This document shows, one piece after another, positions 1-64,000 of a DNA stretch of 64,000 nucleotides; position 1 is the stretch's first letter, and each line of letters opens with the position of its first letter. The stretch lies in the NCBI GenBank assembly GCA_030682575.1, contig JAUXNX010000023.1, forward strand, positions 124,001-188,000, written 5' to 3'. This DNA is from Gammaproteobacteria bacterium. GTDB lineage: Bacteria; Pseudomonadota; Gammaproteobacteria; Pseudomonadales; Pseudohongiellaceae. The position numbers were made by a program, and so were the translations under genes. The notes under the pieces were generated by a model, which was given only the letters and a program-made list of their open reading frames with translations, did no database searches and was not told the origin of the DNA.

Positions 1-319
1 GGCAAAGAGTGTGGAGGCAGGGCAGGCGGACGACATTCCCGAAGTCTTGAAGCACAACCCCCCGCTGCGCGCCTTGTACAACAATCTGCAGACTGCGGGT
101 GTTGGTGATAGTCGGGCAGCTTATACCGGTCTGGCGTCCGACAAAGTGCTTGAACTGGCTATGCGCCTTGATGAGATAGTAAGGACAGTCCGGCCGGATG
201 ACTGGCGAGGAGTGCATGCCAAGGAGCAGGTCATCAAAAAGGCGTTGTACGATGTTCTGCAGAATGTGAACGAAGTGACCCGGATCTTCGACGTGATCAA
301 AGCGCAGCGGGAATACTGA
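1..319 (+). CDS. hsdR: Type I restriction enzyme R subunit, C-terminal end (partial)
   Basis: The reading frame is open to the left window edge, so only about the last 105 residues are present and the apparent GTG at 11 is internal. The segment with NPPLRALYNNL, then a DEIVRTVRPDDWR stretch and a closing KKALYDVL helix resembles the C-terminal helical domain of HsdR, the ATP-dependent translocase and nuclease subunit of type I restriction-modification enzymes. The helicase and nuclease domains lie outside the window. Its TGA overlaps the ATG of the next gene by one base, so the two are translationally coupled. The family call rests on the short C-terminal signature and on the YgjP-like neighbour, a common companion of hsdR. 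Confidence 0.75.
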   Translation, partial: AKSVEAGQADDIPEVLKHNPPLRALYNNLQTAGVGDSRAAYTGLASDKVLELAMRLDEIVRTVRPDDWRGVHAKEQVIKKALYDVLQNVNEVTRIFDVIKAQREY

Positions 320-1035
320 TGGCCACTGAGCTGACATTGGGGGAGACTCGCGTCGAAGTGGTCTTCAAGGATGTGAAGAACGTACATCTGAGTGTCTATC
401 CGCCGAATGGGCATGTGCGCATTGCGGCGCCATCACGCATGAGTCTGGACACCATTCGTGTATATGCCATTTCGCGCCTGGACTGGATCAGGAAGCAGCA
501 GAAGAAGTTGCGAGAGCAGGAACGCGAATTCCCGCGCGAATATCTTGATCGCGAGAGTCACTATGTGTGGGGGCGCCGCTACCTGCTGCAGATTGTCGAG
601 GCTGACGCAGCGCCAAAGGTGCAGCTGAAGCATCGAAGAATGGTGCTGCAGGTGCGCCCAGGCGCCACCGAGGAGACGAAGCAGGCCGTAGTTGCCAAGT
701 GGTATCGCGATCAGTTGCGCTCGGCGTTGCCCGAGTTGCTGCAGGTCTGGGAGCCCAAAGTCGGGGCGCAAGTGGCGCGTATCTTCGTGCAGAAGATGAA
801 GACCAAATGGGGTAGTTGTAACGCGGAAACTCGCAGCATTCGCCTGAATTCTGATCTGGCGAAGAAGCCGATCCAGTGCTTGGAATACATTCTTGTTCAT
901 GAATTGGTGCACTTGCTGGAACGGCATCACAATGATCGATTCGTTGCCTTGATGGACAGATTGATGCCCCAGTGGCGCCATCATCGAGCCGAGCTGAATC
1001 GCTCGCCTCTGGCTCATGAGGATTGGAAGTACTGA
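319..1035 (+). CDS. YgjP-like metal-dependent hydrolase (SprT-like, DUF45)
   Basis: A 238-residue protein with the zinc metalloprotease signature HELVH (in ILVHELVHLLERHHNDRF, about residues 193-210) preceded by KMKTKWGSC, the hallmark of the YgjP/DUF45 family. The two histidines and the glutamate form the expected metal site; the downstream HHNDRF supplies a likely third ligand. Family members are M48/WSS1-like putative metalloproteases, often found at the end of type I restriction operons. Here the start overlaps the stop of hsdR, so the gene sits in that operon. Its substrate is unknown; a role in restriction control or DNA-protein repair is inference only. Confidence 0.85.
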   Translation: MATELTLGETRVEVVFKDVKNVHLSVYPPNGHVRIAAPSRMSLDTIRVYAISRLDWIRKQQKKLREQEREFPREYLDRESHYVWGRRYLLQIVEADAAPKVQLKHRRMVLQVRPGATEETKQAVVAKWYRDQLRSALPELLQVWEPKVGAQVARIFVQKMKTKWGSCNAETRSIRLNSDLAKKPIQCLEYILVHELVHLLERHHNDRFVALMDRLMPQWRHHRAELNRSPLAHEDWKY

Positions 1036-1221
1036 ATTTCGATATCTGGCAACCCGGTCGAATATAGGTGATCCTCATCACAACTGCCTAAGAACAATCG
1101 TCGGCTCTGTCAACGCATTGCTTCTGGCAGCGTTACTCTATAGACAGCCAGCCCCTCCGGCTCGTTCAGCACCACCAGTTCCGTCAGCGCGGACCAGCAC
1201 ACTCAGCAGAGCGAGAACACA

Positions 1222-3720
1222 ATGAATAGACGCATCCTCCATGGCCCCGGTCTTCGCTTGTCGTCGGTGACGGGTTTTGCATTCAGTGTCTTGATCAGTT
1301 TCATGGCGATAGTCTCCCCCGCGAACGCCGCCACCGGTACGTCGATGCCAACCTTCGTCCACCCGATCCTCACCATTCCCCGCATTGACGTGGAAGGCTA
1401 CGGCTCGCTGAATCTGCGCCTGGTGCTGGAGAATGAGGCAACGCTGACCTTCGTGATTGCCGACGCCACTCCTGCTGGTGCGTCGCTTATCCCAGGTGCC
1501 ACCTTCAACCTGCAGACCCAGGTTCTCGCCATTCCGGTGGTGAAGGTCGGCAACGATTTCTACGATGTGCAATTGAAGCTGCTGCCTGGCGACAAGTTCC
1601 AGATCACAGTGGCAGATGCTGCGGTGTTTGCGGGGCAGGGCAGCTACAACCAGTTGTGTGCCACCTGCCACGGCACCGACGGGCTCGGTGGCAGCATCGG
1701 CATCTCGTTGAAGAACTGTGGCACTTGCGGTTCGGCCAGCGTGCTGACTGCGAAGATCAGGGACACCATGCCCTTCGGCAACCCCTCTGCCTGTGTGGGC
1801 AGTTGTGCCACAGACATCGCCGATTACATCCTGACTGTATTCAACGCCAGCAGTGGTCCGCAATCGGCCATGGTGCTGGAGGCTATCGACGTGATACCGC
1901 TGGAGGCCGCGCTGCGTAACGCGAGCCTGCAACTGGTGAGTCGTCTGCCCACGGCAGCCGAGGAGGCACTGGTCAGTGGTCAAGGTGAGGACGGTCTGCG
2001 CCAGGCGCTGGACGGCATGATGAAAGAGGAGGCGTTTTATGATCGTCTCTCCGAGATATTCAACGATGTGCTGCACACCAATCGCTATCTCTCCACGAAT
2101 GGCGCGGAGGCAGCGCTGCAGCTCATGCGGCGTTTTCCGAATGCACGCTGGTTCGATCCAGGAGTTGATCAACGTGGCGCTGACTATCAATTCAATCGCA
2201 TCACCACGAACAACAGCGTGGCGATCGAGCCGCTGGAGCTGATCAATCATGTGGTGAAGAATGACCTGCCGATGACGGAAATTCTGACCGCGGACTATTT
2301 CATGGTGAACGGTTACTCCGCCAAGAGTTATGGCATCAGCAATGTGCAGTTCACGAACGAGTGGGATGCAAACGAATTCCGCCCCGCCAGGCTGACCAAT
2401 ACGCCTCACGCGGGTATTCTGAGTTCGCTGATGTTCCTCAACCGCTATCCGACCAGCGCGACCAATCGCAATCGTGCACGCTCTCGTGTGGTTTACGACC
2501 TGTTCCTCGATGTGGACATTCTTGCGTTGGACGGGGAGCGTCCGGATGGCACAGCGGTGGATATCAGCAGCCCATCGCCTACACTCGACAACCCCGACTG
2601 CGTCAAGTGCCACAGTTTGCTCGATCCGGTAGCCTCATCCTTCCGCAACTGGAACCTGCGCGGCGTCTACAATCCTTTTGCGCCCTGGTACACCGACATG
2701 CTGCAGGCAGGCTTCAATGGCGACGCGTTTCCCGCCGCAGGCAGAGACGACGAATTGCAATGGTTGACCAGACAGATTGTTGCGGACCCACGTTTCGACG
2801 ATGCGATGGTGCGCATTGTCTTCATCGGGCTGACGGGGCAGGAGCCCCTCGACCCGCCAGGCAATGATGCCACTACTGCCGAGACTGATGCTTGGCTTGC
2901 GCAGTCCGCACATCTGGACGAGATCAAGGCCGTCTATGTCAGTGCCAATCGCAATCTGAAAACACTGGTGAAGGAAATTGTTCTCAGTCCTTACTGGCGT
3001 GCAGATGGATTGAACGATACAGCCTTTGCTTTGGTACACGAGCAAACCGGTGCGGCGCGATTGCTGACCCCCGAGATGCTGCATCGCAAGATTGAGGCGC
3101 TGTTCGGATTCCAGTGGCGCGGCGCACTGGATCAGTACGCCAGCAATCAGAATATTTTCGGCACGGCGCGCCTGCTGGATCGCCGTCAGTACTACCACCA
3201 GATCTATGGCGGGATTGATTCCTTCACCATCACCGAGCGTCTCACCGATCCCAACGGATTGATGGTGATAGTGCAGGAGCGCATGGCCAACGAGGTGGCA
3301 TGTTATGGGGTGCCGAACGACTTTCTTTCCGCAGCCTCGCAGCGGCGTCTGTTTCCCCATGTCGAAACGAGTACGTTACTCACGAGCAGTCAGAGTCAGG
3401 ACGCCGTGCGCAGGAATATCCAGCATCTGCACCGCTACCTGCTTGGTGAGGAGTTGTCTCTTGCCGACGCAGAGATCGAGCACAGCTATGCGCTGTTTTT
3501 CACCGTGCTGCAGCAAGGACGCAGCGCGCTCGCCAGTGGTGCCGAATCCACGTCCTTGCCAACCCGCTGCATGCGCAATAATCATATGCTGACGGGAGCA
3601 TCGCTGAATGTGAGTGGTGGCACGGATGGTCGCCTGCGCACAGATCCCAACTACACCATCCGTGCCTGGATGGCGGTGGTGGCCTATCTGCTGTCTGACT
3701 ATCGATTCATTTACGCGTGA
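1222..3720 (+). CDS. Exported cytochrome c-like protein with DUF1588-like C-terminal domain
   Basis: An 832-residue protein starting with a signal peptide (basic MNRR, hydrophobic core, cleavage near ANA at about 36). A haem c motif CATCH lies near residue 146, a CGTCG without the histidine soon after, and CVKCH near 460 in a context (AGILSS, NPDCVKCHSLLDP) like the DUF1592/DUF1588/DUF1585 family of large periplasmic cytochromes. This suggests one or two covalent haems and a periplasmic redox function of unknown substrate. The next gene, 13 bases downstream, encodes a Tat-exported DUF1501 protein; such pairs recur in genomes and probably act together. Domain assignment outside the CxxCH motifs is by resemblance. 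Confidence 0.7.
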   Translation: MNRRILHGPGLRLSSVTGFAFSVLISFMAIVSPANAATGTSMPTFVHPILTIPRIDVEGYGSLNLRLVLENEATLTFVIADATPAGASLIPGATFNLQTQVLAIPVVKVGNDFYDVQLKLLPGDKFQITVADAAVFAGQGSYNQLCATCHGTDGLGGSIGISLKNCGTCGSASVLTAKIRDTMPFGNPSACVGSCATDIADYILTVFNASSGPQSAMVLEAIDVIPLEAALRNASLQLVSRLPTAAEEALVSGQGEDGLRQALDGMMKEEAFYDRLSEIFNDVLHTNRYLSTNGAEAALQLMRRFPNARWFDPGVDQRGADYQFNRITTNNSVAIEPLELINHVVKNDLPMTEILTADYFMVNGYSAKSYGISNVQFTNEWDANEFRPARLTNTPHAGILSSLMFLNRYPTSATNRNRARSRVVYDLFLDVDILALDGERPDGTAVDISSPSPTLDNPDCVKCHSLLDPVASSFRNWNLRGVYNPFAPWYTDMLQAGFNGDAFPAAGRDDELQWLTRQIVADPRFDDAMVRIVFIGLTGQEPLDPPGNDATTAETDAWLAQSAHLDEIKAVYVSANRNLKTLVKEIVLSPYWRADGLNDTAFALVHEQTGAARLLTPEMLHRKIEALFGFQWRGALDQYASNQNIFGTARLLDRRQYYHQIYGGIDSFTITERLTDPNGLMVIVQERMANEVACYGVPNDFLSAASQRRLFPHVETSTLLTSSQSQDAVRRNIQHLHRYLLGEELSLADAEIEHSYALFFTVLQQGRSALASGAESTSLPTRCMRNNHMLTGASLNVSGGTDGRLRTDPNYTIRAWMAVVAYLLSDYRFIYA

Positions 3721-3733
3721 GGGAGTGGCAATA

Positions 3734-5020
3734 ATGGAACGCAGAAATTTCCTCAAGGTGCTGACAGGGTTTGGGATGGCGGGCGCGTTGCCGATGTCGC
3801 TGGTCAGTCCAGCCTGGAGTGCGGAGGCGCAACGTTTTCTCATCACGGTCAACGCGGCAGGCGGCTGGGACCCTACGAGTCTCATTGATCCCAAGGGCAA
3901 CGCGATGCGCTCCGACGGATTGGGGCCGATCAACCACTATGGTGCCAGTGCGATCAAGAGTGTCGGCAATCTGCGCTATGCGGCCTATCCAGATGGGGTG
4001 GCGCCTCCTGCTGCAGACTCGCCCGGCCATCTGGACACATTCTTCGCCAAACACTACCAGCGCCTGCTGGTGGTCAACGGCATCGATACTCAGACGAATG
4101 GACACGAGACGGGCACGCGCTTTGTGTGGAGCGGCCGACTCGAGGAGGGTTATCCGACAGTCGCAGCGCTGGCAGCGGCACCCTACGCCAGTCAGCCGAT
4201 GGCTTTCATATCCAATGGCGGTTATGACTTTACCGGTGCGCTCGTGGCACCGGTGCGCACGGCGTCTGCGGGCACGTTCACTTCACTGGCGTATCCGAAC
4301 AGCCAGTATCCGGACAATCCGGCCCTGCGTTCTGCCGGCTACTTCAGCGATGGAAGCTATGCCATGGTCGACGCCGCGCGGCAATTGCGTCTGGCACGCC
4401 AGCGCAGTGTCGAGACATTGCCCAGGCGCGCAGCGCAAATGGCGCAGCTGGAAACCGTGCGCAGTAGCGAGGTCTCCCTGGATGGATTACTGAGCCTGCT
4501 GCCAGCGCAGGTGTCCGATGGTCTGAAGGGACAGGCGGAAGTGGCCATTGCGGCGTTTGCCAGTGGACTTGCGGTGAGCGCCAACCTCAACCTCGGCGGC
4601 TTCGACACCCACGGGTCGCACGACGACGATCAGACGGATGCTTTGACGCAACTGCTGGAGGGCGTAGACCACCTGTGGGAGCAGATTGTCCTGCGGGGCC
4701 TGCAGAACAAGGTGACAGTGGTGATCGGCTCTGATTTTGGCCGTACTCCGTTCTACAACACCGGCGCTGGCAAGGACCACTGGAACATCACCAGCATCAT
4801 GGCGATGGGCGCAGGCATCACCGGCAATCGCGTGATCGGCGGAACGGATGTGAACTTCGAAGCATTGAATCTGCATCCTGATACTCTGGAAGTGCATTCA
4901 GGAGGAATCATTGTGACGCCAAGGCACGTGCATCGCGCGCTGCGGGACTTCATTGGCGTGTCGAGTGAACTGGACAAATTGTATCCCCTGAATGTGGAGA
5001 AACTGGCACTGTTCGCGTGA
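3734..5020 (+). CDS. DUF1501 family protein, Tat-exported
   Basis: A 428-residue protein beginning MERRNFLKVLTGFGMAGALP, a twin-arginine signal (RRNFLK) ending near SPAWSA. The body has features of the DUF1501 family (sulfatase-like alkaline-phosphatase-fold proteins): the LLVVNGIDTQTNGHETG segment, NLGGFDTHGSHDDDQ, and GSDFGRTPFYN followed by GKDHWN, which hold the likely metal or active-site histidines and aspartates. The ATG at 3734 is preferred over upstream in-frame codons because it gives the Tat signal directly. It follows the cytochrome-like gene by 13 bases, so co-transcription and a joint periplasmic role are likely. Tat export implies folding, possibly with a cofactor, before secretion. 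Confidence 0.8.
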   Translation: MERRNFLKVLTGFGMAGALPMSLVSPAWSAEAQRFLITVNAAGGWDPTSLIDPKGNAMRSDGLGPINHYGASAIKSVGNLRYAAYPDGVAPPAADSPGHLDTFFAKHYQRLLVVNGIDTQTNGHETGTRFVWSGRLEEGYPTVAALAAAPYASQPMAFISNGGYDFTGALVAPVRTASAGTFTSLAYPNSQYPDNPALRSAGYFSDGSYAMVDAARQLRLARQRSVETLPRRAAQMAQLETVRSSEVSLDGLLSLLPAQVSDGLKGQAEVAIAAFASGLAVSANLNLGGFDTHGSHDDDQTDALTQLLEGVDHLWEQIVLRGLQNKVTVVIGSDFGRTPFYNTGAGKDHWNITSIMAMGAGITGNRVIGGTDVNFEALNLHPDTLEVHSGGIIVTPRHVHRALRDFIGVSSELDKLYPLNVEKLALFA

Positions 5021-5041
5021 TGACGCCCTGCCGGAACTGGC

Positions 5042-5098
5042 CTTGCCAGCGATAGATCGAGCGCTGCAATAGATCGCTTGCAGGGCAAGCTCCCACAG
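5042..5098. repeat. REP-like imperfect hairpin
   Basis: In the gap between the DUF1501 and MMPL genes, CTTGCC (5042-5047) and AGCGAT (5048-5053) pair with ATCGCT (5073-5078) and GGCAAG (5084-5089), giving a long hairpin, followed by GCTCCCACAG (5089-5098). The same ten bases occur beside another multi-hairpin element at 40994-41003. This resembles dispersed extragenic palindromes of gammaproteobacteria. Only two copies are visible here, so the repeat status is inferred. Confidence 0.45.
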
Positions 5099-5155
5099 GC
5101 CTCGGAAAAATGGCACACTGGGCGCCATTTCCAGCATTCCGGGCTTTCCGACTCA

Positions 5156-7444
5156 ATGAAGATACTGGCAGCATTTCTGATCCACCGTCGGCACCTGCTG
5201 CTGGCCGCCAGCCTGCTCGCCACATTCGTGCTTGCCCTCGGCATCATGCGCGCGGAGTTCGACACGTCTCTGTCGGTGTTGATGACCCGCAGCGATCCCT
5301 ACCTGGAACAGCTCGACAGGATGAGTGCCGAGTTTCCGGTGCCGGAGGAAATCAGCTTTGCATTCGTGCCGCACAATGGCGAGGTGTTCAGTCATCCAAC
5401 GCTGCTGGCTCTTGCCGATCTTCAACGGGAATTTCGTCAAATTCCTCTGGCACTTTCCATGTCCTCTGTGCTGGCCTGGCAGTCGCCGTTTGGCGATGAC
5501 ACGCTGTTCGAAAGACCCCTGACCCAACTGGATAGCTACAGTGCCGAAGAGCTGGCAGAGTTGCGCGAGGAGGGTCTTGCCGATCCCTTTGTGGTGGGCG
5601 CACTGCTCTCGCCTGGTACTGATCTGGCGATTGCCAGTATCCGTTTGCAAGTGACCGCGCTCAATGACGAGCAGGGTCGTGAAGCGGCGCAGGTTTCCAT
5701 GGCACTGCGAGACAGCCTGCAGGCCCGTCACCCTGATGTTGCTATTCATGTGAGCAGCGAGGCGCTGTTCGAACACTCCAACCGCAGCGCGATGATAAGT
5801 GACCTGACTCTGCTGCTGCCCATTGTGCTGCTGTTGTGCACGGCCATCGTTTGCTACAGCTTCCGTTCACTGCTGCTGGGAGTGAGCATTCTGATCGTGG
5901 GGCTGATCACGGTGGTCGTGACAGTGGGAACACTGGGCTGGATGGGGCAGAGCTTCAATACGATTTCGGTGATGGCCCCATTGGTGGTGGTGACCATTGC
6001 CCTGGCTGACAGCGTGCACATCGTCTCGATCTTCCGGCAGCGCCTGCTGGCGGGGGCGAGCTGCGTGGAGGCGATGCAGCACAGCCTCACCTTCAACATC
6101 CGGCCTGTGACGCTCGCGACGATTACCACCGTCATCGGCTTTGCCAGTCTCAATCTTGCCTCGTCGCCCGCCATCAGCACCTTCGGCAGTGTTGTTGCGC
6201 TTGGCGTGTTCTACGCCTGGGTGCTGACTCTGCTTGCTCTGCCTGCACTGGTGCTGATGGTGTCTGGCCGACTGTCCGCAAGCGGTGCCATGTCCCTGCC
6301 GTTGACATCGCGTATCACGAAGTGGTGCGGACAGTTGATCGGCACTTCCGGCAAACCACTGTTGTGGTCGGTGACAGCGCTTGCCATCGTTGCGTTGGGT
6401 TTGAGCTTTCTGAACAGGACGGATTTTGATCGCATGGCGTTCATCGGCGAGGACTCGCCTGTACATGGTTACGTTGCTGTCGTCAGCGAGAAAATGCAGC
6501 GCGGCCCGCAATTGACCTATGGTGTTCAGGTGACGCAGGAGTTTGGGGCGATCGAGCCGGAATTTCTACGTCAGCTCGATGGCTTCGCAAATTGGCTGCG
6601 TGCACAGGACGAGGTGGTGTCAGTCGCGAGCCTCGTCGAGGTGGTCAAGACTGTCAATCAGGTAATGAATGAGAATCGTGCGGAAGACTACCTGGTGCCG
6701 GACGACGTGCTTACGGTTGAGGACCATCTGTTCAGCTATCAACAGGTACAGGCGCGCAATTATCAGTTGGATATTCTTGCCAGTGATGACTTCTCCCTGT
6801 TGACGCTGTTCGTCGTCACCCATGCCATGAGCAATCAACAGATCATCGATCTCGATACTCGCATCAGCACCGAGTTCGCACGACAGATGCCGGGTGCAGA
6901 GCTGCTGCACGGCAGTCCTGTTCTGGTATTCGCGCGAATGGACAGAGCGGTGACCATTGAGCTGTTGCAAGGCTATGGTTTCAGTCTGCTGTTCATCACG
7001 CTGACACTGATCGTCGGTATGCGCAGCCTGCGTTACGGACTGCTCAGCATGCTGCCGAATCTGTTACCGGCAGTCTTTGTGTTCGGTGCCTGGGGGTTGT
7101 TCGTCGGGCAGATCGATCCATTTGTGATGATGCTCTTCAGTATAAGTATTGGTCTCGTGGTGGACGACACTGTGCATGTGCTGAGCAGTTACCAGACCAG
7201 CCTGGCAGAGGGACGCACGGCCCGCGAGGCGGTTGATATGGCATTGGCAAAAGCGGGCCCTGCGTTGATGATCACGACGACAGTCATGGCCCTCGGGACG
7301 TGTGTCCTGATTGGCGCCAGCACGTTGTTCTTCCAGCAGGCGGCGACGCTGCTGGTGCCGATCGTGGTGCTGGCTTTGGTGCTGGATCTGACTTTCTTTC
7401 CAGCGCTGTTGTTGCAGATGGACAGGGCAAGCCAGACTCTTTGA
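5156..7444 (+). CDS. MMPL/RND-superfamily transporter
   Basis: A 762-residue inner-membrane protein with two halves, each having one N-terminal membrane segment, a periplasmic loop and a cluster of membrane segments. Both halves carry the RND core pattern (SDLTLLLPIVLLLC then SVMAPLVVVTIALADSVH in the first; LLQGYGFSLLFITL then SISIGLVVDDTVHVL in the second). The conserved Asp in ADSVH and DDTVH fits proton-coupled export. The ATG at 5156 gives a typical N-terminus (MKILAAFLIHRRHLLLAASL). No adjacent membrane-fusion or outer-membrane partner is present, which is normal for MMPL proteins that move lipids or small hydrophobic molecules. Its cargo is not predictable. It follows the cytochrome/DUF1501 pair after a REP-like element. 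Confidence 0.85.
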   Translation: MKILAAFLIHRRHLLLAASLLATFVLALGIMRAEFDTSLSVLMTRSDPYLEQLDRMSAEFPVPEEISFAFVPHNGEVFSHPTLLALADLQREFRQIPLALSMSSVLAWQSPFGDDTLFERPLTQLDSYSAEELAELREEGLADPFVVGALLSPGTDLAIASIRLQVTALNDEQGREAAQVSMALRDSLQARHPDVAIHVSSEALFEHSNRSAMISDLTLLLPIVLLLCTAIVCYSFRSLLLGVSILIVGLITVVVTVGTLGWMGQSFNTISVMAPLVVVTIALADSVHIVSIFRQRLLAGASCVEAMQHSLTFNIRPVTLATITTVIGFASLNLASSPAISTFGSVVALGVFYAWVLTLLALPALVLMVSGRLSASGAMSLPLTSRITKWCGQLIGTSGKPLLWSVTALAIVALGLSFLNRTDFDRMAFIGEDSPVHGYVAVVSEKMQRGPQLTYGVQVTQEFGAIEPEFLRQLDGFANWLRAQDEVVSVASLVEVVKTVNQVMNENRAEDYLVPDDVLTVEDHLFSYQQVQARNYQLDILASDDFSLLTLFVVTHAMSNQQIIDLDTRISTEFARQMPGAELLHGSPVLVFARMDRAVTIELLQGYGFSLLFITLTLIVGMRSLRYGLLSMLPNLLPAVFVFGAWGLFVGQIDPFVMMLFSISIGLVVDDTVHVLSSYQTSLAEGRTAREAVDMALAKAGPALMITTTVMALGTCVLIGASTLFFQQAATLLVPIVVLALVLDLTFFPALLLQMDRASQTL

Positions 7445-7528
7445 GTTGGTTCTCATTTGGACGTGGAGAAGCGCGCCGCATTGGTATAATCTGGCCGCCT
7501 TTTCTACCTGAGAAAATAGGTATTCGCT

Positions 7529-9361
7529 TTGACTTCCGCCACTGCTGCCACCGCGCTTATATCCGACAAGGACAAGCGCACCACCCTCATCGCATTGCTC
7601 ATCGTTTTTCTCCTTGCCGCCCTCGACATGACCATCCTCTCCACCGCGATGCCGCGCATCGTCTCGGAGCTCAATGGCCTGGAACTTTACGCGTGGGTAA
7701 CGACTGCCTACATGCTCGCCTCGACGGTGTTGGTGCCGATCTACGGCAAGCTCGGCGATCTTTATGGCCGCAAGATCATTCTGGTGATCGGGGTCAGCAT
7801 CTTCCTGCTTGGTTCCGCGCTGTGCGGCATCAGCGGCGAGTTCGGTTCACTGCCCTTGCTTGGCGACGGAATGCACCAGTTGATCATTTTTCGGGCAGTG
7901 AAGGGGATTGGCGGTGCCGCGCTGTTCACCAGTGCGATGGGTATCGTGGCCGATCTGTATCCGCCGCTGCAGCGCGCGAAATTCATGGGGCTTTTCGGAG
8001 CCATCTTCGGCATCTCCAGCATTGTCGGACCAGCCATCGGCGGCTTTCTCACTGACTTTGCCACGGTCACCATGTTCGGACACGAGATTGCGGGTTGGCG
8101 CTGGGTGTTCTACGCCAATATTCCGCTGGGCATCGTGGCGTTATGCATGATCGCATTCAAGACGCCGCGCCTGAATCACGGTAGTCGTGGCCCCATCGAT
8201 TTTGCCGGTGCGTTCCTGCTGCTGGTGGTCTTCATTCCCTTCCTGCTGGCGCTGACCTGGGGCGGCGGCAGATATGAGTGGAATTCGCCGCAACTGATTT
8301 CAATGTTCGCTCTCAGTGCATTTTCTCTGCTGGTATTCATCTGGGTGGAGTCGCGGGCGAAGGAGGCGATCATGCCGTTGTCGCTGTTCCGCAACCGGGT
8401 ATTCGTGACCGCCAACATGAGTTCATTTGTCATCGGTATGGCTTTCCTTGGCGTGGTGATGTTCATGCCGCTGTTCATGCAGGTGGTGCTGGGAGTGAAC
8501 GCCACCAACAGTGGTTTCTCGATGTTTCCGCTGATGCTCGGTTTGATGACCAGCAGCATTCTCAGTGGTCGTCTGGTATCGAAGGGGATGAACTACAAGA
8601 TGTTCATCTCAGGTGGCGCCGGGCTGCTGATTGTTGGGGTGTTCCTGCTCGGTGGCATCGGACCTGACACTACTCTCACCGGGCTGGCCTGGCGTATGGT
8701 GATTGTGGGACTGGCTCTGGGGCCATCCCAGAGTCTGGTCAATCTCGTGGTGCAGGCTGCGTTCCCACCGTCGCAGATTGGGGTGGCAACGAGTTCCACA
8801 CAGTTCTTCAGACAGATCGGCAACACCGTTGGCGTGGCGATCTTCGGCACGCTGTTGACGCTGAACCTCACTGCCGAGTTGCCGCGTCAGTTGCCGATGA
8901 TGGTGTCGGCCGGTGGCACTGCCTTTGACATGAGTCAGGCGCAGTCCAGCGCCATGAATCCCGGCGCATTGCGAGCACAGATTGAAGGATCATTCGAAGA
9001 AATGTTGGCTACGCTGGAGCAGGGTTATGCCGGTGATGTGGCGGCCATTACCCGTGTACAGGAAAATCCGCTGCTGCCCGCGCAGCTCAAGGAACAGATG
9101 CCGACGTCACCGGAAGCGGCGCTGTCCGAGGCAGACATCGCGCAGCGCATGACGGTGATTCGCGGCCTGCTGATTGCACGAGTGGACGAGACTGTCAGCA
9201 CGATAGAATCGGGCATCCGTCTCGCTTTCTCCAACGCCATCACGGCGATGTTCACCACCAGTCTGTGGATCATCATGCTGGGCTTTGTATTGAGTCTGTT
9301 CATTCCGCTGATTCCGCTGCAGCAATCTGTGCCGAAGGAGACTGAGCCAACCGCTGCGTGA
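7529..9361 (+). CDS. MFS multidrug transporter, DHA2 (14-TM) family
   Basis: A 610-residue MFS protein. The opening membrane segment ends with LDMTILSTAMPRIV, the DHA2 motif D family signature (LDxTIVNxALP), followed by YGKLGDLYGRKIIL (motif A). About 14 membrane segments can be traced. A hydrophilic insert of roughly 110 residues (about 460-570) precedes the last membrane segment, longer than in EmrB or QacA. The reading frame begins with TTG at 7529; no upstream ATG lies in frame close by, so this start is reasonable but not certain. It probably exports drugs or other amphiphiles by proton antiport. Its 3' end faces the SDR gene. Confidence 0.85.
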   Translation: MTSATAATALISDKDKRTTLIALLIVFLLAALDMTILSTAMPRIVSELNGLELYAWVTTAYMLASTVLVPIYGKLGDLYGRKIILVIGVSIFLLGSALCGISGEFGSLPLLGDGMHQLIIFRAVKGIGGAALFTSAMGIVADLYPPLQRAKFMGLFGAIFGISSIVGPAIGGFLTDFATVTMFGHEIAGWRWVFYANIPLGIVALCMIAFKTPRLNHGSRGPIDFAGAFLLLVVFIPFLLALTWGGGRYEWNSPQLISMFALSAFSLLVFIWVESRAKEAIMPLSLFRNRVFVTANMSSFVIGMAFLGVVMFMPLFMQVVLGVNATNSGFSMFPLMLGLMTSSILSGRLVSKGMNYKMFISGGAGLLIVGVFLLGGIGPDTTLTGLAWRMVIVGLALGPSQSLVNLVVQAAFPPSQIGVATSSTQFFRQIGNTVGVAIFGTLLTLNLTAELPRQLPMMVSAGGTAFDMSQAQSSAMNPGALRAQIEGSFEEMLATLEQGYAGDVAAITRVQENPLLPAQLKEQMPTSPEAALSEADIAQRMTVIRGLLIARVDETVSTIESGIRLAFSNAITAMFTTSLWIIMLGFVLSLFIPLIPLQQSVPKETEPTAA

Positions 9362-9363
9362 TC

Positions 9364-9378
9364 TCTTCTTGCAGAAGA
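9364..9378. terminator. Weak terminator-like hairpin between convergent genes
   Basis: TCTTCT-TGC-AGAAGA forms a six-pair stem with a three-base loop just after the stop of the MFS gene and is followed by a short T run. It is AT-rich and has no strong U-tract, so it is only a possible terminator shared by the converging MFS and SDR genes. Confidence 0.25.
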
Positions 9379-9413
9379 ATTTGCTGTGCTCGTGATTCAG
9401 AAATGCGTGCACG

Positions 9414-10286
9414 CTATAGATAAGGCTCGATCAGCCGTGTGCTCTCCAGCCACAGTTTTTCTGCAGCCTCGTCGGTAGCAAACGGCGCGACCTTGCCTCG
9501 GCTTTTTTTGTAGAAGTAATGGCCATTGGCGTTCTCGCTTTCCTTGGCCGATGAACTGGCCAGCCAAATGAAGGTATCTGCCCCTTTCTCTACGTTGATC
9601 ATGAAGGGATACATGGCGATTCCCAGAACACGGCCCACTGTTCCCCCCTTGCCCCAGATGGGCGTGCGCACCGCGCCGGGATGGAATGAGCTGGCCACAA
9701 TGTTGTGGTTGCCATGGCGCTTGTGGATTTCCCGAGCGGTCAGCAGGTTCATCAGTTTCGAGCGACCGTAGGCTTTGAGCGTGGTGTAGTCCTTCTTCAG
9801 GTTGAGGTCATCGAAATCCAGCGGGCTGTTGTTGTGGCCGTAGGAGCTGGTGAACACGACCCTGGCGAGACCATTCCCTGCTGCCCGAGTGAGCGCAGGT
9901 AGCAGCTTGTTGGTCAGCAGAAAACCGCTCAGGTGATTGGTGGCAAAGGTGGTTTCAAAACCCTCCGCTGTCTCCGAGCGTGGGCCATTGGCTGCACCTG
10001 CGTTGTTACACAACACGTCAATTTTTGTGTGATCTGCCAGCAACGTGTCCGCCACCTGGCTGACACTGGACATCAGGCTGAAGTCGGCCAGATAAAGCGA
10101 CACATTGGGGTTGTTGGTCGCGGCAATGATGTTGGCGACCGCTTCCCGGCCTCTGGGTTCGCTGCGGCACACCAGCGCGACTGTAGCGCCCCGGCTGGCA
10201 AAGTTCATGGCGGCGACATAACCGATACCGCTGTTGGCACCGGTAACCACATAGGTCTTGTCGGACAGATCCTGCGGGATTGACAT
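9414..10286 (-). CDS. Short-chain dehydrogenase/reductase (retinol dehydrogenase-like)
   Basis: A 290-residue classical-to-extended SDR. The N-terminal TGANSGIGYVAA is the nucleotide-binding Gly motif, followed by CRSEPRGREA, which favours NADP(H); NNAGA and the catalytic SS...YGRSK (Tyr and Lys) are intact. The overall pattern (HLSGFLLTNKLLP, FTSSYGHNN, SSFHPGAVRTP) is that of the retinol dehydrogenase/WWOX-type SDRs, which reduce or oxidise hydrophobic alcohols and ketones. The bacterial substrate is unknown. The gene stands alone between a converging MFS gene and a divergently transcribed DUF4159 gene. Confidence 0.88.
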   Translation of the reverse strand: MSIPQDLSDKTYVVTGANSGIGYVAAMNFASRGATVALVCRSEPRGREAVANIIAATNNPNVSLYLADFSLMSSVSQVADTLLADHTKIDVLCNNAGAANGPRSETAEGFETTFATNHLSGFLLTNKLLPALTRAAGNGLARVVFTSSYGHNNSPLDFDDLNLKKDYTTLKAYGRSKLMNLLTAREIHKRHGNHNIVASSFHPGAVRTPIWGKGGTVGRVLGIAMYPFMINVEKGADTFIWLASSSAKESENANGHYFYKKSRGKVAPFATDEAAEKLWLESTRLIEPYL

Positions 10287-10426
10287 GGATACGAGCTCCC
10301 TGAGAACAAAGAAAACGGGCTGCTATGCTGACAAGTCCGGCACCGGTCGGGTACACATGCGACCTGCCCCCTGTTGAGACGGTGGAATCCTGTGGTAACG
10401 TTACGGTCCTGTGTGTTGACTGGATC

Positions 10427-11242
10427 ATGATTGCACGTATGTTGCGAGCCCTATGTTACACCCTTGTCCTGCTGCTGAATCTCCCCGCCGCAATCGCGCA
10501 GCAGGGGCCTGATCCCATTCCCGTCGATATCGGTGGCGAGTTCAATTTCGTGCGCGTGCAGTATGACTCGTACCTCGGTGGAAGAGGTGGCAGAGGCGGT
10601 TTTGGAGGGTTTGGCGGCTTTGGCGGATTCGGGCGTGGTGGTGGAGCGTGGTCCGTGGATTTTCCCGACGCGGACATCAATTTTCTTCGTGGCGTGTCGC
10701 GGCTGACCAATATCCGCGTCATGAGTCAGCCCATCGTTCTGCGGCTGGATGATGACCAGATCTTCGACTACCCATTTCTCTACATGCTCGAAGTCGGTCA
10801 GGCTGGCGGCATCGATCTGAGTCCGGCGGAACTGGAGAATCTGCGCGAGTATCTGCTGCGCGGCGGCTTCCTGCTGATCGATGACTTCTGGGGCACCAAT
10901 CAATGGGACAATTTTTTCTACTCTTTCTCCAGAGTGTTCCCTGATCGCGAGATCATCGAGTTGCCGCACAATCACGAAATCTTCCGCGCTTACTACGACA
11001 TCGATGGTCCCAAGATGATCCCGGCTTTGAGTCGCAGCGACGAAAGAGGTGAGCAGGGCATTGATGTCGCCAGCAACCACGCCATTCTCGACGATAACGG
11101 CCGCGTCATGGTGTTGATCAACTGGAATTCCGACATGGGCGATGGCTGGGAACACACCTACCACCCCAACTATCCCACCCGCTATGCCAACTCCGCCTAT
11201 CAGCTTGGCATCAACTACCTGATTTACTCACTCACGCACTGA
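10427..11242 (+). CDS. DUF4159 domain protein, exported, Gly-rich linker
   Basis: A 271-residue protein with a signal peptide (MIARMLRALCYTLVLLLNLPAAIAQQ). The first mature part, VRVQYDSY, leads into a low-complexity Gly/Phe/Arg tract (GGRGG and repeated GGFGGF, about residues 52-76), then the DUF4159 domain with DFPDADINFLRGVSRLTNI, the LRGGFLLIDDFWG motif and NHEIFRAYYDI. DUF4159 proteins resemble glutamine-amidotransferase-like folds and are often encoded with von Willebrand and MoxR-type ATPase genes; none is here. Function is unknown. The ATG at 10427 or 10439 would both give a good signal peptide. The last 15 bases overlap the 3' end of the convergent LysR gene. Confidence 0.75.
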   Translation: MIARMLRALCYTLVLLLNLPAAIAQQGPDPIPVDIGGEFNFVRVQYDSYLGGRGGRGGFGGFGGFGGFGRGGGAWSVDFPDADINFLRGVSRLTNIRVMSQPIVLRLDDDQIFDYPFLYMLEVGQAGGIDLSPAELENLREYLLRGGFLLIDDFWGTNQWDNFFYSFSRVFPDREIIELPHNHEIFRAYYDIDGPKMIPALSRSDERGEQGIDVASNHAILDDNGRVMVLINWNSDMGDGWEHTYHPNYPTRYANSAYQLGINYLIYSLTH

Positions 11243-12190
11243 TCTCTGCACGGATTGTTCCGGAGTATACGCTTCTGCTACCCAATCGGGTCTTATGCAG
11301 TCCTGCAGATTTGCGGCGATGAACTGCACGAGACGTTGCGCCGCCTGCGGCAGCCTTCGCCCCTCGTGCCGAACCATGTACCAGTGGCTGTGCAGCGGAA
11401 AGCCTTCCACCGCCAGTAGCGCATAGTGTTCACGTCCTTCCTGCAGCGTGTGCTCCGAAATCACGGAAATACCCAGTCCGGAGGCGACGCTCAGACGGAT
11501 GGCCTCGTTGCTCTCGATCTGCATGGTGTTCTGCAGTGCCAGTCCCTGCTGACTCAGCCAGGCCTCGAACATCATGCGGGTGGCCGAACCGGGCTCGCGT
11601 ATCAGAAAGCGTTCCGACAGCAGATCCTGGAAGCGCACCGACGGGAGTCCAGCTGCCCAATGGTCGGGAGGCGCAATGATCTGCAGGGGGTTCTTGATGA
11701 TCCGCGTGGCGCTGACATGCTCCCCGCTCGGCGGATGGCTGAACAGGTACAGATCATCGGCCTGCTGGAGAAAACGTTGCAGGATGTGGGCCCGATTGCC
11801 GATGTTCAGCGTGATCCTGACATGGGGGAACTGCCGTGCGAAGGCGCCCAGTATGCGTGGCACTACGTATTTTGCGGTGGTCACCACACCGATGCTGAAG
11901 TGGCCGACCTCTCCCGAGCGCACCTGATCCAGCGTACTGCTCAACTCTTCCAGGCGTGTCAGCACGTCGCTGGCAGCGTCATGGAGGGCCTGTCCGGCGT
12001 CGGTGGGTACCAGCCTGCCATCACGGTGTTCCAGCAGCTTTTCTCCAAGCACATCGGACAGCCGTTTGATCTGCAATGAGACGGTGGGTTGCGTCAGGTG
12101 CAATTCGCGCGCCGTCGCCGAGAGATTTCCGGAGCGTATGGCGGCCACGAACACTTGCAATTGTCTGATGCTGAGGTGGCGGATGTTCAT
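11228..12190 (-). CDS. LysR-family transcriptional regulator (CbbR-like)
   Basis: A 320-residue LTTR. The N-terminal winged helix-turn-helix reads IRQLQVFVAAIRSGNLSATARELHLTQPTVSLQIKRL, very like CbbR and CynR-type regulators, followed by a linker helix and a periplasmic-binding-protein-like effector domain (GVVTTAKYVVPRILGAF onward). CbbR-type LTTRs control CO2 and bicarbonate related genes. It is divergently transcribed from an SbtA-type bicarbonate permease with about 105 bases between the starts, the classic arrangement for an LTTR and its target. Regulation of the permease, with purEK possibly included, is therefore a strong inference. The effector is unknown. Confidence 0.9.
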   Translation of the reverse strand: MNIRHLSIRQLQVFVAAIRSGNLSATARELHLTQPTVSLQIKRLSDVLGEKLLEHRDGRLVPTDAGQALHDAASDVLTRLEELSSTLDQVRSGEVGHFSIGVVTTAKYVVPRILGAFARQFPHVRITLNIGNRAHILQRFLQQADDLYLFSHPPSGEHVSATRIIKNPLQIIAPPDHWAAGLPSVRFQDLLSERFLIREPGSATRMMFEAWLSQQGLALQNTMQIESNEAIRLSVASGLGISVISEHTLQEGREHYALLAVEGFPLHSHWYMVRHEGRRLPQAAQRLVQFIAANLQDCIRPDWVAEAYTPEQSVQRSVRE

Positions 12191-12208
12191 GAGGAGTCCA
12201 TAGAGAAT

Positions 12209-12249
12209 GATAAATGATTATCGGGCAAAACATTTATTGGCAAATATAA
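12209..12249. promoter_or_regulatory. Candidate LysR operators in the divergent intergenic region
   Basis: Between the LysR gene and the bicarbonate permease, GATAA-N4-TTATC (12209-12222) is a perfect inverted repeat, and TTAT-N8-ATAA (12234-12249) a second dyad. Both are AT-rich, unlike flanking sequence, and lie between the two divergent starts, as expected for LTTR recognition and activation sites. Assignment is by position and symmetry only. Confidence 0.45.
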
Positions 12250-12295
12250 GGTGCAGCCCGGAGAATTGCCACCGCTCGTTCCCCAGGACTCTCCA

Positions 12296-13228
12296 ATGCC
12301 CGATATCGTCATCGCGTTCTTCGCCCTCGGCCTGCTCGCCGGTCTGCTCAAATCCGATCTCAAGGTCCCCGCAGCAATCTATGAAACGCTGACAATTCTG
12401 TTGATGCTTGCCCTCGGCATCAAGGGTGGCCTGGCGCTGCACAGCCATACCGGCAGCGTGCGTGTGATGGATCTGGCCGTCATCGCTTTGTTTGGCGCGA
12501 CCATTCCCCTGCTGCTGTATCCGCTGCTGCGCCATGTCGTGCGGCTGGGCGCTGCAGACTCCGCCAGCGTGGCGGCCCACTACGGTTCCGTGAGCGCTGC
12601 CACATTCGCCGTGGCAGTGGCATTTGCCGATACCCGCGCACTTGCCCTCTTGCCGGAAACGAGTCTCTATCTGGTGGTGCTGGAGCTGCCGGCCATCGTC
12701 GCCATGCTGTTCTTCCACCGCCGCCTCAGCACGCAATCTCCGAAGCCCGGAAGTCTCTGGCACGAGGCGTTGACCAATCGTGGCGTCATGCTGCTCGCGG
12801 GCGGAATAGTGCTCGGCTGGTTGTACGGTCCGCAGGGGCTGGCTCCCATCGAACCCGCGCTGATCGGCGGCTTTCAGACCTTCCTCGCGCTGTTTCTGCT
12901 GGAGATGGGCATCTGCACCGCCACTGTCTGTCGACCGCTGCCACTGGGGCACTGGCGGCTGCTGCTCTTTGCCGCCCTGGTGCCCTTTGCGCTCGCCTGG
13001 TGTGGCATCGGGCTCTCGCTAGCGCTGGGCCTGCCAGCAGGCAGTGCGCTGGTCCTGACCGCGCTGTGCGCCAGCGCCTCCTATATCGCCGCCCCGGCCA
13101 TCGTGCGCAAGGCCATGCCGGAGGCCAATGCCGGGCTGGCCATGCTCGCTGCGCTGGGTGTGACCTTCCCTGTCAACGTGTTGATCGGGATTCCGATCTA
13201 CTTCAATTGGGTAATGCTGTTTCACTGA
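12296..13228 (+). CDS. sbtA: Sodium-dependent bicarbonate permease, SbtA family
   Basis: A 310-residue membrane protein of the SBT (DUF897) family, starting [25 protein letters not shown] and containing [43 protein letters not shown] and LLEMGICTA, all characteristic of SbtA. About ten membrane segments in two inverted repeats are apparent. Cyanobacterial SbtA imports bicarbonate with sodium; proteobacterial relatives are assumed to do the same. No SbtB-type PII protein follows; instead purE starts 16 bases downstream, so a bicarbonate link to purine synthesis is plausible because PurK consumes bicarbonate. The upstream GTG-like extension was rejected; the ATG at 12296 gives the family N-terminus. 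Confidence 0.85.
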
Positions 13229-13244
13229 AAAAGAGGAGATTGAG

Positions 13245-13772
13245 ATGACCGATCCAGTAGCGATCGTGATGGGTTCCAGAAATGACTGGGACACCATGTC
13301 CGCCGCCGCCGTGTTGCTGGACGAACTGCAGGTGCGCTGGCAGGCCGAAGTCGTGTCTGCTCATCGGACTCCGGAAAAGCTGTTCCAGTTTGCTGCGGGG
13401 GCTGCCGGTGCCGGTATCCAGGTGATCATCGCCGGTGCTGGTGGAGCCGCTCATCTGCCCGGCATGGTGGCGGCATGCACGCCGTTGCCTGTGCTCGGCG
13501 TTCCTGTGCAGAGCAAGGCCCTGACCGGGCTGGACAGCCTGCTTTCCATCGTGCAGATGCCGCGCGGCATTGCCGTCGGCACGCTGGCGATTGGCGCGGC
13601 GGGAGCTGCCAACGCCGGCCTGCTGGCGGCGCAGATTCTGGCGTTGCACGATGCCGATCTGCGCAAGCGCCTGAATGCCTGGCGTGAGCAACAGACCGAC
13701 CGTGTGCTGCATGATCGTGAGCCGTTGGTGGTCCCACCGCTGTCAGTCACTCAACTGGCAGCAAAACCGTGA
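13245..13772 (+). CDS. purE: N5-carboxyaminoimidazole ribonucleotide mutase PurE
   Basis: A 175-residue class I PurE. It moves the carboxylate of N5-CAIR to C4, giving CAIR, in cytosolic de novo purine synthesis. The motif [14 protein letters not shown] is the substrate phosphate-binding loop (usually GSxSDW), SAHRTPEKL is the signature with the catalytic histidine, and [17 protein letters not shown] is also canonical. A GAGGAGATTG stretch before the ATG offers a ribosome-binding site. It overlaps purK by four bases (GTGA) and is close behind the bicarbonate permease. Asn replaces the common Ser/Thr in the GSxxDW loop, an ordinary variation. Confidence 0.96.
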
Positions 13773-14851
13773 GGCAGGTGTGTGTGCTGGGTGATGGTCA
13801 GCTCGGAGCCATGCTGCGGGATGCAGGGCGCCGCCTGGGGGTCGATGTTGAAACTCTCAATCCAGAACCTGCCGAGACATCCCAGGCGTGGGCGCCGCGC
13901 GGTCATGCCATCATCACTGCCGAGCGCGAGCACTGGCCGGACAATGGTTTCACGCGCAATCTGCAGGCCGAGCCGGGCTGGTTGAACGCGGCCGCGTTCG
14001 CTGCGCTGACGGATCGCCAGAGTCAGAAGGCCCTGCTCGATGCTCTGCAACTGCCCACCGCGCAGTGGTGCCAGGTGACTGCCGAGGCAGACCTGCAATC
14101 TCTGCGCGCCGCTCTGAACGGCGAGTTTTTGCTCAAGCGGCGCCGAGGGGGATACGACGGCCGCGGCCAGTGGCGCTCGCAGACAGCGGATGGGGAAGGC
14201 ATGCCCGACTGGCACGACGAGGCGATTGCCGAGCGCTGCATCGACTTCTCCACGGAGCTCTCACTGATTGGCGCACGTGACGCACAAGGCAACATGGTCT
14301 TCTACGAGTTGACGGAGAATTTTCACGCCGGTGGCATCCTGCAGATCAGTCTGATGCAACCCGGACGTTTCGCCCGCTGGCAGCGCGAGGCTGAGTTCTA
14401 TCATGCACGCCTGATGTCCCATTTACAGTATCAGGGAGTGCTGGCGATCGAGTTCTTCCTCACGGACGCAGGATTGCTCATCAACGAAGTGGCGCCGCGC
14501 GTCCACAACTCTGGCCACTGGACGCTGGCCGGGGCGTCGGTCGACCAGTTTGAAATGCACCTGCGTGCAATCTCGGGACTGCCATTGGTGACACCGATGC
14601 AGCCGGGCTGCAGTGTCATGGTGAATGTGATTGGCAGGGCGGTGGACCCCGCCTGTCTGACGCTGCCTGGAACTCGACTGCACTGGTATGGCAAGCAGGA
14701 GCGCGCGGGACGCAAACTGGGACATCTGAACTTCTTTCACCCGGAGGCGGGGCATGCCGCCGAGTGGTTGCGGCAGTTGCCATTGGACGCTGTCTTCGCG
14801 GAGAGTCGCGAGCGAGCGCTGCGGGCGCTGGTGGGTGACTGTCCAGAGTGA
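13769..14851 (+). CDS. purK: N5-carboxyaminoimidazole ribonucleotide synthase PurK
   Basis: A 360-residue ATP-grasp enzyme that makes N5-CAIR from AIR, ATP and bicarbonate. The N-terminus [13 protein letters not shown] is the PurK version of the Gly-rich nucleotide fold (usually LGGGQLG); [15 protein letters not shown] is the ATP-binding loop, and [23 protein letters not shown] is the metal and catalytic segment. The start is GTG, overlapping the purE stop in GTGA, so translation is coupled. It forms an operon with purE and probably the bicarbonate permease. A 7-bp inverted repeat (TTCACGA-CCA-TCGTGAA, 14852-14868) lies directly after the stop, without a U-tract. Confidence 0.96.
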
Positions 14852-14958
14852 TTCACGACCATCGTGAAACTCTGCTGGGTCTATCGCTTTGTCTATGGAC
14901 ACTCGATTGTGGTATTACTGCCAGCATGATCACACTGAAGAGTCCCAGAGAGCACACT

Positions 14959-15420
14959 ATGACGTCACTCGAGAATCGCATTCCCCCGCCGTTGGTGGCG
15001 GCACTGCTGGCATTGTGCATGTGGCTGCTGGCGGGGTCGGACCCCGCTCTCTCCAGTAATGCCATTATCCTCGCCACGGCTGTGGCATCTGTTGTTCTGG
15101 TGGGGATCAGCTTCTGTGTGTCCGGCGTCATCAGTTTCCGCCGGGCCAGCACCACCGTCAATCCATTGCAACCGCAGAAGGCTTCGGCGCTCGTGACCTC
15201 AGGCGTGTATCGGATTTCCCGCAATCCGATGTACGTTGGTTTTACATTTCTGTTGCTGGGATGGGCGCTGGCGTTGGGAGAGCCGCTGGCATTTATCGGC
15301 GTTCCCGTCTTTGTGCTGTTCATCACGCGCTTCCAGATTCTTCCTGAAGAGAGGGCGTTGACGGCGTTGTTCGGCGCTGAGTTCGAGCGTTATTGCACAA
15401 CGGTCCGCCGCTGGCTGTGA
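14959..15420 (+). CDS. Isoprenylcysteine carboxyl methyltransferase-like membrane protein
   Basis: A 153-residue membrane protein of the ICMT/phospholipid methyltransferase-like group. After two to three membrane segments comes SGVYRISRNPMYVGFTFLLLGWAL, the methyltransferase signature (G-x-Y-x-x-x-R-[HN]-P), and near the C-terminus PEERALTALFGAEFERYCTTVRRWL, the typical EE...F...Y...V.R ending. It is expected to use S-adenosylmethionine at the membrane; the substrate is unknown. The ATG at 14959 is chosen because it gives the usual short N-terminus. The 3' end overlaps the convergent YcaQ-like gene by 31 bases. Confidence 0.82.
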   Translation: MTSLENRIPPPLVAALLALCMWLLAGSDPALSSNAIILATAVASVVLVGISFCVSGVISFRRASTTVNPLQPQKASALVTSGVYRISRNPMYVGFTFLLLGWALALGEPLAFIGVPVFVLFITRFQILPEERALTALFGAEFERYCTTVRRWL

Positions 15421-16541
15421 GAAGTCTCCTCGCAGCCATTGAAACGCGCAAAATGCTGCAGCGCGACCGCGAATGTGGAGTGGAACATCTCCGTGTCGTG
15501 AGCCAGTGATTCAAGGTGCAGACTGAGTACCTCCAGCCGCCGCGTCGCTCTGTCGGCCTTGCAATCCACGCGCCCCACCAAATCTTCACCGTACAGGATC
15601 GGCAGACAGAAATAACCGTAGCGGCGTTTGTGCTGCGGGGTATAGCACTCGATTGTGTAATCGAAGTTGAAGAGTGACTTGATGCGGTGGCGATGAATGA
15701 CTGCGTTGTCGAAGGGAGAAAGAATATGCACGGCCCGTGCCGGTGTCGTCCAGCGCCGCTCGAAAAGATCCGGTTTTCCGTAGACCTTCGTGCTCTCATC
15801 AATCTTGAAAAGCGTCAGGTCGCCGTCATGGACGCGAGACTTGAGCAACATGTTGACCATGGCACGCAGATCCACTCCTTTACGCTGGTGCACGATCTGT
15901 TTCTGCGTGATGAAACCATGTGCCCTGAGTGAAGAATCGATGAGGTGCTCCGCGAATTCCTGCAGAGTTGGCTCACGCGTATCGACGTGCTCAGGCAGAA
16001 CGCGTTCACGCAGATCGTAAACCTTCTGCATGCCATCTCGACCCGCAATCATCAGGTCGCCCTGAAAGAACAATTTCTCCAGCGCCTTCTTTGCGGGCTT
16101 CCAGTTCCACCAACTGCCCGGCTGCTTCTTCGCAGATTCGAAATCGCGCGCTCGCAACGGACCGTCCATGCGGATGCGATCGAGTACCAGCTGTTCTTCC
16201 TTTTTGTTCACACTGGCAAACCATTTCGATTCGCCGCGCTTCACAGCAATCATGCGTGGCAGTGCGAAGCGATAGTCACGCATCGGCAGAATTGCGGCTG
16301 CGTGGCTCCAGTATTCGAACACCTGGCGCTTGTTGATCAGCTGCTCCAGATACGCGGGTTTATAGTTGGGAATGCGCGTCCACAGAATGTGATGGTGAGC
16401 GCGTTCCACTACAGACAGAGTGTCGATCTGCACGTAGCCCAGATGTTCGATTGCTTTCAGCGTGGCTTGATTGCCGCTGCCGAAGGGGGCGGCTTTCGTG
16501 AGGCCTTGATGGTGGAGTGCAGCGCGGCGAAGGGGTTTCAT
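15390..16541 (-). CDS. YcaQ-type DNA glycosylase (winged-helix HTH_42)
   Basis: A 383-residue protein of the YcaQ/AlkX family, which unhooks DNA interstrand crosslinks by cleaving N-glycosidic bonds. It has three winged-helix domains; the conserved LGYVQIDTLSVVERAHH contains the catalytic Q-x-D (Gln38 and Asp40 here), and FEYWSHAAAILPMRDYRF and HILSPFDN are also family motifs. The Q-x-D form is the YcaQ-like subfamily, not the Q-x-Q of antibiotic-cluster AlkZ. The GTG at 16559 would add six residues; the ATG at 16541 is used. The gene stands alone and its 3' end overlaps the convergent ICMT-like gene. Confidence 0.85.
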   Translation of the reverse strand: MKPLRRAALHHQGLTKAAPFGSGNQATLKAIEHLGYVQIDTLSVVERAHHHILWTRIPNYKPAYLEQLINKRQVFEYWSHAAAILPMRDYRFALPRMIAVKRGESKWFASVNKKEEQLVLDRIRMDGPLRARDFESAKKQPGSWWNWKPAKKALEKLFFQGDLMIAGRDGMQKVYDLRERVLPEHVDTREPTLQEFAEHLIDSSLRAHGFITQKQIVHQRKGVDLRAMVNMLLKSRVHDGDLTLFKIDESTKVYGKPDLFERRWTTPARAVHILSPFDNAVIHRHRIKSLFNFDYTIECYTPQHKRRYGYFCLPILYGEDLVGRVDCKADRATRRLEVLSLHLESLAHDTEMFHSTFAVALQHFARFNGCEETSHSQRRTVVQ

Positions 16542-16692
16542 GATCTGCTCTGAATTCACTGGTACTCGGTCTCTTTGTTTATTGAAACGGGTGAATATTT
16601 AGTATGTTATGGATTCAATTTATGCATATGGCGATGCCAAGTTGCAATCCACTTTCATGCAAGAGTTCGAGTTTCGCATACGCTGCCAGTTT

Positions 16693-16976
16693 CTAGGGGA
16701 TGTCATCCAGAAACTTCGCAAGAATGGCATATCCATTGTGAGACATTGAGTGATGCGCGATGAATATTCCTGCAAGGAAGTATTTTTCCGTGCTTTCGGT
16801 CGGGAAGTACCAAACGCCACACCCACTCATACCGTTCAGCGCTATTCCGTCGGGCTTGAATTTATTGTCTTCATAGACCGATTTGTAGGCAAACCCCAAG
16901 AACTCCGTTGGTCGGCCGCAAAGTCCAGTGCTTGGTCTACTCTGACAATTAGTTTGAAATCTATATCCGAAAAGGT
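16693..16976 (-). pseudogene. Remnant of a trypsin-like serine protease C-terminus
   Basis: On the minus strand a frame is open from 16976 down to a TAG at 16692-16690, with no good ATG and a stop just upstream. The translation has ALNGMSGCGVWYFP, matching the G-x-S-G-G serine loop of bacterial trypsin-like peptidases (one Gly replaced by Cys), followed by FLAGIFIAHHS and AILAKFLDDIP, like the usual LVGI...strand and C-terminus of such proteins. The N-terminal His and Asp parts would lie where the toxin gene now sits. The stretch is also AT-rich compared with its flanks. This is best read as a truncated, decayed gene displaced by the toxin-antitoxin pair. Confidence 0.4.
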
Positions 16977-17351
16977 ATGGTCATGGATGACGAAAAGCGT
17001 AAAGCACTGTATTGGGAAGGCTCGTCAAAGAAGTGTTTCAAGGCGTTTCCAGTATCAGTGCAAAAGGACATGGGTGTCGCTCTATTCGTGGTGCAACTCG
17101 GGCGTACACCTCGCTCTGCCAAGCCTTGGAAAGGTCTGTGTCCCGGTATCTTTGAGTTGGTTGAGGACTGCAGGGGCGATACTTTTCGTGCAGTCTATGC
17201 GGTGCAAATCAGCGACGCGGTGCATGTGCTGCATACTTTCCAGAAAAAAACCAAATCTGGTATCGGCACACCTCAACTCGACATCGAACTGATCTCACAG
17301 CGTCTCAAGACCATAGTGGCGCGATACAAGCGCAGCGGGAGATGGAAATGA
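16977..17351 (+). CDS. HigB-type toxin (phage-derived Gp49-like, RelE superfamily)
   Basis: A 124-residue protein of the Gp49-like/HigB toxin family. Diagnostic parts are KPWKGLCPGIFELVED, GDTFRAVYAVQISDAVHVLHTFQKKTKSGI and TPQLDIELISQRLK. RelE-superfamily toxins of this type cleave mRNA on the ribosome. The stop overlaps the antitoxin start, so the order is toxin first, as in higBA. A second ATG lies two codons in (16983). The usual length of the family is about 110-120 residues, so the gene looks intact. It lies next to the protease remnant in a locally AT-rich island, which fits acquisition as a module. Confidence 0.85.
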   Translation: MVMDDEKRKALYWEGSSKKCFKAFPVSVQKDMGVALFVVQLGRTPRSAKPWKGLCPGIFELVEDCRGDTFRAVYAVQISDAVHVLHTFQKKTKSGIGTPQLDIELISQRLKTIVARYKRSGRWK

Positions 17352-17668
17352 AAATTGAGAAGGAGTTGGTTGGTACCGAAAACGTACTGGTCGATCTTGG
17401 CTTCGAGGATGCGGAGGAACTGTCTGTCAAGGCGGTGCTGGCCGTGAAATTGAACGACATTATTGATCGGCGCGGGCTTAATCAGACGGAAGTTGCAGGA
17501 CTGATCGGCATGACGCAGCCGAAGGTGTCGCAGATCAGGCACTTCAAACTGCAGAATATTTCGCTTGAGCGTCTGCTGCAGGCACTTGTGTCGCTGGATC
17601 AACATGTGGAGATCACTGTGCGATCAGCAGGGCGCAGCAAGCGTCGCGGGATAACAGTCGCGGCATGA
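17348..17668 (+). CDS. HigA-like XRE-family antitoxin
   Basis: A 106-residue protein with a Xre-type helix-turn-helix (LNDIIDRRGLNQTEVAGLIGMTQPKVSQIRH, about residues 36-66) and a C-terminal ISLERLLQALVSLDQHVEITVR, the pattern of antitoxins paired with Gp49-like toxins. GGAG six bases upstream of the ATG at 17348, which overlaps the toxin stop in ATGA, supports this start over the ATG at 17342. It should bind the toxin and repress the operon. The gene converges on nasA, with six bases between the stops, so the toxin-antitoxin pair abuts the nitrate locus. Confidence 0.88.
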   Translation: MKIEKELVGTENVLVDLGFEDAEELSVKAVLAVKLNDIIDRRGLNQTEVAGLIGMTQPKVSQIRHFKLQNISLERLLQALVSLDQHVEITVRSAGRSKRRGITVAA

Positions 17669-17674
17669 GCTTCG

Positions 17675-20356
17675 TCAGTGCGTCCGCCCCGCAATCAGCT
17701 GCTTCAACTCCGGAATGCACGAGCCGCAGTTCGTGCCGCATCTAAGTGCGCGACCGAGATCCTCGGCACTGCGCGCGCCCTTGTCGATGGCGCCGGTGAT
17801 CTGTTGTTCCGTGATACGGAAGCAACTGCAGATGACGCGTCCCGCATTCACCGCTGCAGTTTCCTGTCTCGCCAGCAGTCGCCACGAATGGGTATCCACC
17901 TTGTGTTCAAGCAGTGACTGCAGCCATTCCGGTTCCGGCAGTGAACTGCGCTGCTTGCCCGCGAACAGTGCGATCTCGATCTGCTGATCGCGACACAGCA
18001 ACATCCGGTGGTCGCCGGTCACGGTGTTCGAGAGTTCGATTTTCTCCAATCCCTTCATCAAATCGCTCGACCATTTCTGCCAGGCGCTTTCTGTTTCCGC
18101 AGTCGGCATAGAGGTGTCTGCCAGCAGATAACGCCAACCACCGGTGACGGGTGTCTTCACCCAGTAGTCGAAGGGCCCGGTCGGCAGAGGGTTGCACGAG
18201 AGAGGTTCGCGGCTGATGACAGCCACCCAGCGCTGAGCCTTGACACTGTGCAGTCCGACCGGCGCGTACTTGCTTTCGGGCTGTCCGGAGAACGGATCGG
18301 TGTTCGGCGCGATCAATCGGCTGACGCGGCTGTTGGCTGCGAATTGGTCATTCCAGTGGATGGGCACAAAGACGTCGCCGTCGCGCATGCCGGAGTCGAT
18401 TCTGGCTTCCAGCACCAGTTCCTGACGATCACCGCGACTGTCATCGTTGTGCAGACGTACCAGGTCGCCCTCACGAATGCCCTTGCTCATCGCATCGCGC
18501 GGATTGATGGCAACGAAGGGCGCGCCGGTGTGGGCGAGCAGACGCGGTGCGCGACCGGTTCTGGTCATGGTATGCCATTGATCGCGCAGACGGCCTGTGT
18601 TGAGCAGGAAGGGAGTGTCGAAGGTTTGCTCTGGCTGCGGTAGTGCAGGTGTCAACGTGATGAAACGGGCGCGTCCGGAGGGAGTGAAAAATTTGCCGTC
18701 GACAAACATTCGCGCAGTGCCGTGAGGATTCGTGGCATTGACGGGCCACTGTACAGGTTCAAGCGCGTCGTAACCGCTCTTTTCCAGCGTGGCAAAAGCG
18801 CTGATGTCGAAGTCACGTCCGCCATCATTCTCGAAGGCGGAAAGCGCCGCATGCTCCCTGAAGATGTCGGCGGCTGATTCATAAGTGAATGCATCGGTGT
18901 AGCCCAGGCGCTTCGCCACTTCGCAGATGATCCACCAGTCGTGCTTCGCTTCGCCGACCGGAGGCAACAGAGCGCGCTGGCGCGAGATTCTGCGTTCGGA
19001 GTTGGTGACGGTGCCATCCTTCTCGCCCCAGCCGGTAGCGGGAAGCAGCACGTCGGCGCAGGCATTGGTGTCGGTGTTCTCCACGCAGTCTGAAACGATC
19101 ACGAGTTCGCATTTGAGCAGCGCGGCGCGCACGCGTTCCGACTCAGGCAGGCTCACGACCGGATTGGTGGCCATGATCCACACGGCCTTGATCCTGCCAC
19201 TCTCGATGGCGTCGAACATATCGACTGCCTTGAGCCCAGGCTGTGTCGCCACCTTCTCTGTTTTCCAGAAACGTGCCACACGATCCACATTCTCGGAAGT
19301 GAAATCCATATGGGCGGCGAGCTGGTTGGCGAGACCGCCGACTTCGCGCCCTCCCATCGCGTTCGGCTGCCCGGTGATGGAGAAGGGGCCCATGCCGGGT
19401 TTGCCTATTTTTCCAGTAGCCAGATGGCAGTTGATGATGGCGTTGCACTTGTCGGTGCCGGTGGCGGACTGGTTGATACCCTGGGAGTAGAACGTCACGG
19501 TTTTTTCCGTGCGCGCAAACCACTGATAGAACTGTTCGAGTGCGCCTGTATCCAGACCGCTACGCTGCGCCGTGGTTTCCATGTCGAACTCCTCGCACGC
19601 GGCAAGTGCCGTGTCGAATCCTTCGGTGTGATTCGCGATGTAGTCGCGATCCAGTGCGCGGCGGGCATTGAGATAATGCAGGAGACCGGCGAACACGAAG
19701 GCATCGGCGCCGGGGCGCAATGGCAAATGCAGATTGGCGATATCGCAGGTGGCAGTGCGGCGTGGATCGATGACGACGACACGCATGTGCGGGCGCGCTG
19801 CCTTGGCCGCAACGATGCGCTGGTAAAGAATCGGATGAGTCCACGCGGCATTGGAGCCAATCATCACCAACAGGTCACAGCACTCCAGATCTTCGTAGTT
19901 GCAGGGCACTGCGTCTGCCCCGAACGCGCGCTTGTAACCGGCCACAGCGGAGGCCATGCACAATCGCGAATTGGTATCGACATTGGCGCTGCCAACGAAG
20001 CCCTTCATGAGCTTGTTGGCGACATAATAATCTTCAGTGAGAAGTTGGCCGGAGAGATAGAAGGCGACGGAATCAGGGCCGTGTTTCTTGGTGATCTTGC
20101 GCAGGCTTGCGGAAACGTGGTCCAGCGCGGTGTTCCAGTCGGTGCGCACACCGGCGATGCGTGGATGCAGAAGGCGCCCGTGCTCACCCATGGTTTCGTG
20201 GAGGGCGGAACCCTTCACGCAAAGTCTGCCAAGATTGGCCGGATGGCTTTGAATTCCGCTGATGGAATTCACCACGCCTGCCAGGACTTTTGCTTCTACG
20301 CCGCAGCCAACGCCGCAGTAGGGGCAGGTGGTCCGGCTGGTGACTTCTTCGATCAT
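17675..20356 (-). CDS. nasA: Assimilatory nitrate reductase, catalytic subunit
   Basis: An 893-residue molybdopterin enzyme reducing nitrate to nitrite in the cytoplasm. The N-terminal CPYCGVGCGVEAKV plus LCVKGSAL supply the four cysteines for a [4Fe-4S] cluster; GSNAAWTHPILY, GKIGKPGMGPFSITGQPNAMGGREVGG and ATNPVVSLPESE are Mo-bisMGD contacts. A C-terminal BFD-like [2Fe-2S] domain (VICSCFRITEQQI to CGTNCGSCIPELKQLI) is present, as in Klebsiella NasA, and takes electrons from a partner. It is the last gene of nrtABD-nirBD-nasA, eight bases after nirD. No separate NasC-type reductase was found nearby, so the electron donor is unresolved. Confidence 0.96.
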   Translation of the reverse strand: MIEEVTSRTTCPYCGVGCGVEAKVLAGVVNSISGIQSHPANLGRLCVKGSALHETMGEHGRLLHPRIAGVRTDWNTALDHVSASLRKITKKHGPDSVAFYLSGQLLTEDYYVANKLMKGFVGSANVDTNSRLCMASAVAGYKRAFGADAVPCNYEDLECCDLLVMIGSNAAWTHPILYQRIVAAKAARPHMRVVVIDPRRTATCDIANLHLPLRPGADAFVFAGLLHYLNARRALDRDYIANHTEGFDTALAACEEFDMETTAQRSGLDTGALEQFYQWFARTEKTVTFYSQGINQSATGTDKCNAIINCHLATGKIGKPGMGPFSITGQPNAMGGREVGGLANQLAAHMDFTSENVDRVARFWKTEKVATQPGLKAVDMFDAIESGRIKAVWIMATNPVVSLPESERVRAALLKCELVIVSDCVENTDTNACADVLLPATGWGEKDGTVTNSERRISRQRALLPPVGEAKHDWWIICEVAKRLGYTDAFTYESAADIFREHAALSAFENDGGRDFDISAFATLEKSGYDALEPVQWPVNATNPHGTARMFVDGKFFTPSGRARFITLTPALPQPEQTFDTPFLLNTGRLRDQWHTMTRTGRAPRLLAHTGAPFVAINPRDAMSKGIREGDLVRLHNDDSRGDRQELVLEARIDSGMRDGDVFVPIHWNDQFAANSRVSRLIAPNTDPFSGQPESKYAPVGLHSVKAQRWVAVISREPLSCNPLPTGPFDYWVKTPVTGGWRYLLADTSMPTAETESAWQKWSSDLMKGLEKIELSNTVTGDHRMLLCRDQQIEIALFAGKQRSSLPEPEWLQSLLEHKVDTHSWRLLARQETAAVNAGRVICSCFRITEQQITGAIDKGARSAEDLGRALRCGTNCGSCIPELKQLIAGRTH

Positions 20357-20364
20357 TGGATGCC

Positions 20365-20733
20365 CTACAGGGACGGTTGTAACGTGACGATCACTGTGTC
20401 GCCATCAAGTCGCGCCTGATATACAGGTACCTGCACGTTGTCCTCTTCGAGACAGCGGCCGGTCAGCAGACTGAAGTGCTGCTTGTACAGTGGTGAGGCC
20501 ACCACCAGCTCGCCATTGATGTCGCCGACTATACCACGGTAGAGCACATTCGCCTTGCCAAGGGGGTCCCAATTGTTGAGAGCGTAAACGCTTGGCGTTT
20601 CCGCTGGTAGATAGAATACGGCGACCTGTACTCCCTGGATCAGAACGCAAACGCCAGAGTTTTCCAGCAGGTCGTCTTTACTGAACATGGCGATTGGTTC
20701 TGCATTCATTTGCTTGTGCACTGCATTGCCCAT
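20365..20733 (-). CDS. nirD: Nitrite reductase (NADH) small subunit
   Basis: A 122-residue NirD-type Rieske-like protein (AMFSKDDLLENSGVCVLIQGVQVAVFYL, YALNNWDPLGKANVLYRGIVGD, SPLYKQHFSLLTGRCLEED). As usual for NirD, the fold is Rieske-like but the cluster ligands are not all kept, so it is a structural partner of NirB. With NirB it reduces nitrite to ammonium in the cytoplasm using NADH. It follows nirB by 22 bases and precedes nasA by eight. The start could also be the ATG for MNAEPIAMF eight codons in. Confidence 0.93.
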   Translation of the reverse strand: MGNAVHKQMNAEPIAMFSKDDLLENSGVCVLIQGVQVAVFYLPAETPSVYALNNWDPLGKANVLYRGIVGDINGELVVASPLYKQHFSLLTGRCLEEDNVQVPVYQARLDGDTVIVTLQPSL

Positions 20734-20755
20734 GGTGCTTTCCTGTTCTCTGAAT

Positions 20756-23287
20756 TCACGCTGTAGTCACTGTCTTGCGCTCACTGTCCCTGGCCGGTCG
20801 CGGCTGGCCGCGCTCCTGCACAAACACCACATGGGGATCTTCTTCCATGCTGTTGACGAACTGGCGGAAGCGCTTGAGCTTCTCTGGATCTTCAATCGTG
20901 GTCTTCCACTCACACTGGTAGGTGTCGAGCAGCAGTGCCATCTGCGCTTCCAGTTCATCAGCAATGCCGAGTTTGTCGTCGATGATGACTTCGCGCAGAT
21001 AATCCAGCCCGCCTTCCAGGTTGTTCATCCATACCGACGTACGCTGCAACCTGTCGGCGGTGCGGATGTAGAACATCAGGAAGCGATCAATGTACTTGAT
21101 CAGCGTCGCGTCATCCAGGTCGGTGGCAAAGAGGTCGGCGTGGCGCGGTTTCATGCCGCCGTTGCCGCAGACGTAAAGATTCCACCCGTTCTCCGTGGCG
21201 ATTACCCCGAAGTCCTTGGACTGCGCTTCTGCACACTCGCGGGTGCAGCCGGATACGGCGGATTTGAGTTTGTGGGGAGATCGCACGCCCTTGTAACGGT
21301 TCTCGATCAGGATCGCCATGCTGACGCTGTCCTGCACGCCGTAGCGGCACCAGGTGCTGCCGACGCAGGATTTCACGGTGCGCAATGCCTTGCCATAGGC
21401 GTGGCCAGTCTCGAAACCTGCAGCAACCAGTTCGCCCCAGATATCGGGTAGTTGATTGACGCGAGCGCCGAACAAGTCGATGCGCTGGCCCCCGGTGATC
21501 TTCGTATAGAGATTGTATTTCCTTGCCACTTCACCGATCACGATCAGTTTCTCGGCTGTGATCTCACCACCGGGAATGCGCGGCACGATGGAGTAGGTGC
21601 CGTCCTTCTGCATGTTCGCGAGGAAGGTGTCGTTGGTGTCCTGCAGGCTGGCGTGTTCTTTTTTCAGCACATAATCGTTGAAGAGGGACGCAAGGATGGA
21701 GCCGACGGTGGGTTTGCAGACATCGCAGCCGCGTCCATTGCCATGCTTGTGCAGCACATCATCGAAAGTTTTCAGTGATCCGACCTTGATCAGGTGGAAC
21801 AGTTCCTGGCGGGAGTACGCGAAGTGCTCGCAGACGTTGTTGTTGATCTCGGCCCCGCGCGCGGCAAGCTCTTCGTTGACGGTGGATTTCAGCAGTGCGG
21901 CACAACCACCGCAACCGGTGCTGGCTTTGGTAACCGCCTTCACGTCTGCCACTGAACAGCAGCCGCCTTCGATGGCCTGGACGATAGCGCCCTTGGTCAC
22001 ATTCAGGCACGAACAGATCGTTGCCGTCATTGGTAATGACATGCCGGCGAGCAACGGTGAGGCACCCTTGTCCGCCGGCAGGATGATCGCTTCGGGATTT
22101 GCGGGCAACTCCATGTCATTCAGAAACAGTTGCAGCAGGGTGTCGTAGTCGCTGCAGTCGCCGACGAGTACCGCGCCGAGCAGCTTCTTGCCATCAGCAC
22201 TGACCACGATCTTCTTGTACACACGTTCGCGATCGTTCGAGTAAAGAAAACTGGCCGGAGGCTGACCGTCATGCAGTGTCTTGCCGTGAGAGTCGCCGAT
22301 GGAACCCACGTCGATACCCAGCAGTTTCAGTTTGGTGCTCATGTCCGCACCCTGGAAGGGAATCGGCGTGTCGGTGAGCTGACTCAGTGCGGCATCGGCC
22401 ATGCGATAGCCGGGCGCCACAAGTCCGTAGATGCGGCCACCGAACAACGCGCATTCGCCTATGGCGAAAATGTCGGAATCGCTGGTGCGGCAGTGATAAT
22501 CGATGACGATGCCGCCACGCTCACCAATGGTAATGTCTGCTGCTTTCGCGAGTTGATCGTAGGGACGGATACCGGCGGAGAACACGATCATGTCGGTTTC
22601 CAGTGCGCTGCCGTCGGCAAACTCCATGCGTAATTTACGGTCCTGGCCCGCCACGATCTTTTGCGTGGACTTGCTGGTGTGGACCTTCACGCCGAGTTCT
22701 TCGATCATTTCGCGCAGCATGCCGCTGCCGCCACCATCAAGCTGCACGCCCATCAAACCGGGTGCGAATTCCACGACATGGGTTTCCAGGCCGAGATTCT
22801 TCAGCGCGTTCGCACATTCAAGTCCGAGCAGGCCGCCGCCTACCACAACGCCAACCTTGCCGTCTTTCGCATGGGCACGAATGGCGCCAAGATCGTCGAT
22901 GGTGCGGTAGGTCAAGCAACCAGGTTGATCGGAGCCGGGGACTGGTGGCACGAAGGGGTAAGAGCCGGTAGCCAGCACGAGCTTGTCATAGGAGAAGCAC
23001 CGACCGAGATCGGTGACCACCTGCTTGTTCGCGCGATCAATCTTCGCAACCGCATCGCCGAAATGTGCGCTGACGCCGATCTGCCTGTAGTACTCGCGGG
23101 TGGTCAGTGCCAGGTCTTCCGGATTCTTGCCACTGAATACTTCGGACAGATGCACTCTGTCATAGGCCGGGCGTGGCTCGGCGCCGATGACAGTGATTTC
23201 GTGTCCGGCATTCTGTTTGGCCAGATTATCGACGTAATAGTGACCTACCATGCCGTTGCCTACTACCACGATTCTCTTTGCTTTCAT
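20756..23287 (-). CDS. nirB: Nitrite reductase (NADH) large subunit
   Basis: An 843-residue assimilatory nitrite reductase. In order: FAD/NAD-binding pyridine nucleotide-disulphide reductase module (VVVGNGMVGHYYVDNL; VGVVVGGGLLGLECANAL), a BFD-like [2Fe-2S] region (ATICSCLNVTKGAI...STGCGGCAALLKS; a second GNGRGCDVCKPTVGSILAS), and a sirohaem plus [4Fe-4S] sulphite/nitrite reductase module with CVGSTWCRYG and SAVSGCTRECAEAQSKDFG providing the cluster cysteines. It carries out six-electron reduction of nitrite to ammonium. It lies in the operon after nrtD, 23 bases away, and before nirD. Confidence 0.96.
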   Translation of the reverse strand: MKAKRIVVVGNGMVGHYYVDNLAKQNAGHEITVIGAEPRPAYDRVHLSEVFSGKNPEDLALTTREYYRQIGVSAHFGDAVAKIDRANKQVVTDLGRCFSYDKLVLATGSYPFVPPVPGSDQPGCLTYRTIDDLGAIRAHAKDGKVGVVVGGGLLGLECANALKNLGLETHVVEFAPGLMGVQLDGGGSGMLREMIEELGVKVHTSKSTQKIVAGQDRKLRMEFADGSALETDMIVFSAGIRPYDQLAKAADITIGERGGIVIDYHCRTSDSDIFAIGECALFGGRIYGLVAPGYRMADAALSQLTDTPIPFQGADMSTKLKLLGIDVGSIGDSHGKTLHDGQPPASFLYSNDRERVYKKIVVSADGKKLLGAVLVGDCSDYDTLLQLFLNDMELPANPEAIILPADKGASPLLAGMSLPMTATICSCLNVTKGAIVQAIEGGCCSVADVKAVTKASTGCGGCAALLKSTVNEELAARGAEINNNVCEHFAYSRQELFHLIKVGSLKTFDDVLHKHGNGRGCDVCKPTVGSILASLFNDYVLKKEHASLQDTNDTFLANMQKDGTYSIVPRIPGGEITAEKLIVIGEVARKYNLYTKITGGQRIDLFGARVNQLPDIWGELVAAGFETGHAYGKALRTVKSCVGSTWCRYGVQDSVSMAILIENRYKGVRSPHKLKSAVSGCTRECAEAQSKDFGVIATENGWNLYVCGNGGMKPRHADLFATDLDDATLIKYIDRFLMFYIRTADRLQRTSVWMNNLEGGLDYLREVIIDDKLGIADELEAQMALLLDTYQCEWKTTIEDPEKLKRFRQFVNSMEEDPHVVFVQERGQPRPARDSERKTVTTA

Positions 23288-23310
23288 GTTGCTTTGGCTC
23301 TCTTTTTGAA

Positions 23311-24111
23311 TCAGGCCGCTTTCGCGCCGGGAAACTTGTGCTTGTCGTACAGAAACTGCAGCACCTGCTGACGTGCGTGCACGAAATCGGAGTCCTCTGC
23401 CAGCGCCAGTCGATCACGCGGTCTCGGCAAGGTGACTGGCAGAATCTCGCCAATGGTGGCAGCGGGTCCGTTGCTCATCATCACGATGCGATCAGAGAGC
23501 AGTACGGCCTCGTCCACGTCATGAGTGATCATCACCACGGTGGTGCCAAGCCGCGCGTGAATCTCCATCACCGAATCCTGCAGGTGTGCGCGGGTGAGGG
23601 CATCCAGTGCGCCAAATGGCTCGTCCATCAACAGGACTTTCGGCTGCATCGCGAGACATCGGGCAATTCCAACGCGTTGCTTCATGCCGCCGGAAATTTC
23701 ATGCGGGCGTTTGTGCATCGCGTGGGTAATGTGCACCAGATCAAGATTGTGATGAATCCAATCGGCCATCTCGGTTTTGCTCTTGAGGCCCTTGAATACT
23801 TGCTTCACACCGAGTTCGACATTCTCGTACACGGTGAGCCATGGCAGCAGCGCGTGGTTCTGAAACACCACGGCGCGGTCCGGGCTTGGCGCGTTGACTT
23901 CCTTGCCATCGAGGATCACACCGCCTTCAGTCGCCTGATACAGTCCGGCGAGAATATTCAGCACTGTGGACTTGCCGCAGCCGGAGTGACCGATCAGGGA
24001 AATGAACTCACCTTTCTCCACTTTCAGGTTCACATTCTGCAGCGCACGGAAGTTGCCGCTCTCGGTGTTGAACTCGATGCCGACCTTGCTGATTTCCAGA
24101 TAGCTTTGCAT
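23311..24111 (-). CDS. nrtD: Nitrate ABC transporter, ATP-binding subunit
   Basis: A 266-residue ABC ATPase with Walker A GHSGCGKST, signature EISGGMKQRVGIARCLA, Walker B VLLMDEPFGALD and switch His in MITHDVDEAV. The alternation fits NrtD/NasD/TauB-type importers for small anions. It lacks the NrtA-like C-terminal extension of cyanobacterial NrtC. It is encoded between the permease and nirB and would energise import of nitrate or nitrite through NrtB. Confidence 0.93.
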   Translation of the reverse strand: MQSYLEISKVGIEFNTESGNFRALQNVNLKVEKGEFISLIGHSGCGKSTVLNILAGLYQATEGGVILDGKEVNAPSPDRAVVFQNHALLPWLTVYENVELGVKQVFKGLKSKTEMADWIHHNLDLVHITHAMHKRPHEISGGMKQRVGIARCLAMQPKVLLMDEPFGALDALTRAHLQDSVMEIHARLGTTVVMITHDVDEAVLLSDRIVMMSNGPAATIGEILPVTLPRPRDRLALAEDSDFVHARQQVLQFLYDKHKFPGAKAA

Positions 24112-24123
24112 GGGTATTGCCTC

Positions 24124-25137
24124 TTAACGCAGTACTGTTTGTTTATCCCAACTCACGCGCCGCTGCAGCGTCAGCATGAGTTTGTCGAGAATGAGGCCGA
24201 TGAAACCGATCACCAGCACCGCCACCATGATTCTGCCGAGTGAATCGGAACTGCCATTCTGGAATTCATCCCAGATGAACTTGCCGAGACCCGGGTTCTG
24301 CGCAAGCATCTCGGCCGCGATCAACACCATCCAGCCGGTAGCCAGCGACAGGCGCATGCCGGTGAAGATCAGCGGTATGGCAGAAGGCAGCACGATCTTG
24401 CGGATGTGCATATGCGTTGGCAGGCAAATGACGCGGCTGACGTTGATCAGATCCTTGTCCACGCTTGCCACACCTACTGTCGTATTGATCACGGTGGGCC
24501 ACAGGCAACACAGCGCGACTGTGATGGCGGAGGTGATGAAGGATTTCTCGAACATTGGTGATTCGGAGACATACAGCGCGCTCACCACCATTGTCACCAG
24601 CGGCAGCCATGCCAGAGGTGATACCGGTTTGAAGAGCTGAATGATCGGATTGACCGCGTTGTACAACGATTCACTCAATCCGCAGAGAATGCCGAGGGGA
24701 ATCGCGATGAGCATGGCGATAAAGAAGCCGAAGGCAACTGTCATCAGGCTGGTCTGAATCTGATCGATGAATGTCGGGCGGCCAGTGTAGGGACGCACTC
24801 GCACATCCGCGTTCGGGTCCTGGGCGAGCAACTGCACATTGCGGACCTCCTGGCGCGCATAGAAGTCTGTGCGGCGTTCCTGTTCGCGCCCGTACTCATC
24901 GGTCAGGTTCTGTATTTGCGTCCACACCTGCACCGGGCCGGGGAATTGCCCGAGTGAGGTGTTGATGTTGTTGGCGGTAGCCTGCCACAGCAACAGAAAG
25001 ACCAGAATGCCTGCTGCAGCGAGACTCCATGCACGCAGTGCCTTGGCGATGGCCATTCCTCCGGGGATGTCGCTCCACTCGAACCGCCAGGCTTGCTCTC
25101 GCTTGATGAACGCGTATCGGCTGATGATGCTGTGCAT
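24124..25137 (-). CDS. nrtB: Nitrate ABC transporter, permease subunit
   Basis: A 337-residue membrane protein of the BPD_transp_1 family. A first membrane segment (AWSLAAAGILVFLLLWQA) is followed by a long hydrophilic periplasmic stretch, then five or six segments with the EAA loop (RVICLPTHMHIRKIVLPSAIPLIFTGMRLSLATGW) that meets the ATPase. The periplasmic insert of about 80 residues (with NLTDEYGREQERRTDF) is typical of proteobacterial NrtB. The ATG at 25137 is chosen for the GAGGA sequence eight bases upstream; a GTG at 25158 is an alternative. Its neighbours are nrtA upstream and nrtD downstream. Confidence 0.92.
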   Translation of the reverse strand: MHSIISRYAFIKREQAWRFEWSDIPGGMAIAKALRAWSLAAAGILVFLLLWQATANNINTSLGQFPGPVQVWTQIQNLTDEYGREQERRTDFYARQEVRNVQLLAQDPNADVRVRPYTGRPTFIDQIQTSLMTVAFGFFIAMLIAIPLGILCGLSESLYNAVNPIIQLFKPVSPLAWLPLVTMVVSALYVSESPMFEKSFITSAITVALCCLWPTVINTTVGVASVDKDLINVSRVICLPTHMHIRKIVLPSAIPLIFTGMRLSLATGWMVLIAAEMLAQNPGLGKFIWDEFQNGSSDSLGRIMVAVLVIGFIGLILDKLMLTLQRRVSWDKQTVLR

Positions 25138-25181
25138 TTTCTTGTCCTCGTCTTTCACTTTGGAGCCTCGTTCGTTGCAGA

Positions 25182-26570
25182 TCAGTCTTTCAGGCCAATG
25201 GCCAGAGACTGCAGGTATGCGTTCGGCTGCGAGCCGTCGTAGGGAATACCGTCGATGAACTCGCTGGTCTCCGGACGGAAACCTGTCTCCGTGGCGAAGT
25301 CGGGGAAATCGTCTGCAGTCATGATGCCTTCGGCAATCAGTTCCAGTGCAGCGAGTTTGTAGATCTCCGGCTTGTAGACTTTCTTCGCCTGTTCGATGTA
25401 CCAGTCGTCAGACTTGGGTTCTGCAATCTGGCCCCAGCGGCGCATCTGCGTCAGGTACCACACGGCGTCCGAGTAGTAGGGATAGGTGGCGTTGTAACGG
25501 AAGAACACGTTGAAGTCCGGCACGTCCCGGGTGTCACCCTTTTCGTATTCGAAGGTGCCGGTCATGGAGTTGGCGATCACTTCGAAGTCGGCGCCCACAT
25601 ACTCCCCACGAGAGAGTATGCGGGCGGCTTCGACCCGGTTGGCATTGTTGTTGTCGTCCAGCCACTTGCCGGCACGCAGCATGGCCTTGACGATGCGTAC
25701 GGTGGTGTTCGGATACTGCTCCGTGAAGGCCTGAGTCATGCCGAACACTTTTTCGGGATTGTTCTTCCAGATTTCATAATCGGTGATAACCGGCACGCCA
25801 ATACCCTTGAAGATCGCCTGCTGGTTCCACGGTTCGCCCACGCTGTAACCGAGAATGGTGCCTGCTTCCAGAGTGGCAGGCATCTGCGGAGGAGGCGTTA
25901 CGGACAATGTCACTTCCGCATCGAGCGTGCCGGAGCTGTCACCCAGCGAGGGCTCATAGAAGCCCGGGTGAATGCCACCTGCCGCGAGCCAGTAGCGCAG
26001 TTCATAATTGTGAGTGGAGACAGGGAACACCATGCCCATGTTGAAGGCCACGCCGCGTGAGCGGTACTCATCGACAACGGGTTTGAGTGCATCTGCCTTG
26101 ATCGGATGTACAGGTTTGCCGTTTTCCATTTGCACATGCGGGCGCATTGCTTCCCACACTGCGTTGGAAACCGTGATGCCGTTGCCGTTCAGATCCATGC
26201 TCAGCGGCGTGACGATATGCGCTTGCGTGCCGTAGCCGATTGTCGCGGCAATCGGCTGGCCTGCCAGCATGTGCGCGCCATCCAGTTGTCCATCAATCAC
26301 ACCGTCGAGCAGCACCTTCCAGTTGGCCTGAGCCTGAATGGTGACATAGAGGCCTTCGTCCTCGAAGTAGCCCTTTTCATACGCAATGGCCAGAGGTGCC
26401 ATGTCTGTCAGTTTGATGAATCCAAATGTGAGTTCGTCCTTCTCGGCAGGGCCAACCTGAGCACTGGCATTGGTGGAGACGAGCGCGGCACAGGTAGCTG
26501 CCAGAAAAAAGTGTCTGATGCTGTATGACATTACTGATTTTTCATTGGTGGCGATGTGGTTGTCCGGCAT
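25182..26570 (-). CDS. nrtA: Nitrate ABC transporter, substrate-binding protein
   Basis: A 462-residue NrtA/CmpA-family periplasmic binding protein with [28 protein letters not shown] and [31 protein letters not shown], hallmarks of nitrate binders. The signal peptide core is [29 protein letters not shown] seven bases upstream of the ATG at 26570 supports this start, although it puts 13 extra residues before the usual N-region of the signal; the ATG at 26531 would be more conventional but has no Shine-Dalgarno sequence. It heads the nrtABD-nirBD-nasA operon and lies behind a leader with a terminator hairpin and a sigma-54-type promoter. Confidence 0.93.
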
Positions 26571-26644
26571 GGTGCGCTCCTTGGTTGTCACAAAGTGATC
26601 GTTGCAAATTGGTCATTGCAAAGTTTTCAACAGAAATCCAATCC

Positions 26645-26682
26645 AAAAAAAAGCCCACGAGTTGCTTCGCAACTACGTGGGC
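26645..26682 (-). terminator. Leader terminator of the nrt operon (NasT antitermination target)
   Basis: Read on the minus strand, GCCCACG (26682-26676) and GTTGC (26673-26669) pair with GCAAC (26665-26661) and CGTGGGC (26659-26653), and eight T residues follow (26652-26645). This is a textbook intrinsic terminator, yet it lies between the promoter and nrtA, about 75 bases before the nrtA start. Together with nasST just upstream, it is best explained as the attenuator that NasT lets polymerase read through. NasT-type leaders of this kind are known from Azotobacter, Paracoccus and Klebsiella (NasR). Confidence 0.8.
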
Positions 26683-26693
26683 TACATTACCCG

Positions 26694-26757
26694 GCGGATC
26701 AGAATCGGGGGGGTGAGTCATGATCCGCTGGAAGCTCGCAAGAGAGTGTTGCGAGTT
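26694..26757 (-). promoter_or_regulatory. Leader hairpins upstream of the nrt terminator (ANTAR target candidates)
   Basis: On the minus strand CTCGCAA-N7-TTGCGAG makes a seven-pair hairpin (26756-26736), and GCGGATCA (about 26728-26721) pairs with TGATCCGC (26701-26694) around a 19-base C-rich loop. Both precede the terminator hairpin. ANTAR proteins bind tandem hairpins with hexanucleotide loops; the first loop here is seven bases and does not fit the A1/G4 loop rule by eye, so the exact recognition element is uncertain. Confidence 0.5.
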
Positions 26758-26771
26758 CACAACTTGATCAA

Positions 26772-26787
26772 TGCACAGGCTGTGCCA
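26772..26787 (-). promoter_or_regulatory. Sigma-54-type promoter of the nrt operon
   Basis: The minus strand reads TGGCACAGCCTGTGCA (26787-26772). The GG at -24 and GC at -12 are ten bases apart, and 10 of the 11 informative positions... the TGGCAC block is exact, with GTGCA in place of TTGCA. Transcription would start near 26761, giving a leader of about 190 bases holding the hairpins and terminator. Sigma-54 control fits nitrogen regulation through NtrC. A weak NtrC-like dyad (CGCACC-N5-GGAGCG) is at 26979-26995. Confidence 0.7.
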
Positions 26788-26978
26788 GTTTTTACGAATC
26801 ATCCCGATTCAGTGCTGAGTCGCATGAGAAACATGGCTCTGCAGCAGCGAGCCCTGATCGCGATTGCTTTTCTCCTGCAATGCAGCTGGAAAAGCAGTGT
26901 GCGATCAAACTATCTCTGCCGAACTTGCCTACGAAGTCATTCGGTTGCGGTGCAGATTGGGGCGCGGGGAGGATGATT

Positions 26979-26995
26979 CGCACCAAAACGGAGCG
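26979..26995. promoter_or_regulatory. Possible NtrC-binding dyad
   Basis: CGCACC-AAAAC-GGAGCG matches nine of twelve positions of the NtrC consensus TGCACC-N5-GGTGCA and lies about 190 bases upstream of the nrt sigma-54-type promoter, a usual enhancer distance, at the very end of nasS. A further half-site GGTGCA is at 26949-26954. The match is imperfect. Confidence 0.3.
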
Positions 26996-28207
26996 TTAGT
27001 CGGTCTTTCCCGAATACTGCGGGTTCCCAATCATCACGTCTGCACCCAGAGTGATGCCAGGCTCGAATTCCCAGGGACTGCCGTGGCGGTTCTCTTCCTT
27101 GTAGTCCTGACTCGGAGAAAGTTCTCCGAGACAGCGTGCTGCCTCACGATAGAGGTTCGCTCGATACGATTGTTGTACCAGGGCGCGGGTGTCATCCGCA
27201 TTGATTTCCTTGCCGAGCAACGCGCTGCTCTGCTGCACGATCCATTCAGCGTGAGAACGCCAGGGGAATCCCGCCTGAAATTTCCAGAACACATGAAATT
27301 CCGGAACCTGCACAGGCGCATCGTTCTTGCTGAAGCGGTAGTCGCCGGTCAGCGAAGGCAGCAGCATCTTCTCCGGCAGATTCAAATACTGACGCTGGCT
27401 CATGATTTCCGCGATACGCACGCGCTGCTGCGGTTCCGTCAACAGGCGGCAGGCCTCCATGATGGCCAGCCGCAGGCGCAGATGTGTGGCGGGGTGCAGG
27501 TTGTGCCAGTGTTCGGTCACTCCCAGTACCTTCTCGGGGGCGTTGTTCCATATCTGATAACCACTGGCGGCTACAGTGCCAATGCCCTGTTCCACCGCCA
27601 CCGTACTCCAGGGTTCGCCGACGCAGAAGCCGTCGATGATGCCGCGGGCGAGGCTGTCGCACATCTGCTCCGGCGGTAGAACCAGCAGGCGGATGTCGAC
27701 GTCCGGGTCGATCTGCCCGGCCTGGAACCACAGCCTCAGCAGGAAGGTATGCATGGAGAAGGCGTGCACTGTCGCGAAGGTCAGACGGCTGCCCGGGCCG
27801 CGTTCCTTGATCTGCTCACCGAGTTTTTTCACTACTTCCAGTGCGTCGGGTGCCCGGCCTGGATAGTGCAGGCCAAGACTGTCCCAGAGGCTGTTGGAAA
27901 CCGTGATGGCATTGCCATTCAGGCCAAGCGAGAGGCCTGTCAGCAGATTTCCGCGAATGCCTCCGGCCCCGAAAGTGGTAGTCATTGGCAACGGCGCCAG
28001 CAGATGGGCGGCGTCCAGATCGCCGATTACCAGCTTGTCGCGCAGATTCGCCCAGGACACTTCGCGACGCAGCGTGACGTCCAGTCCGTAGCGGGCGTAG
28101 AGTCCTTCTTCCTTGGCCAGGATCAGCGGCGCGGCATCGGTCAGGCGCATGTAGCCGAGAGAGAGTTGAGTGATTTCAGCCGGTGGCAGGCGCGCTGGGT
28201 CAGACAT
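26996..28207 (-). CDS. nasS: NasS-type nitrate sensor (cytosolic NrtA homologue)
   Basis: A 403-residue NrtA-like binding protein with no signal peptide: the protein opens MSDPARLPPAEITQLSLGYMRLTDAAPLILAKEEGLY, so it stays in the cytoplasm. The motifs ANLRDKLVIGDLDAAHLLAPLPM and GLSLGLNGNAITVSN parallel those of NrtA. NasS binds nitrate or nitrite and, without ligand, holds NasT inactive. The gene follows nasT by three bases, so they are co-transcribed as a regulatory pair, and it is followed by the nrt leader. NrtA relationship is clear; the sensor role follows from the missing signal and the nasT neighbour. Confidence 0.92.
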   Translation of the reverse strand: MSDPARLPPAEITQLSLGYMRLTDAAPLILAKEEGLYARYGLDVTLRREVSWANLRDKLVIGDLDAAHLLAPLPMTTTFGAGGIRGNLLTGLSLGLNGNAITVSNSLWDSLGLHYPGRAPDALEVVKKLGEQIKERGPGSRLTFATVHAFSMHTFLLRLWFQAGQIDPDVDIRLLVLPPEQMCDSLARGIIDGFCVGEPWSTVAVEQGIGTVAASGYQIWNNAPEKVLGVTEHWHNLHPATHLRLRLAIMEACRLLTEPQQRVRIAEIMSQRQYLNLPEKMLLPSLTGDYRFSKNDAPVQVPEFHVFWKFQAGFPWRSHAEWIVQQSSALLGKEINADDTRALVQQSYRANLYREAARCLGELSPSQDYKEENRHGSPWEFEPGITLGADVMIGNPQYSGKTD

Positions 28208-28210
28208 GGG

Positions 28211-28819
28211 CTATTTCCTGATTTCGAGTGCTGAGAGGGTGGCAATGACCGTCTGGGCGACATCACGCAGTCTTTGGTTGTTGTCCATGGCGAGGCGCGT
28301 CAGTAACTGATGCGCCTCGTTTTCGCTGATGCGCTTCTGCAGCATCAACAGGCCCTTGGCCTTCTCGATCAGCGTGCGGTCCTGCAGCTGCGTGCGAGCG
28401 GTGTCCAGTTCCTGACGCAGGCCCTGGAACGACTTGAACTGCGCCATCGCCACCTCGATCACGGGCTTGACCTTGGCAGGGTTGATGCCTTCCATGAGAT
28501 AGGTACTGATGCCCGCCTCGACAGCCTGACGAATGTAGTCCGGATCGTCCTCCTCCGCGAACATCACCATGGCCGTGGGGCTGTGGCGGTTGACAATGGC
28601 AAGACTTTCCAGCACGTCGCGGTCGGGAGATTGCAGGTCGATGAGCACCACGTCCGGCCTGTGCTGCTCGATCTGGAAGAGCAGGCCGGTGGCGGATGAG
28701 ATGACGGAGAGCACCTCAAAGCCAGCGGCCTTGAGGTGCTCTTCAACTGACTGGGCCCTGCTGGGGTGATCGTCAACCAGCATGACCCTGATCGGGGCGT
28801 TCTGTGGAGCGGACTTCAA
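28211..28819 (-). CDS. nasT: NasT, ANTAR-domain transcription antiterminator
   Basis: A 202-residue protein with an N-terminal receiver-like domain (IRVMLVDDHPSRAQSVEEHL; VVLIDLQSPDRD) and a C-terminal ANTAR RNA-binding domain (DRTLIEKAKGLLMLQKRISENEAHQLLTRLAMDNNQRLRDVAQTVI). ANTAR proteins bind leader RNA hairpins and prevent termination. Regulation is by release from NasS in the presence of nitrate, not by phosphorylation. The start is TTG at 28819, with AGGA upstream; the ATG at 28783 would cut off the first strand. Likely targets are the leaders of nrtA and of the porin gene, both of which carry strong terminators. Confidence 0.92.
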   Translation of the reverse strand: MKSAPQNAPIRVMLVDDHPSRAQSVEEHLKAAGFEVLSVISSATGLLFQIEQHRPDVVLIDLQSPDRDVLESLAIVNRHSPTAMVMFAEEDDPDYIRQAVEAGISTYLMEGINPAKVKPVIEVAMAQFKSFQGLRQELDTARTQLQDRTLIEKAKGLLMLQKRISENEAHQLLTRLAMDNNQRLRDVAQTVIATLSALEIRK

Positions 28820-28939
28820 ACTTTGTGTTCCTGTGTATCAGTCTGTCATGTAAATCAGCGGCGCATCTTTCTGGTGCAGAAGTTTTCAGAATCCTGCCAA
28901 TGCACTGTTCTGATGCGCTTTCTCTATTGCTCCACGCAA

Positions 28940-30238
28940 TTAGAATGCCAGATTCACCGTCAGCCACAGCTTGTCCGTGTCCACGGCGAAGCCATCGCTG
29001 TCATAGGTCGCGAATTTTGCTTCGAAGTTCAGGCGCGGGTTGACTATATATCCTGCTACCACGTTGATCTCGCTGCCGTAGTCGGCACTTGTCTCTTCGG
29101 CACCGTAATCATGGTAGGTAACTGACAGATTGGCCTTGCCTACTGGCGCGCTGGCGGTCAGATAGAAGTCCTCAATACCGTTGGCCGGAGTCGCGAGGAA
29201 CATATCCGCGAAACCCTGGTAGCGGTGCAGCGTGGCCAGAGGCGTGGCGAAACCGATGCGCCCGCTGTCGCTGCCCAGCACTTCGTAACCTGCCAGCAGG
29301 GTCACAGCGCCCACTTTCGTGCTGCCTTCCAGCAACAGGTAATCGGTGTCGTAGGAGATCGGGTTGTCACCGTAGTCAGACTGTGCCGCATAGCTCACGT
29401 TGAGTGTGAACGCACCGAATACGCCGGTGTAGTAGAGGCCGTAGCTGATCGAAGATGCCGTCAGTGCATTGTCAAAGTCGAGCGCGTAGATGAACCCGCT
29501 CAAGGTTCCCCAACTCTCCCGGCCGCTGATCAGCAGCGCATGGGAATTGCTGTCGTAGTCGGTGATCTGCGCACTCTTCTTCGATCCCTTGAAGACACGA
29601 TTCACATTCCACAGGTAGCTGTAGTCCACAGTGACGTTGCCGGAGACACGGTTGTAGCTGAATGAGTCCATGGTCTGTTCGTTCTGGCGAAAGCCCACGC
29701 TGCCGAGGAAACGCTGTGTGAGATGGTTGTAGCGTTGTCTGCCGATGGAGGCACTGCTGGTGTCGGAGAGTGCATATTTCACGGTGGCTACATTGATCTC
29801 GGTGCCGACGGGGTCGGCGATCACGGAGTGATTGCCCCGGTATTTGTCGAGCGCGAACGAATCGTAGTCATCGGGGCCGATGGTCAGAATGTTGTCCACT
29901 TCGATGGCAACGCTGAACTTGTTGACGACGGCGCTCTGGAAAGTCAGCCGCGTGCGCAGAGTAGAGGCTGTGGCGTTGTCGAGAGCATTGTCCTGTTCGA
30001 CATCTTCGAATCGGTAACGCATGGCAATGCGCGTCGTGCCGCCGGACACCATGCTTGCGATGTCTTCGGTCAGACTCTGGGCACTGGCCGGTGCGCTGAA
30101 GGCACAGATCAATACGCCGATCGACAATAGCGGAGTGGCCATAGAACAAACGTTGATACCGGGATGAGTCGCGCCCGCGACTCTGTCTGTAACCATGGAA
30201 GCGATCAAGTTGTTGTGATGCTGACGGCCGACTTTCAT
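28940..30238 (-). CDS. Outer-membrane porin of the nitrate locus (alginate-export-like beta-barrel)
   Basis: A 432-residue protein with a signal sequence (LLSIGVLICAFSAPASAQ, cleavage near residue 53) and then alternating beta-strand pattern ending in LWLTVNLAF, the C-terminal Phe typical of outer-membrane barrels. The TRIAMRYRFEDVEQDN, LRTRLTFQSAVV, IGRQRYNH and FRQNEQTMDSF segments resemble alginate-export/OprE-like porins. AGGAG nine bases before the ATG supports a start that leaves about 30 residues before the hydrophobic core. It precedes nasT in the same direction. Its leader carries its own terminator and -24 element, so it appears to be co-regulated with nitrate uptake; nitrate passage is inference. 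Confidence 0.75.
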   Translation of the reverse strand: MKVGRQHHNNLIASMVTDRVAGATHPGINVCSMATPLLSIGVLICAFSAPASAQSLTEDIASMVSGGTTRIAMRYRFEDVEQDNALDNATASTLRTRLTFQSAVVNKFSVAIEVDNILTIGPDDYDSFALDKYRGNHSVIADPVGTEINVATVKYALSDTSSASIGRQRYNHLTQRFLGSVGFRQNEQTMDSFSYNRVSGNVTVDYSYLWNVNRVFKGSKKSAQITDYDSNSHALLISGRESWGTLSGFIYALDFDNALTASSISYGLYYTGVFGAFTLNVSYAAQSDYGDNPISYDTDYLLLEGSTKVGAVTLLAGYEVLGSDSGRIGFATPLATLHRYQGFADMFLATPANGIEDFYLTASAPVGKANLSVTYHDYGAEETSADYGSEINVVAGYIVNPRLNFEAKFATYDSDGFAVDTDKLWLTVNLAF

Positions 30239-30291
30239 TCAGTGTGCTCCTGTAAGTCCTGTTGTAAGTGCTGCAGGGTATGAAATTTTTC

Positions 30292-30327
30292 CCAAAAAAA
30301 AAGCCTGCATCCGGTTAGGGAATGCAG
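30292..30327 (-). terminator. Leader terminator of the porin gene (second NasT-type attenuator)
   Basis: On the minus strand GCCTGCAT (about 30330-30323) pairs with ATGCAGGC (30310-30303) around an 11-base loop, followed by nine T residues (to about 30294). It lies between the -24-like element at 30381-30396 and the porin start at 30238, so it is positioned to attenuate the porin transcript in the same way as the nrt leader. Confidence 0.75.
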
Positions 30328-30380
30328 GCATCGTTGCCCGATTTGAAATTTGGTACTGGAGAGTACTACGCTTAAGACAT

Positions 30381-30396
30381 ATCAGGATTCGTGCCA
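30381..30396 (-). promoter_or_regulatory. Sigma-54-like promoter of the porin gene
   Basis: The minus strand reads TGGCACG-AATC-CTGAT. The -24 block is a perfect TGGCACG; the -12 block keeps the G but has A for C, so this is a weak or imperfect sigma-54 site with correct spacing. Two TGCAC half-sites (30455-30459 and 30472-30476) lie upstream. Beyond it, 30397-30597 holds no recognisable gene. Confidence 0.45.
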
Positions 30397-30597
30397 ATAT
30401 TTTAATTTCTTAAAATACAGCAAGTTATATTTTTCTCCGCGCCCTGATCGTTACTGCACGCGGGTTTTTGCTGCACAACAATGTAGCGAAAACGTGCATC
30501 GCGCTCACAATGCGGGCAGTGTTTGCGGAGCCAGTGGCGTCAGCAACCAGCAGCAACTGATATCGCCATTGACCCAAAGCCCTGTTGGGAAATGTAG

Positions 30598-30644
30598 TTG
30601 GCGCTCTCCGAAGTGTACATCTATACTTGCATCATTCTGTACAT
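30598..30644 (+). promoter_or_regulatory. Promoter and twin TGTACA operators of the Phd-PIN module
   Basis: A -35-like TTGGCG (30598-30603) and -10 TATACT (30622-30627) are 18 bases apart. TGTACAT occurs at 30614-30620, inside the spacer, and at 30638-30644, just before the gene. TGTACA is the core palindrome bound by YefM/Phd-type antitoxins, so this is a likely autoregulated operator. The two centres are 24 bases apart. Confidence 0.6.
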
Positions 30645-30656
30645 GAGGGCGTAACG

Positions 30657-30884
30657 ATGAAACAAGCCACCTTTACTGATGTGCGCAATAACGCCAAGCA
30701 ATACTTCGACATCGTTGAAGCGGGCGAGTCCGTGCGGGTCCTTCGCAACGGCAAGCCTATCGCCGACATCGTTCCCATCATGGCGGATCTGCCATCCTGG
30801 AAGCGGCGCAAAGCGCAACCGCTGGTGCTCAGCGGAGTCGCCGTGAGCACCATGATCATGGATGCCCGCAACGAGGGTATGTAA
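30657..30884 (+). CDS. Phd/YefM-family antitoxin
   Basis: A 75-residue protein with MKQATFTDVRNNAKQYFDIVEAGESVRVLRNGKPIADIVP, the Phd/YefM DNA-binding fold, and a C-terminal tail that should neutralise the toxin. It precedes a PIN-domain gene by 15 bases. Phd antitoxins usually pair with Doc or YoeB, but pairing with PIN (VapC-type) toxins is also common. The ATG at 30657 is used since it starts at the domain boundary. Confidence 0.9.
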   Translation: MKQATFTDVRNNAKQYFDIVEAGESVRVLRNGKPIADIVPIMADLPSWKRRKAQPLVLSGVAVSTMIMDARNEGM

Positions 30885-30899
30885 GGAAGGGACAGGTCA

Positions 30900-31313
30900 A
30901 TGCGTGTTTTCTTCGATTCCTCTGCTTTCGTTAAACGTTATATCAGCGAACCGGGCACAGAAAGTGTACTGGCATGGTGCGATCAGGCAACGGAGATCGT
31001 GTTGTCCGGCATCATCCTGCCCGAGATCATTTCAGCCTTTTGTCGACTGCAACGTGAAACCAGAATTACCCAGACCCAGTATCGCCAACTGAAGTCTCTG
31101 CTTCTGGCCGACATAGAGGATGCCGCACTTGCTGACCTGAGCCCGGAAGTGTTGGCACACGCTATTGCCAATATCGAAACCAATACGCTGCGCGGTATGG
31201 ATGCCATTCACATCGGTAGTGCACTGGCATTGAAAGTCGATGTTTTCTTGTCAGCCGATTCACGCCAACTTGATGCAGCTTCGCGCGCAGGATTGCGGGT
31301 GGAGGCAGTGTAG
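30900..31313 (+). CDS. PIN-domain toxin (VapC-like)
   Basis: A 137-residue PIN ribonuclease. The acidic residues in VFFDSSAFVKRY (Asp), LPEIISAFCRLQ (Glu), LRGMDAIHIGSAL (Asp) and FLSADSRQLDAA (Asp) make the magnesium site. PIN toxins cleave tRNA or other RNA. It is encoded 15 bases after the Phd-type antitoxin, under the same TGTACA-controlled promoter. The sequence is intact. Confidence 0.9.
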   Translation: MRVFFDSSAFVKRYISEPGTESVLAWCDQATEIVLSGIILPEIISAFCRLQRETRITQTQYRQLKSLLLADIEDAALADLSPEVLAHAIANIETNTLRGMDAIHIGSALALKVDVFLSADSRQLDAASRAGLRVEAV

Positions 31314-31363
31314 AGATTTCAGGTCTTCCGGCCGGAAGCAAAAACCACGAACTTCAACTACTC

Positions 31364-31825
31364 ATGACAGGCAATACGATGCTCAACTCAACAAGACTTA
31401 CTCCATTCCACCTCGCCATTCAGGTCCGCAATCTGGAAGAGGCGCGGGACTTCTACGGCAGGAAGATGGGTCTGCCGGAAGGGCGCAGTTCAGATAACTG
31501 GATTGATTTCGATCTGCTCGGGCATCAACTGGTGGTGCATGTGAATCCCGCACTCGGGCCGAACGGCAAGGTCAATCAGATCGGCAATCATGTCGATGGA
31601 CATGGGGTTCCGGTGCCACACTTTGGCGTGGTATTGGAGATGGAGCAGTGGGAGGCGTTTGCGGAACAGGTGAAGACGTTCGTGCCGGAGTTCCTGATCG
31701 AACCCTATATCCGCTTCAAGGGGCAGCCCGGCGAGCAGGCCACGATGTTCTTTCTTGATCCGTCGGGCAATGCGCTGGAGTTCAAGGCGTTCAAGGACAT
31801 CGGCAAGAGCTTGTTCGCGAAATAG
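31364..31825 (+). CDS. VOC-superfamily (glyoxalase-like) protein
   Basis: A 153-residue vicinal-oxygen-chelate protein with FHLAIQVRNLEEARDFYGRKMGLPEGRSS at the N-terminus, then DLLGHQLVVHVN, VPHFGVVLEMEQWEAFAEQV and MFFLDPSGNALEFKAF, the typical H...E metal pattern. Substrate is unknown; family members act as glyoxalases, dioxygenases or resistance proteins. Either ATG (31364 or 31379) could be used. It follows the toxin by 50 bases but is probably independent. Confidence 0.85.
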   Translation: MTGNTMLNSTRLTPFHLAIQVRNLEEARDFYGRKMGLPEGRSSDNWIDFDLLGHQLVVHVNPALGPNGKVNQIGNHVDGHGVPVPHFGVVLEMEQWEAFAEQVKTFVPEFLIEPYIRFKGQPGEQATMFFLDPSGNALEFKAFKDIGKSLFAK

Positions 31826-31886
31826 TGACTGATGATGAGGTACACTGTGCGTCCACGTAATTCACCATGCAGGAGCGAGCAGGAAA

Positions 31887-32810
31887 GTGAAAACAATCAA
31901 AAAATTGCTGGTAGTGCTGGACCCGGACACAGACTCGGACTTCATTGTGCAGCGCGCCAGACTCTTTGCCGAGAAATATCAGGCCAGTGTCCTGCTTTTC
32001 ATGTGCAAGCCCAATGCTCTGAGCCCTGACAGCGTAAACAGTTCTGGCCTTGGCGGACTCTTCTTCAAGAAGCAGCAGAAACTGTTTGTCGAGCATTATG
32101 AGAAATTGCTTCAAGTGCTGCGTGGTGAGTTTGCCGCATCAAAGATCAAGGTTACTGCTGAATTCAGTGCAGCGAGAAATGGATCGGATACCATCTTGAA
32201 GAAAATTCTGGATTACAAACCAGATCTGACCATCAAGAGTATCCAGGAACACAGCACTCTGAAAAATATTCTCATCACCAGCACCGATTGGCATCTGATC
32301 AAACTCAGTCCGTATCCGCTGTTGTTGGTCAAACCCAGGGAATGGGAAGAAGGAGGCAGTATCATTGCTGCCGTAGATCCAATGCATGTCAAGGCGCAGC
32401 AGAACCAGTTGGATCATCTGCTTCTGGAAACCACTGTGCAGATGTCTGCCGCCCTGAATCTTGTCCCCATGGCCTTTCACAGCTATCTGCCGGACCTGGG
32501 AGCATTGTTTCCAAAAGTGCTGGATGCCGAGGACTATATCAAGGAGGTACGGGCGAAGCACCGAACCAAGGTCGAAGAACTGGCGTCCAGTCATGGTATC
32601 GGACTGGAGCATATCATTCTGGCCCGAGGCGATCTGGTGCGCAGCCTCACCCAGAGTATCAAGAAGAACAAGGCCAATGTGCTGGCAATCGGAGCGCTTT
32701 CGCGCAACATGGTGGAACGCGCCATTGTGGGAAGCACAGCCGAGAAGATACTTCACGATACGCCTTGCGATGTTCTGGTCATGAAAAATACTGCAGAGAG
32801 TATGAGCTAG
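31887..32810 (+). CDS. Universal stress protein, tandem UspA domains (UspE-like)
   Basis: A 307-residue protein with two Usp domains. The first begins TIKKLLVVLDPDTDSDFIVQRARLFAEKYQA, the second EGGSIIAAVDPMHVKAQQNQLDHLLLETT and ends with GDLVRSLTQSIKKNKANVLAIGALSRNMVERAIVGSTAEKILHDTPCDVLVMK, where G-x2-G-x9-G-type ATP-binding glycine spacing is partly kept. This layout is like UspE. Start is GTG at 31887 after AGGA. The domains act in stress survival; no partner is nearby. Confidence 0.88.
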   Translation: MKTIKKLLVVLDPDTDSDFIVQRARLFAEKYQASVLLFMCKPNALSPDSVNSSGLGGLFFKKQQKLFVEHYEKLLQVLRGEFAASKIKVTAEFSAARNGSDTILKKILDYKPDLTIKSIQEHSTLKNILITSTDWHLIKLSPYPLLLVKPREWEEGGSIIAAVDPMHVKAQQNQLDHLLLETTVQMSAALNLVPMAFHSYLPDLGALFPKVLDAEDYIKEVRAKHRTKVEELASSHGIGLEHIILARGDLVRSLTQSIKKNKANVLAIGALSRNMVERAIVGSTAEKILHDTPCDVLVMKNTAESMS

Positions 32811-32903
32811 TACTCTCTCGTGTGGAGATGGATTGGTGCCGATTTCCTCGACACCAATCCTCAACGTCTTGTCTGATCACTACACGGATCGGCAAAGAGG
32901 GGA

Positions 32904-34085
32904 TCAATAAACCTCAAACAACCCCGCCGCACCCATGCCGCCACCAATGCACATCGTGCAGATGACATACTTCGCGCCACGGCGTTTGCCTTCGATCAGC
33001 GCGTGGCCCACCATGCGGGCACCGCTCATGCCGTAGGGGTGGCCGATGGAGATCGCGCCACCGTTCACGTTCAGCAGTTCATCAGGGATGCCGAGTTTGT
33101 CGCGGCAATAGATCACCTGTACGGCGAACGCTTCGTTCAATTCCCACAAACCAATGTCATTCATCGTCAGACCGAAACGCTTGAGCAGTTTCGGCACGGC
33201 GAACACGGGGCCGATGCCCATCTCGTCGGGATCGCATCCAGCCACGGCCATGCCGCGATAGGCGCCAAGTGGCTTCAGTCCGCGCTGCTCTGCCAGCTTG
33301 CTGTCCATCAACACGGCGGCAGATGCGCCGTCGGAGAGCTGGCTCGCATTGCCCGCCGTGATGCAGCCGCCTTCGATGACAGGCTTGAGAGATTGCAGTC
33401 CAGCGAGTGTGGTGTCTGCGCGATTGCCTTCGTCCTTGCCGAGCGTGATTTCCTTCATGCTCTGTGCCTTGGTTTCCTTGTCGACGACGATCATGGTGGA
33501 CTTCAGCGGCACAATCTCGGCGTCGAACTTGCCAGCGGCCTGCGCGGCAGCGGTGCGCTGCTGGCTCTGCAGACTGTACTCGTCCTGCGCCTCGCGACTG
33601 ATGTTGTAGCGCTTCGCGACCACTTCCGCTGTTTGCAACATCGGCATGTACGCGTGCGGCGACATGGCGATCACGTTCGGATCGACGGTTCGGAAATTGT
33701 TGCGGTGTTCGTTCTGCACCAGCGAAATCGATTCCAGTCCGGCGCCGATGACGATGGGCATGTTGTCCATGACGATCTGTTTTGCGGCAGTGGCAATCGC
33801 CATCATGCCCGAGGCGCATTGTCTGTCCAGACTCATGCCCGAGACGCTGCTCGGCAATCCGGCGGCCACCCCGGCCAGACGACCGATGTTGTAGCCCGAG
33901 CTGCCCTGCTGCATCGCGCAGCCCATGACGACATCGTCAACTTCATCGGGCGCGATGCCCGCTTTCTGCAGTGCGGCGCGAATGGCATGACCGCCCAGCG
34001 TGGGCGCCTCGGTGTTGTTGAATGCGCCGCGATAGGCTCGGCCTATCGGCGTTCTTGCGGTGGCAACGATGACTGCTTCTTTCAT
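32904..34085 (-). CDS. Acetyl-CoA C-acyltransferase (thiolase)
   Basis: A 393-residue thiolase. [20 protein letters not shown] opens the protein; the active-site Cys is in [15 protein letters not shown], a His in [19 protein letters not shown], and the second Cys in [17 protein letters not shown]. It catalyses reversible condensation or cleavage of beta-ketoacyl-CoA. The ATG at 34085 has GGGAAA ahead of it; an in-frame TTG at 34103 is less likely. It begins 37 bases after the UGSC-type selenoprotein gene in the same direction, so it may belong to that operon. Confidence 0.93.
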
Positions 34086-34122
34086 TGTGTTTCCCTTTTC
34101 CAATGGTTGTATGTGTTGCTGT

Positions 34123-34659
34123 TCAAATGGTTCGCTCGACGATCAGGCCAATAATCCTGTCCATGGCCTGGCGTGCGAGTGTCACCATTTCTGCATCGGT
34201 ACGATCCTGAATGGGATGCTGCACGAAGATGCCGGCGGGCTCGACGCCGAGCGAACGGCTCTGTGCCTTCGCTGCCTCAATGAACTCCGTGGAAGCGACA
34301 AAGCCTCCCGGGATTCCGCGACCTTCGAGGTCCATGATGTCATGCAAACTGCACGACGTGCATGAGCCTCAGTCGGCCAGTCCTTCGATGACGGCGTCAC
34401 ACTCGACACTGATCTGTTGATTCAGTGTCACAGGTGCGACGCGCGTGAAGGTCGGTTTGCTGTAGCGGTTGACCTTGATGTCGAGGCCCAGCGCTAGCAG
34501 TTGTTTCTCCACCTCGTCCAGAAATTCCCTGCCGCGCGGCTTGGAAATATCCAACAGGCCGATGGTCTTGCCCTGCAGGGTCGTCAGTCGTGGCAGCAGC
34601 GCGCGTTCGGGCGGTTGCAGCTCTGACGTCGGATCGAGCAGTGTGATCTGTTCGCTCAT
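34123..34659 (-). CDS. UGSC-family selenoprotein with in-frame TGA (Sec)
   Basis: The minus-strand frame from ATG 34659 (AAGGAG eight bases upstream) runs 96 codons to a TGA at 34371-34369 and then continues in the same frame for 81 more residues to a real TGA at 34125-34123. Around the first TGA the translation is [31 protein letters not shown], the U-G-S-C motif of the UGSC selenoprotein family. Both halves show one continuous domain, ending [19 protein letters not shown]. The protein would have 178 residues with Sec97 and a nearby Cys100, a likely redox pair. A stem-loop follows the TGA. Standard callers would split it in two. Function in the family is not established. Confidence 0.88.
34332..34368 (-). 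promoter_or_regulatory. Candidate bacterial SECIS stem-loop after the Sec TGA
   Basis: Directly after the TGA at 34369-34371 the mRNA can pair TCATGCA with TGCATGA (seven pairs, twelve-base loop with G second), or alternatively TGCAC with GTGCA around GTC. A second small hairpin (GACCT-CGA-AGGTC) follows about 40 bases downstream. bSECIS elements lie just 3' of the UGA inside the coding region and position SelB. The main hairpin starts closer to the UGA than the usual 16-37 bases, so the fit is partial. Confidence 0.4.
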
Positions 34660-34687
34660 TGTTGTGCTCCTTTTTTCAGAATCGTTT

Positions 34688-36259
34688 TCAAACATTTCGA
34701 ACAGTTGTGGACACCAGTTGACTGCCGCGCTCACCCGAGGCAGCCCAGCCGCTGACGATGGCAGAGAAGAATCCGGCCCGACCGCCCGCACAGAGAATGT
34801 GCAGGCCATTGTCGCGAAACTTGTTCACCATCTTCTCGCGCATGGATTCCGGCATGCCCTCGGCGATGCCGCCAGCCCCGCGCACGATCTCTGCGCCGGG
34901 TGTACGCAATGCATCGAAGAGTGCGGTTCTCACATCCTGCTTCGACCAACCCGCTTCCATGAAGATGCGGCGATGTTCGTGACAAAGGATGAGCAGCGCA
35001 TCGGCCGTCAGGAACAGTTTGTTGTGACAGACTGAACGCAGCGATAACGCAATGCTGCCGATCAACGATTCGGGGGTGCGGGAGCGCTGATCGGAGATCG
35101 GTTGCACGCCGTCTCCAGCAAACAGACTGACAACAGAATCGCCGCGCGTGAGGCCCTGATCCATCGCCAGCGAATTCCACGTTGGTTCGGACTCGTCCTC
35201 ACTGAAACAGAATGTGTACTTGCCGGGATTGCCCAGTGTGGCGCGATCGATGCCGCCGGGTTTGCCGCCGCCGACATTGCGGATCAGCAATTGCAGCGCG
35301 CGCCCGATGGTGGCGTTGGCGCGGTTGCCCTGACCTAGCGCATTGATGCCGCTGTTCATGCCGATCAGTTTCGCGACGGGTCCATTGACGATGACGACAG
35401 GCGATGAAAAGTAAGTCGTGCACAGCAATCCGTGCATGCAGAAGGCGTCGAGCAAAGCGGCTTGGACGGTGGCAAGCACCACGGGAAAATATTCGGGCCG
35501 ACATCCGGCCATCACCGCATTGATTGCCACCTTCTCGATCGTGCACGGCACGCGATCCGGCGGCACGATGCCGATCACTTCGTCGGCGGCACGTGAGGTG
35601 GCATTGAGCATCTTCAACACACGCAGCGGCGTAGGCGGCACCACGGGAAGACCGTCGGTCCAGCCTCTGTCGTAGCAGGCTTCCATCACATCTTCGTCGT
35701 CACTGACCAGCAGGTGGCGCGCCTTGAGCTTGCTTTGACCATAGCGCAACTGCAGTTGTTCATGCACGCCAGGATCATGGGTCTTCGAGCCGCAACCAGG
35801 GCGGAAGGCAGGCAGGTCGGCACCCAGTTCTGCAATGCCCGTGAAATCCTGCCATTGAGCCTTGTCCCAGCCGTAGATCTGCGAAGGTTCCTTGCCCCCG
35901 CCGCTGCGAATCAGCGTGGGGACAATTTCGATATGGTTCCTGAAGGAGTGTTCGAGCGCAGTGTCATCAAGGGTAGATGGAATCGATGTGGGAAATTCGG
36001 GGTCGTCCTGACTGTAAACCCGAAGTCGTTCACCGAAGCGATCATGGAGGGTCTGGAACGCGGGCTCTGCCAACTGGCAGGTGGGGCAATCCTTCTTGAC
36101 AAACAACTCATAGGTGAACGGCGCATCCGCATCTATTCCTGCCGGATGCTCTGCCAGGGCAATAGTCGAGTTGTCTTCTGAGTCTGAACGATGCAATCGC
36201 AACGGCCCCCGCCCTGGCAATGAATCAGTGTGCACCGGGATTCCGATCATCCCTGACAT
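34688..36259 (-). CDS. Thioredoxin-domain protein of the UGSC locus
   Basis: A roughly 520-residue two-domain protein. An N-terminal thioredoxin-like domain (YELFVKKDCPTCQLAEPAFQTL with CPTC, and IVPTLIRSGGG with cis-Pro) is followed by a large C-terminal domain with GWTDGLPVVPPTPLRVL, GIVPPDRVPCTIEKVAINAVMAGCRPEYFPVVLATV, PVVIVNGPVAKLIGMNSGINALGQGNRANATIGRALQLL and LHILCAGGRAGFF. This domain is found with UGSC proteins, but its function is unknown. The gene lies 28 bases upstream of the selenoprotein start, in the same direction. Start is uncertain: GTG 36289, ATG 36259 or ATG 36250. Confidence 0.75.
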   Translation of the reverse strand: MSGMIGIPVHTDSLPGRGPLRLHRSDSEDNSTIALAEHPAGIDADAPFTYELFVKKDCPTCQLAEPAFQTLHDRFGERLRVYSQDDPEFPTSIPSTLDDTALEHSFRNHIEIVPTLIRSGGGKEPSQIYGWDKAQWQDFTGIAELGADLPAFRPGCGSKTHDPGVHEQLQLRYGQSKLKARHLLVSDDEDVMEACYDRGWTDGLPVVPPTPLRVLKMLNATSRAADEVIGIVPPDRVPCTIEKVAINAVMAGCRPEYFPVVLATVQAALLDAFCMHGLLCTTYFSSPVVIVNGPVAKLIGMNSGINALGQGNRANATIGRALQLLIRNVGGGKPGGIDRATLGNPGKYTFCFSEDESEPTWNSLAMDQGLTRGDSVVSLFAGDGVQPISDQRSRTPESLIGSIALSLRSVCHNKLFLTADALLILCHEHRRIFMEAGWSKQDVRTALFDALRTPGAEIVRGAGGIAEGMPESMREKMVNKFRDNGLHILCAGGRAGFFSAIVSGWAASGERGSQLVSTTVRNV

Positions 36260-36377
36260 GAAGTTTTTGCTTCCATATCCCTGCGCCACAGTAGGGTTGA
36301 GTGTAACCGAATGCCCGGTCTTTGCCTAAGGAGACACAGCAGTGTTGTTCAGAGGCTCCTCAACCGCTCGCTGCAGC

Positions 36378-37238
36378 TCAAGGGTCTTCGCGAATCCTCA
36401 GGAAGCGGGCAAAGCGCGGTACACCGCGAGCAGTGAACCCGGAGTATTGATAAGTGATCCGACTGCCTATTGGCGGAGGATCACGTCGTTGTGCATCGCT
36501 GAAACCAGTGCCAATGCGGAAGCGAATCCCGCTGTCCATTTCCACCAGCACGGAGCCCATCATGCCGGTCAAGCGTCCTTGTCCCCCTTGATGGGCGATG
36601 ACGGTGGCCTCGGCATCATCGTGAGTCTTCAGCTTCAACAAATCGGCATTGCGCAGGTTGTGATAGAGAGAACTGCCGCGGTGCAGCATCAGGCCTTCGC
36701 CGCCATCGGCTGTCACTCGTTCCAGCTCCAGCATCAGGGCGTCATGGCTGTCGATGCGAAACTGTGGAACAGTCTGCAGCCAGGGAATCTGCTCTGCAGC
36801 CACGATACGCTGCAGTTCCGCGAGGCGCTGGTCGAATGAGCCACCATGTTGCGGCAGGTCGAAGAGCATGAATTTCACCTCCCGCCAATCCTCATCTTGC
36901 GGAATGGCTCGGCGCGCAATGCCCGAGATTTCGTCGAAGCGCAGTCGTGCGATCCACAGTTCACCGTCCAGGGCGAGCCGGGGAAAATTGCGGGTAAACC
37001 ATGTCGGCGCATGGATGGTATTGCCACTGCGGGAGACAAGGCGGGTGCCATCCCAATAGGCGCGCACGCCGTCGAGTTTCTCGCTGATCCAGTAGTCATC
37101 AAGCGCAATCTGCTGTCGGTACTCGGAAGCGAGCATGAGCGCCGGTGGTTCCTGGGTTTGTGCGAGGCTGGCGAAACAGAGCAGTGCGCAAAGGCACAGA
37201 GCACGGCTGGCGCTGCCGTGATGGAGAAATACTGACAT
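36378..37238 (-). CDS. Periplasmic ATP-dependent DNA ligase (LigE type)
   Basis: A 286-residue minimal DNA ligase with signal peptide (MSVFLHHGSASRALCLCALLCFASLAQTQ). The adenylation motif I is EKLDGVRAYWDG with catalytic Lys54; DGELW, MLFDLPQHGGSFDQRL, GEGLMLHRG and LLKLKTHDD are motifs III to V; the C-terminal OB-fold carries VLVEMDSGIRFRIGTGFSDAQRRDPP. These leader-bearing ligases act on DNA in the periplasm. AAGGAGGG precedes the ATG at 37238. It is upstream of the thioredoxin/UGSC genes in the same direction but separated by about 120 bases. Confidence 0.88.
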   Translation of the reverse strand: MSVFLHHGSASRALCLCALLCFASLAQTQEPPALMLASEYRQQIALDDYWISEKLDGVRAYWDGTRLVSRSGNTIHAPTWFTRNFPRLALDGELWIARLRFDEISGIARRAIPQDEDWREVKFMLFDLPQHGGSFDQRLAELQRIVAAEQIPWLQTVPQFRIDSHDALMLELERVTADGGEGLMLHRGSSLYHNLRNADLLKLKTHDDAEATVIAHQGGQGRLTGMMGSVLVEMDSGIRFRIGTGFSDAQRRDPPPIGSRITYQYSGFTARGVPRFARFLRIREDP

Positions 37239-37494
37239 GGTGACCCTCCTTGATCCCGAATATCCGTACTGCTTCAGGTATAGCCTATGGAACACTGTTC
37301 GGCTACCCACCAGATTCTGGAACAGCATACTTTGCAGTTTTTGGTTATAGGTTGGCCTTCTGGATTCTGTGGTGTGTGGTATTGTCTTTCTCAGAATATC
37401 GAGTACAGAACCATAGGTGTACAACGGGAAATTGCAGTTGCTGACGTAGAACAGCAAAGACATTGGCGCCTGACCATGACAGGCATTCAACGAG

Positions 37495-39228
37495 GTGACT
37501 ACTTTGAAAACCTGGGCTTTGAAAACTTTCGCTGTGAAAAGATTGATGATGGCCTGCCTGGCCTCCCTTTCCCTGTGTGCACTGACGGCGCATGCCGCCG
37601 AGCGCGTGGGCGATTTCGCGTTGCTGGATCAAGACGGCGTGTTCCACCACATGAGCTGGTACGATGATCACAAGGCGATTGCCTTCCTCGTTCAGGTCAA
37701 TGGCAGCGAGCGGACCGCAGAGGCGGCTGCCGCTTATGCCGCACTGCAATCCCGCTTTGATGCCCAGGGCATCGAGTTCATGATGATCAATCCGCTGGGA
37801 CAGACTCGGGCTTCTGTCAAACAGGCTGCGACCGATCTGGGTGTACAGTTGCCGGTGCTGATAGACGATGCGCAGGTGGTCTCCGAAGCGATGGGTATCG
37901 ACAAGAGTGGTGAGACCTTCCTGTTCGACCCGCGCCGCTTCGAGGTGATTTTCCGGGGACCGGTGAGTGCTTTGGAGACGGCTCTGAACGAAGTAGCCGC
38001 CGACCGTGTTGTGAGCATACCTGTGGTGGCGATGTCAGGTGCCGATGTCTCCTATCGAATCAATGACCTTGTCTCCTACTCGGCAGATGTGGCGCCCATC
38101 CTGGCCGAGAACTGCGCAAACTGTCACCGTGATGGAGGCATAGCACCGTTCGCGATGGATAGTCATGCCATGGTGCAGGGCTGGTCGCCGATGATCCGCG
38201 AAGTGCTGATGACCAAGCGCATGCCGCCGGGCCAGATTGATCCTCATGTAGGCAGTTTTTCGAATGACTACGTGCTGTCCGTTGCAGAGCAGCAGACCTT
38301 GATCAACTGGATTGAGGCAGGTGCTCTGAAGGACGGTGATACCGACCCGATGAATCAACTGACCTGGCCCGAAAGCAAGTGGGCGTTCGGCGAGCCGGAT
38401 CTGATCATCAAAGTGCCTCCGCAGTCCATCCCTGCCACTGGAGTGCTCGACTACATCACGGTGGAAGTGCCTTTTGAAGGCTTGGAGACGGATCGCTGGG
38501 TTCGCGCCAGTCAATACCTTGCGGGTGATCGTACTGTCCTGCACCACACTCTCAACGACATCATTCCGCCCGGCGTGCGTCAGACACGTGGTTTTCTGGG
38601 TGGAGGCGATCCTGATCAGGCCAACATCACTGCCTATATTCCCGGTGCGGAACCGAGTGTAGAGCCCGAAAATACCGGTGGGCTGCTGAAGGCTGGTTCC
38701 AGACTGCGCCTGCAACTGCATTACACCACCATGGGTAGAGAGACAGTGGATGCCAGCGAAATCGGCATCTGGTTCTATCCTGAAGGTGTGGTTCCTGCAG
38801 AACGCATGTCCGGTCAGTGCGCCTGCATCTTCACGCCCACCTGGACCAACATCACGCCCTATGATCCGAACTTCGAGATGTCCCAGGCGGTGACCATTCC
38901 CCGCGACGCGCACATGTACAGCTTCCTGCCGCACATGCATTTCCGCGGCAAGAGCATGCGCTTTACGGCTCACTACCCCGATGGATCCCAGGAAGAGTTG
39001 ATCAACATCGCCAACTACAACTACAACTGGCAGATCAGGTATCAGATGGTAGAGCCCAAGTTCATGCCGGGAGGCACCAGGGTGGTCGCCACCGGTGTGT
39101 TCGACAACTCCACCCGGAACAAGGCCAATCCTGACCCTGCGCGCTCCGTGCCCTGGGGACAGCAGAGCTGGGATGAGATGTTCTTCGGCGCGATGAGCTG
39201 GAAGTATGTGGATCAGACTACAAGGTGA
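37495..39228 (+). CDS. Redoxin-cytochrome c-copper monooxygenase-like fusion, exported
   Basis: A 577-residue exported protein. After a signal peptide (MMACLASLSLCALTAHAAE) comes a redoxin-like domain lacking the CxxC, then a haem c motif CANCH (Cys207, Cys210, His211) in SYSADVAPILAENCANCHRDGGIAPF, then a domain with LHHTLNDII, LRLQLHYTTMG and SFLPHMHFRGKSMRF, similar to the copper type II ascorbate-dependent monooxygenase fold. Start is GTG 37495, or TTG 37504 with GAGGTG ahead of it, which may be the true start. The 3' end overlaps the convergent AbgT gene by 11 bases. Confidence 0.8.
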   Translation: MTTLKTWALKTFAVKRLMMACLASLSLCALTAHAAERVGDFALLDQDGVFHHMSWYDDHKAIAFLVQVNGSERTAEAAAAYAALQSRFDAQGIEFMMINPLGQTRASVKQAATDLGVQLPVLIDDAQVVSEAMGIDKSGETFLFDPRRFEVIFRGPVSALETALNEVAADRVVSIPVVAMSGADVSYRINDLVSYSADVAPILAENCANCHRDGGIAPFAMDSHAMVQGWSPMIREVLMTKRMPPGQIDPHVGSFSNDYVLSVAEQQTLINWIEAGALKDGDTDPMNQLTWPESKWAFGEPDLIIKVPPQSIPATGVLDYITVEVPFEGLETDRWVRASQYLAGDRTVLHHTLNDIIPPGVRQTRGFLGGGDPDQANITAYIPGAEPSVEPENTGGLLKAGSRLRLQLHYTTMGRETVDASEIGIWFYPEGVVPAERMSGQCACIFTPTWTNITPYDPNFEMSQAVTIPRDAHMYSFLPHMHFRGKSMRFTAHYPDGSQEELINIANYNYNWQIRYQMVEPKFMPGGTRVVATGVFDNSTRNKANPDPARSVPWGQQSWDEMFFGAMSWKYVDQTTR

Positions 39229-40783
39229 AATCTGTCCCCACGCCCGGCCCCAGTGGCAGGCCCAGCACGATCCAGATCACGATCATTACCATACCGCTGA
39301 GCAGCAACCAGATCGAATAGGGAATCATCGTGGCTGCCAGACTGCCGATGCCGAAATCCTTCTGCCAGCGCTGACAGAACGTCAGGATCAGCGGAAAGTA
39401 GGGCATCAGCGGCGTGATGATGTTGGTGGCGCCATCGCCAACACGATAGGCCGCAGTGCTCATCTCAGGGCTTACACCCAGCAACATCAGCATCGGCACG
39501 ATCACCGGGGCCAGCAGTGCCCACTTGGCGCTGGCCGAGCCGATGAAGATGTTGATCAGCGTGGTCATGCTGACAATCAACAGCAGCAGAGCGGCCATCG
39601 GCAGTTCCACGCCCTGGATCACACCTGCGCCCTTCACCGCAAAGATCAGCCCGAGGTTTGACCAGTTGAACAGCGCCACAAAGTGTGCGGCGGCAAAAGC
39701 AAGCACCAGATAATAAGATAGATCGGCCATCGCCTCGGACATCATGCGCACGATGTCGCGGTGCCCCTTGACGCTTCCCGTGGCCGAGCCATAAGCCCAG
39801 CCGCAGGCGAGAAAGAGGATGAAGAAACCGGCCACCAGGGATTGATAGAACGGCTGCATGCGCGCTGCACCGCCATCTTCATCGATCAATGGGGTGCCGG
39901 GTGCCACACACAACAGAATCCACACCAGTATGACGCCCAGTGCTGCATATCCCGCCCGTACCATGCCACGACGTTGAGCGGCATCATCGACATCCAGACT
40001 CTTCAATGTGCCCAGATTGCTGCCAGCGGAATCCGGTCCCAGTGGTGCCAGACGTGGCTCGATCACTCTGTCGGTGAGATACCAGATCACAGGCAGGTAA
40101 ACGATCAGCATCGCCGCCATGAAATACCAGTTGCCCGCGATGTTGACCGTGAAAGAAGGCTCAATGGTTTGTGCTGCCGACTGGGTAATCCCCAACAGCA
40201 GGGCGTCCAGTTGTCCCGGAATCAGGTTGGCGGAGAAGCCGCCTGACACGCCTGCGAAGCCAGCGGCGATCCCGGCGATGGGATGCCGACCTGCTGCCGC
40301 AAAGATCACGCCTGCCAATGGAATCAGAACCACGTAGGCTGCGTCGGCGGCAAGGTTACCCATCATCGCCATGAAGGCTACGGCGGGGGTTAGCAGAAAA
40401 TGCGGTGCGCGCTTGACGAAAGCACTCATGGCCGTGGCAAACAGCCCGGATCGTTCTGCCACTCCAGCGCCCAGCATCACTACCAGGACCATGCCAAGCG
40501 GCGGAAAGTAGGTAAAAGTCTGGGGCATCTCGACCAGAAGGCGTCTGATGTTCGCTGCCGAGAGCAGGCTGGCGGCCTGAATCAATACCGGGTTGCCTGC
40601 CGCGTCGCGCTGTGTAGGGTGCAGTGCCGACACACCGAGCAGAGACATCAATGCACTGATGACGATGAGGATCAGAATCAGCCCGATGAAGATGAAGACC
40701 GGGTCTGGCAGACGATTGCCTGTGCGTTCAATCCAGCCAAGCACCCCTTTTGTTTGCAGATTGCCGTTGTCGAGTTGGGTCAT
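39218..40783 (-). CDS. AbgT-family transporter
   Basis: A 521-residue membrane protein of the AbgT/MtrF family with GWIERTGNRLPDPVFIFIGLILILI, the family opening (IExxGNxLPHPxxLF), AGVSGGFSANLIPGQLDALL and RVGDGATNIITPLMPYFPLIL, which contain the re-entrant loop Asn and Thr residues. It has about nine membrane segments. Members import p-aminobenzoyl-glutamate or export sulfonamides. No abgAB amidohydrolase genes are present nearby, which argues slightly against a catabolic uptake role. Confidence 0.92.
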   Translation of the reverse strand: MTQLDNGNLQTKGVLGWIERTGNRLPDPVFIFIGLILILIVISALMSLLGVSALHPTQRDAAGNPVLIQAASLLSAANIRRLLVEMPQTFTYFPPLGMVLVVMLGAGVAERSGLFATAMSAFVKRAPHFLLTPAVAFMAMMGNLAADAAYVVLIPLAGVIFAAAGRHPIAGIAAGFAGVSGGFSANLIPGQLDALLLGITQSAAQTIEPSFTVNIAGNWYFMAAMLIVYLPVIWYLTDRVIEPRLAPLGPDSAGSNLGTLKSLDVDDAAQRRGMVRAGYAALGVILVWILLCVAPGTPLIDEDGGAARMQPFYQSLVAGFFILFLACGWAYGSATGSVKGHRDIVRMMSEAMADLSYYLVLAFAAAHFVALFNWSNLGLIFAVKGAGVIQGVELPMAALLLLIVSMTTLINIFIGSASAKWALLAPVIVPMLMLLGVSPEMSTAAYRVGDGATNIITPLMPYFPLILTFCQRWQKDFGIGSLAATMIPYSIWLLLSGMVMIVIWIVLGLPLGPGVGTDFTL

Positions 40784-40980
40784 CAGATTCTTCTTCTATT
40801 TTCTCTATGGGAGGGAGGTACGCTATTCAAGGCTGTCATCTGGTCAGGTCGACCAGAGCATAATGCACCTTTTCATGACGATGCAATCAGCAGAGATTTG
40901 CTGAGAACCGGGTTTTGCCGCTGTGCGAGTGAGGCCCGCCCGCGATTGGAGGATATTGTGAGGCCCAACGTGGCACTGAT

Positions 40981-41070
40981 CGTGGGCGTGTTCGCTCCCA
41001 CAGAGACGGGGTGAACCCCGCGGTGTCATCGACCCTCGGACCGTAAGGTCCTGAGGCCGATGACACCGCG
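40981..41070. repeat. REP-like multi-hairpin element
   Basis: Three stem-loops follow each other: GTGGG...CCCAC around TGTTCG (40983-41002), GGGG-TGAA-CCCC (41008-41019), and a long dyad, 13 perfect pairs of CGCGGTGTCATCG (41019-41031) with CGATGACACCGCG (41058-41070) enclosing a further nine pairs with a GTAA loop. The first hairpin ends in GCTCCCACAG (40994-41003), also present in the element at 5042-5098. It lies in the 388-base gap between AbgT and the XRE gene and carries no open frame. It looks like a dispersed extragenic palindrome. Confidence 0.5.
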
Positions 41071-41133
41071 CGACTGCGTTCGGCCTTGCTGCTTCCTGCT
41101 GGTGTAAAACGGTGATTCAGGCTCAGTGTTTTG

Positions 41134-41177
41134 AACCCCATGTGGTTCGTTGCTTCCAGTATAAACCACATATGGTT
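41134..41177. promoter_or_regulatory. Twin palindromic operators before the XRE gene
   Basis: AACCCCATGTGGTT (41134-41147) and AACCACATATGGTT (41164-41177) are two near-identical dyads of the form AACC-N6-GGTT, with centres exactly 30 bases apart. TATAAA lies between them, and the second contains the ATG start of the regulator. This is a likely autoregulatory site, where binding would block both promoter and start codon. Confidence 0.6.
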
Positions 41178-41477
41178 CATCTGCGGCAACGATTGGCAAA
41201 ATTCATGAGAGACAAGCGGGGAGATACTCCGCAGCGTGAATTTGCCCGCAAGATTGGCCTGGCGCAGTCCACCATCATGCGTATAGAGAACCTGGATCAG
41301 AACGTGACGCTCGAAACCCTGGAGCAACTGTGCAAGGTCTTCCATGCCGACGTCCCAGATCTCTTTCCTGCGCTGCACAGCCCGAAGGTCTACCCGCCCA
41401 TTTCTCGGCCAGCCACTGTCGGGGAATCTCCACTCATCCATGAGAAGGCGCCCGACGATACCCGTGGTCGGAAATAG
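41172..41477 (+). CDS. XRE-family transcriptional regulator
   Basis: A 101-residue protein with a helix-turn-helix (LRQRLAKFMRDKRGDTPQREFARKIGLAQSTIMRIENLDQNVTLETLEQL, residues about 4-52) of the Cro/C1 type, and a Pro-rich disordered tail. The ATG at 41172 falls inside one of two AACC-N6-GGTT dyads. It is likely autorepressed. No toxin or restriction gene is adjacent; the neighbours are AbgT and YqaA. The targets are unknown. Confidence 0.85.
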   Translation: MVHLRQRLAKFMRDKRGDTPQREFARKIGLAQSTIMRIENLDQNVTLETLEQLCKVFHADVPDLFPALHSPKVYPPISRPATVGESPLIHEKAPDDTRGRK

Positions 41478-41485
41478 AGTTCCTG

Positions 41486-41905
41486 CTACTGCGCCAACCA
41501 GGCAATGAACACATACCTCGACAACTTGCCTGCCAGCACCAGCAGCACGAAGACAGGAAAGCGCACGCGCAGAACGCCAGCGATCAGCGTCAGCGGATCG
41601 CCCACCACGGGCATCCACGACAACAGCAGAGTCCATACCCCATAACGCTGAAACCAGTGCTGAGCCCTGGCGATCTGTTCATCGTTGAAGTAGAACCAAC
41701 GTCTGTGTCGAAAGCGCAGAATCCCCACACCCAGCCACCAATTCACGCAGGCACCCAGCACATTGCCCGCCGTAGCCACTGCCACTGGCAGGATCGGCGA
41801 GCGCGCATCCTGCAACAATACATAGAGGAAGGCTTCGGAATAGAAGGGCAGGATCGTGGCAGCGATGAACGCGCTGGCGAACAGCATCAGGTAATCGGTG
41901 AACAT
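41486..41905 (-). CDS. YqaA-type small membrane protein (VTT/DedA-like)
   Basis: A 139-residue integral membrane protein with MLFASAFIAATILPFYSEAFL, VATAGNVLGACVNWWLGVG and the VTT-type YGVWTLLLSWMPVVGDPLTLIAGVLRV, the match to the SNARE-associated/DedA group and to E. coli YqaA. Function may involve lipid or ion transport but is unproved. It is convergent with the XRE gene (eight bases between stops). Confidence 0.88.
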   Translation of the reverse strand: MFTDYLMLFASAFIAATILPFYSEAFLYVLLQDARSPILPVAVATAGNVLGACVNWWLGVGILRFRHRRWFYFNDEQIARAQHWFQRYGVWTLLLSWMPVVGDPLTLIAGVLRVRFPVFVLLVLAGKLSRYVFIAWLAQ

Positions 41906-42094
41906 CGCGGGGCGAACTTCTCCTTGAAATCAGGGCTCAGCGGACTATACCGGGATGCCCCCGTGATGGATATTGTGATTGCAATGCCGGGCTTTGATGG
42001 TAAGGTGCGGCAAACGCACGCAGACCGGCACATGGTCGGCATTTTCATTCGTGCATCAGTTTCCCACTACAGTGACCAACCACAGGAATCATCC

Positions 42095-43294
42095 GTGTTC
42101 TCTGAATTGCAACTCGACCAGCGACTGCTCAAGTCCGTCGACAAACTGGGCTTCGAAACGCCCACTCCCGTACAACTGCAGGCTATTCCGCTGGCATTGG
42201 CGGGTCGTGACCTGCTCGTCAACGCCGCGACTGGCAGTGGCAAGACCGCCGCTTTTCTGCTGCCTATTCTGCAGCGCATGATTACCCATCCTGGCCCGAA
42301 AGAGGGTACTCGGGCTCTGGTATTGGTGCCGACCCGCGAGCTGGCAAGACAGATTGGCAAGGAATGCGAGAAGCTGGCCAGCTACTGTGGCATCAAGGTC
42401 GGCGTCATTACCGGCGGTCAGGAGTTTTCAGTGCAGCGAGCCCTGTTGCGTCGCGATCCGCAGATCGTCATCGCTACCCCGGGCCGCACTCTGGAACTGG
42501 TAAAGGAGGGCACCACGCTCTTCACAGGACTGGAAACGCTGGTGCTCGATGAAGCTGATCGGCTCTTCGAGATGGGTTTCATCGATGATGTACTGGCCAT
42601 CATCGCCACCTGCAATCCCGAGCGCCAGACCATGCTGCTCTCCGCCACACTGCCTGCTGGTGTGCGCCGCCTGATGCAGGTGCTCAACGATCCCGAGCGC
42701 GTCACCGTCAATACTGCACGTGAGCAGCACGACTCCATCAAGCAGCAGTACATTCTTGCCGATGACGACAAGCACAAGGAAAAGCTGCTGCTGTGGCTGC
42801 TGGAGAACGAAACTTTCGAACGTGCCCTGGTGTTCACCAACACGAAGGATCAGGCCAACCATTTGTGCGGTGTGATGCGCTACCGTGGTCAGCGTGCGGG
42901 TTTCCTGCACGGTGACGTGAAGCAGGACATTCGCAACTCCACTACCACCGCCTTTCGCGAAGGCAAGATCAATGTACTGGTGGCCAGTGACGTGGCTTCG
43001 CGTGGACTTGATGTCAAAGGCATCGACCTGGTGGTGAATTTCGACATGGCACGCAAGGGCGATGACTACGTCCACCGTATCGGCCGCACGGGACGCGCGG
43101 GTGAGCAGGGACTTGCTGTGGCATTCATCGCCCCGAACGAGTGGAATCTGAAGGCGTCAATTGAGCGTTACCTCAATGTGACCTTCGAGTCGCGCAAGAT
43201 AAAAGAGCTTCCTGGTACTTATAAAGGGCCGAAGAAATTGAAGGCATCGGGCAAGGCTGCTGGCCCCGCGAAAAGCAAGAAGAAAAAATCATGA
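42095..43294 (+). CDS. DEAD-box RNA helicase (SrmB-like)
   Basis: A 399-residue helicase with FSELQLDQRLLKSVDKLGFETPTPVQ (Q motif), AATGSGKTAAF (motif I), LVLDEADRLFEMGF (motif II DEAD), LSATLP (motif III), VLVASDVASRGLDV (motif V) and YVHRIGRTGRAG (motif VI), then a basic Lys-rich tail. The FSELQLDQ opening resembles SrmB, an assembly factor for the 50S ribosomal subunit. The GTG at 42095 with AGGA upstream is taken as the start. It overlaps the DUF1415 gene by four bases. Confidence 0.9.
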   Translation: MFSELQLDQRLLKSVDKLGFETPTPVQLQAIPLALAGRDLLVNAATGSGKTAAFLLPILQRMITHPGPKEGTRALVLVPTRELARQIGKECEKLASYCGIKVGVITGGQEFSVQRALLRRDPQIVIATPGRTLELVKEGTTLFTGLETLVLDEADRLFEMGFIDDVLAIIATCNPERQTMLLSATLPAGVRRLMQVLNDPERVTVNTAREQHDSIKQQYILADDDKHKEKLLLWLLENETFERALVFTNTKDQANHLCGVMRYRGQRAGFLHGDVKQDIRNSTTTAFREGKINVLVASDVASRGLDVKGIDLVVNFDMARKGDDYVHRIGRTGRAGEQGLAVAFIAPNEWNLKASIERYLNVTFESRKIKELPGTYKGPKKLKASGKAAGPAKSKKKKS

Positions 43295-43839
43295 TCAACG
43301 ATCTGGAAAGGGCAGAGCAGGCCACTCGTCAGTGGCTGCAGGAAGTAGTGATCGGACTCAACCTGTGCCCGTTTGCACGGCGTGAATTCGATGCAGGACG
43401 CATTCATTTCGCCGTGACGGCAGAGACCGAACTCGAAGCGCTGTTGATGGCCTTTGCCACTGAACTCAGCCGCATCGACAAGACTCCGGAAATTGAAACC
43501 ACACTGGTGATCTTCGCCAACGCAGTGCCGGATTTCCACGACTATCTTGATCTGCTGGATATGGCGCAGGCCTGGCTGGAAGAACGAGAACTGGAAGGCA
43601 TCTTTCAGCTTGCGAGCTTTCATCCCCGGTATCAGTTTGCAGACAGTGATCTTGACGACGAAGCCAACTACACCAACCGTTCACCCTTTCCAGTGATTCA
43701 CATCCTGCGTGAGGACAGTGTCGAAAGAGCGGTAGCGTCGCATCCTGATCCAGCCGCGATTCCCGAGCGCAACATCAAGCTGGCGCGGGACAAAGGGCTG
43801 GTGTTCTGGAAGGAGTTGATGGCCGGGCTGGTCGAATAG
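43291..43839 (+). CDS. DUF1415 family protein
   Basis: A 182-residue cytosolic protein with ATRQWLQEVVIGLNLCPFARREF at the N-terminus and LASFHPRYQFADSDLDDEANYTNRSPFPVIHILREDSVERAV in the second half, the two DUF1415 signatures. The C and D/E residues are conserved but no biochemical function is known. It overlaps the end of the helicase gene in ATGA and is probably co-translated. Confidence 0.9.
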   Translation: MINDLERAEQATRQWLQEVVIGLNLCPFARREFDAGRIHFAVTAETELEALLMAFATELSRIDKTPEIETTLVIFANAVPDFHDYLDLLDMAQAWLEERELEGIFQLASFHPRYQFADSDLDDEANYTNRSPFPVIHILREDSVERAVASHPDPAAIPERNIKLARDKGLVFWKELMAGLVE

Positions 43840-43863
43840 ACGAGCCCTTGGATAAAACTGCCC

Positions 43864-44202
43864 TTAGATAAAACTGAGAGTGGCCAGAATGTTGGTCAGA
43901 TTCAGCAGCAGAAAGAGCATACCGATACGACCCAATGCCTTGCCGGGATCAGCCCCCTTGTAACCGCGCTGTACGCCGGTCAGAAGCAGGAAGGACCACG
44001 CCACCAGACCGACGATCATACCCACGTAGGGCGTCCAGTTGCGGTCGGCCACGAGAACACTGCCGAATCCGAAGAACAGTGCGGCTGCAATCAGGTAAAA
44101 AGCCCAATAGGTCTGTGCCAGCCCGAAATATTCACCCCGGATCAGTTTCCCGAAAGGTGTGCCACTGGTGTGTAGTTCTCCGGCGTTGTTGCTTGTGCTC
44201 AT
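43864..44202 (-). CDS. Hypothetical small membrane protein
   Basis: A 112-residue protein of unknown family. After a hydrophilic N-terminus (MSTSNNAGELHTSGTPFGKLIRGEYFGL) come three or four hydrophobic segments (TYWAFYLIAAALFFGFGSVLV, YVGMIVGLVAWSFLLLTGV, IGMLFLLLNLTNILATLSF), so it is likely an inner-membrane protein. The ATG at 44202 is favoured because upstream residues are poorly coding. I recognise no domain. It lies just downstream of the receiver fragment on the same strand. Confidence 0.6.
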   Translation of the reverse strand: MSTSNNAGELHTSGTPFGKLIRGEYFGLAQTYWAFYLIAAALFFGFGSVLVADRNWTPYVGMIVGLVAWSFLLLTGVQRGYKGADPGKALGRIGMLFLLLNLTNILATLSFI

Positions 44203-44243
44203 AAAATTCTCTGCTGTGATGGGTGGATTCGTGTGTGCCACTG

Positions 44244-44621
44244 TTACTCGGAGCCCAGCACACTGCGCAGTTTCAGCGCCAGATCGTACCGACGGTACGG
44301 TTTGCTCAGCAACTGTACACCGGGATCGAGTCTGCCGTGATGCACAATCGCATGCTGTGTGTAGCCCGATGTATAGAGTACTTTCAGGTCGGGGCGCAGT
44401 GCAATGGCGGCTTCAGCGGCAGTAATAACCGGGTACGCCAATCCAAGCAATTGGTTCTCGACAAACTCGGGCACCACATCATCGTTCTCTACCAGCAGGA
44501 TGTGCTCAGGTCCGCTCTCGGCCTTTACAGTGGCCCCATTTATGCGGGGTTCAGGTGCGGCTCTGTGGGCATCGTGGGGGCAGATGCTATATCCTGCGCC
44601 CTTGTTTCGCTTCTCCGCCAA
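44244..44621 (-). pseudogene. Receiver-domain fragment of a hybrid histidine kinase, internally deleted
   Basis: The C-terminal part of the translation, EHILLVENDDVVPEFVENQLLGLAYPVITA, is the beginning of a receiver domain, while ALRPDLKVLYTSGYTQHAIVHHGRLDPGVQLLSKPYRRYDLALKLRSVLG is its end. The roughly 40 residues that should lie between, including the phosphoacceptor Asp (usually LLFTDVVMP), are missing. There is no ATG, only TTG at 44621, and nothing upstream resembles a kinase. It is best read as a broken remnant of the REC domain of a hybrid sensor kinase. It is transcribed divergently from the YfbR gene. Confidence 0.65.
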
Positions 44622-44638
44622 GTCGCAGGTGTCACGTC

Positions 44639-45259
44639 ATGAACAACGCCGATCTCAATCCTGTTTCCGAGACCATCCGCAGTCATTTCTATGCCTACAT
44701 CAGCAAGATACGCTGGCTGCAGCGCTGGGGCCTGAAGCGCAATGTGATCAATGAGAATGTGATGGAGCACAGTTGGGAGGTGGCGACGATCAGCCATGCC
44801 CTGGGGCTGATCCGCAACCGCCATTTCGGTGGCACGCTCGACGTCAATGCCGTGGTCGTGGCCGCGCTCTACCATGATTGCGGCGAGGTCATCACCGGAG
44901 ACATGCCGTCGCCCATCAAGTATCACTCACCGGAAATTACCACCGCGTACAAGGCAGTGGAAAAGCAGGCCGAACAGGAACTGCTGCGGTTGTTGCCGAA
45001 GGATATGCAGCCCGATTTCCGGCAGGTGCTGTTGCATGAGGAAATTCCCGCCGATCATCTGCAGATCATCAAGGCGGCAGACACGCTTTGTGCCTACATC
45101 AAGTGCAGATCGGAGGTGCTGGCCGGCAATTTCGAATTCTCTCAGGCAGAGAAGGATGTGAAGTCCCGGCTCGATCGCATCGAACTGCCAGAGGTGCGCT
45201 ACTTCCTGGAGACCTTCGTGCCCAGTTATGGCCTGACGCTGGATGAATTGTTGAAGTGA
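44639..45259 (+). CDS. yfbR: HD-domain 5'-deoxynucleotidase YfbR
   Basis: A 206-residue HD-domain phosphohydrolase. VMEHSWEVATISHAL supplies the first His, ALYHDCGEVITGDMPSPIKY the HD pair, and AADTLCAYIKC the last Asp, the pattern of YfbR, which removes phosphate from deoxyribonucleoside 5'-monophosphates. It acts in the cytosol in nucleotide balance. The ATG at 44639 is preceded by no strong Shine-Dalgarno sequence. The MFS gene starts eight bases after the stop. Confidence 0.92.
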   Translation: MNNADLNPVSETIRSHFYAYISKIRWLQRWGLKRNVINENVMEHSWEVATISHALGLIRNRHFGGTLDVNAVVVAALYHDCGEVITGDMPSPIKYHSPEITTAYKAVEKQAEQELLRLLPKDMQPDFRQVLLHEEIPADHLQIIKAADTLCAYIKCRSEVLAGNFEFSQAEKDVKSRLDRIELPEVRYFLETFVPSYGLTLDELLK

Positions 45260-45266
45260 CCCCCTC

Positions 45267-46532
45267 GTGATTGGTTATCTCACCCTACTGCGTACTCAAT
45301 GGCCACTGCTGGCCTTCGGTTTTGTCACGGTGTTCTGGGGCAACTTCGGGCAATCGTTTTTTGTCGGCTGGTTCAGCGCTGATATTCAGGCATCTGTGGG
45401 ATTGTCTGCCAGTGCCTATGGCAGTGCCTACTCGCTCGGCACTCTGGCCGCAGCTGTGACTGTCGCGTGGGCGGGAGCCATCATTGATCGCGTGTCCCTG
45501 CGTACCTATGTGCTGTCCGTGTCCGCCGGGTTGTGCTGTGCCGCGCTGCTGTTGTCCCAGGCGAGTACGCTGTGGATGTTGATACCTGGATTCTTCCTGC
45601 TACGTCTGTTCGGTCAGTCGCTGTTGCCCCACACTGGCATGACGACGATGGCCCGCTATTTCGATGACAACCGGGGCAAGGCCATCAGCGTCGCCATGTC
45701 CGGCGTGCCGGTCGGTGAAGTGGTACTGCCACAGCTCGCGGTCATGCTGATCGCCAGGATCGGCTGGCAATATACTTTTCTGGTGGTTGCACTAGGCGTG
45801 GTGCTGATTCTGGTGCCTTCGCTGTTGTGGTTGCTGCACAAAGCAGCACCGCAGCAGGAGAGACACGATGATGCCCAGGCGCAGATGCGCAGGGATAATG
45901 CGGGTAGCTCGCAACCCGTCGCCATGGGACGTTCCGTGCTTCTCAAGGACTACCGTTACTGGCTCGCGCTGCCCGCACTGATGGCCAGTCCTTTCATCAT
46001 GACCGCCATCTTCATTCATCAGAATTTCATCGTGGTCAGCAAGGGCTGGACACTGAGTTGGCTGGCGACATGTTTCGTGGTTTACGGTGGTATGCACTGG
46101 GTATGTTCACTGATATCCGGTGTGCTGGTGGATCGCTTCAAAGCGGTGCGCCTGCTGCCTTTCATTTTGCTGCCGATGCTGGGTGCCTTGCTGTTGATCA
46201 CCTTTGCGTCCGGCACTTGGGTAGCTCTGGGAATGATGATTCTGCTGGGCATTGGGGCGGGTGGTACACCGCCGGTCACCGGCGCTCTTTGGGCAGAGGT
46301 ATATGGTACCCGGGCGCTGGGCACCATTCGCTCCATGAACATGGCGATCGTCGTTCTCTTTTCCGCCATCTCACCTGTGCTGGTGGGTTACTTCATCGAC
46401 AGGGGCACGGGAGTTGCAGGAATCTTTGGTGCCTGTGCGCTGTACGTTGCTGTGGCGATGGTGCTGATCTCGCTGTCCTATCCGCTGAACCGGGCGCCCG
46501 CCGGCGTGGACAGCTCCGGCAGGATGCTCTAG
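45267..46532 (+). CDS. MFS transporter
   Basis: A 421-residue, 12-segment MFS protein starting from GTG at 45267. It opens LRTQWPLLAFGFVTVFWGNFGQSFF and has ISVAMSGVPVGEVVLPQLAVML and FASGTWVALGMMILLGIGAGGTPPVTGALWAE, with a central cytoplasmic loop of about 50 residues. It does not fit a narrow family by eye; it resembles the oxalate/formate or monocarboxylate type. Substrate is unknown. It follows yfbR by eight bases and precedes ppc by 35. Confidence 0.85.
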   Translation: MIGYLTLLRTQWPLLAFGFVTVFWGNFGQSFFVGWFSADIQASVGLSASAYGSAYSLGTLAAAVTVAWAGAIIDRVSLRTYVLSVSAGLCCAALLLSQASTLWMLIPGFFLLRLFGQSLLPHTGMTTMARYFDDNRGKAISVAMSGVPVGEVVLPQLAVMLIARIGWQYTFLVVALGVVLILVPSLLWLLHKAAPQQERHDDAQAQMRRDNAGSSQPVAMGRSVLLKDYRYWLALPALMASPFIMTAIFIHQNFIVVSKGWTLSWLATCFVVYGGMHWVCSLISGVLVDRFKAVRLLPFILLPMLGALLLITFASGTWVALGMMILLGIGAGGTPPVTGALWAEVYGTRALGTIRSMNMAIVVLFSAISPVLVGYFIDRGTGVAGIFGACALYVAVAMVLISLSYPLNRAPAGVDSSGRML

Positions 46533-46567
46533 ATTGCCCTTTCAAATCATTGAGGTAGCAGATTTCC

Positions 46568-49138
46568 ATGACTGACCAGGTTTCCAAGACATTCGCCGAA
46601 TTGGTGGAGTTGCAATTCCAGCTCTATAACAGTTTGTTTCTGACCCTGCCACTGGATGCCGTGGAGCAGACCGGAACTCTGCTGCCGCTGCTGGCTGAAG
46701 ATTGTGCGAGTGGACTGGAGAACGGGCTCGACCCCGCCGCCATCGTCCAGAGCTTCTTCGAGGTGCACAAACCTGCGTTTACCGAAGAGGAACAGATCCA
46801 CTTCCTGTTCAAGATCATCCAGTACGTGGAGCGCCAGGTCGTTCTTATTGACGCCCTTGAGGATGCAGCCTACAGCAAGATCCATCGCATTGATGGCAAG
46901 AGTTCATTGGTGCAACTGGTGGAACGTGCAAAGGACAGTGATCAGAGTGAAAAGCTCGGGCAGTTGCTGGAAAGCTACGGTGTGCGGGTGGTGCTGACCG
47001 CGCATCCGACACAGTTCTATCCGGGGCAGGTACTGGCAATCATTTCCGATCTCACCGATGCAATCTCCTCGAACCAGATCGGCACTGCACGCGATTTGCT
47101 GCAGCAACTCGGCAATACACCTTTCTTTCAGAAACAGAAACCTTCGCCGTACGATGAAGCAGTGCTGCTCACATGGTATCTCGGCAACATCTTCTATCCT
47201 GCCATTGGCGACATTGTTGATCAGTTGGCCGAACCTCATGGGGAGCAGGTCACCCGCAACAGCGAATTGATCTCGGTGGGTTTCTGGCCGGGTGGGGATC
47301 GCGACGGCAATCCCTTCGTTACCATAGACACGACTCGCAAGGTGGCGGCCAAGCTCCGCTACACGATTCTCACCTGTTATCACCAGGACATTCGCGCACT
47401 CAAGCGCAGGCTCAGCTTTCGCGGCACCTATGACAGGCTGGTGGCACTGGAGGTGCAACTGCACGAGGAGCTGAGCGAAGCAGATGTAGTGCAACCACTG
47501 GTGCTGGCGGATTTTCTGCGCGAGCTTGACGAGATCGAGCAGGTGTTGGTGGCCGAACATCAAGGTTTGTATCGCGAGCAGTTGCAGTCTTTCCGTCGCA
47601 AGGTGCAGCTCTTCGGTCTGCACTTCGCCAGCATCGATATCCGCCAGGACAGCCGCGTGATCAATGCCGCGCTGGACGCTGTGATTGAACAGCGCCGCGA
47701 TCTGTTGCCGCCGACGATCTATGAGCTCAACTGGCAGCAGCAAATCGACTGCCTCCTCAGTTGCAGGGGCCATGCTGACCCGGATGCATTCAGTGATCCT
47801 GTGGTGAGAGATACACTTGCCTCCTTCGGCATCATCCGTGACATTCAGCGCGCCAATGGTGAGCGTGCCGCGCATCGCTACATCATCAGCAATTGCCGGG
47901 GTGCCTCTGACATCGCCAAGGTGTTTGCACTGTTCCGCCTGTGCGGCTGGTCGGATCGTGAGTTGACCGTCGACATCGTGCCCCTGTTCGAGACAGTGGA
48001 CGACTTGCAGCGCGCTGGTGCCTCGATGACGCAGATCTACAACAATCGTCACTACAAGGCGCACATTGAAAAACGCAGGAAGCGGCAAACCGTAATGCTC
48101 GGGTTTTCCGATGGCACCAAGGACGGTGGCTACCTGATGGCGAACTGGGCGATTTATCGTGCCAAGGAAGACCTCACGGCCGTGTCCCGCGAGCAAGGCA
48201 TCGAAGTGATTTTCTTCGATGGTCGCGGCGGCCCACCCGCGCGCGGCGGCGGCGATACTTATCTGTTCTATGCCGCGATGGGCAAGAAGATCGAGAGCAA
48301 CCAGATCCAGATGACTGTGCAGGGGCAGACCGTCAGCACGTTCTATGGTATCCGTGCCGCAGCGGTGCACAATCTCAGTCAGCTGCTCACAGCAGGTTTG
48401 GAAAACAACCTCTACGATCGGCCTGAGCGGGAGCTGGATGACGAGCAACGTGCGCTGATGGAGGATCTCGCGCAGAGCAGCTATCGCTCCTACGACGCCT
48501 TCAAGAAACATCCACTGTTTCTGCCTTATCTGGAGGAGATGAGTACGCTCAATTATTACGCAATGACCAATATCGGCAGTCGCCCTGCCAGGCGTGGTGG
48601 CGCGAAGAAGCTGCAATTCGACGACCTGCGTGCAATTCCTTTTGTGGGCGCATGGAGCCAGTTGAAACAGAACGTACCGGGCTTTTACGGTCTGGGTGCG
48701 GCGCTGAAGGAACAGGAAGACAAGGGCAACTTCGACGCCTGCGTGCGACTTTATCAACGCTCGCGTTTCTTCCGTGCGCTGATCGCCAACAGTATGCAGA
48801 GCATGAGCAAGACCAACTTCCAACTCACGCAGTACATGGAAAAGGATCCCCGCTTCGGCGCCTTCTGGCAGAACCTGCACGATGAATACGAACTCAGTCG
48901 TGCCATGGTGTTGAAAATCTCTGGCCAGCAGATATTGCTGGAGGACAATCCACGCAGCCGCATGAGTATTCAACTACGCGAGAAAGTCGTGCTGCCACTG
49001 CTTACTGTGCAGCAATATGCGCTGATCAGGATTCAGCAGGCTCGTGCAGGTGAAGAACAGCCACACCTGGCACTGTACGAGAAGATGGTGATGCGTTCGC
49101 TGTTTGGCAACATCAACGCCAGCAGAAATTCTGCCTGA
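46568..49138 (+). CDS. ppc: Phosphoenolpyruvate carboxylase
   Basis: An 856-residue PEPC, close to the usual length of 870-890. It fixes bicarbonate onto phosphoenolpyruvate to make oxaloacetate, an anaplerotic step. The catalytic His is in VVLTAHPTQ, GGDRDGNPFV is the substrate loop, LGFSDGTKDGGYLMANW contains the Lys/Ser loop, and EVIFFDGRGGPPARGGG the Arg/Gly-rich loop. The C-terminus MRSLFGNINASRNSA deviates slightly from the usual -QNTG. The upstream SbtA and PurK genes also involve bicarbonate, but are 30 kb away. Confidence 0.95.
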   Translation: MTDQVSKTFAELVELQFQLYNSLFLTLPLDAVEQTGTLLPLLAEDCASGLENGLDPAAIVQSFFEVHKPAFTEEEQIHFLFKIIQYVERQVVLIDALEDAAYSKIHRIDGKSSLVQLVERAKDSDQSEKLGQLLESYGVRVVLTAHPTQFYPGQVLAIISDLTDAISSNQIGTARDLLQQLGNTPFFQKQKPSPYDEAVLLTWYLGNIFYPAIGDIVDQLAEPHGEQVTRNSELISVGFWPGGDRDGNPFVTIDTTRKVAAKLRYTILTCYHQDIRALKRRLSFRGTYDRLVALEVQLHEELSEADVVQPLVLADFLRELDEIEQVLVAEHQGLYREQLQSFRRKVQLFGLHFASIDIRQDSRVINAALDAVIEQRRDLLPPTIYELNWQQQIDCLLSCRGHADPDAFSDPVVRDTLASFGIIRDIQRANGERAAHRYIISNCRGASDIAKVFALFRLCGWSDRELTVDIVPLFETVDDLQRAGASMTQIYNNRHYKAHIEKRRKRQTVMLGFSDGTKDGGYLMANWAIYRAKEDLTAVSREQGIEVIFFDGRGGPPARGGGDTYLFYAAMGKKIESNQIQMTVQGQTVSTFYGIRAAAVHNLSQLLTAGLENNLYDRPERELDDEQRALMEDLAQSSYRSYDAFKKHPLFLPYLEEMSTLNYYAMTNIGSRPARRGGAKKLQFDDLRAIPFVGAWSQLKQNVPGFYGLGAALKEQEDKGNFDACVRLYQRSRFFRALIANSMQSMSKTNFQLTQYMEKDPRFGAFWQNLHDEYELSRAMVLKISGQQILLEDNPRSRMSIQLREKVVLPLLTVQQYALIRIQQARAGEEQPHLALYEKMVMRSLFGNINASRNSA

Positions 49139-49173
49139 TAAAAACAACAATATTCAGTGGGAACCCATAGTGC

Positions 49174-50433
49174 ATGAATAGTCCACGCCGCGTTCTGTTT
49201 GCGAGTCTGATTGGCACCACCATTGAGTTCTTTGACTTCTACATCTATGGCACCGCTGCCGTGCTGGTGTTTCCTTTTTTATTCTTTCCTGGTTCCGATC
49301 CCGCCACAGCAACGCTGCAGTCACTCGCAACATTTGCGCTGGCGTTTTTTGCGCGGCCGATCGGCTCGGCGCTGTTCGGACACTTCGGTGATCGCATCGG
49401 TCGCAAGGCGACACTGGTTGCGGCGCTGCTGACCATGGGGCTATCAACGGTGGTGATAGGCCTGCTGCCGACTTATGCCCAGATTGGCTTGCTTGCCCCG
49501 GCCTTGCTTGCGTTGTGCCGTTTCGGGCAGGGTATCGGTCTGGGAGGGGAGTGGGGTGGTGCAGTGCTGCTCGCAATCGAGAACGCCCCACCTGGCAAGC
49601 GCGCATGGTATGGCATGTTTCCCCAGCTCGGCGCACCCATTGGCTTTATTCTTTCGACATTGGTGTTCGTGATTCTCACGGCGACATTGACAGAGGAGCA
49701 GTTCTTTTCCTGGGGTTGGCGCATCCCCTTCCTCTCCAGCGCGCTGCTGGTATTTGTCGGTCTGTATGTGCGTCTGCAGATCACCGAGACGCCCGCGTTC
49801 CAGAACGCCATCGACAATGATGAGCGCGTGAAGGTGCCGATTGCCACTGTATTTCGCGAGCACTTCCGCACGCTGGTGCTTGCCACACTGATGGCCACCA
49901 CCACGTTCGTCACGTTCTATCTGATGACGGTATTCACGCTGAGCTGGGGCACCAGTCAGCTCGGCTATGAGCGCCAGGACTTCCTCATCATGCAGATCAT
50001 CGGCGTGCTGTTTTTTGCCGCCATGATTCCCTACTCTGCCGTGGTGGCTGATCGCGTTGGGCGTATCCGCATGCTGATCTATGCCACGCTGGCGATCATG
50101 GTGTTCGGATTCGCGTTCGGACCACTGTTTGCCGGTGGCAGTACTGTGATGGTGATTGCGTTGCTCTCGCTCGGGCTGGCATGCATGGGATTGACTTATG
50201 GGCCACTGGGCACCGCATTGGCGGAGTTGTTTCCGACGGCGGTGCGCTACACCGGCGCGTCGATGGCATTCAATCTTGCGGGGATTCTCGGGGGGTCACT
50301 GGCGCCATACATTGCGATGTGGCTGGCAGTGAACTACGGAATCGAGGCTGTGGGTTATTATCTGTCGGGAGCCGGGTTGGTGACGCTGGTGGCGTTGGTG
50401 TTGATCAGGCGTGGAGCTGCACTACAGCATTAA
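49174..50433 (+). CDS. MFS transporter, metabolite:H+ symporter (MHS) family
   Basis: A 419-residue protein of the MHS family, which takes in small organic acids, betaines or amino acid derivatives. RRVLFASLIGTTIEFFDFYIYGTAAVLVFPFLFFP is diagnostic, followed by FARPIGSALFGHFGDRIGRKATL and a central EEQFFSWGWRIPFLSS motif. Twelve membrane segments are expected. The gene stands alone after ppc. Substrate cannot be deduced. Confidence 0.9.
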   Translation: MNSPRRVLFASLIGTTIEFFDFYIYGTAAVLVFPFLFFPGSDPATATLQSLATFALAFFARPIGSALFGHFGDRIGRKATLVAALLTMGLSTVVIGLLPTYAQIGLLAPALLALCRFGQGIGLGGEWGGAVLLAIENAPPGKRAWYGMFPQLGAPIGFILSTLVFVILTATLTEEQFFSWGWRIPFLSSALLVFVGLYVRLQITETPAFQNAIDNDERVKVPIATVFREHFRTLVLATLMATTTFVTFYLMTVFTLSWGTSQLGYERQDFLIMQIIGVLFFAAMIPYSAVVADRVGRIRMLIYATLAIMVFGFAFGPLFAGGSTVMVIALLSLGLACMGLTYGPLGTALAELFPTAVRYTGASMAFNLAGILGGSLAPYIAMWLAVNYGIEAVGYYLSGAGLVTLVALVLIRRGAALQH

Positions 50434-50455
50434 TTCTGGGTTGTTGTGTGGGATG

Positions 50456-51004
50456 TTATCGCTCCCCGCCCTTCACCACTGTCAACTTCAACTCCACCTC
50501 CTTGCTCTCCGACGACAGATACACTCCGTCCTCCTGAATGCTGCACTGCAGTGCCATGTTGCGATCACACAGATCGCCCAGCGTCGTCGATGACACCGTG
50601 TCGATGGCAATCACATTGAGTTTGTCGAAACGGGCCAGGTCTGCGCCGTGTTTGATCCACCATGGCCCGGCGTTGCGCGGTTGGTAGGTGTAGATGAACA
50701 CTTCGTCGGCGCGGCCACAGGCCTTGCGGATGCGCTTCTCGTCCGGCTGGCCCAGATCGATCCAGGTGGTGATGTGGTCAGTCAGGTCCTTGTCCCAGAT
50801 GTCTGGTTCATCTTCGGTGCTGATGCCCTTGGTGAAGCTCAGCCTTTCGCTTGCATGCAAGGCGAAGGCAACGATGCGCACCATGGTGCGTTCGTCGGTT
50901 TCCGAAGGATGTTGTGCCACCGTGAGCTGGTAAGTCTCGTAATGGTGCCGGTTCATATCCGAAATCGTGAGTTCGGCCTTGAGGACTGTCGATTTTGTTG
51001 CCAT
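50456..51004 (-). CDS. yaeQ: YaeQ family protein
   Basis: A 182-residue YaeQ. The motifs STVLKAELTISDMNRHHYETYQLTVAQHPSETDERTMVRIVAFAL and CGRADEVFIYTYQPRNAGPWWIKH are the family signature, and the fold resembles PD-(D/E)XK enzymes. E. coli YaeQ suppresses RfaH-linked defects; the biochemical role is unknown. It is the last gene of a minus-strand run with DoxX, YkgJ and DUF2058, with 12 bases separating it from doxX. Confidence 0.92.
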   Translation of the reverse strand: MATKSTVLKAELTISDMNRHHYETYQLTVAQHPSETDERTMVRIVAFALHASERLSFTKGISTEDEPDIWDKDLTDHITTWIDLGQPDEKRIRKACGRADEVFIYTYQPRNAGPWWIKHGADLARFDKLNVIAIDTVSSTTLGDLCDRNMALQCSIQEDGVYLSSESKEVELKLTVVKGGER

Positions 51005-51016
51005 GTCAGGTTCTTC

Positions 51017-51433
51017 TTACTTTGCTTTTCTGTTGTCCAGGCTGTATGCCCCCGCGCCCAGTCCGCTCATCACAAGCAGGCCCGCGATGATACCCAGATT
51101 CTTCACAAAGTTCTGCGTCTCGTGGCTGCGTTGCAGTCCGGCCTCCATGTCCCAGAAGTCGTGCATGACGATGCTGATGACAAGCGTGAGACCCGCCAGC
51201 AGGAACGCGGCGATCTGTGTCTTGTATCCGACGATCAGAGCCGCACCGCCGCCGAGCTGAATGATGATGGTCAGTACGAGAAAGAACGGAATCATGATCA
51301 TGTCGTGGGCAGCCATGTAGTCGGCGGTGCCCTGATAGTTGAAGATTTTCATCAGGCCGCCGGGCAGGATGAAATACAGGCCAAGAATGATGCGACCGGC
51401 GAGGGGACAGAGGCTGGCGAATTGGTTGATCAT
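51017..51433 (-). CDS. DoxX family membrane protein
   Basis: A 138-residue protein with four hydrophobic segments, LAGRIILGLYFILPGGLMKIFNY at the N-terminus (DoxX signature), FLVLTIIIQLGGGAALIVGY and FLLAGLTLVISIVMHDFWDM. DoxX proteins are membrane components in oxidation and stress handling; this one has no partner. The ATG at 51433 is used because the upstream in-frame extension is not coding-like. It begins 31 bases after the YkgJ stop. Confidence 0.88.
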   Translation of the reverse strand: MINQFASLCPLAGRIILGLYFILPGGLMKIFNYQGTADYMAAHDMIMIPFFLVLTIIIQLGGGAALIVGYKTQIAAFLLAGLTLVISIVMHDFWDMEAGLQRSHETQNFVKNLGIIAGLLVMSGLGAGAYSLDNRKAK

Positions 51434-51464
51434 TTTATTACCCTTGTTGTTGAGAGTTGTGAGT

Positions 51465-52163
51465 TCAAGAAACTGCTGCAGCCTTGCTGAATGCCTTTTT
51501 GCCTTTTCTCCAGCGTTTCTCGGGCTTGTTGTCTGTGAATGTCTCCAGCAGTGCGGTGCTGAGATCGTACAACCCTGCATCCAGCCCTGCACGTTCGATG
51601 CCTTCCCGCGCTCCAGCTATCGCGGCCAATGCACGCATGCCGACCTGCGGCTCTTCGGGATTGGGAATCGAGATGTCTTCCGGATGTTCGTAGGATTGTT
51701 TGCATAGCGCCACATTCAGCGAGTGATGTTTGCGGCACATCGCAGGTCGCACGTCATAAATCGAACACGCACCATCGACGAGCAGTGGGCATTGGATGTT
51801 GCTCGAGAGATGTTGCGCCGTTGTCATATGAGCGATTCGCGCCGCGTTTTCGCGTGCAGCAACCAGAATCGATTCTACCCGCTCTGCGGGAAGTCTTGTC
51901 TGCATCCATGTGCTGATCAGAAATATTTCGTTGGCGCTCGCCGAGACCTTGTAATAACAGCAGTAGTCACAGCCGCGCTGACAATCCACCTGCGTTTTAG
52001 TGGCGGCCATGCTCGATGCAATGACAGCGTCGAGTCGCATGTAATGATCGCGCGTTGCCTTGCCCAGCTTGCTGCCTTCCTTGTTGCCGGCACAGGCCTG
52101 CTCCAGCGCGCGGCTCTCCTGTTGGCGAATCTTCAATGGGGCTTCGACGCTGACTGGTTGCAT
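51465..52163 (-). CDS. YkgJ family cysteine-cluster protein
   Basis: A 232-residue protein with CQRGCDYCCYYKVSASANEIFLI and CPLLVDGACSIYDVRPAMCRKHHSLNVALC, the CxxxCxxCC and C-x-Y-x-x-R-P-x-x-C patterns of the CxxCxxCC (YkgJ) family, which binds a metal centre, likely zinc or Fe-S. Function unknown. It lies in the minus-strand order DUF2058, YkgJ, DoxX, YaeQ. Confidence 0.88.
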   Translation of the reverse strand: MQPVSVEAPLKIRQQESRALEQACAGNKEGSKLGKATRDHYMRLDAVIASSMAATKTQVDCQRGCDYCCYYKVSASANEIFLISTWMQTRLPAERVESILVAARENAARIAHMTTAQHLSSNIQCPLLVDGACSIYDVRPAMCRKHHSLNVALCKQSYEHPEDISIPNPEEPQVGMRALAAIAGAREGIERAGLDAGLYDLSTALLETFTDNKPEKRWRKGKKAFSKAAAVS

Positions 52164-52221
52164 AGGATTGGACGTGACATTGGGGCGCCAAAAAGTGCGG
52201 CGCGAAAGACAAGGGCCGGGT

Positions 52222-52770
52222 TTACCACATCAGATCATCAGGTACCTTGAAGTCTGCATAAGGGTCGTCTTCTGCGGTGCCATCCGCTGCCTTCTGCTGT
52301 TCGTTGCACACGATCACGAAGGACGGATCGCGCAGTTGGATCTTCAGCGCCGCTGCCTGCGGCACGATCTCGTATTTGTCATCCAGTTTCACGATGGCGA
52401 GAAGACCCAGGCTGAGGTGTTCCAGTGTAAGGTTGTCCACGTGCAGAGATTTGATCTTCCTGTCGTCCACGAAGTTGTACACCACGTCGCCGTTGTTCTT
52501 TGGTTGACGATTCATGGTGATGATTTGTCTGATCTGCGCGGCAATGGCTCTGGCCTCGGCTGCCTTGTTCTGTTCACGGGCGAGTTGCCGATCCCGATCG
52601 GCCTTTTCCGCCAGCGTCTTGAGAGCCGCTTCCCTGGTCTCGTCCACGACGCCGACCTTGCTGTGCTGTTGTGCGCGAGTCTGTTTGCGTTTCTCGCTGT
52701 TGCTCTTCTTGAGCTGTTTTTCCTTGACCAGGCCGGCCTTGAGTAATTGTTCCTGCAGGGAGATTGCCAC
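52222..52770 (-). CDS. DUF2058 family protein (YaiL-like)
   Basis: A 182-residue hydrophilic protein with LQEQLLKAGLVKEKQLKKSNSEKRKQ, a long basic coiled-coil-like helix, VVYNFVDDRKIKSLHVDNLTLEHLSLGLLAIVKL and PYADFKVPDDLMW at the C-terminus, all typical of DUF2058/YaiL, a gammaproteobacterial nucleoprotein of unknown function. It has no membrane segments. It is the first gene of its minus-strand cluster; its upstream region holds the start of a divergent MFS gene. Confidence 0.92.
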   Translation of the reverse strand: MAISLQEQLLKAGLVKEKQLKKSNSEKRKQTRAQQHSKVGVVDETREAALKTLAEKADRDRQLAREQNKAAEARAIAAQIRQIITMNRQPKNNGDVVYNFVDDRKIKSLHVDNLTLEHLSLGLLAIVKLDDKYEIVPQAAALKIQLRDPSFVIVCNEQQKAADGTAEDDPYADFKVPDDLMW

Positions 52771-52953
52771 GTTTGTACCTCGTTCCTGAGCGGTGCTGCG
52801 AATTCAGGGCAGGGGAGTATGCCTGCCGAATAGGAAATCATGTGCGGGGAATCATGTCAGGATGCACGGTTGTCAGCAAGTGCATCATAGGTTAGTTTAC
52901 GGGCCACACAGCGGTGTCTGGTTGCCCTGTCCAATACAACAAGAACTGACACC

Positions 52954-54165
52954 ATGAGTCACAAATACACCATCACTTTCGTCTTCGCGACACTGCTTAT
53001 CGATTCCATCGGTTTTGGCATCATCCTCCCTGTCATGCCCCAGCTCATCATGGGTGTTTCCGGCGAAGGTCTCTCCAGCGCCGCTCGCTACGGTGGCTGG
53101 TTGATGATGGTGTACGCGCTGATGCAGTTCTTCTTCTCGCCAATCATGGGCAATGTCTCGGACCGTTTCGGGCGCCGACCGGTACTGTTGATTTCTCTGC
53201 TGTTGCTTGGCATCGACTATCTCGTCATGGCGTGGGCGCCCACGCTGTTCTGGCTCTTCATCGGCAGGATGGTCGCCGGGATCGCGGCCTCAACCTACAG
53301 TACCTGCTATGCCGTCATTGCCGACACTACACCGACCGAGAAGCGTGCACAGACGTTCGGATTGGTGGGCGCGGCGTTCGGGCTGGGATTCATTATCGGG
53401 CCGGTGATAGGGGGTATTCTCGGTGAGTACGGCGAACGTGTGCCGTTCGTGGCAGCCGCGTGCCTGGCCTTTGCCAATCTCATCTTCGGATTCTTCGTCA
53501 TGCCCGAGACCCTGCCGAAGGAGAATCGTCGTCCCTTCGATATCCGGCGTGCCAACCCCACCGGCACACTGATGGCGCTGCGCAAGTATCCGATGGTCAT
53601 TGGCATGATCAGCGCCCTGTTTCTGTTCATGATGGGGCATCATGCTTTGCCCAGCACCTGGACCTATTACACGATTGAGAAATTCCAGTGGAGCGAGAGT
53701 CAGGTCGGTTACTCCTTCGCCTTTGTCGGCATGTTGATGGTACTGACCCAGGCGGTGCTGCTGCGCAAGGTGTTGCCGATCATCGGGCAACACAAGGCGG
53801 CGTGGATGGGCTTTGTGTTCTGCATCATTTCCTTTGTCGGCTATGCATTCGCGGGCAGCGGTTACGTGCTGTATATCTTCATGATTCCGGGAGCTTTGCA
53901 GGGCTTTGTGATGCCGTCGATCAACGGCATCATGTCCGGGCATATCCCGGCCAACTCTCAAGGGGAGTTGCAGGGCGGACTGGCGAGCATGTCGAGCCTG
54001 ACAGCGATCCTGAGTCCGCCGCTGATGACGGGCACGTTCGCATTCTTCACGGCCGCGAGCACGCCACTCTATTTTCCGGGAGCATCGTTCTTCCTGGCGG
54101 CAGTGCTGACTGTGTGCAGCCTGCTGGTGTTCATGCGTGCCGAGGCGCGCTGGAACAAACCTTAG
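52954..54165 (+). CDS. MFS transporter, TetA-like (DHA1)
   Basis: A 403-residue 12-segment MFS pump resembling tetracycline-type exporters. FVFATLLIDSIGFGIILPVMPQLI is the TetA/DHA1 opening (D-x-x-x-G-x-G-x-I-x-P), GNVSDRFGRRPVLLISLLLL is motif A and GFIIGPVIGGILGEYG motif C of drug/H+ antiporters. It may confer drug efflux, but similarity to non-resistance DHA1 proteins is as likely. It stands alone. Confidence 0.88.
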   Translation: MSHKYTITFVFATLLIDSIGFGIILPVMPQLIMGVSGEGLSSAARYGGWLMMVYALMQFFFSPIMGNVSDRFGRRPVLLISLLLLGIDYLVMAWAPTLFWLFIGRMVAGIAASTYSTCYAVIADTTPTEKRAQTFGLVGAAFGLGFIIGPVIGGILGEYGERVPFVAAACLAFANLIFGFFVMPETLPKENRRPFDIRRANPTGTLMALRKYPMVIGMISALFLFMMGHHALPSTWTYYTIEKFQWSESQVGYSFAFVGMLMVLTQAVLLRKVLPIIGQHKAAWMGFVFCIISFVGYAFAGSGYVLYIFMIPGALQGFVMPSINGIMSGHIPANSQGELQGGLASMSSLTAILSPPLMTGTFAFFTAASTPLYFPGASFFLAAVLTVCSLLVFMRAEARWNKP

Positions 54166-54217
54166 CGACGGATCGCGTGACTCGCACAGGCATCGCAATA
54201 AAACTATAACAACCGCA

Positions 54218-55651
54218 ATGGGGATCGCCGTGTTTGACTCGACCGTCGTATTGCCTGTGTGGATTTTTGTCCTGTTGCTGCTTGCCGCCGGTTATGCGGT
54301 GATCATGAGCGTGTTGTTTCCGAGTGTGCGCTGGTACGTCAGGCGCCGCCTCAATCGCGCGGTGGACAAGCTCAACACCAATCTGCAGATTCGTATTCGC
54401 CCGTTGCAGCGCACGCGGCGCCAGGTGCTTATCGATCAACTCATGTTCGATCAGGAAGTGATCGCGATGATCGAGCAGCAGGCGCGCCAGGACAATATTC
54501 CCCGTGATGTACTGCAACAGCGTGTGAAGCACTATGCGCGGGAGATCGTCCCTTCGTTCAATGCCTATGTGTATTACCGTGCGGTGTACTGGATCGCCAA
54601 GAAACTCTCGCGCTTCATCTATCGTGTGCGGGTGGCCGCGGCCGACTCCGTGCTGCTGCGCACGATTGATCCGGACGCCACGGTGGTATTCGTGATGAAC
54701 CATCGCAGCAACATGGACTACGTACTCATCAGTTATCTCGCCGCCGAACGTGTAACGCTGTCCTTTGCTGTGGGGGAGTGGGCGCGCATCTTTCCACTGG
54801 ACATGCTCATTCGCGCGATGGGGGCGTTCTTCGTGCGGCGGGGTTCGCAGAATCCACTGTATCGCAAGGTGCTGGAACGTTACGTGTGCATGGCGACACA
54901 GAGCGGTGTGTGTCAGGCGGTGTTCCTTGAGGGTGGTCTCAGTCGTGATGGGCGGATGGGTGAGCCGAAACTGGGCTTTCTCGATTACATGCTGCGCAAC
55001 TACGACTGGCAGACAGACCGCGCTGTCGTCTTCGTGCCAGTGGGCATCAACTATGATCGCGTGCTGGAAGATCAGAATATGGTGGAGTGGGAGAACCGGC
55101 ACAGTCGTCAGAGTGCGCGACAGAACCTTGGAAAGGCCTGGCAATTTCTGAGCAACAATCTGTTTGAAAGTTCCCGTGCACGCTGGCAGCGATTCGGTTA
55201 CGCCAGTGTGAATTTTGGCGTGCCGATTTCGATGCGCGAGTATTGCAGTACCAACGCGGTTGATTTCAAACATTTGAGCAAGGAGCAGCGCATAGTAAAG
55301 ATTGCCGAGCTGGCCAACGTGCTCATGGATGCACTGCGTTATGTGATGCCCATCATTCCTGTGCCGGTCATTGCCTCGGTATTGTTGCGCGCCGGAGAGG
55401 AGTCACTGACCTCGCTGGAGATCGTCAGTCGCTGCGATGAACTGCTTGATGAAATGATTGCCCATGGCGCCGCCATGAAGGCGGAGGAGAAGCCGCGCTC
55501 GCGCACACTCTCCAACAGTCTGGAACAGATGAGCGGGCGTGAACTTGTGCTGGAAGAGGACGATCGCTTCCGAATCAATCCAGAGCATCGGGCGCTGGTG
55601 CAGTATTATGCGAACTCCATTGCGCACTGGTTGCGACAGGCTGATGTGTAA
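54218..55651 (+). CDS. Glycerol-3-phosphate/lysophospholipid acyltransferase (PlsB-like)
   Basis: A 477-residue membrane-bound acyltransferase. After a hydrophobic N-terminus (VLPVWIFVLLLLAAGYAVIMSVLF), VVFVMNHRSNMDYVLIS carries the NHxxxxD catalytic motif; FFVRRGSQNPLY, FLEGGLSRDGRMGEPKLGFL and VVFVPVGINYDRVLED are motifs II to IV of PlsB/PlsC-type acyltransferases. It is shorter than E. coli PlsB (about 800 residues). It may acylate glycerol-3-phosphate or a related lipid. Start may also be GTG at 54230, preceded by GGGGA. The gene converges on the PafA-like phosphatase. Confidence 0.85.
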   Translation: MGIAVFDSTVVLPVWIFVLLLLAAGYAVIMSVLFPSVRWYVRRRLNRAVDKLNTNLQIRIRPLQRTRRQVLIDQLMFDQEVIAMIEQQARQDNIPRDVLQQRVKHYAREIVPSFNAYVYYRAVYWIAKKLSRFIYRVRVAAADSVLLRTIDPDATVVFVMNHRSNMDYVLISYLAAERVTLSFAVGEWARIFPLDMLIRAMGAFFVRRGSQNPLYRKVLERYVCMATQSGVCQAVFLEGGLSRDGRMGEPKLGFLDYMLRNYDWQTDRAVVFVPVGINYDRVLEDQNMVEWENRHSRQSARQNLGKAWQFLSNNLFESSRARWQRFGYASVNFGVPISMREYCSTNAVDFKHLSKEQRIVKIAELANVLMDALRYVMPIIPVPVIASVLLRAGEESLTSLEIVSRCDELLDEMIAHGAAMKAEEKPRSRTLSNSLEQMSGRELVLEEDDRFRINPEHRALVQYYANSIAHWLRQADV

Positions 55652-55715
55652 CAGTTGTCGCGGAATACTTCGCGGCTGACAGAATATCCACTGCAGGCTC
55701 AAATTGATCTTCGCA

Positions 55716-57266
55716 TCACTCCGGCAGAATCTCGTGCAATACCCGTCCCATGGCGCCGCTGGGCCAGGCGATCTGCAACATGGTAGAGAGTGTCGGCGCG
55801 ATGTCATGCACAGCAGCGTCCTGATGGTAGCGACCTGGTCTGACCAGGGTCTGAGGTCCCCAGAAAATCATCGGCACATGCGTGTCATAGGAGTAGGGCG
55901 AGCCGTGGGTGGTGCCAGCCGGACGATTCATCCAGTTGGGCTCGTGCACGACGATGATGTCGCCGGAATTGACACGGCTGAAACCGTTACGCACGCGCTG
56001 ATCAATGCGATCGCCTGCATACAGAGGGCTTTCGAGTTCAGTGCGCGTATACACCCGCGCCACCTGCGGCATTTCTCGCAGCGTCTCCACCGCCACGCGC
56101 TCCATTTCACTGCGTGGTATGTGTTTTCCCGGAATGGGATCGCGATTGAAGTACATGCTCATCTCTGCGCTGCCCGCGATGTAACTGCCTTCCCCAAATG
56201 CGGCAACGAGGGCAGCGTTAACGGCGTTTCTCTCGTCCTGGGCGTCATAGCGTCCACCGGGCAGACGCCGCGCATTGTTTTCTTCAGGAGCGGGTGAGAC
56301 GCCATGATCGGCCGTGAGAACGACCAGCAGGCGGCCGCGCCCCGCATGGCGCTGTGCGCTCTGCATCAACTGGCCGACCTTTTCATCAATGGAAAGCATC
56401 ATGGCACGCATCATCTCGGTTTCTATGCCGTTGGCATGCCCCTGATAGTCCGTCGCAGAAAAGCTCACCGCGAGCAGATCGGTCAGTTTGTCGTCGCCCA
56501 GGTTTTCTTCCTCCATCAGGCGCAGGGCGAAATCCAGCACCATCTGATCGGAGTAAGGCGTCTTGTCCAGTTCTGCGTAGAACTCGTCGCCGGGTGTGGC
56601 TGGCAGTGGCACGCCCTGCCATTCGGCACCAGCGTAACTGTCCGAGGGTTTCGTGGCATTGAAGTCATTGACCCACGCAGGCAGTGCGGGAAAGTACCAG
56701 TTGCTGGAGACAAAATCGCCACTGTCACCGACCCAGTAGGCAGCATCGGCATCACGACCGGCGGGCAGAATTGCACTGCGATCCTTGAGCGAAACGCCGA
56801 AGACCTTGCCACCCTTGCCCGATGCCTTGAGTTCATCGCCAACAGTGGTGACCAGCAAGCGGTGCGGAGACGCACCGGAGGTATTTCCCAGTGGAGTGGC
56901 ACTGCGGTCCGTGATGCTCTGCACCGGTCGGCCGTCTGCACGGCTGTAATAGAGATTGCCAGCGATGCCGCTGACGGCAGGCACTGCTCCGCTGAGGAAT
57001 GTCGAGTGACCCACTGCGGTCACGGAGGGTGCCGCTTCATAGTGTGCGTTGGTGAAGACTGCGCCTTCCTCGATGAGACGTTGCAGGCCGCCGTTGAACT
57101 CATTGCCATAGCGGGTGAGATAGTCAAAGCGCATCTGGTCGACGACGATGGCCAGCACCAGTGTGGGGGGTTCACCCTTCATGAGCGGAGCCTGTGCAAG
57201 CGCATGGTGGGTAGCGCCGAGCAGGGCGCAGGAAGCAAGCAGGAATCGTGTGAACATGGCAGGCAT
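55716..57266 (-). CDS. Exported alkaline phosphatase, PafA-like (nucleotide pyrophosphatase family)
   Basis: A 516-residue protein with a signal peptide (MFTRFLLASCALLGATHHALAQA). The metal and nucleophile motif is VVDQMRFDYLTRYG, followed by PSVTAVGHSTFLSGAVPAVSGIAGN with nucleophile Thr, and later FSATDYQGHANG and VLTADHGVSP, two Asp/His metal-site motifs as in PafA. Such periplasmic phosphatases release phosphate from monoesters and need no phosphate regulation in some bacteria. Either MPAM or MFTR can start it; 57266 is used. It is divergent from the POT gene. Confidence 0.9.
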   Translation of the reverse strand: MPAMFTRFLLASCALLGATHHALAQAPLMKGEPPTLVLAIVVDQMRFDYLTRYGNEFNGGLQRLIEEGAVFTNAHYEAAPSVTAVGHSTFLSGAVPAVSGIAGNLYYSRADGRPVQSITDRSATPLGNTSGASPHRLLVTTVGDELKASGKGGKVFGVSLKDRSAILPAGRDADAAYWVGDSGDFVSSNWYFPALPAWVNDFNATKPSDSYAGAEWQGVPLPATPGDEFYAELDKTPYSDQMVLDFALRLMEEENLGDDKLTDLLAVSFSATDYQGHANGIETEMMRAMMLSIDEKVGQLMQSAQRHAGRGRLLVVLTADHGVSPAPEENNARRLPGGRYDAQDERNAVNAALVAAFGEGSYIAGSAEMSMYFNRDPIPGKHIPRSEMERVAVETLREMPQVARVYTRTELESPLYAGDRIDQRVRNGFSRVNSGDIIVVHEPNWMNRPAGTTHGSPYSYDTHVPMIFWGPQTLVRPGRYHQDAAVHDIAPTLSTMLQIAWPSGAMGRVLHEILPE

Positions 57267-57422
57267 CCGTATGGCGCTCTCGATTGACGAGGGGTGCGCT
57301 GTTTCAATTGTGCAGGGATTATGGCACACCCACTCCAAAGCCTGCACGGCATGGACCGCCGGATTGCTTCTTTGCATCTGACGCTCTAGCATCGGGCCAT
57401 TACCAGTTGAGCAGAAACATTC

Positions 57423-59195
57423 ATGTCCGACACTTCCATGTCTGAGCAGTCCAGGCCAGAGACAGGCGACCCCAGCGATCAGAATACTCTGTTCGGTCAT
57501 CCCAGGGGGCTGGTCATCCTGTTCTTTACCGAGATGTGGGAGCGCTTCTCCTACTATGGGATGCGCGCGCTGCTGATCTTCTACCTGACTCAGCATTTTC
57601 TGTTCACTGACGAGCGTTCCACGGTGCTCTACGGCGCCTACACGGCGCTCGTGTTCGTGATGACCATCATCGGTGGAATGCTCGCTGATCGCTATCTCGG
57701 ACCACGCAAGGCGATCACGTTTGGCGCGATCCTGCTGGTGATTGGGCACAGTGGCATGGCGCTTGAAGGCAGTGGCTCACGGCAGGTCATGACCTTCAAC
57801 GGTGCAGAGTATCGACTGACACTGGATGGCCGTGGTGGCGATGCGCGGCAGATCGTGGTTGCAGATCGGAGTGCTGGTGAACCGGGCCGTTCTTTCATCA
57901 GCTTCAACGAAGGCGCCACGTTGATGCTCATCGAAAATCCCGCTGCAGTCGGATTGCCAGTCCAGGTACCCACCAATGCCTACACACTTCATGTGGAAAC
58001 CGAGGCGTTGTACCTGAACATCATGTACCTGTCGCTGGCGCTCATCATCGCGGGCGTGGGATACATCAAGGCCAGCATCTCCACGATTGTCGGTGATCTC
58101 TATGGCTTCGGTGATGCGCGACGCGATTCGGGATTCACGATTTTCTACATGGGCATCAATGTTGGCGCTTTTCTGTCGTCAATTCTGTGCGGCTGGCTCG
58201 GTATCGCGTATGGCTGGAAATACGGCTTCGGATTGGCGGGCATCGGCATGCTGGCAGGGCTCTTCATATTTCTGCGCTATCAACATTGGCTGGAAGGCAA
58301 AGGTGAGCCGCCGAGTGCCGAGAAGCTGCAGCAGAAAGTGCTGGGGCCGATTTCGGTCGAGCATATGTGTTATCTCACTGGCCTCGGCATCATCGCAGTG
58401 TCCATGTTCCTCGTGATCAACGCCCACGTGATCGACGAGAACCATGTGGGTCTGCTCGGACTGGTCATTCTGGTGCTGCTGGTGGGTTATTCCTTCATCG
58501 CCTGTCAGGGACAGGAGCGTGATCGCATGCTGGCAGCGCTGTACTTCATACTCGCGCAGATTCCGTTCTGGGCCCTGTTCGAGCAGGCGGGCTCCTCGCT
58601 GAATCTGTTCACCGACAGGTTGGTGGATCGCACCATGCTCGGCATGTCGGTACCGGCGCCAGTGTTTCAAGCGCTCAACGCGGGGTTCATCGTCGTCTTC
58701 GCGCCCATTCTTGCGTGGTTATGGGTGGTGTTGGCAAGACGCAATCTGAATCCTTCCACGCCAGTGAAGTTCGCGATGGGTGTGTTTCTGGCAGGGTTGG
58801 GTTTTCTCGCACTTGTAGCAGGCATGTCTGCATCCGGAGAGGCTGGCATGACAGCGGTCTATTTCATTTTTCTCATCTACTGGATTCACACCATGGGTGA
58901 ACTGCTGGTGTCACCTGTGGGGCTTTCTGCAGTCACCAAACTTGCTCCAGCGCGTGCAGTGGGCATGACAATGGGTGCGTGGTTTCTCTACAGTGGTTTA
59001 TCGAATTATCTGGCGGGACTGATTGCGTCGGCCACCGGGGCCGAGACCATCGGCGGGCAACTGACCGATACGGTCGCCGCCAAGGCAAGCTATGCGGCGG
59101 TGTATACGGAGGTGGGTTATATCGCGATGGCGATCGCGGTAGTCATGCTGCTGATTTCACCGGTCATAAAACGCATGATGCATGGTGCAGATTGA
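57423..59195 (+). CDS. POT-family peptide:H+ symporter
   Basis: A 590-residue oligopeptide transporter. FFTEMWERFSYYGMRALLIFYLTQHFLF is the POT signature (ExxERFxYYG), GGMLADRYLGPRKAITFG the second, and FTIFYMGINVGAFLSSILCGWLG the third. A hydrophilic segment of about 75 residues (roughly 117-193, with RLTDGR-like and YTLHVETEALYLN parts) separates the third and fourth membrane segments, longer than in typical DtpA, and should face the periplasm. It imports di- and tripeptides. The M3 peptidase gene follows by 35 bases in the same direction, suggesting shared use. Confidence 0.92.
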   Translation: MSDTSMSEQSRPETGDPSDQNTLFGHPRGLVILFFTEMWERFSYYGMRALLIFYLTQHFLFTDERSTVLYGAYTALVFVMTIIGGMLADRYLGPRKAITFGAILLVIGHSGMALEGSGSRQVMTFNGAEYRLTLDGRGGDARQIVVADRSAGEPGRSFISFNEGATLMLIENPAAVGLPVQVPTNAYTLHVETEALYLNIMYLSLALIIAGVGYIKASISTIVGDLYGFGDARRDSGFTIFYMGINVGAFLSSILCGWLGIAYGWKYGFGLAGIGMLAGLFIFLRYQHWLEGKGEPPSAEKLQQKVLGPISVEHMCYLTGLGIIAVSMFLVINAHVIDENHVGLLGLVILVLLVGYSFIACQGQERDRMLAALYFILAQIPFWALFEQAGSSLNLFTDRLVDRTMLGMSVPAPVFQALNAGFIVVFAPILAWLWVVLARRNLNPSTPVKFAMGVFLAGLGFLALVAGMSASGEAGMTAVYFIFLIYWIHTMGELLVSPVGLSAVTKLAPARAVGMTMGAWFLYSGLSNYLAGLIASATGAETIGGQLTDTVAAKASYAAVYTEVGYIAMAIAVVMLLISPVIKRMMHGAD

Positions 59196-59230
59196 GTTCA
59201 ACGCGAAAGTAACGGCAAAAGGAGCCTGTC

Positions 59231-61402
59231 ATGAAGTATTCCAACACCATCTCGGCCCTCGGTTTGAGTGTGGTTGTCGCCGCCTGTTCCCAGGAAACGA
59301 CAAGTACACCGGTGGTGCAAACCCCGACTGCGCTTCCAGCGACACAGGCTGCGCCGGGAAATCCTCTCTTCAGTGCCAGCAATCTGCCACATGGCCTGCC
59401 GCCATTCGATCTGATCACCAGCGAGCATTTCGTTCCTGCCATTGAACGTGGCATGGCGATCAACACAGATGAGATCGATGCGATTGCCAACAATGTGGAG
59501 CGCCCAACCTTCGACAATACGATTGCAGCGCTGGAACGAGCGGGAGAAGACCTGGGTCGCGTGCTGCGGGTTTACTACAATCTTGCTGGCGCCCACACCA
59601 ACGATACACTGCAGGCAGTGCAACGCGAGATGGCGCCCAGACTGGCTGCGCACAGTGATTCGATTTCTCTCAACCCGAAACTGTTTGCAAGAATGGATCG
59701 GCTTTATCAACAGCGCGCAGAACTTGGGCTGGATCCTGAGTCCCTGCGCGCACTGGAGCGTTACCACAGAGATTTTGTGCGCTCTGGCGCCATGCTCGCC
59801 GAGCCGCAACAGGAACGGCTGCGTGAAATAAATGCGGAGCTGGCACGTCTGAGTACGCTCTTCAGTCAGCACGTGCTGGCCGAAGTGAATGACTCCGCAG
59901 TACTGGTAGACACGATTGCGGAACTGGAAGGTCTCTCCGCCGCAGAGGTTCAGGCTGCAGCCACTGCTGCCACGGGAAAAGGCCACGATGGCAAGTATCT
60001 GATCACGCTGCTCAACACCAGCGATCAGCCACCGTTGTCTGCACTGAGCAACCGAGCGCTGCGTGAACGCATCCACAGCACGTCACTGGCGCGTGGCAGT
60101 CGCGGCAACGAATTCGACACCACTGGCATTCTCTCCGACACACTGAAGCTGCGTGCCGAGCGTGCTCGGATGCTCGGCTACGACACTCACGCTGACTTCG
60201 CTCTCGAAAATCAGACAGCAAGTACAGCCGCAGCGGTGAATGAGATGCTCAGTGGTATTGCCCCCGTGGCTGTTGCCAATGCCCGCGCGGAAGGCGAGGC
60301 CATTCAGGCACTCATCAACGCGACAGAAGCCGAGCCGTTTGAACTTGCCGCGTGGGATTGGGCTTTTTATGCAGAGAAAGTCCGGCGCGAGCGCTACGCA
60401 TTCGATGAGGCAGAAGTGCGCCCCTATTTCGAGATGAACAGCGTGCTGGTCAACGGAGTCTACTTCGCGGCCGAGCAGATCTACGGGCTCGCATTTACGC
60501 CGCGCCCCGATCTCCCGACCTATCATCCAGATGTACAGGTGTGGGAGGTGACGGATGCTGATGGCTCTTCGTTGGGGTTGGTATTGACAGATTTCTACGC
60601 ACGCTCCAGCAAGCGCGGAGGTGCCTGGATGAACAGTTACAACGTGCAGGCCGGACTGACCGGTGGCAGCAAGGTGATCGCCCTGCATCTGAACGTGCCG
60701 AAACCTCCAGAAGGCGAGCCCACGTTGCTGACCTTCGCGGAGGTGACGACGGCCTTCCACGAATTCGGTCACGTGCTGCATGGTCTGTTCTCTGACGTAC
60801 AGTATCCGCGCTTTGCGGGCACCAGTGTGCCGCGTGATTTTGTGGAGTTCCCATCGCAGGTGAACGAAATGTGGGCGTCATGGCCCGAAGTGCTGGAAAA
60901 CTATGCCCGACACCATGAAACCGGTGAGCGCATTCCACAGGAGTTGCTGGATCGCGTGCTGGCAGCGGAGCAGTTCAATCAAGGCTTCGGCACCACCGAG
61001 TATCTCGCGGCATCAATTGTCGATATGGCGCTGCATCAGTTAAGCGTCGAACAGATACCTGCCGCTGCGGATCTGCTGGCATTCGAGGCGCAGGTGCTGC
61101 GCGACAACGGTCTGGACTATGAGCCTGTGCCGCCTCGTTATCGTGTGCCCTATTTCTCACACATCATGGGAGGTTATGCAGCGGGTTACTACTCGTACAT
61201 CTGGAGTGAAGTGCTCGACGCCGACACCGTGCAATGGTTCAAGGACAACGGTGGCATGCTTCGAAAGAATGGTCAGCATTTCCGCGATACGTTGTTGTCC
61301 AGAGGTGGAAGCCGGGATGCGATGGCATTGTTTCAGGATTTCGCAGGCCGCGAGCCAAACAGCGAGCATATGCTGCGGCGCCGTGGCCTGCTGGTGAATT
61401 GA
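59231..61402 (+). CDS. M3-family metallopeptidase (Dcp-like), lipoprotein
   Basis: A 723-residue peptidyl-dipeptidase/oligopeptidase of the M3 family. FHEFGHVLHGLFSDVQYPRFAGTSVPRDFVEFPSQ contains HEFGH, with the zinc ligands and catalytic Glu, and the third ligand Glu in FVEFPSQVNEMWA. The N-terminal signal ends in VVVAACSQE, a lipobox (cleavage before Cys), so the enzyme should be anchored in the periplasm or at the cell surface, unlike E. coli Dcp and OpdA, which are cytosolic. SHIMGGYAAGYYSYIWSE is also characteristic. The neighbouring POT transporter fits peptide use. Confidence 0.92.
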   Translation: MKYSNTISALGLSVVVAACSQETTSTPVVQTPTALPATQAAPGNPLFSASNLPHGLPPFDLITSEHFVPAIERGMAINTDEIDAIANNVERPTFDNTIAALERAGEDLGRVLRVYYNLAGAHTNDTLQAVQREMAPRLAAHSDSISLNPKLFARMDRLYQQRAELGLDPESLRALERYHRDFVRSGAMLAEPQQERLREINAELARLSTLFSQHVLAEVNDSAVLVDTIAELEGLSAAEVQAAATAATGKGHDGKYLITLLNTSDQPPLSALSNRALRERIHSTSLARGSRGNEFDTTGILSDTLKLRAERARMLGYDTHADFALENQTASTAAAVNEMLSGIAPVAVANARAEGEAIQALINATEAEPFELAAWDWAFYAEKVRRERYAFDEAEVRPYFEMNSVLVNGVYFAAEQIYGLAFTPRPDLPTYHPDVQVWEVTDADGSSLGLVLTDFYARSSKRGGAWMNSYNVQAGLTGGSKVIALHLNVPKPPEGEPTLLTFAEVTTAFHEFGHVLHGLFSDVQYPRFAGTSVPRDFVEFPSQVNEMWASWPEVLENYARHHETGERIPQELLDRVLAAEQFNQGFGTTEYLAASIVDMALHQLSVEQIPAAADLLAFEAQVLRDNGLDYEPVPPRYRVPYFSHIMGGYAAGYYSYIWSEVLDADTVQWFKDNGGMLRKNGQHFRDTLLSRGGSRDAMALFQDFAGREPNSEHMLRRRGLLVN

Positions 61403-61403
61403 A

Positions 61404-62522
61404 TCAGCGTGGCGGACGGCTGAAACGAAATGCAAATGGCACATCCGACGTGGTCACCGCTCTTCCGCTCTCGAAACGTGGTGCAAATCGCAGGCCTGTG
61501 ACGGCAGCGCTCGCAGCAGTGGCCAGTTCTGCGTTGGCACCGCTGTCAGCGGCGCGCGCACTGGTGACGAAACCCTCGGCATCCACTTCCAACAGCAGGT
61601 TGATCTCTCCTGCCTGCCAAAGCGCTCCCGGGAAATCGGGTCGATAGAGAAGCGTAGCTGTCGAACGGCCTTCGCCGATAAACAACGCGTGAGGTGTTGC
61701 CTGATCGCGTTGTCCCAGTCCTTCATGCGCTTCTACCAGTCCAGTATGGCTGTTGACAGAAAATTGTCTGGCCTCCGGAAATCGATCGAAAGTTTCTGCT
61801 GACGCCTGCAAAGGTGCTATGGCACCAGAATAATTGCGTTGACTGATTTCATATCGACCCAGCCAGAAATTGACAGTGGCAAGACGGAAACGTGCGATGT
61901 CGTTATCGATCGGCTGCAGCTTGTCGCGTGCGCCGGTGAAATAGTCTCTGGCCTCTCCCATACGCCCCATGCTGAAAGAAGTTGTGCCCAACTGAGTCCC
62001 GATGATGGCCTCCAGAAAGGGGTCGCGCTCGTCCTGGCCCTCGGCAATATTGTAGGCACGAGTATAGTGTCGGCGTGCTCCGGCGAAATCGCGGTGGCTG
62101 GTTGCGGAATCTGCCAGTGCCATCAGCGGGTCGATCAATTCCAGTGCGTTGCGACCATGCACGTTTTCGCTGATCTTCAGTGCGTGCTGTAGTATTTCAG
62201 CGGCATCATCACCATCGGTCAGTGCATTGCCGTAGTTGATGGCCAGTGCAGCTGTTGTGGGATTGGCATCACCGAGGACATCCAGAGCCAGTTCATAGGC
62301 CTGACGGGCCGGTTCTATACTTTGCTCGCGGAACTGCGGGCCCTGCGCCACGATCTCCTGATATTGACGGTAGGCAGCGTTCATGGCTGCCCGTTTCTCG
62401 TCGTCACTCTGAGCAAGGGTGCTCAACGGATTAAAGAGCAAGGGAGCGCAGAGCAAGGCAGCGAAAATGGAGTGACGGGTGAGGCGGAGCGGCGTTGAGA
62501 TTGGAGTAAGTCGTTGTGACAT
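61404..62522 (-). CDS. Exported TPR protein with TonB-like C-terminus
   Basis: A 372-residue protein with a signal peptide (MSQRL... ending STLAQSDDEK). The middle has TPR-like helices (ARQAYELALDVLGDANPTTAALAINYGNAL; ARRHYTRAYNIAEGQDERDPFLEA; GEARDYFTGARDKLQPI), and the end, GEINLLLEVDAEGFVTSARAADSGANAELATAASAAVTGLRFAPRF, matches the TonB C-terminal domain fold. There is no N-terminal Pro-rich linker or membrane anchor, so it may not be a true TonB. It converges on the M3 peptidase gene with one base between the stops. Confidence 0.75.
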   Translation of the reverse strand: MSQRLTPISTPLRLTRHSIFAALLCAPLLFNPLSTLAQSDDEKRAAMNAAYRQYQEIVAQGPQFREQSIEPARQAYELALDVLGDANPTTAALAINYGNALTDGDDAAEILQHALKISENVHGRNALELIDPLMALADSATSHRDFAGARRHYTRAYNIAEGQDERDPFLEAIIGTQLGTTSFSMGRMGEARDYFTGARDKLQPIDNDIARFRLATVNFWLGRYEISQRNYSGAIAPLQASAETFDRFPEARQFSVNSHTGLVEAHEGLGQRDQATPHALFIGEGRSTATLLYRPDFPGALWQAGEINLLLEVDAEGFVTSARAADSGANAELATAASAAVTGLRFAPRFESGRAVTTSDVPFAFRFSRPPR

Positions 62523-62775
62523 GGGGGAGCCCTTTTTTGCAAGAGTCTGGTTATTGAGTATTGTGTGAGGTATGGCGTCCTTGCGATCCCCTTTTCTGTC
62601 GCAGGGTTTACTACAATGTCTGCCTGCTGGCAACGGGAATCTGATCAGGCGGCAAAATTCGGGGTTGGCCAGTGACGCTGAACAGGTTTGGACATGCAGA
62701 CAGCAACCGCCTATTTGGCTAAACTCAACGCCGTTTTCGTTCATCGAGTAGTTCACAATAATAACGAGGTTGATC

Positions 62776-63714
62776 ATGTCCAGAGCTGTAATTGCCAGAA
62801 TCGCGCTTGCCCAAACCCTGACCTTTTGTGTGCTGCTCGGATGTGTTGCTACGTCTCAAGCCGCCGAATTGAAACTCGTGCGCTTCGGACCACTGGGACA
62901 GGAGAAACCCGGTCTCGTAGACAATGGTGGTCAACTGCGTGATCTCTCTGGCCATTTCAGCGACATTACTCCCGATTTGCTCTCCGACGCGGGGCTGGCA
63001 AGGATTGCGGCTATCCCTCTTGCTCAACTCCCTCTGGTGCAGGGCGAGCCCCGTCTTGGCGTGCCGCTGACCGGTATCGGCAAGATCATCGCTGTAGGCT
63101 TCAACTACGTGAATCATGCTGCAGAGATGCAGGTCGAACTGCCGACAGAGCCCTTGATTTTCATGAAAGCCACCTCGGCACTGAGCGGCCCCTTTGATGA
63201 TGTGATTCGTCCTCGTGGCGGCGACAAACTGGACTATGAAGCAGAACTCGTCGTGGTGATTGGCACCAAGGCGCAATACGTATCTGAAGAGAGGGCTTTT
63301 GATTACATCGCTGGCTACGCAGTAGGGCACGATGTTTCCGAGCGTGCGTTCCAGCGTGATCGAGGCGGTCAGTTCACCAAAGGCAAGAGCGCCGATACAT
63401 TTGCTCCTCTTGGTCCGTGGTTGGTGACGCGCGACAGTATCAAGGACGTGCAGAATCTCGCTGTCTGGTCCGAGGTCAACGGTCAGATGCGTCAGCAGGG
63501 TAATACCGCTGATATGGTGTTTGGTGTTGCGCACATCGTGAGTCATCTCAGCCAGTTCATGACGCTGCATCCCGGCGATGTGATTTATACCGGGACGCCG
63601 GCAGGAGTAGGCGATGGCATGGTGCCGCCTGTCTATCTGAAACCTGGAGACGTGGTTCGGCTCGGCATCGAAGGGTTGGACGAACAGCGCCAGGTGATTG
63701 CACCATCGCCCTGA
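62776..63714 (+). CDS. Exported fumarylacetoacetate hydrolase-family protein
   Basis: A 312-residue FAH-superfamily enzyme: VPLTGIGKIIAVGFNYVNHAAEM (family opening), PLIFMKATSALSGPFDDVI, KLDYEAELVVVIG (metal-binding Glu residues), GYAVGHDVSERAFQ and YTGTPAGVGDGM. These carry the usual metal site. It is unusual in having an N-terminal export signal (SRAVIARIALAQTLTFCVLLGCVATSQAAE), with LLGC giving also a possible lipobox, so it would act outside the cytoplasm. The ATG at 62776 follows CGAGG; a TTG at 62770 is less likely. It sits before another exported protein gene. Confidence 0.88.
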   Translation: MSRAVIARIALAQTLTFCVLLGCVATSQAAELKLVRFGPLGQEKPGLVDNGGQLRDLSGHFSDITPDLLSDAGLARIAAIPLAQLPLVQGEPRLGVPLTGIGKIIAVGFNYVNHAAEMQVELPTEPLIFMKATSALSGPFDDVIRPRGGDKLDYEAELVVVIGTKAQYVSEERAFDYIAGYAVGHDVSERAFQRDRGGQFTKGKSADTFAPLGPWLVTRDSIKDVQNLAVWSEVNGQMRQQGNTADMVFGVAHIVSHLSQFMTLHPGDVIYTGTPAGVGDGMVPPVYLKPGDVVRLGIEGLDEQRQVIAPSP

Positions 63715-63889
63715 TCTTGTAGAAGCTCCGGTCCCTGCCATTACAAAATGTTACAAAAACAACATAAGTATTTGTTTTTCTGGCATTAAAACCTGTGCAT
63801 ACTTGCGACCTGAAATGCTAACTACAATAAAATATCTTGCTGTCGGCCCAAGCCTGCAGCATCTGCAAACCATGTCTGGAGCCTACCTG

Positions 63890-64000
63890 ATGAGTTTTCG
63901 TTTAATTAACCGAGGGTTGCGCTCGGCAATCTACTCGCGCACCTCTCTTGTAACATTGGCAGCTGCTGCCATCCTGCTGGCCAGCTCTGCATCTGCACAG
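63890..64000 (+). CDS. N-terminus of an exported protein (partial, cut by window edge)
   Basis: An ATG at 63890 with GGAG eight bases upstream opens a frame that continues to the end of the window. The 37 residues visible, MSFRLINRGLRSAIYSR... then a hydrophobic run ending LASSASAQ, form a signal peptide with an AxA cleavage site. This kind of leader is common for TonB-dependent receptors and porins, but nothing of the mature protein is in view, so no product is claimed. An in-frame ATG at 63872 is an alternative start. Confidence 0.5.
   Translation, partial: MSFRLINRGLRSAIYSRTSLVTLAAAAILLASSASAQ

Follow-up and report, generated by a model that had tools for sequence, protein, structure and literature searches.

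The stretch of DNA analysed here (64,000 nucleotides, hereafter the window) corresponds to C8:124001-188000 of a gammaproteobacterial genome of 3.73 Mb in 33 contigs. On its minus strand, at 34123..34659, frame reading and profile matches delimit a gene of the UGSC selenoprotein family that would encode 178 residues with selenocysteine (Sec) at residue 97. The frame, running from 34659 to 34123, contains a single internal TGA at 34371-34369, which is kept at the motif in relatives and is probably read as selenocysteine; 96 codons precede it and 81 follow it, and the gene ends with an ordinary TGA stop at 34125-34123. The U/C-G-S-C motif is present at the conserved site of the protein. A Shine-Dalgarno-like AGGAG was found by reading at 34667..34671 on the same strand, 7 bases before the ATG. 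The initial annotation had described one continuous minus-strand frame of 96 + 81 codons around the TGA, with a UGSC motif and a Shine-Dalgarno site at its start, and our reading agreed with this description.

Two neighbours flank the gene on the same strand. Upstream, separated by 28 bases from the start codon of UGSC, lies a gene that we call the companion (34688..36289, minus strand; up to 533 codons, start uncertain), for which the open reading frame and domain searches indicate a thioredoxin-like N-terminal domain with a CPTC motif, a linker with the sequence PGCGS and a C-terminal domain without a Pfam match. Just downstream is a thiolase gene of the acetyl-CoA acyltransferase family (32904..34085, minus strand; profile match), which is probably in the same transcription unit as UGSC. 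Because a thiolase was seen just downstream of UGSC in only 30 of 80 related loci (a far and weak match in L088 was left out), it is probably outside the conserved core of the UGSC system. Elsewhere in the window, an ATP-dependent DNA ligase (36378-37490, minus strand; Pfam ligase and OB domains) has a signal-peptide-like stretch ahead of the domain by eye, two small adjacent open reading frames at 30585-31313 on the plus strand look by eye like a prevent-host-death/PIN-type toxin-antitoxin pair, and an ANTAR-domain response regulator lies next to an NMT1-like substrate-binding protein at 26996-28819 on the minus strand (Pfam); we take the latter two to resemble a nitrate-responsive regulator pair.

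Both halves of the interrupted frame belong to the same protein family, as the initial annotation had proposed to check. Searched separately, they matched NF041046 with E-values of 4e-13 (profile positions 1-68) and 6.5e-19 (70-144), ranges that are consecutive, and PF24696 with 3.4e-14 and 7.8e-14, while the read-through protein scored 139.2 bits against the NF041046 cut-off of 125 (131.9 bits in the genome search). In the relative L027, 94% identical, the changes at codon positions 1/2/3 were 2/0/20 in 60 codons before the TGA and 1/1/11 in 70 codons after it; because they sit mostly at third positions, both sides of the TGA look protein-coding. The window gene is thus, by these profile matches, a further member of the already known UGSC family. 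The family was in print by 2008, in the GOS survey (PMC2398784), where it was among the commonest selenoprotein families of the GOS metagenomes, with 255 Sec against 21 Cys forms, and was suggested to be a thioredoxin-fold oxidoreductase. The selenoprotein reading of the initial annotation is supported, whereas its word "hidden" was too strong for a family that has been modelled and published. A 2026 review counts UGSC among the selenoproteins with largely uncharacterized functions (PMC13188914), beyond which the literature searched on SAO/Tso operons yielded nothing on UGSC.

To see how the TGA is kept among relatives, we used the best 80 of 129 relatives from a scan of genome contigs; they are 52-94% identical, and because the query was the window's own protein, the set favours close forms. 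The TGA was present at the motif in all 80, in 79 of them directly in the aligned stretch. In the remaining one (L102) the match had a frame break upstream, and the LAD-U-GSC site was found by reading the forward frames of the loci. Divergent UGSC paralogues (GHUGSCTTG, GDUGSCSSC and others) were also seen in L125-L129, L131-L135 and L183-L185, several of them in some genomes.

In bacterial selenoprotein genes, the in-frame TGA is followed shortly downstream by a stem-loop, the bSECIS. A candidate for such an element starts at the UGA of the window gene (34326..34371, minus strand), as indicated by its folding z-score and by frozen codons. The RNA of 34374-34318 folds at −24.6 kcal/mol, compared with a mean of −16.3 (sd 2.9) for shuffled sequences (z −2.91), and none of 200 shuffles was as stable. 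Its apical stem (34357-34339) has eight pairs and a GUU loop and occupies a distance of 14 to 32 bases, counted from the first UGA base. We then compared 81 sequences (the window and the 80 loci) over 120 codons surrounding the UGA, using those columns in which one residue reached at least 80% and more than one codon occurred and dropping the rest. Over columns +3 to +10, seven of which qualified, mean relative codon entropy was 0.33, as against 0.85 in the 53 columns outside 0 to +14. Nearly frozen were Ser+5 (TCG, 73/75), Cys+6 (TGC, 80/81), Ser+7 (AGT, 74/74) and Asp+10 (GAC, 81/81). The codon of Cys+3 was free (44/37), that of Thr+4 at the stem base was intermediate rather than frozen (ACG 62, ACC 18), and that of His+9 varied (CAT 60, CAC 19), its third base facing a G of the stem, so that pairing is kept either way. 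This freeze of synonymous codons suggests that the RNA itself is under selection, as a bSECIS would be, and the frozen hairpin codons provide a model for finding further genes of UGSC and the companion.

The genome has the machinery for selenocysteine insertion, which the initial annotation had proposed to look for. Above the family cut-offs, we found selA (C8:220854-222242, 577 bits, ~62 kb from the UGSC gene), selB (C8:216464-218404, 372 bits), selD (C8:29847-30776, 296 bits) and tRNA-Sec (C8:215501-215592, 66.9 bits; ARAGORN agrees, anticodon tca), all four on the contig of the window. With its in-frame TGA and a stem-loop shortly downstream, in a genome with SelA, SelB, SelD and tRNA-Sec, the UGSC gene has these features of a bacterial selenoprotein gene. 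A search for formate dehydrogenase (TIGR01553) in the same genome gave five matches, none above the cut-off and none with internal stops.

The link with selA extended over the order. Among 293 genomes, searched at E<=1e-10 for UGSC and E<=1e-60 for selA, 35 UGSC matches were spread over 25 genomes, 34 of them with one TGA inside, and the TGA was located at the motif in all 29 that we fetched of these 34. All 39 genomes in which selA was found had it above the cut-off; they comprised all 24 genomes with a TGA-form UGSC and 15 of the 269 others, these 15 having no UGSC match at E<=1e-10 (Fisher p 2.6e-25, a value that overstates the association since the genomes are related). The sole match without a TGA, L130, is a remote homologue with Cys at the site (GNCGSCTGW), the kind of homologue that the initial annotation had named as support; its genome, G052, gave no selA match, which is weak evidence at a completeness of just 75%. 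The companion, UGSC and selA stand in a row in four genomes of the same family (L118, L119, L120 and L122), with selA directly after UGSC, and this adjacency links the companion-UGSC cassette with Sec synthesis.

Could the TGA simply be a stop, leaving a 96-residue protein and, in the second half, either a small gene of its own or dead sequence? TGA is also a normal stop here, since it ends the UGSC gene itself, and the list of open reading frames contains a TTG-started frame of 74 codons at 34347-34123, inside the second half; the statement in the initial annotation that no start competes there therefore holds only in part, in that no Shine-Dalgarno-like sequence was seen by reading before this TTG. 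Against a true stop stand the match of both halves to one family profile, the coding constraint after the TGA in relatives and the retention of the TGA and the hairpin codons in 80/80 loci, and we regard this reading as very improbable. Still less probable, to a degree that we consider negligible, is a sequencing error or a recent nonsense mutation of a Cys or Trp codon: a single base does turn TGC, TGT or TGG into TGA, but the same TGA was found in separately assembled genomes, including L027 and the named strains L065, L066, L067, L097 and L098, which refutes it. Because of the machinery, the hairpin and the conservation, we infer that Sec is inserted at position 97, which supports the reading put forward in the initial annotation.

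The companion accompanies UGSC in nearly all loci. It was found upstream on the same strand in 78 of the 80 loci, with gaps up to about 330 bases but 1.5 kb in L101, and its frame is broken in L040. The two loci without it are L073, whose UGSC gene opens the contig, and L091, in which none was seen in 4 kb of upstream sequence. In a second set, made up of the window's own locus and 29 from the order-wide search, a companion was present on either side of UGSC in 29 of 30, the miss (L133) being near a contig end. The more distant UGSC genes (L125-L129, L131, L132, L134, L135 and L183-L185, L133 excepted) have, on one side of UGSC or the other, only the C-terminal domain of the companion and no thioredoxin part, and in L131 UGSC and then the companion domain are in one reading frame. 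An apparent gene fusion in L034 was rejected on account of a stop between UGSC and the companion, and a profile comparison of UGSC with the companion (probability 0.2%) gave no homology between the two. Taken jointly, the decoding of the TGA at 34371-34369 as Sec and the conserved pairing of UGSC with an adjoining companion are conclusions that we draw from the sequences with high confidence.

Pfam gave no match to the window's companion protein at E<=0.001, and none to thioredoxin. The PDB thioredoxin 2o85 was matched at E 6e-4, and Foldseek aligned the companion with thioredoxins at a probability of 1.00 (E 0.004 and up); judged by these matches, the N-terminal domain is thioredoxin-like. 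A class I fumarase from Leishmania gave the best E-value (2.6e-4) at a TM-score of about 0.2, and we keep it as a weak lead. In 40 of 40 aligned companion rows, the CxxC cysteines and the cysteine of the linker PG-Cys were invariant, if the TGA that three rows have at this place is read as Cys.

These three rows suggest that the companion can itself be a selenoprotein. In L093, L096 and L099, the codon for the linker cysteine is TGA (PG-U-GS). A motif search, which missed 34 of the 80 loci, located 54 sites, and the remaining 51 have Cys. When 198 genomes from the order to which the genome of L093 belongs, probably Acidimicrobiales, were searched with a profile, the companion was detected in 94, and among the matches listed there were six full-length companions with one TGA, one of which was the L093 locus again. 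In the other five (L178-L182), the TGA lies exactly at the PG-Cys-GS site and a TGA-form UGSC gene follows, so that eight distinct companion loci with a TGA at this site were found in total. In all eight, a stem with a five-base loop is predicted at the same distance after the companion TGA, and a paired change from C-G to U-A occurs in the stem of L096 and L099. In three matches with only the C-terminal domain (G473, G424 and G510), the TGA was not at the PG-Cys-GS site, and these were rejected as Sec forms. NCBIfam gave only a weak thioredoxin match to the Sec-form companion. On the basis of the codon, its position and the stem, the TGA form of the companion is apparently an unrecognised selenoprotein beside UGSC, of a kind that standard gene callers would report as two genes.

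To consider what UGSC may do, we examined a predicted structure. An AlphaFold model made from an alignment of 39 of the 81 sequences (pLDDT 89.4, pTM 0.82) shows five alternating strand-helix units, b-a-b-a-b-a-b-a-b-a, and places Sec97 between the third strand (89-95) and the helix 98-113. The thioredoxin fold has the order b-a-b-a-b-b-a, which the model does not follow, and no thioredoxin was among the 50 listed of 1884 Foldseek matches in the PDB. Nor did these 50 include a close solved relative, the TM-scores by query length being about 0.34-0.54. Lumazine/riboflavin synthases and others among the matches were read as sharing a common type of fold with UGSC and not as its relatives. 3-Hydroxyacyl-CoA dehydrogenases, the sole matches of the UGSC sequence profile in the PDB (4 distinct sequences, best E 0.14, profile positions 20-88), were likewise set aside as a generic nucleotide-binding-fold resemblance.

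A possible resemblance was found to the Sec-containing half of PrdB and GrdB. For 46 of the 80 relatives we searched the genome for PF07355, which matched in 17, and a PrdB/GrdB-type profile was built from 11 of 12 fetched loci. These genes (L136-L147) have an in-frame TGA, with P[VI]-U-PxC in L137-L147; the family search reported no internal stop in them, because its match stops just short of the Sec. The UGSC profile aligned with the PrdB/GrdB profile over 80 columns, Sec on Sec (probability 77%, E 2e-5), and masking the motif in both profiles left the register unchanged (24%, E 8e-4), whereas reversed profiles gave 0.1-0.2%. Without the single GrdB row, the probability was 8% (E 4e-3), a level that the best among 60 block-shuffled versions of the full set also reached (8%). 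The 12 families that were listed at E<=1 for 39 UGSC members do not include PF07355; the window genome had no match to it either, in a search that was silent in every control genome too. The profile comparison makes homology between UGSC and PrdB/GrdB suggestive.

How UGSC acts is less certain than how its TGA is decoded. The 2008 survey (PMC2398784) points to a Sec protein that is a plain thioredoxin-fold oxidoreductase acting alone, and UxxC indeed resembles CxxC; the strand-helix order of the model with Sec after strand 3, the lack of thioredoxins among the listed matches and the location of the thioredoxin-like domain in the companion make this unlikely. Another reading, which refines our preferred explanation and which we hold as a possibility short of even, is that UGSC is a stripped-down relative of the PrdB/GrdB Sec half carrying out reductive C-N or C-X cleavage. 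The alignment of Sec on Sec, a register that survives masking and the layout of PrdB, which by sequence has the same UxxC followed by a helix, favour it; the loss of signal without the GrdB row, the silence of PF07355 in the window genome and the lack of any PrdB/GrdB chain in the PDB at E<=1 for a fold comparison weigh against it.

A bolder reading, to which we give slightly less than an even chance, is that UGSC would supply the catalytic part of a so far undescribed selenium reductase made of two proteins, in which a PrdB/GrdB-like Sec domain works with a dedicated companion that comprises a thioredoxin domain, a PG[C/U]GS thiol and a new domain and that, as a selenoprotein alternating between Sec and Cys, would form a two-selenoprotein operon in Acidimicrobiales. 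Our preferred explanation is that the gene encodes a UGSC-family selenoprotein, which most likely works with the companion encoded just upstream. In the proposed mechanism, the hairpin that immediately follows UGA 97 would guide SelB and Sec-tRNA-Sec to insert selenocysteine, placed at the N-terminal end of helix 3 in the predicted five-stranded alternating beta/alpha domain. The selenolate of Sec97 would attack the substrate, and an Se-S bond would then form, with Cys100 of the UxxC as the likely resolving cysteine. The thioredoxin-like domain of the companion, with its CPTC, would re-reduce this bond, and the cysteine of PG-Cys-GS may serve as a relay or catalytic thiol. The redox role is suggested by the motif, the companion and the fold prediction, and the reductase chemistry itself, that of a Sec reductase fuelled by thioredoxin together with the companion, is put forward tentatively. 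The presence of the companion beside UGSC in nearly all loci and its Sec-capable cysteine give a defined pair of proteins that could be expressed and tested. In the literature searched, outside which most subscription papers lie, we found no description of the companion-UGSC pairing, the Sec form of the companion, the five-unit UGSC fold or the profile match between UGSC and PrdB/GrdB.

Compared with the known UGSC family (NF041046/PF24696), the window gene is an ordinary member: it scores above the cut-off, has the same motif and is of the Sec form, which is the common one, and no essential difference was found. The UGSC/'Unknown_1' fusion mentioned in the GOS survey (PMC2398784) possibly contains the same companion domain as the fusion in L131. 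PrdB and GrdB (TIGR04483, TIGR01917, PF07355) have, like UGSC, a Sec in a UxxC just before a helix-like stretch, but their companions differ from that of UGSC, and PF07355 is missing from the families listed at E<=1 for the 39 UGSC members. Glycine reductase, as described in the 2026 review (PMC13188914), uses thioredoxin-linked chemistry, with which the thioredoxin-like companion of UGSC may be compared.
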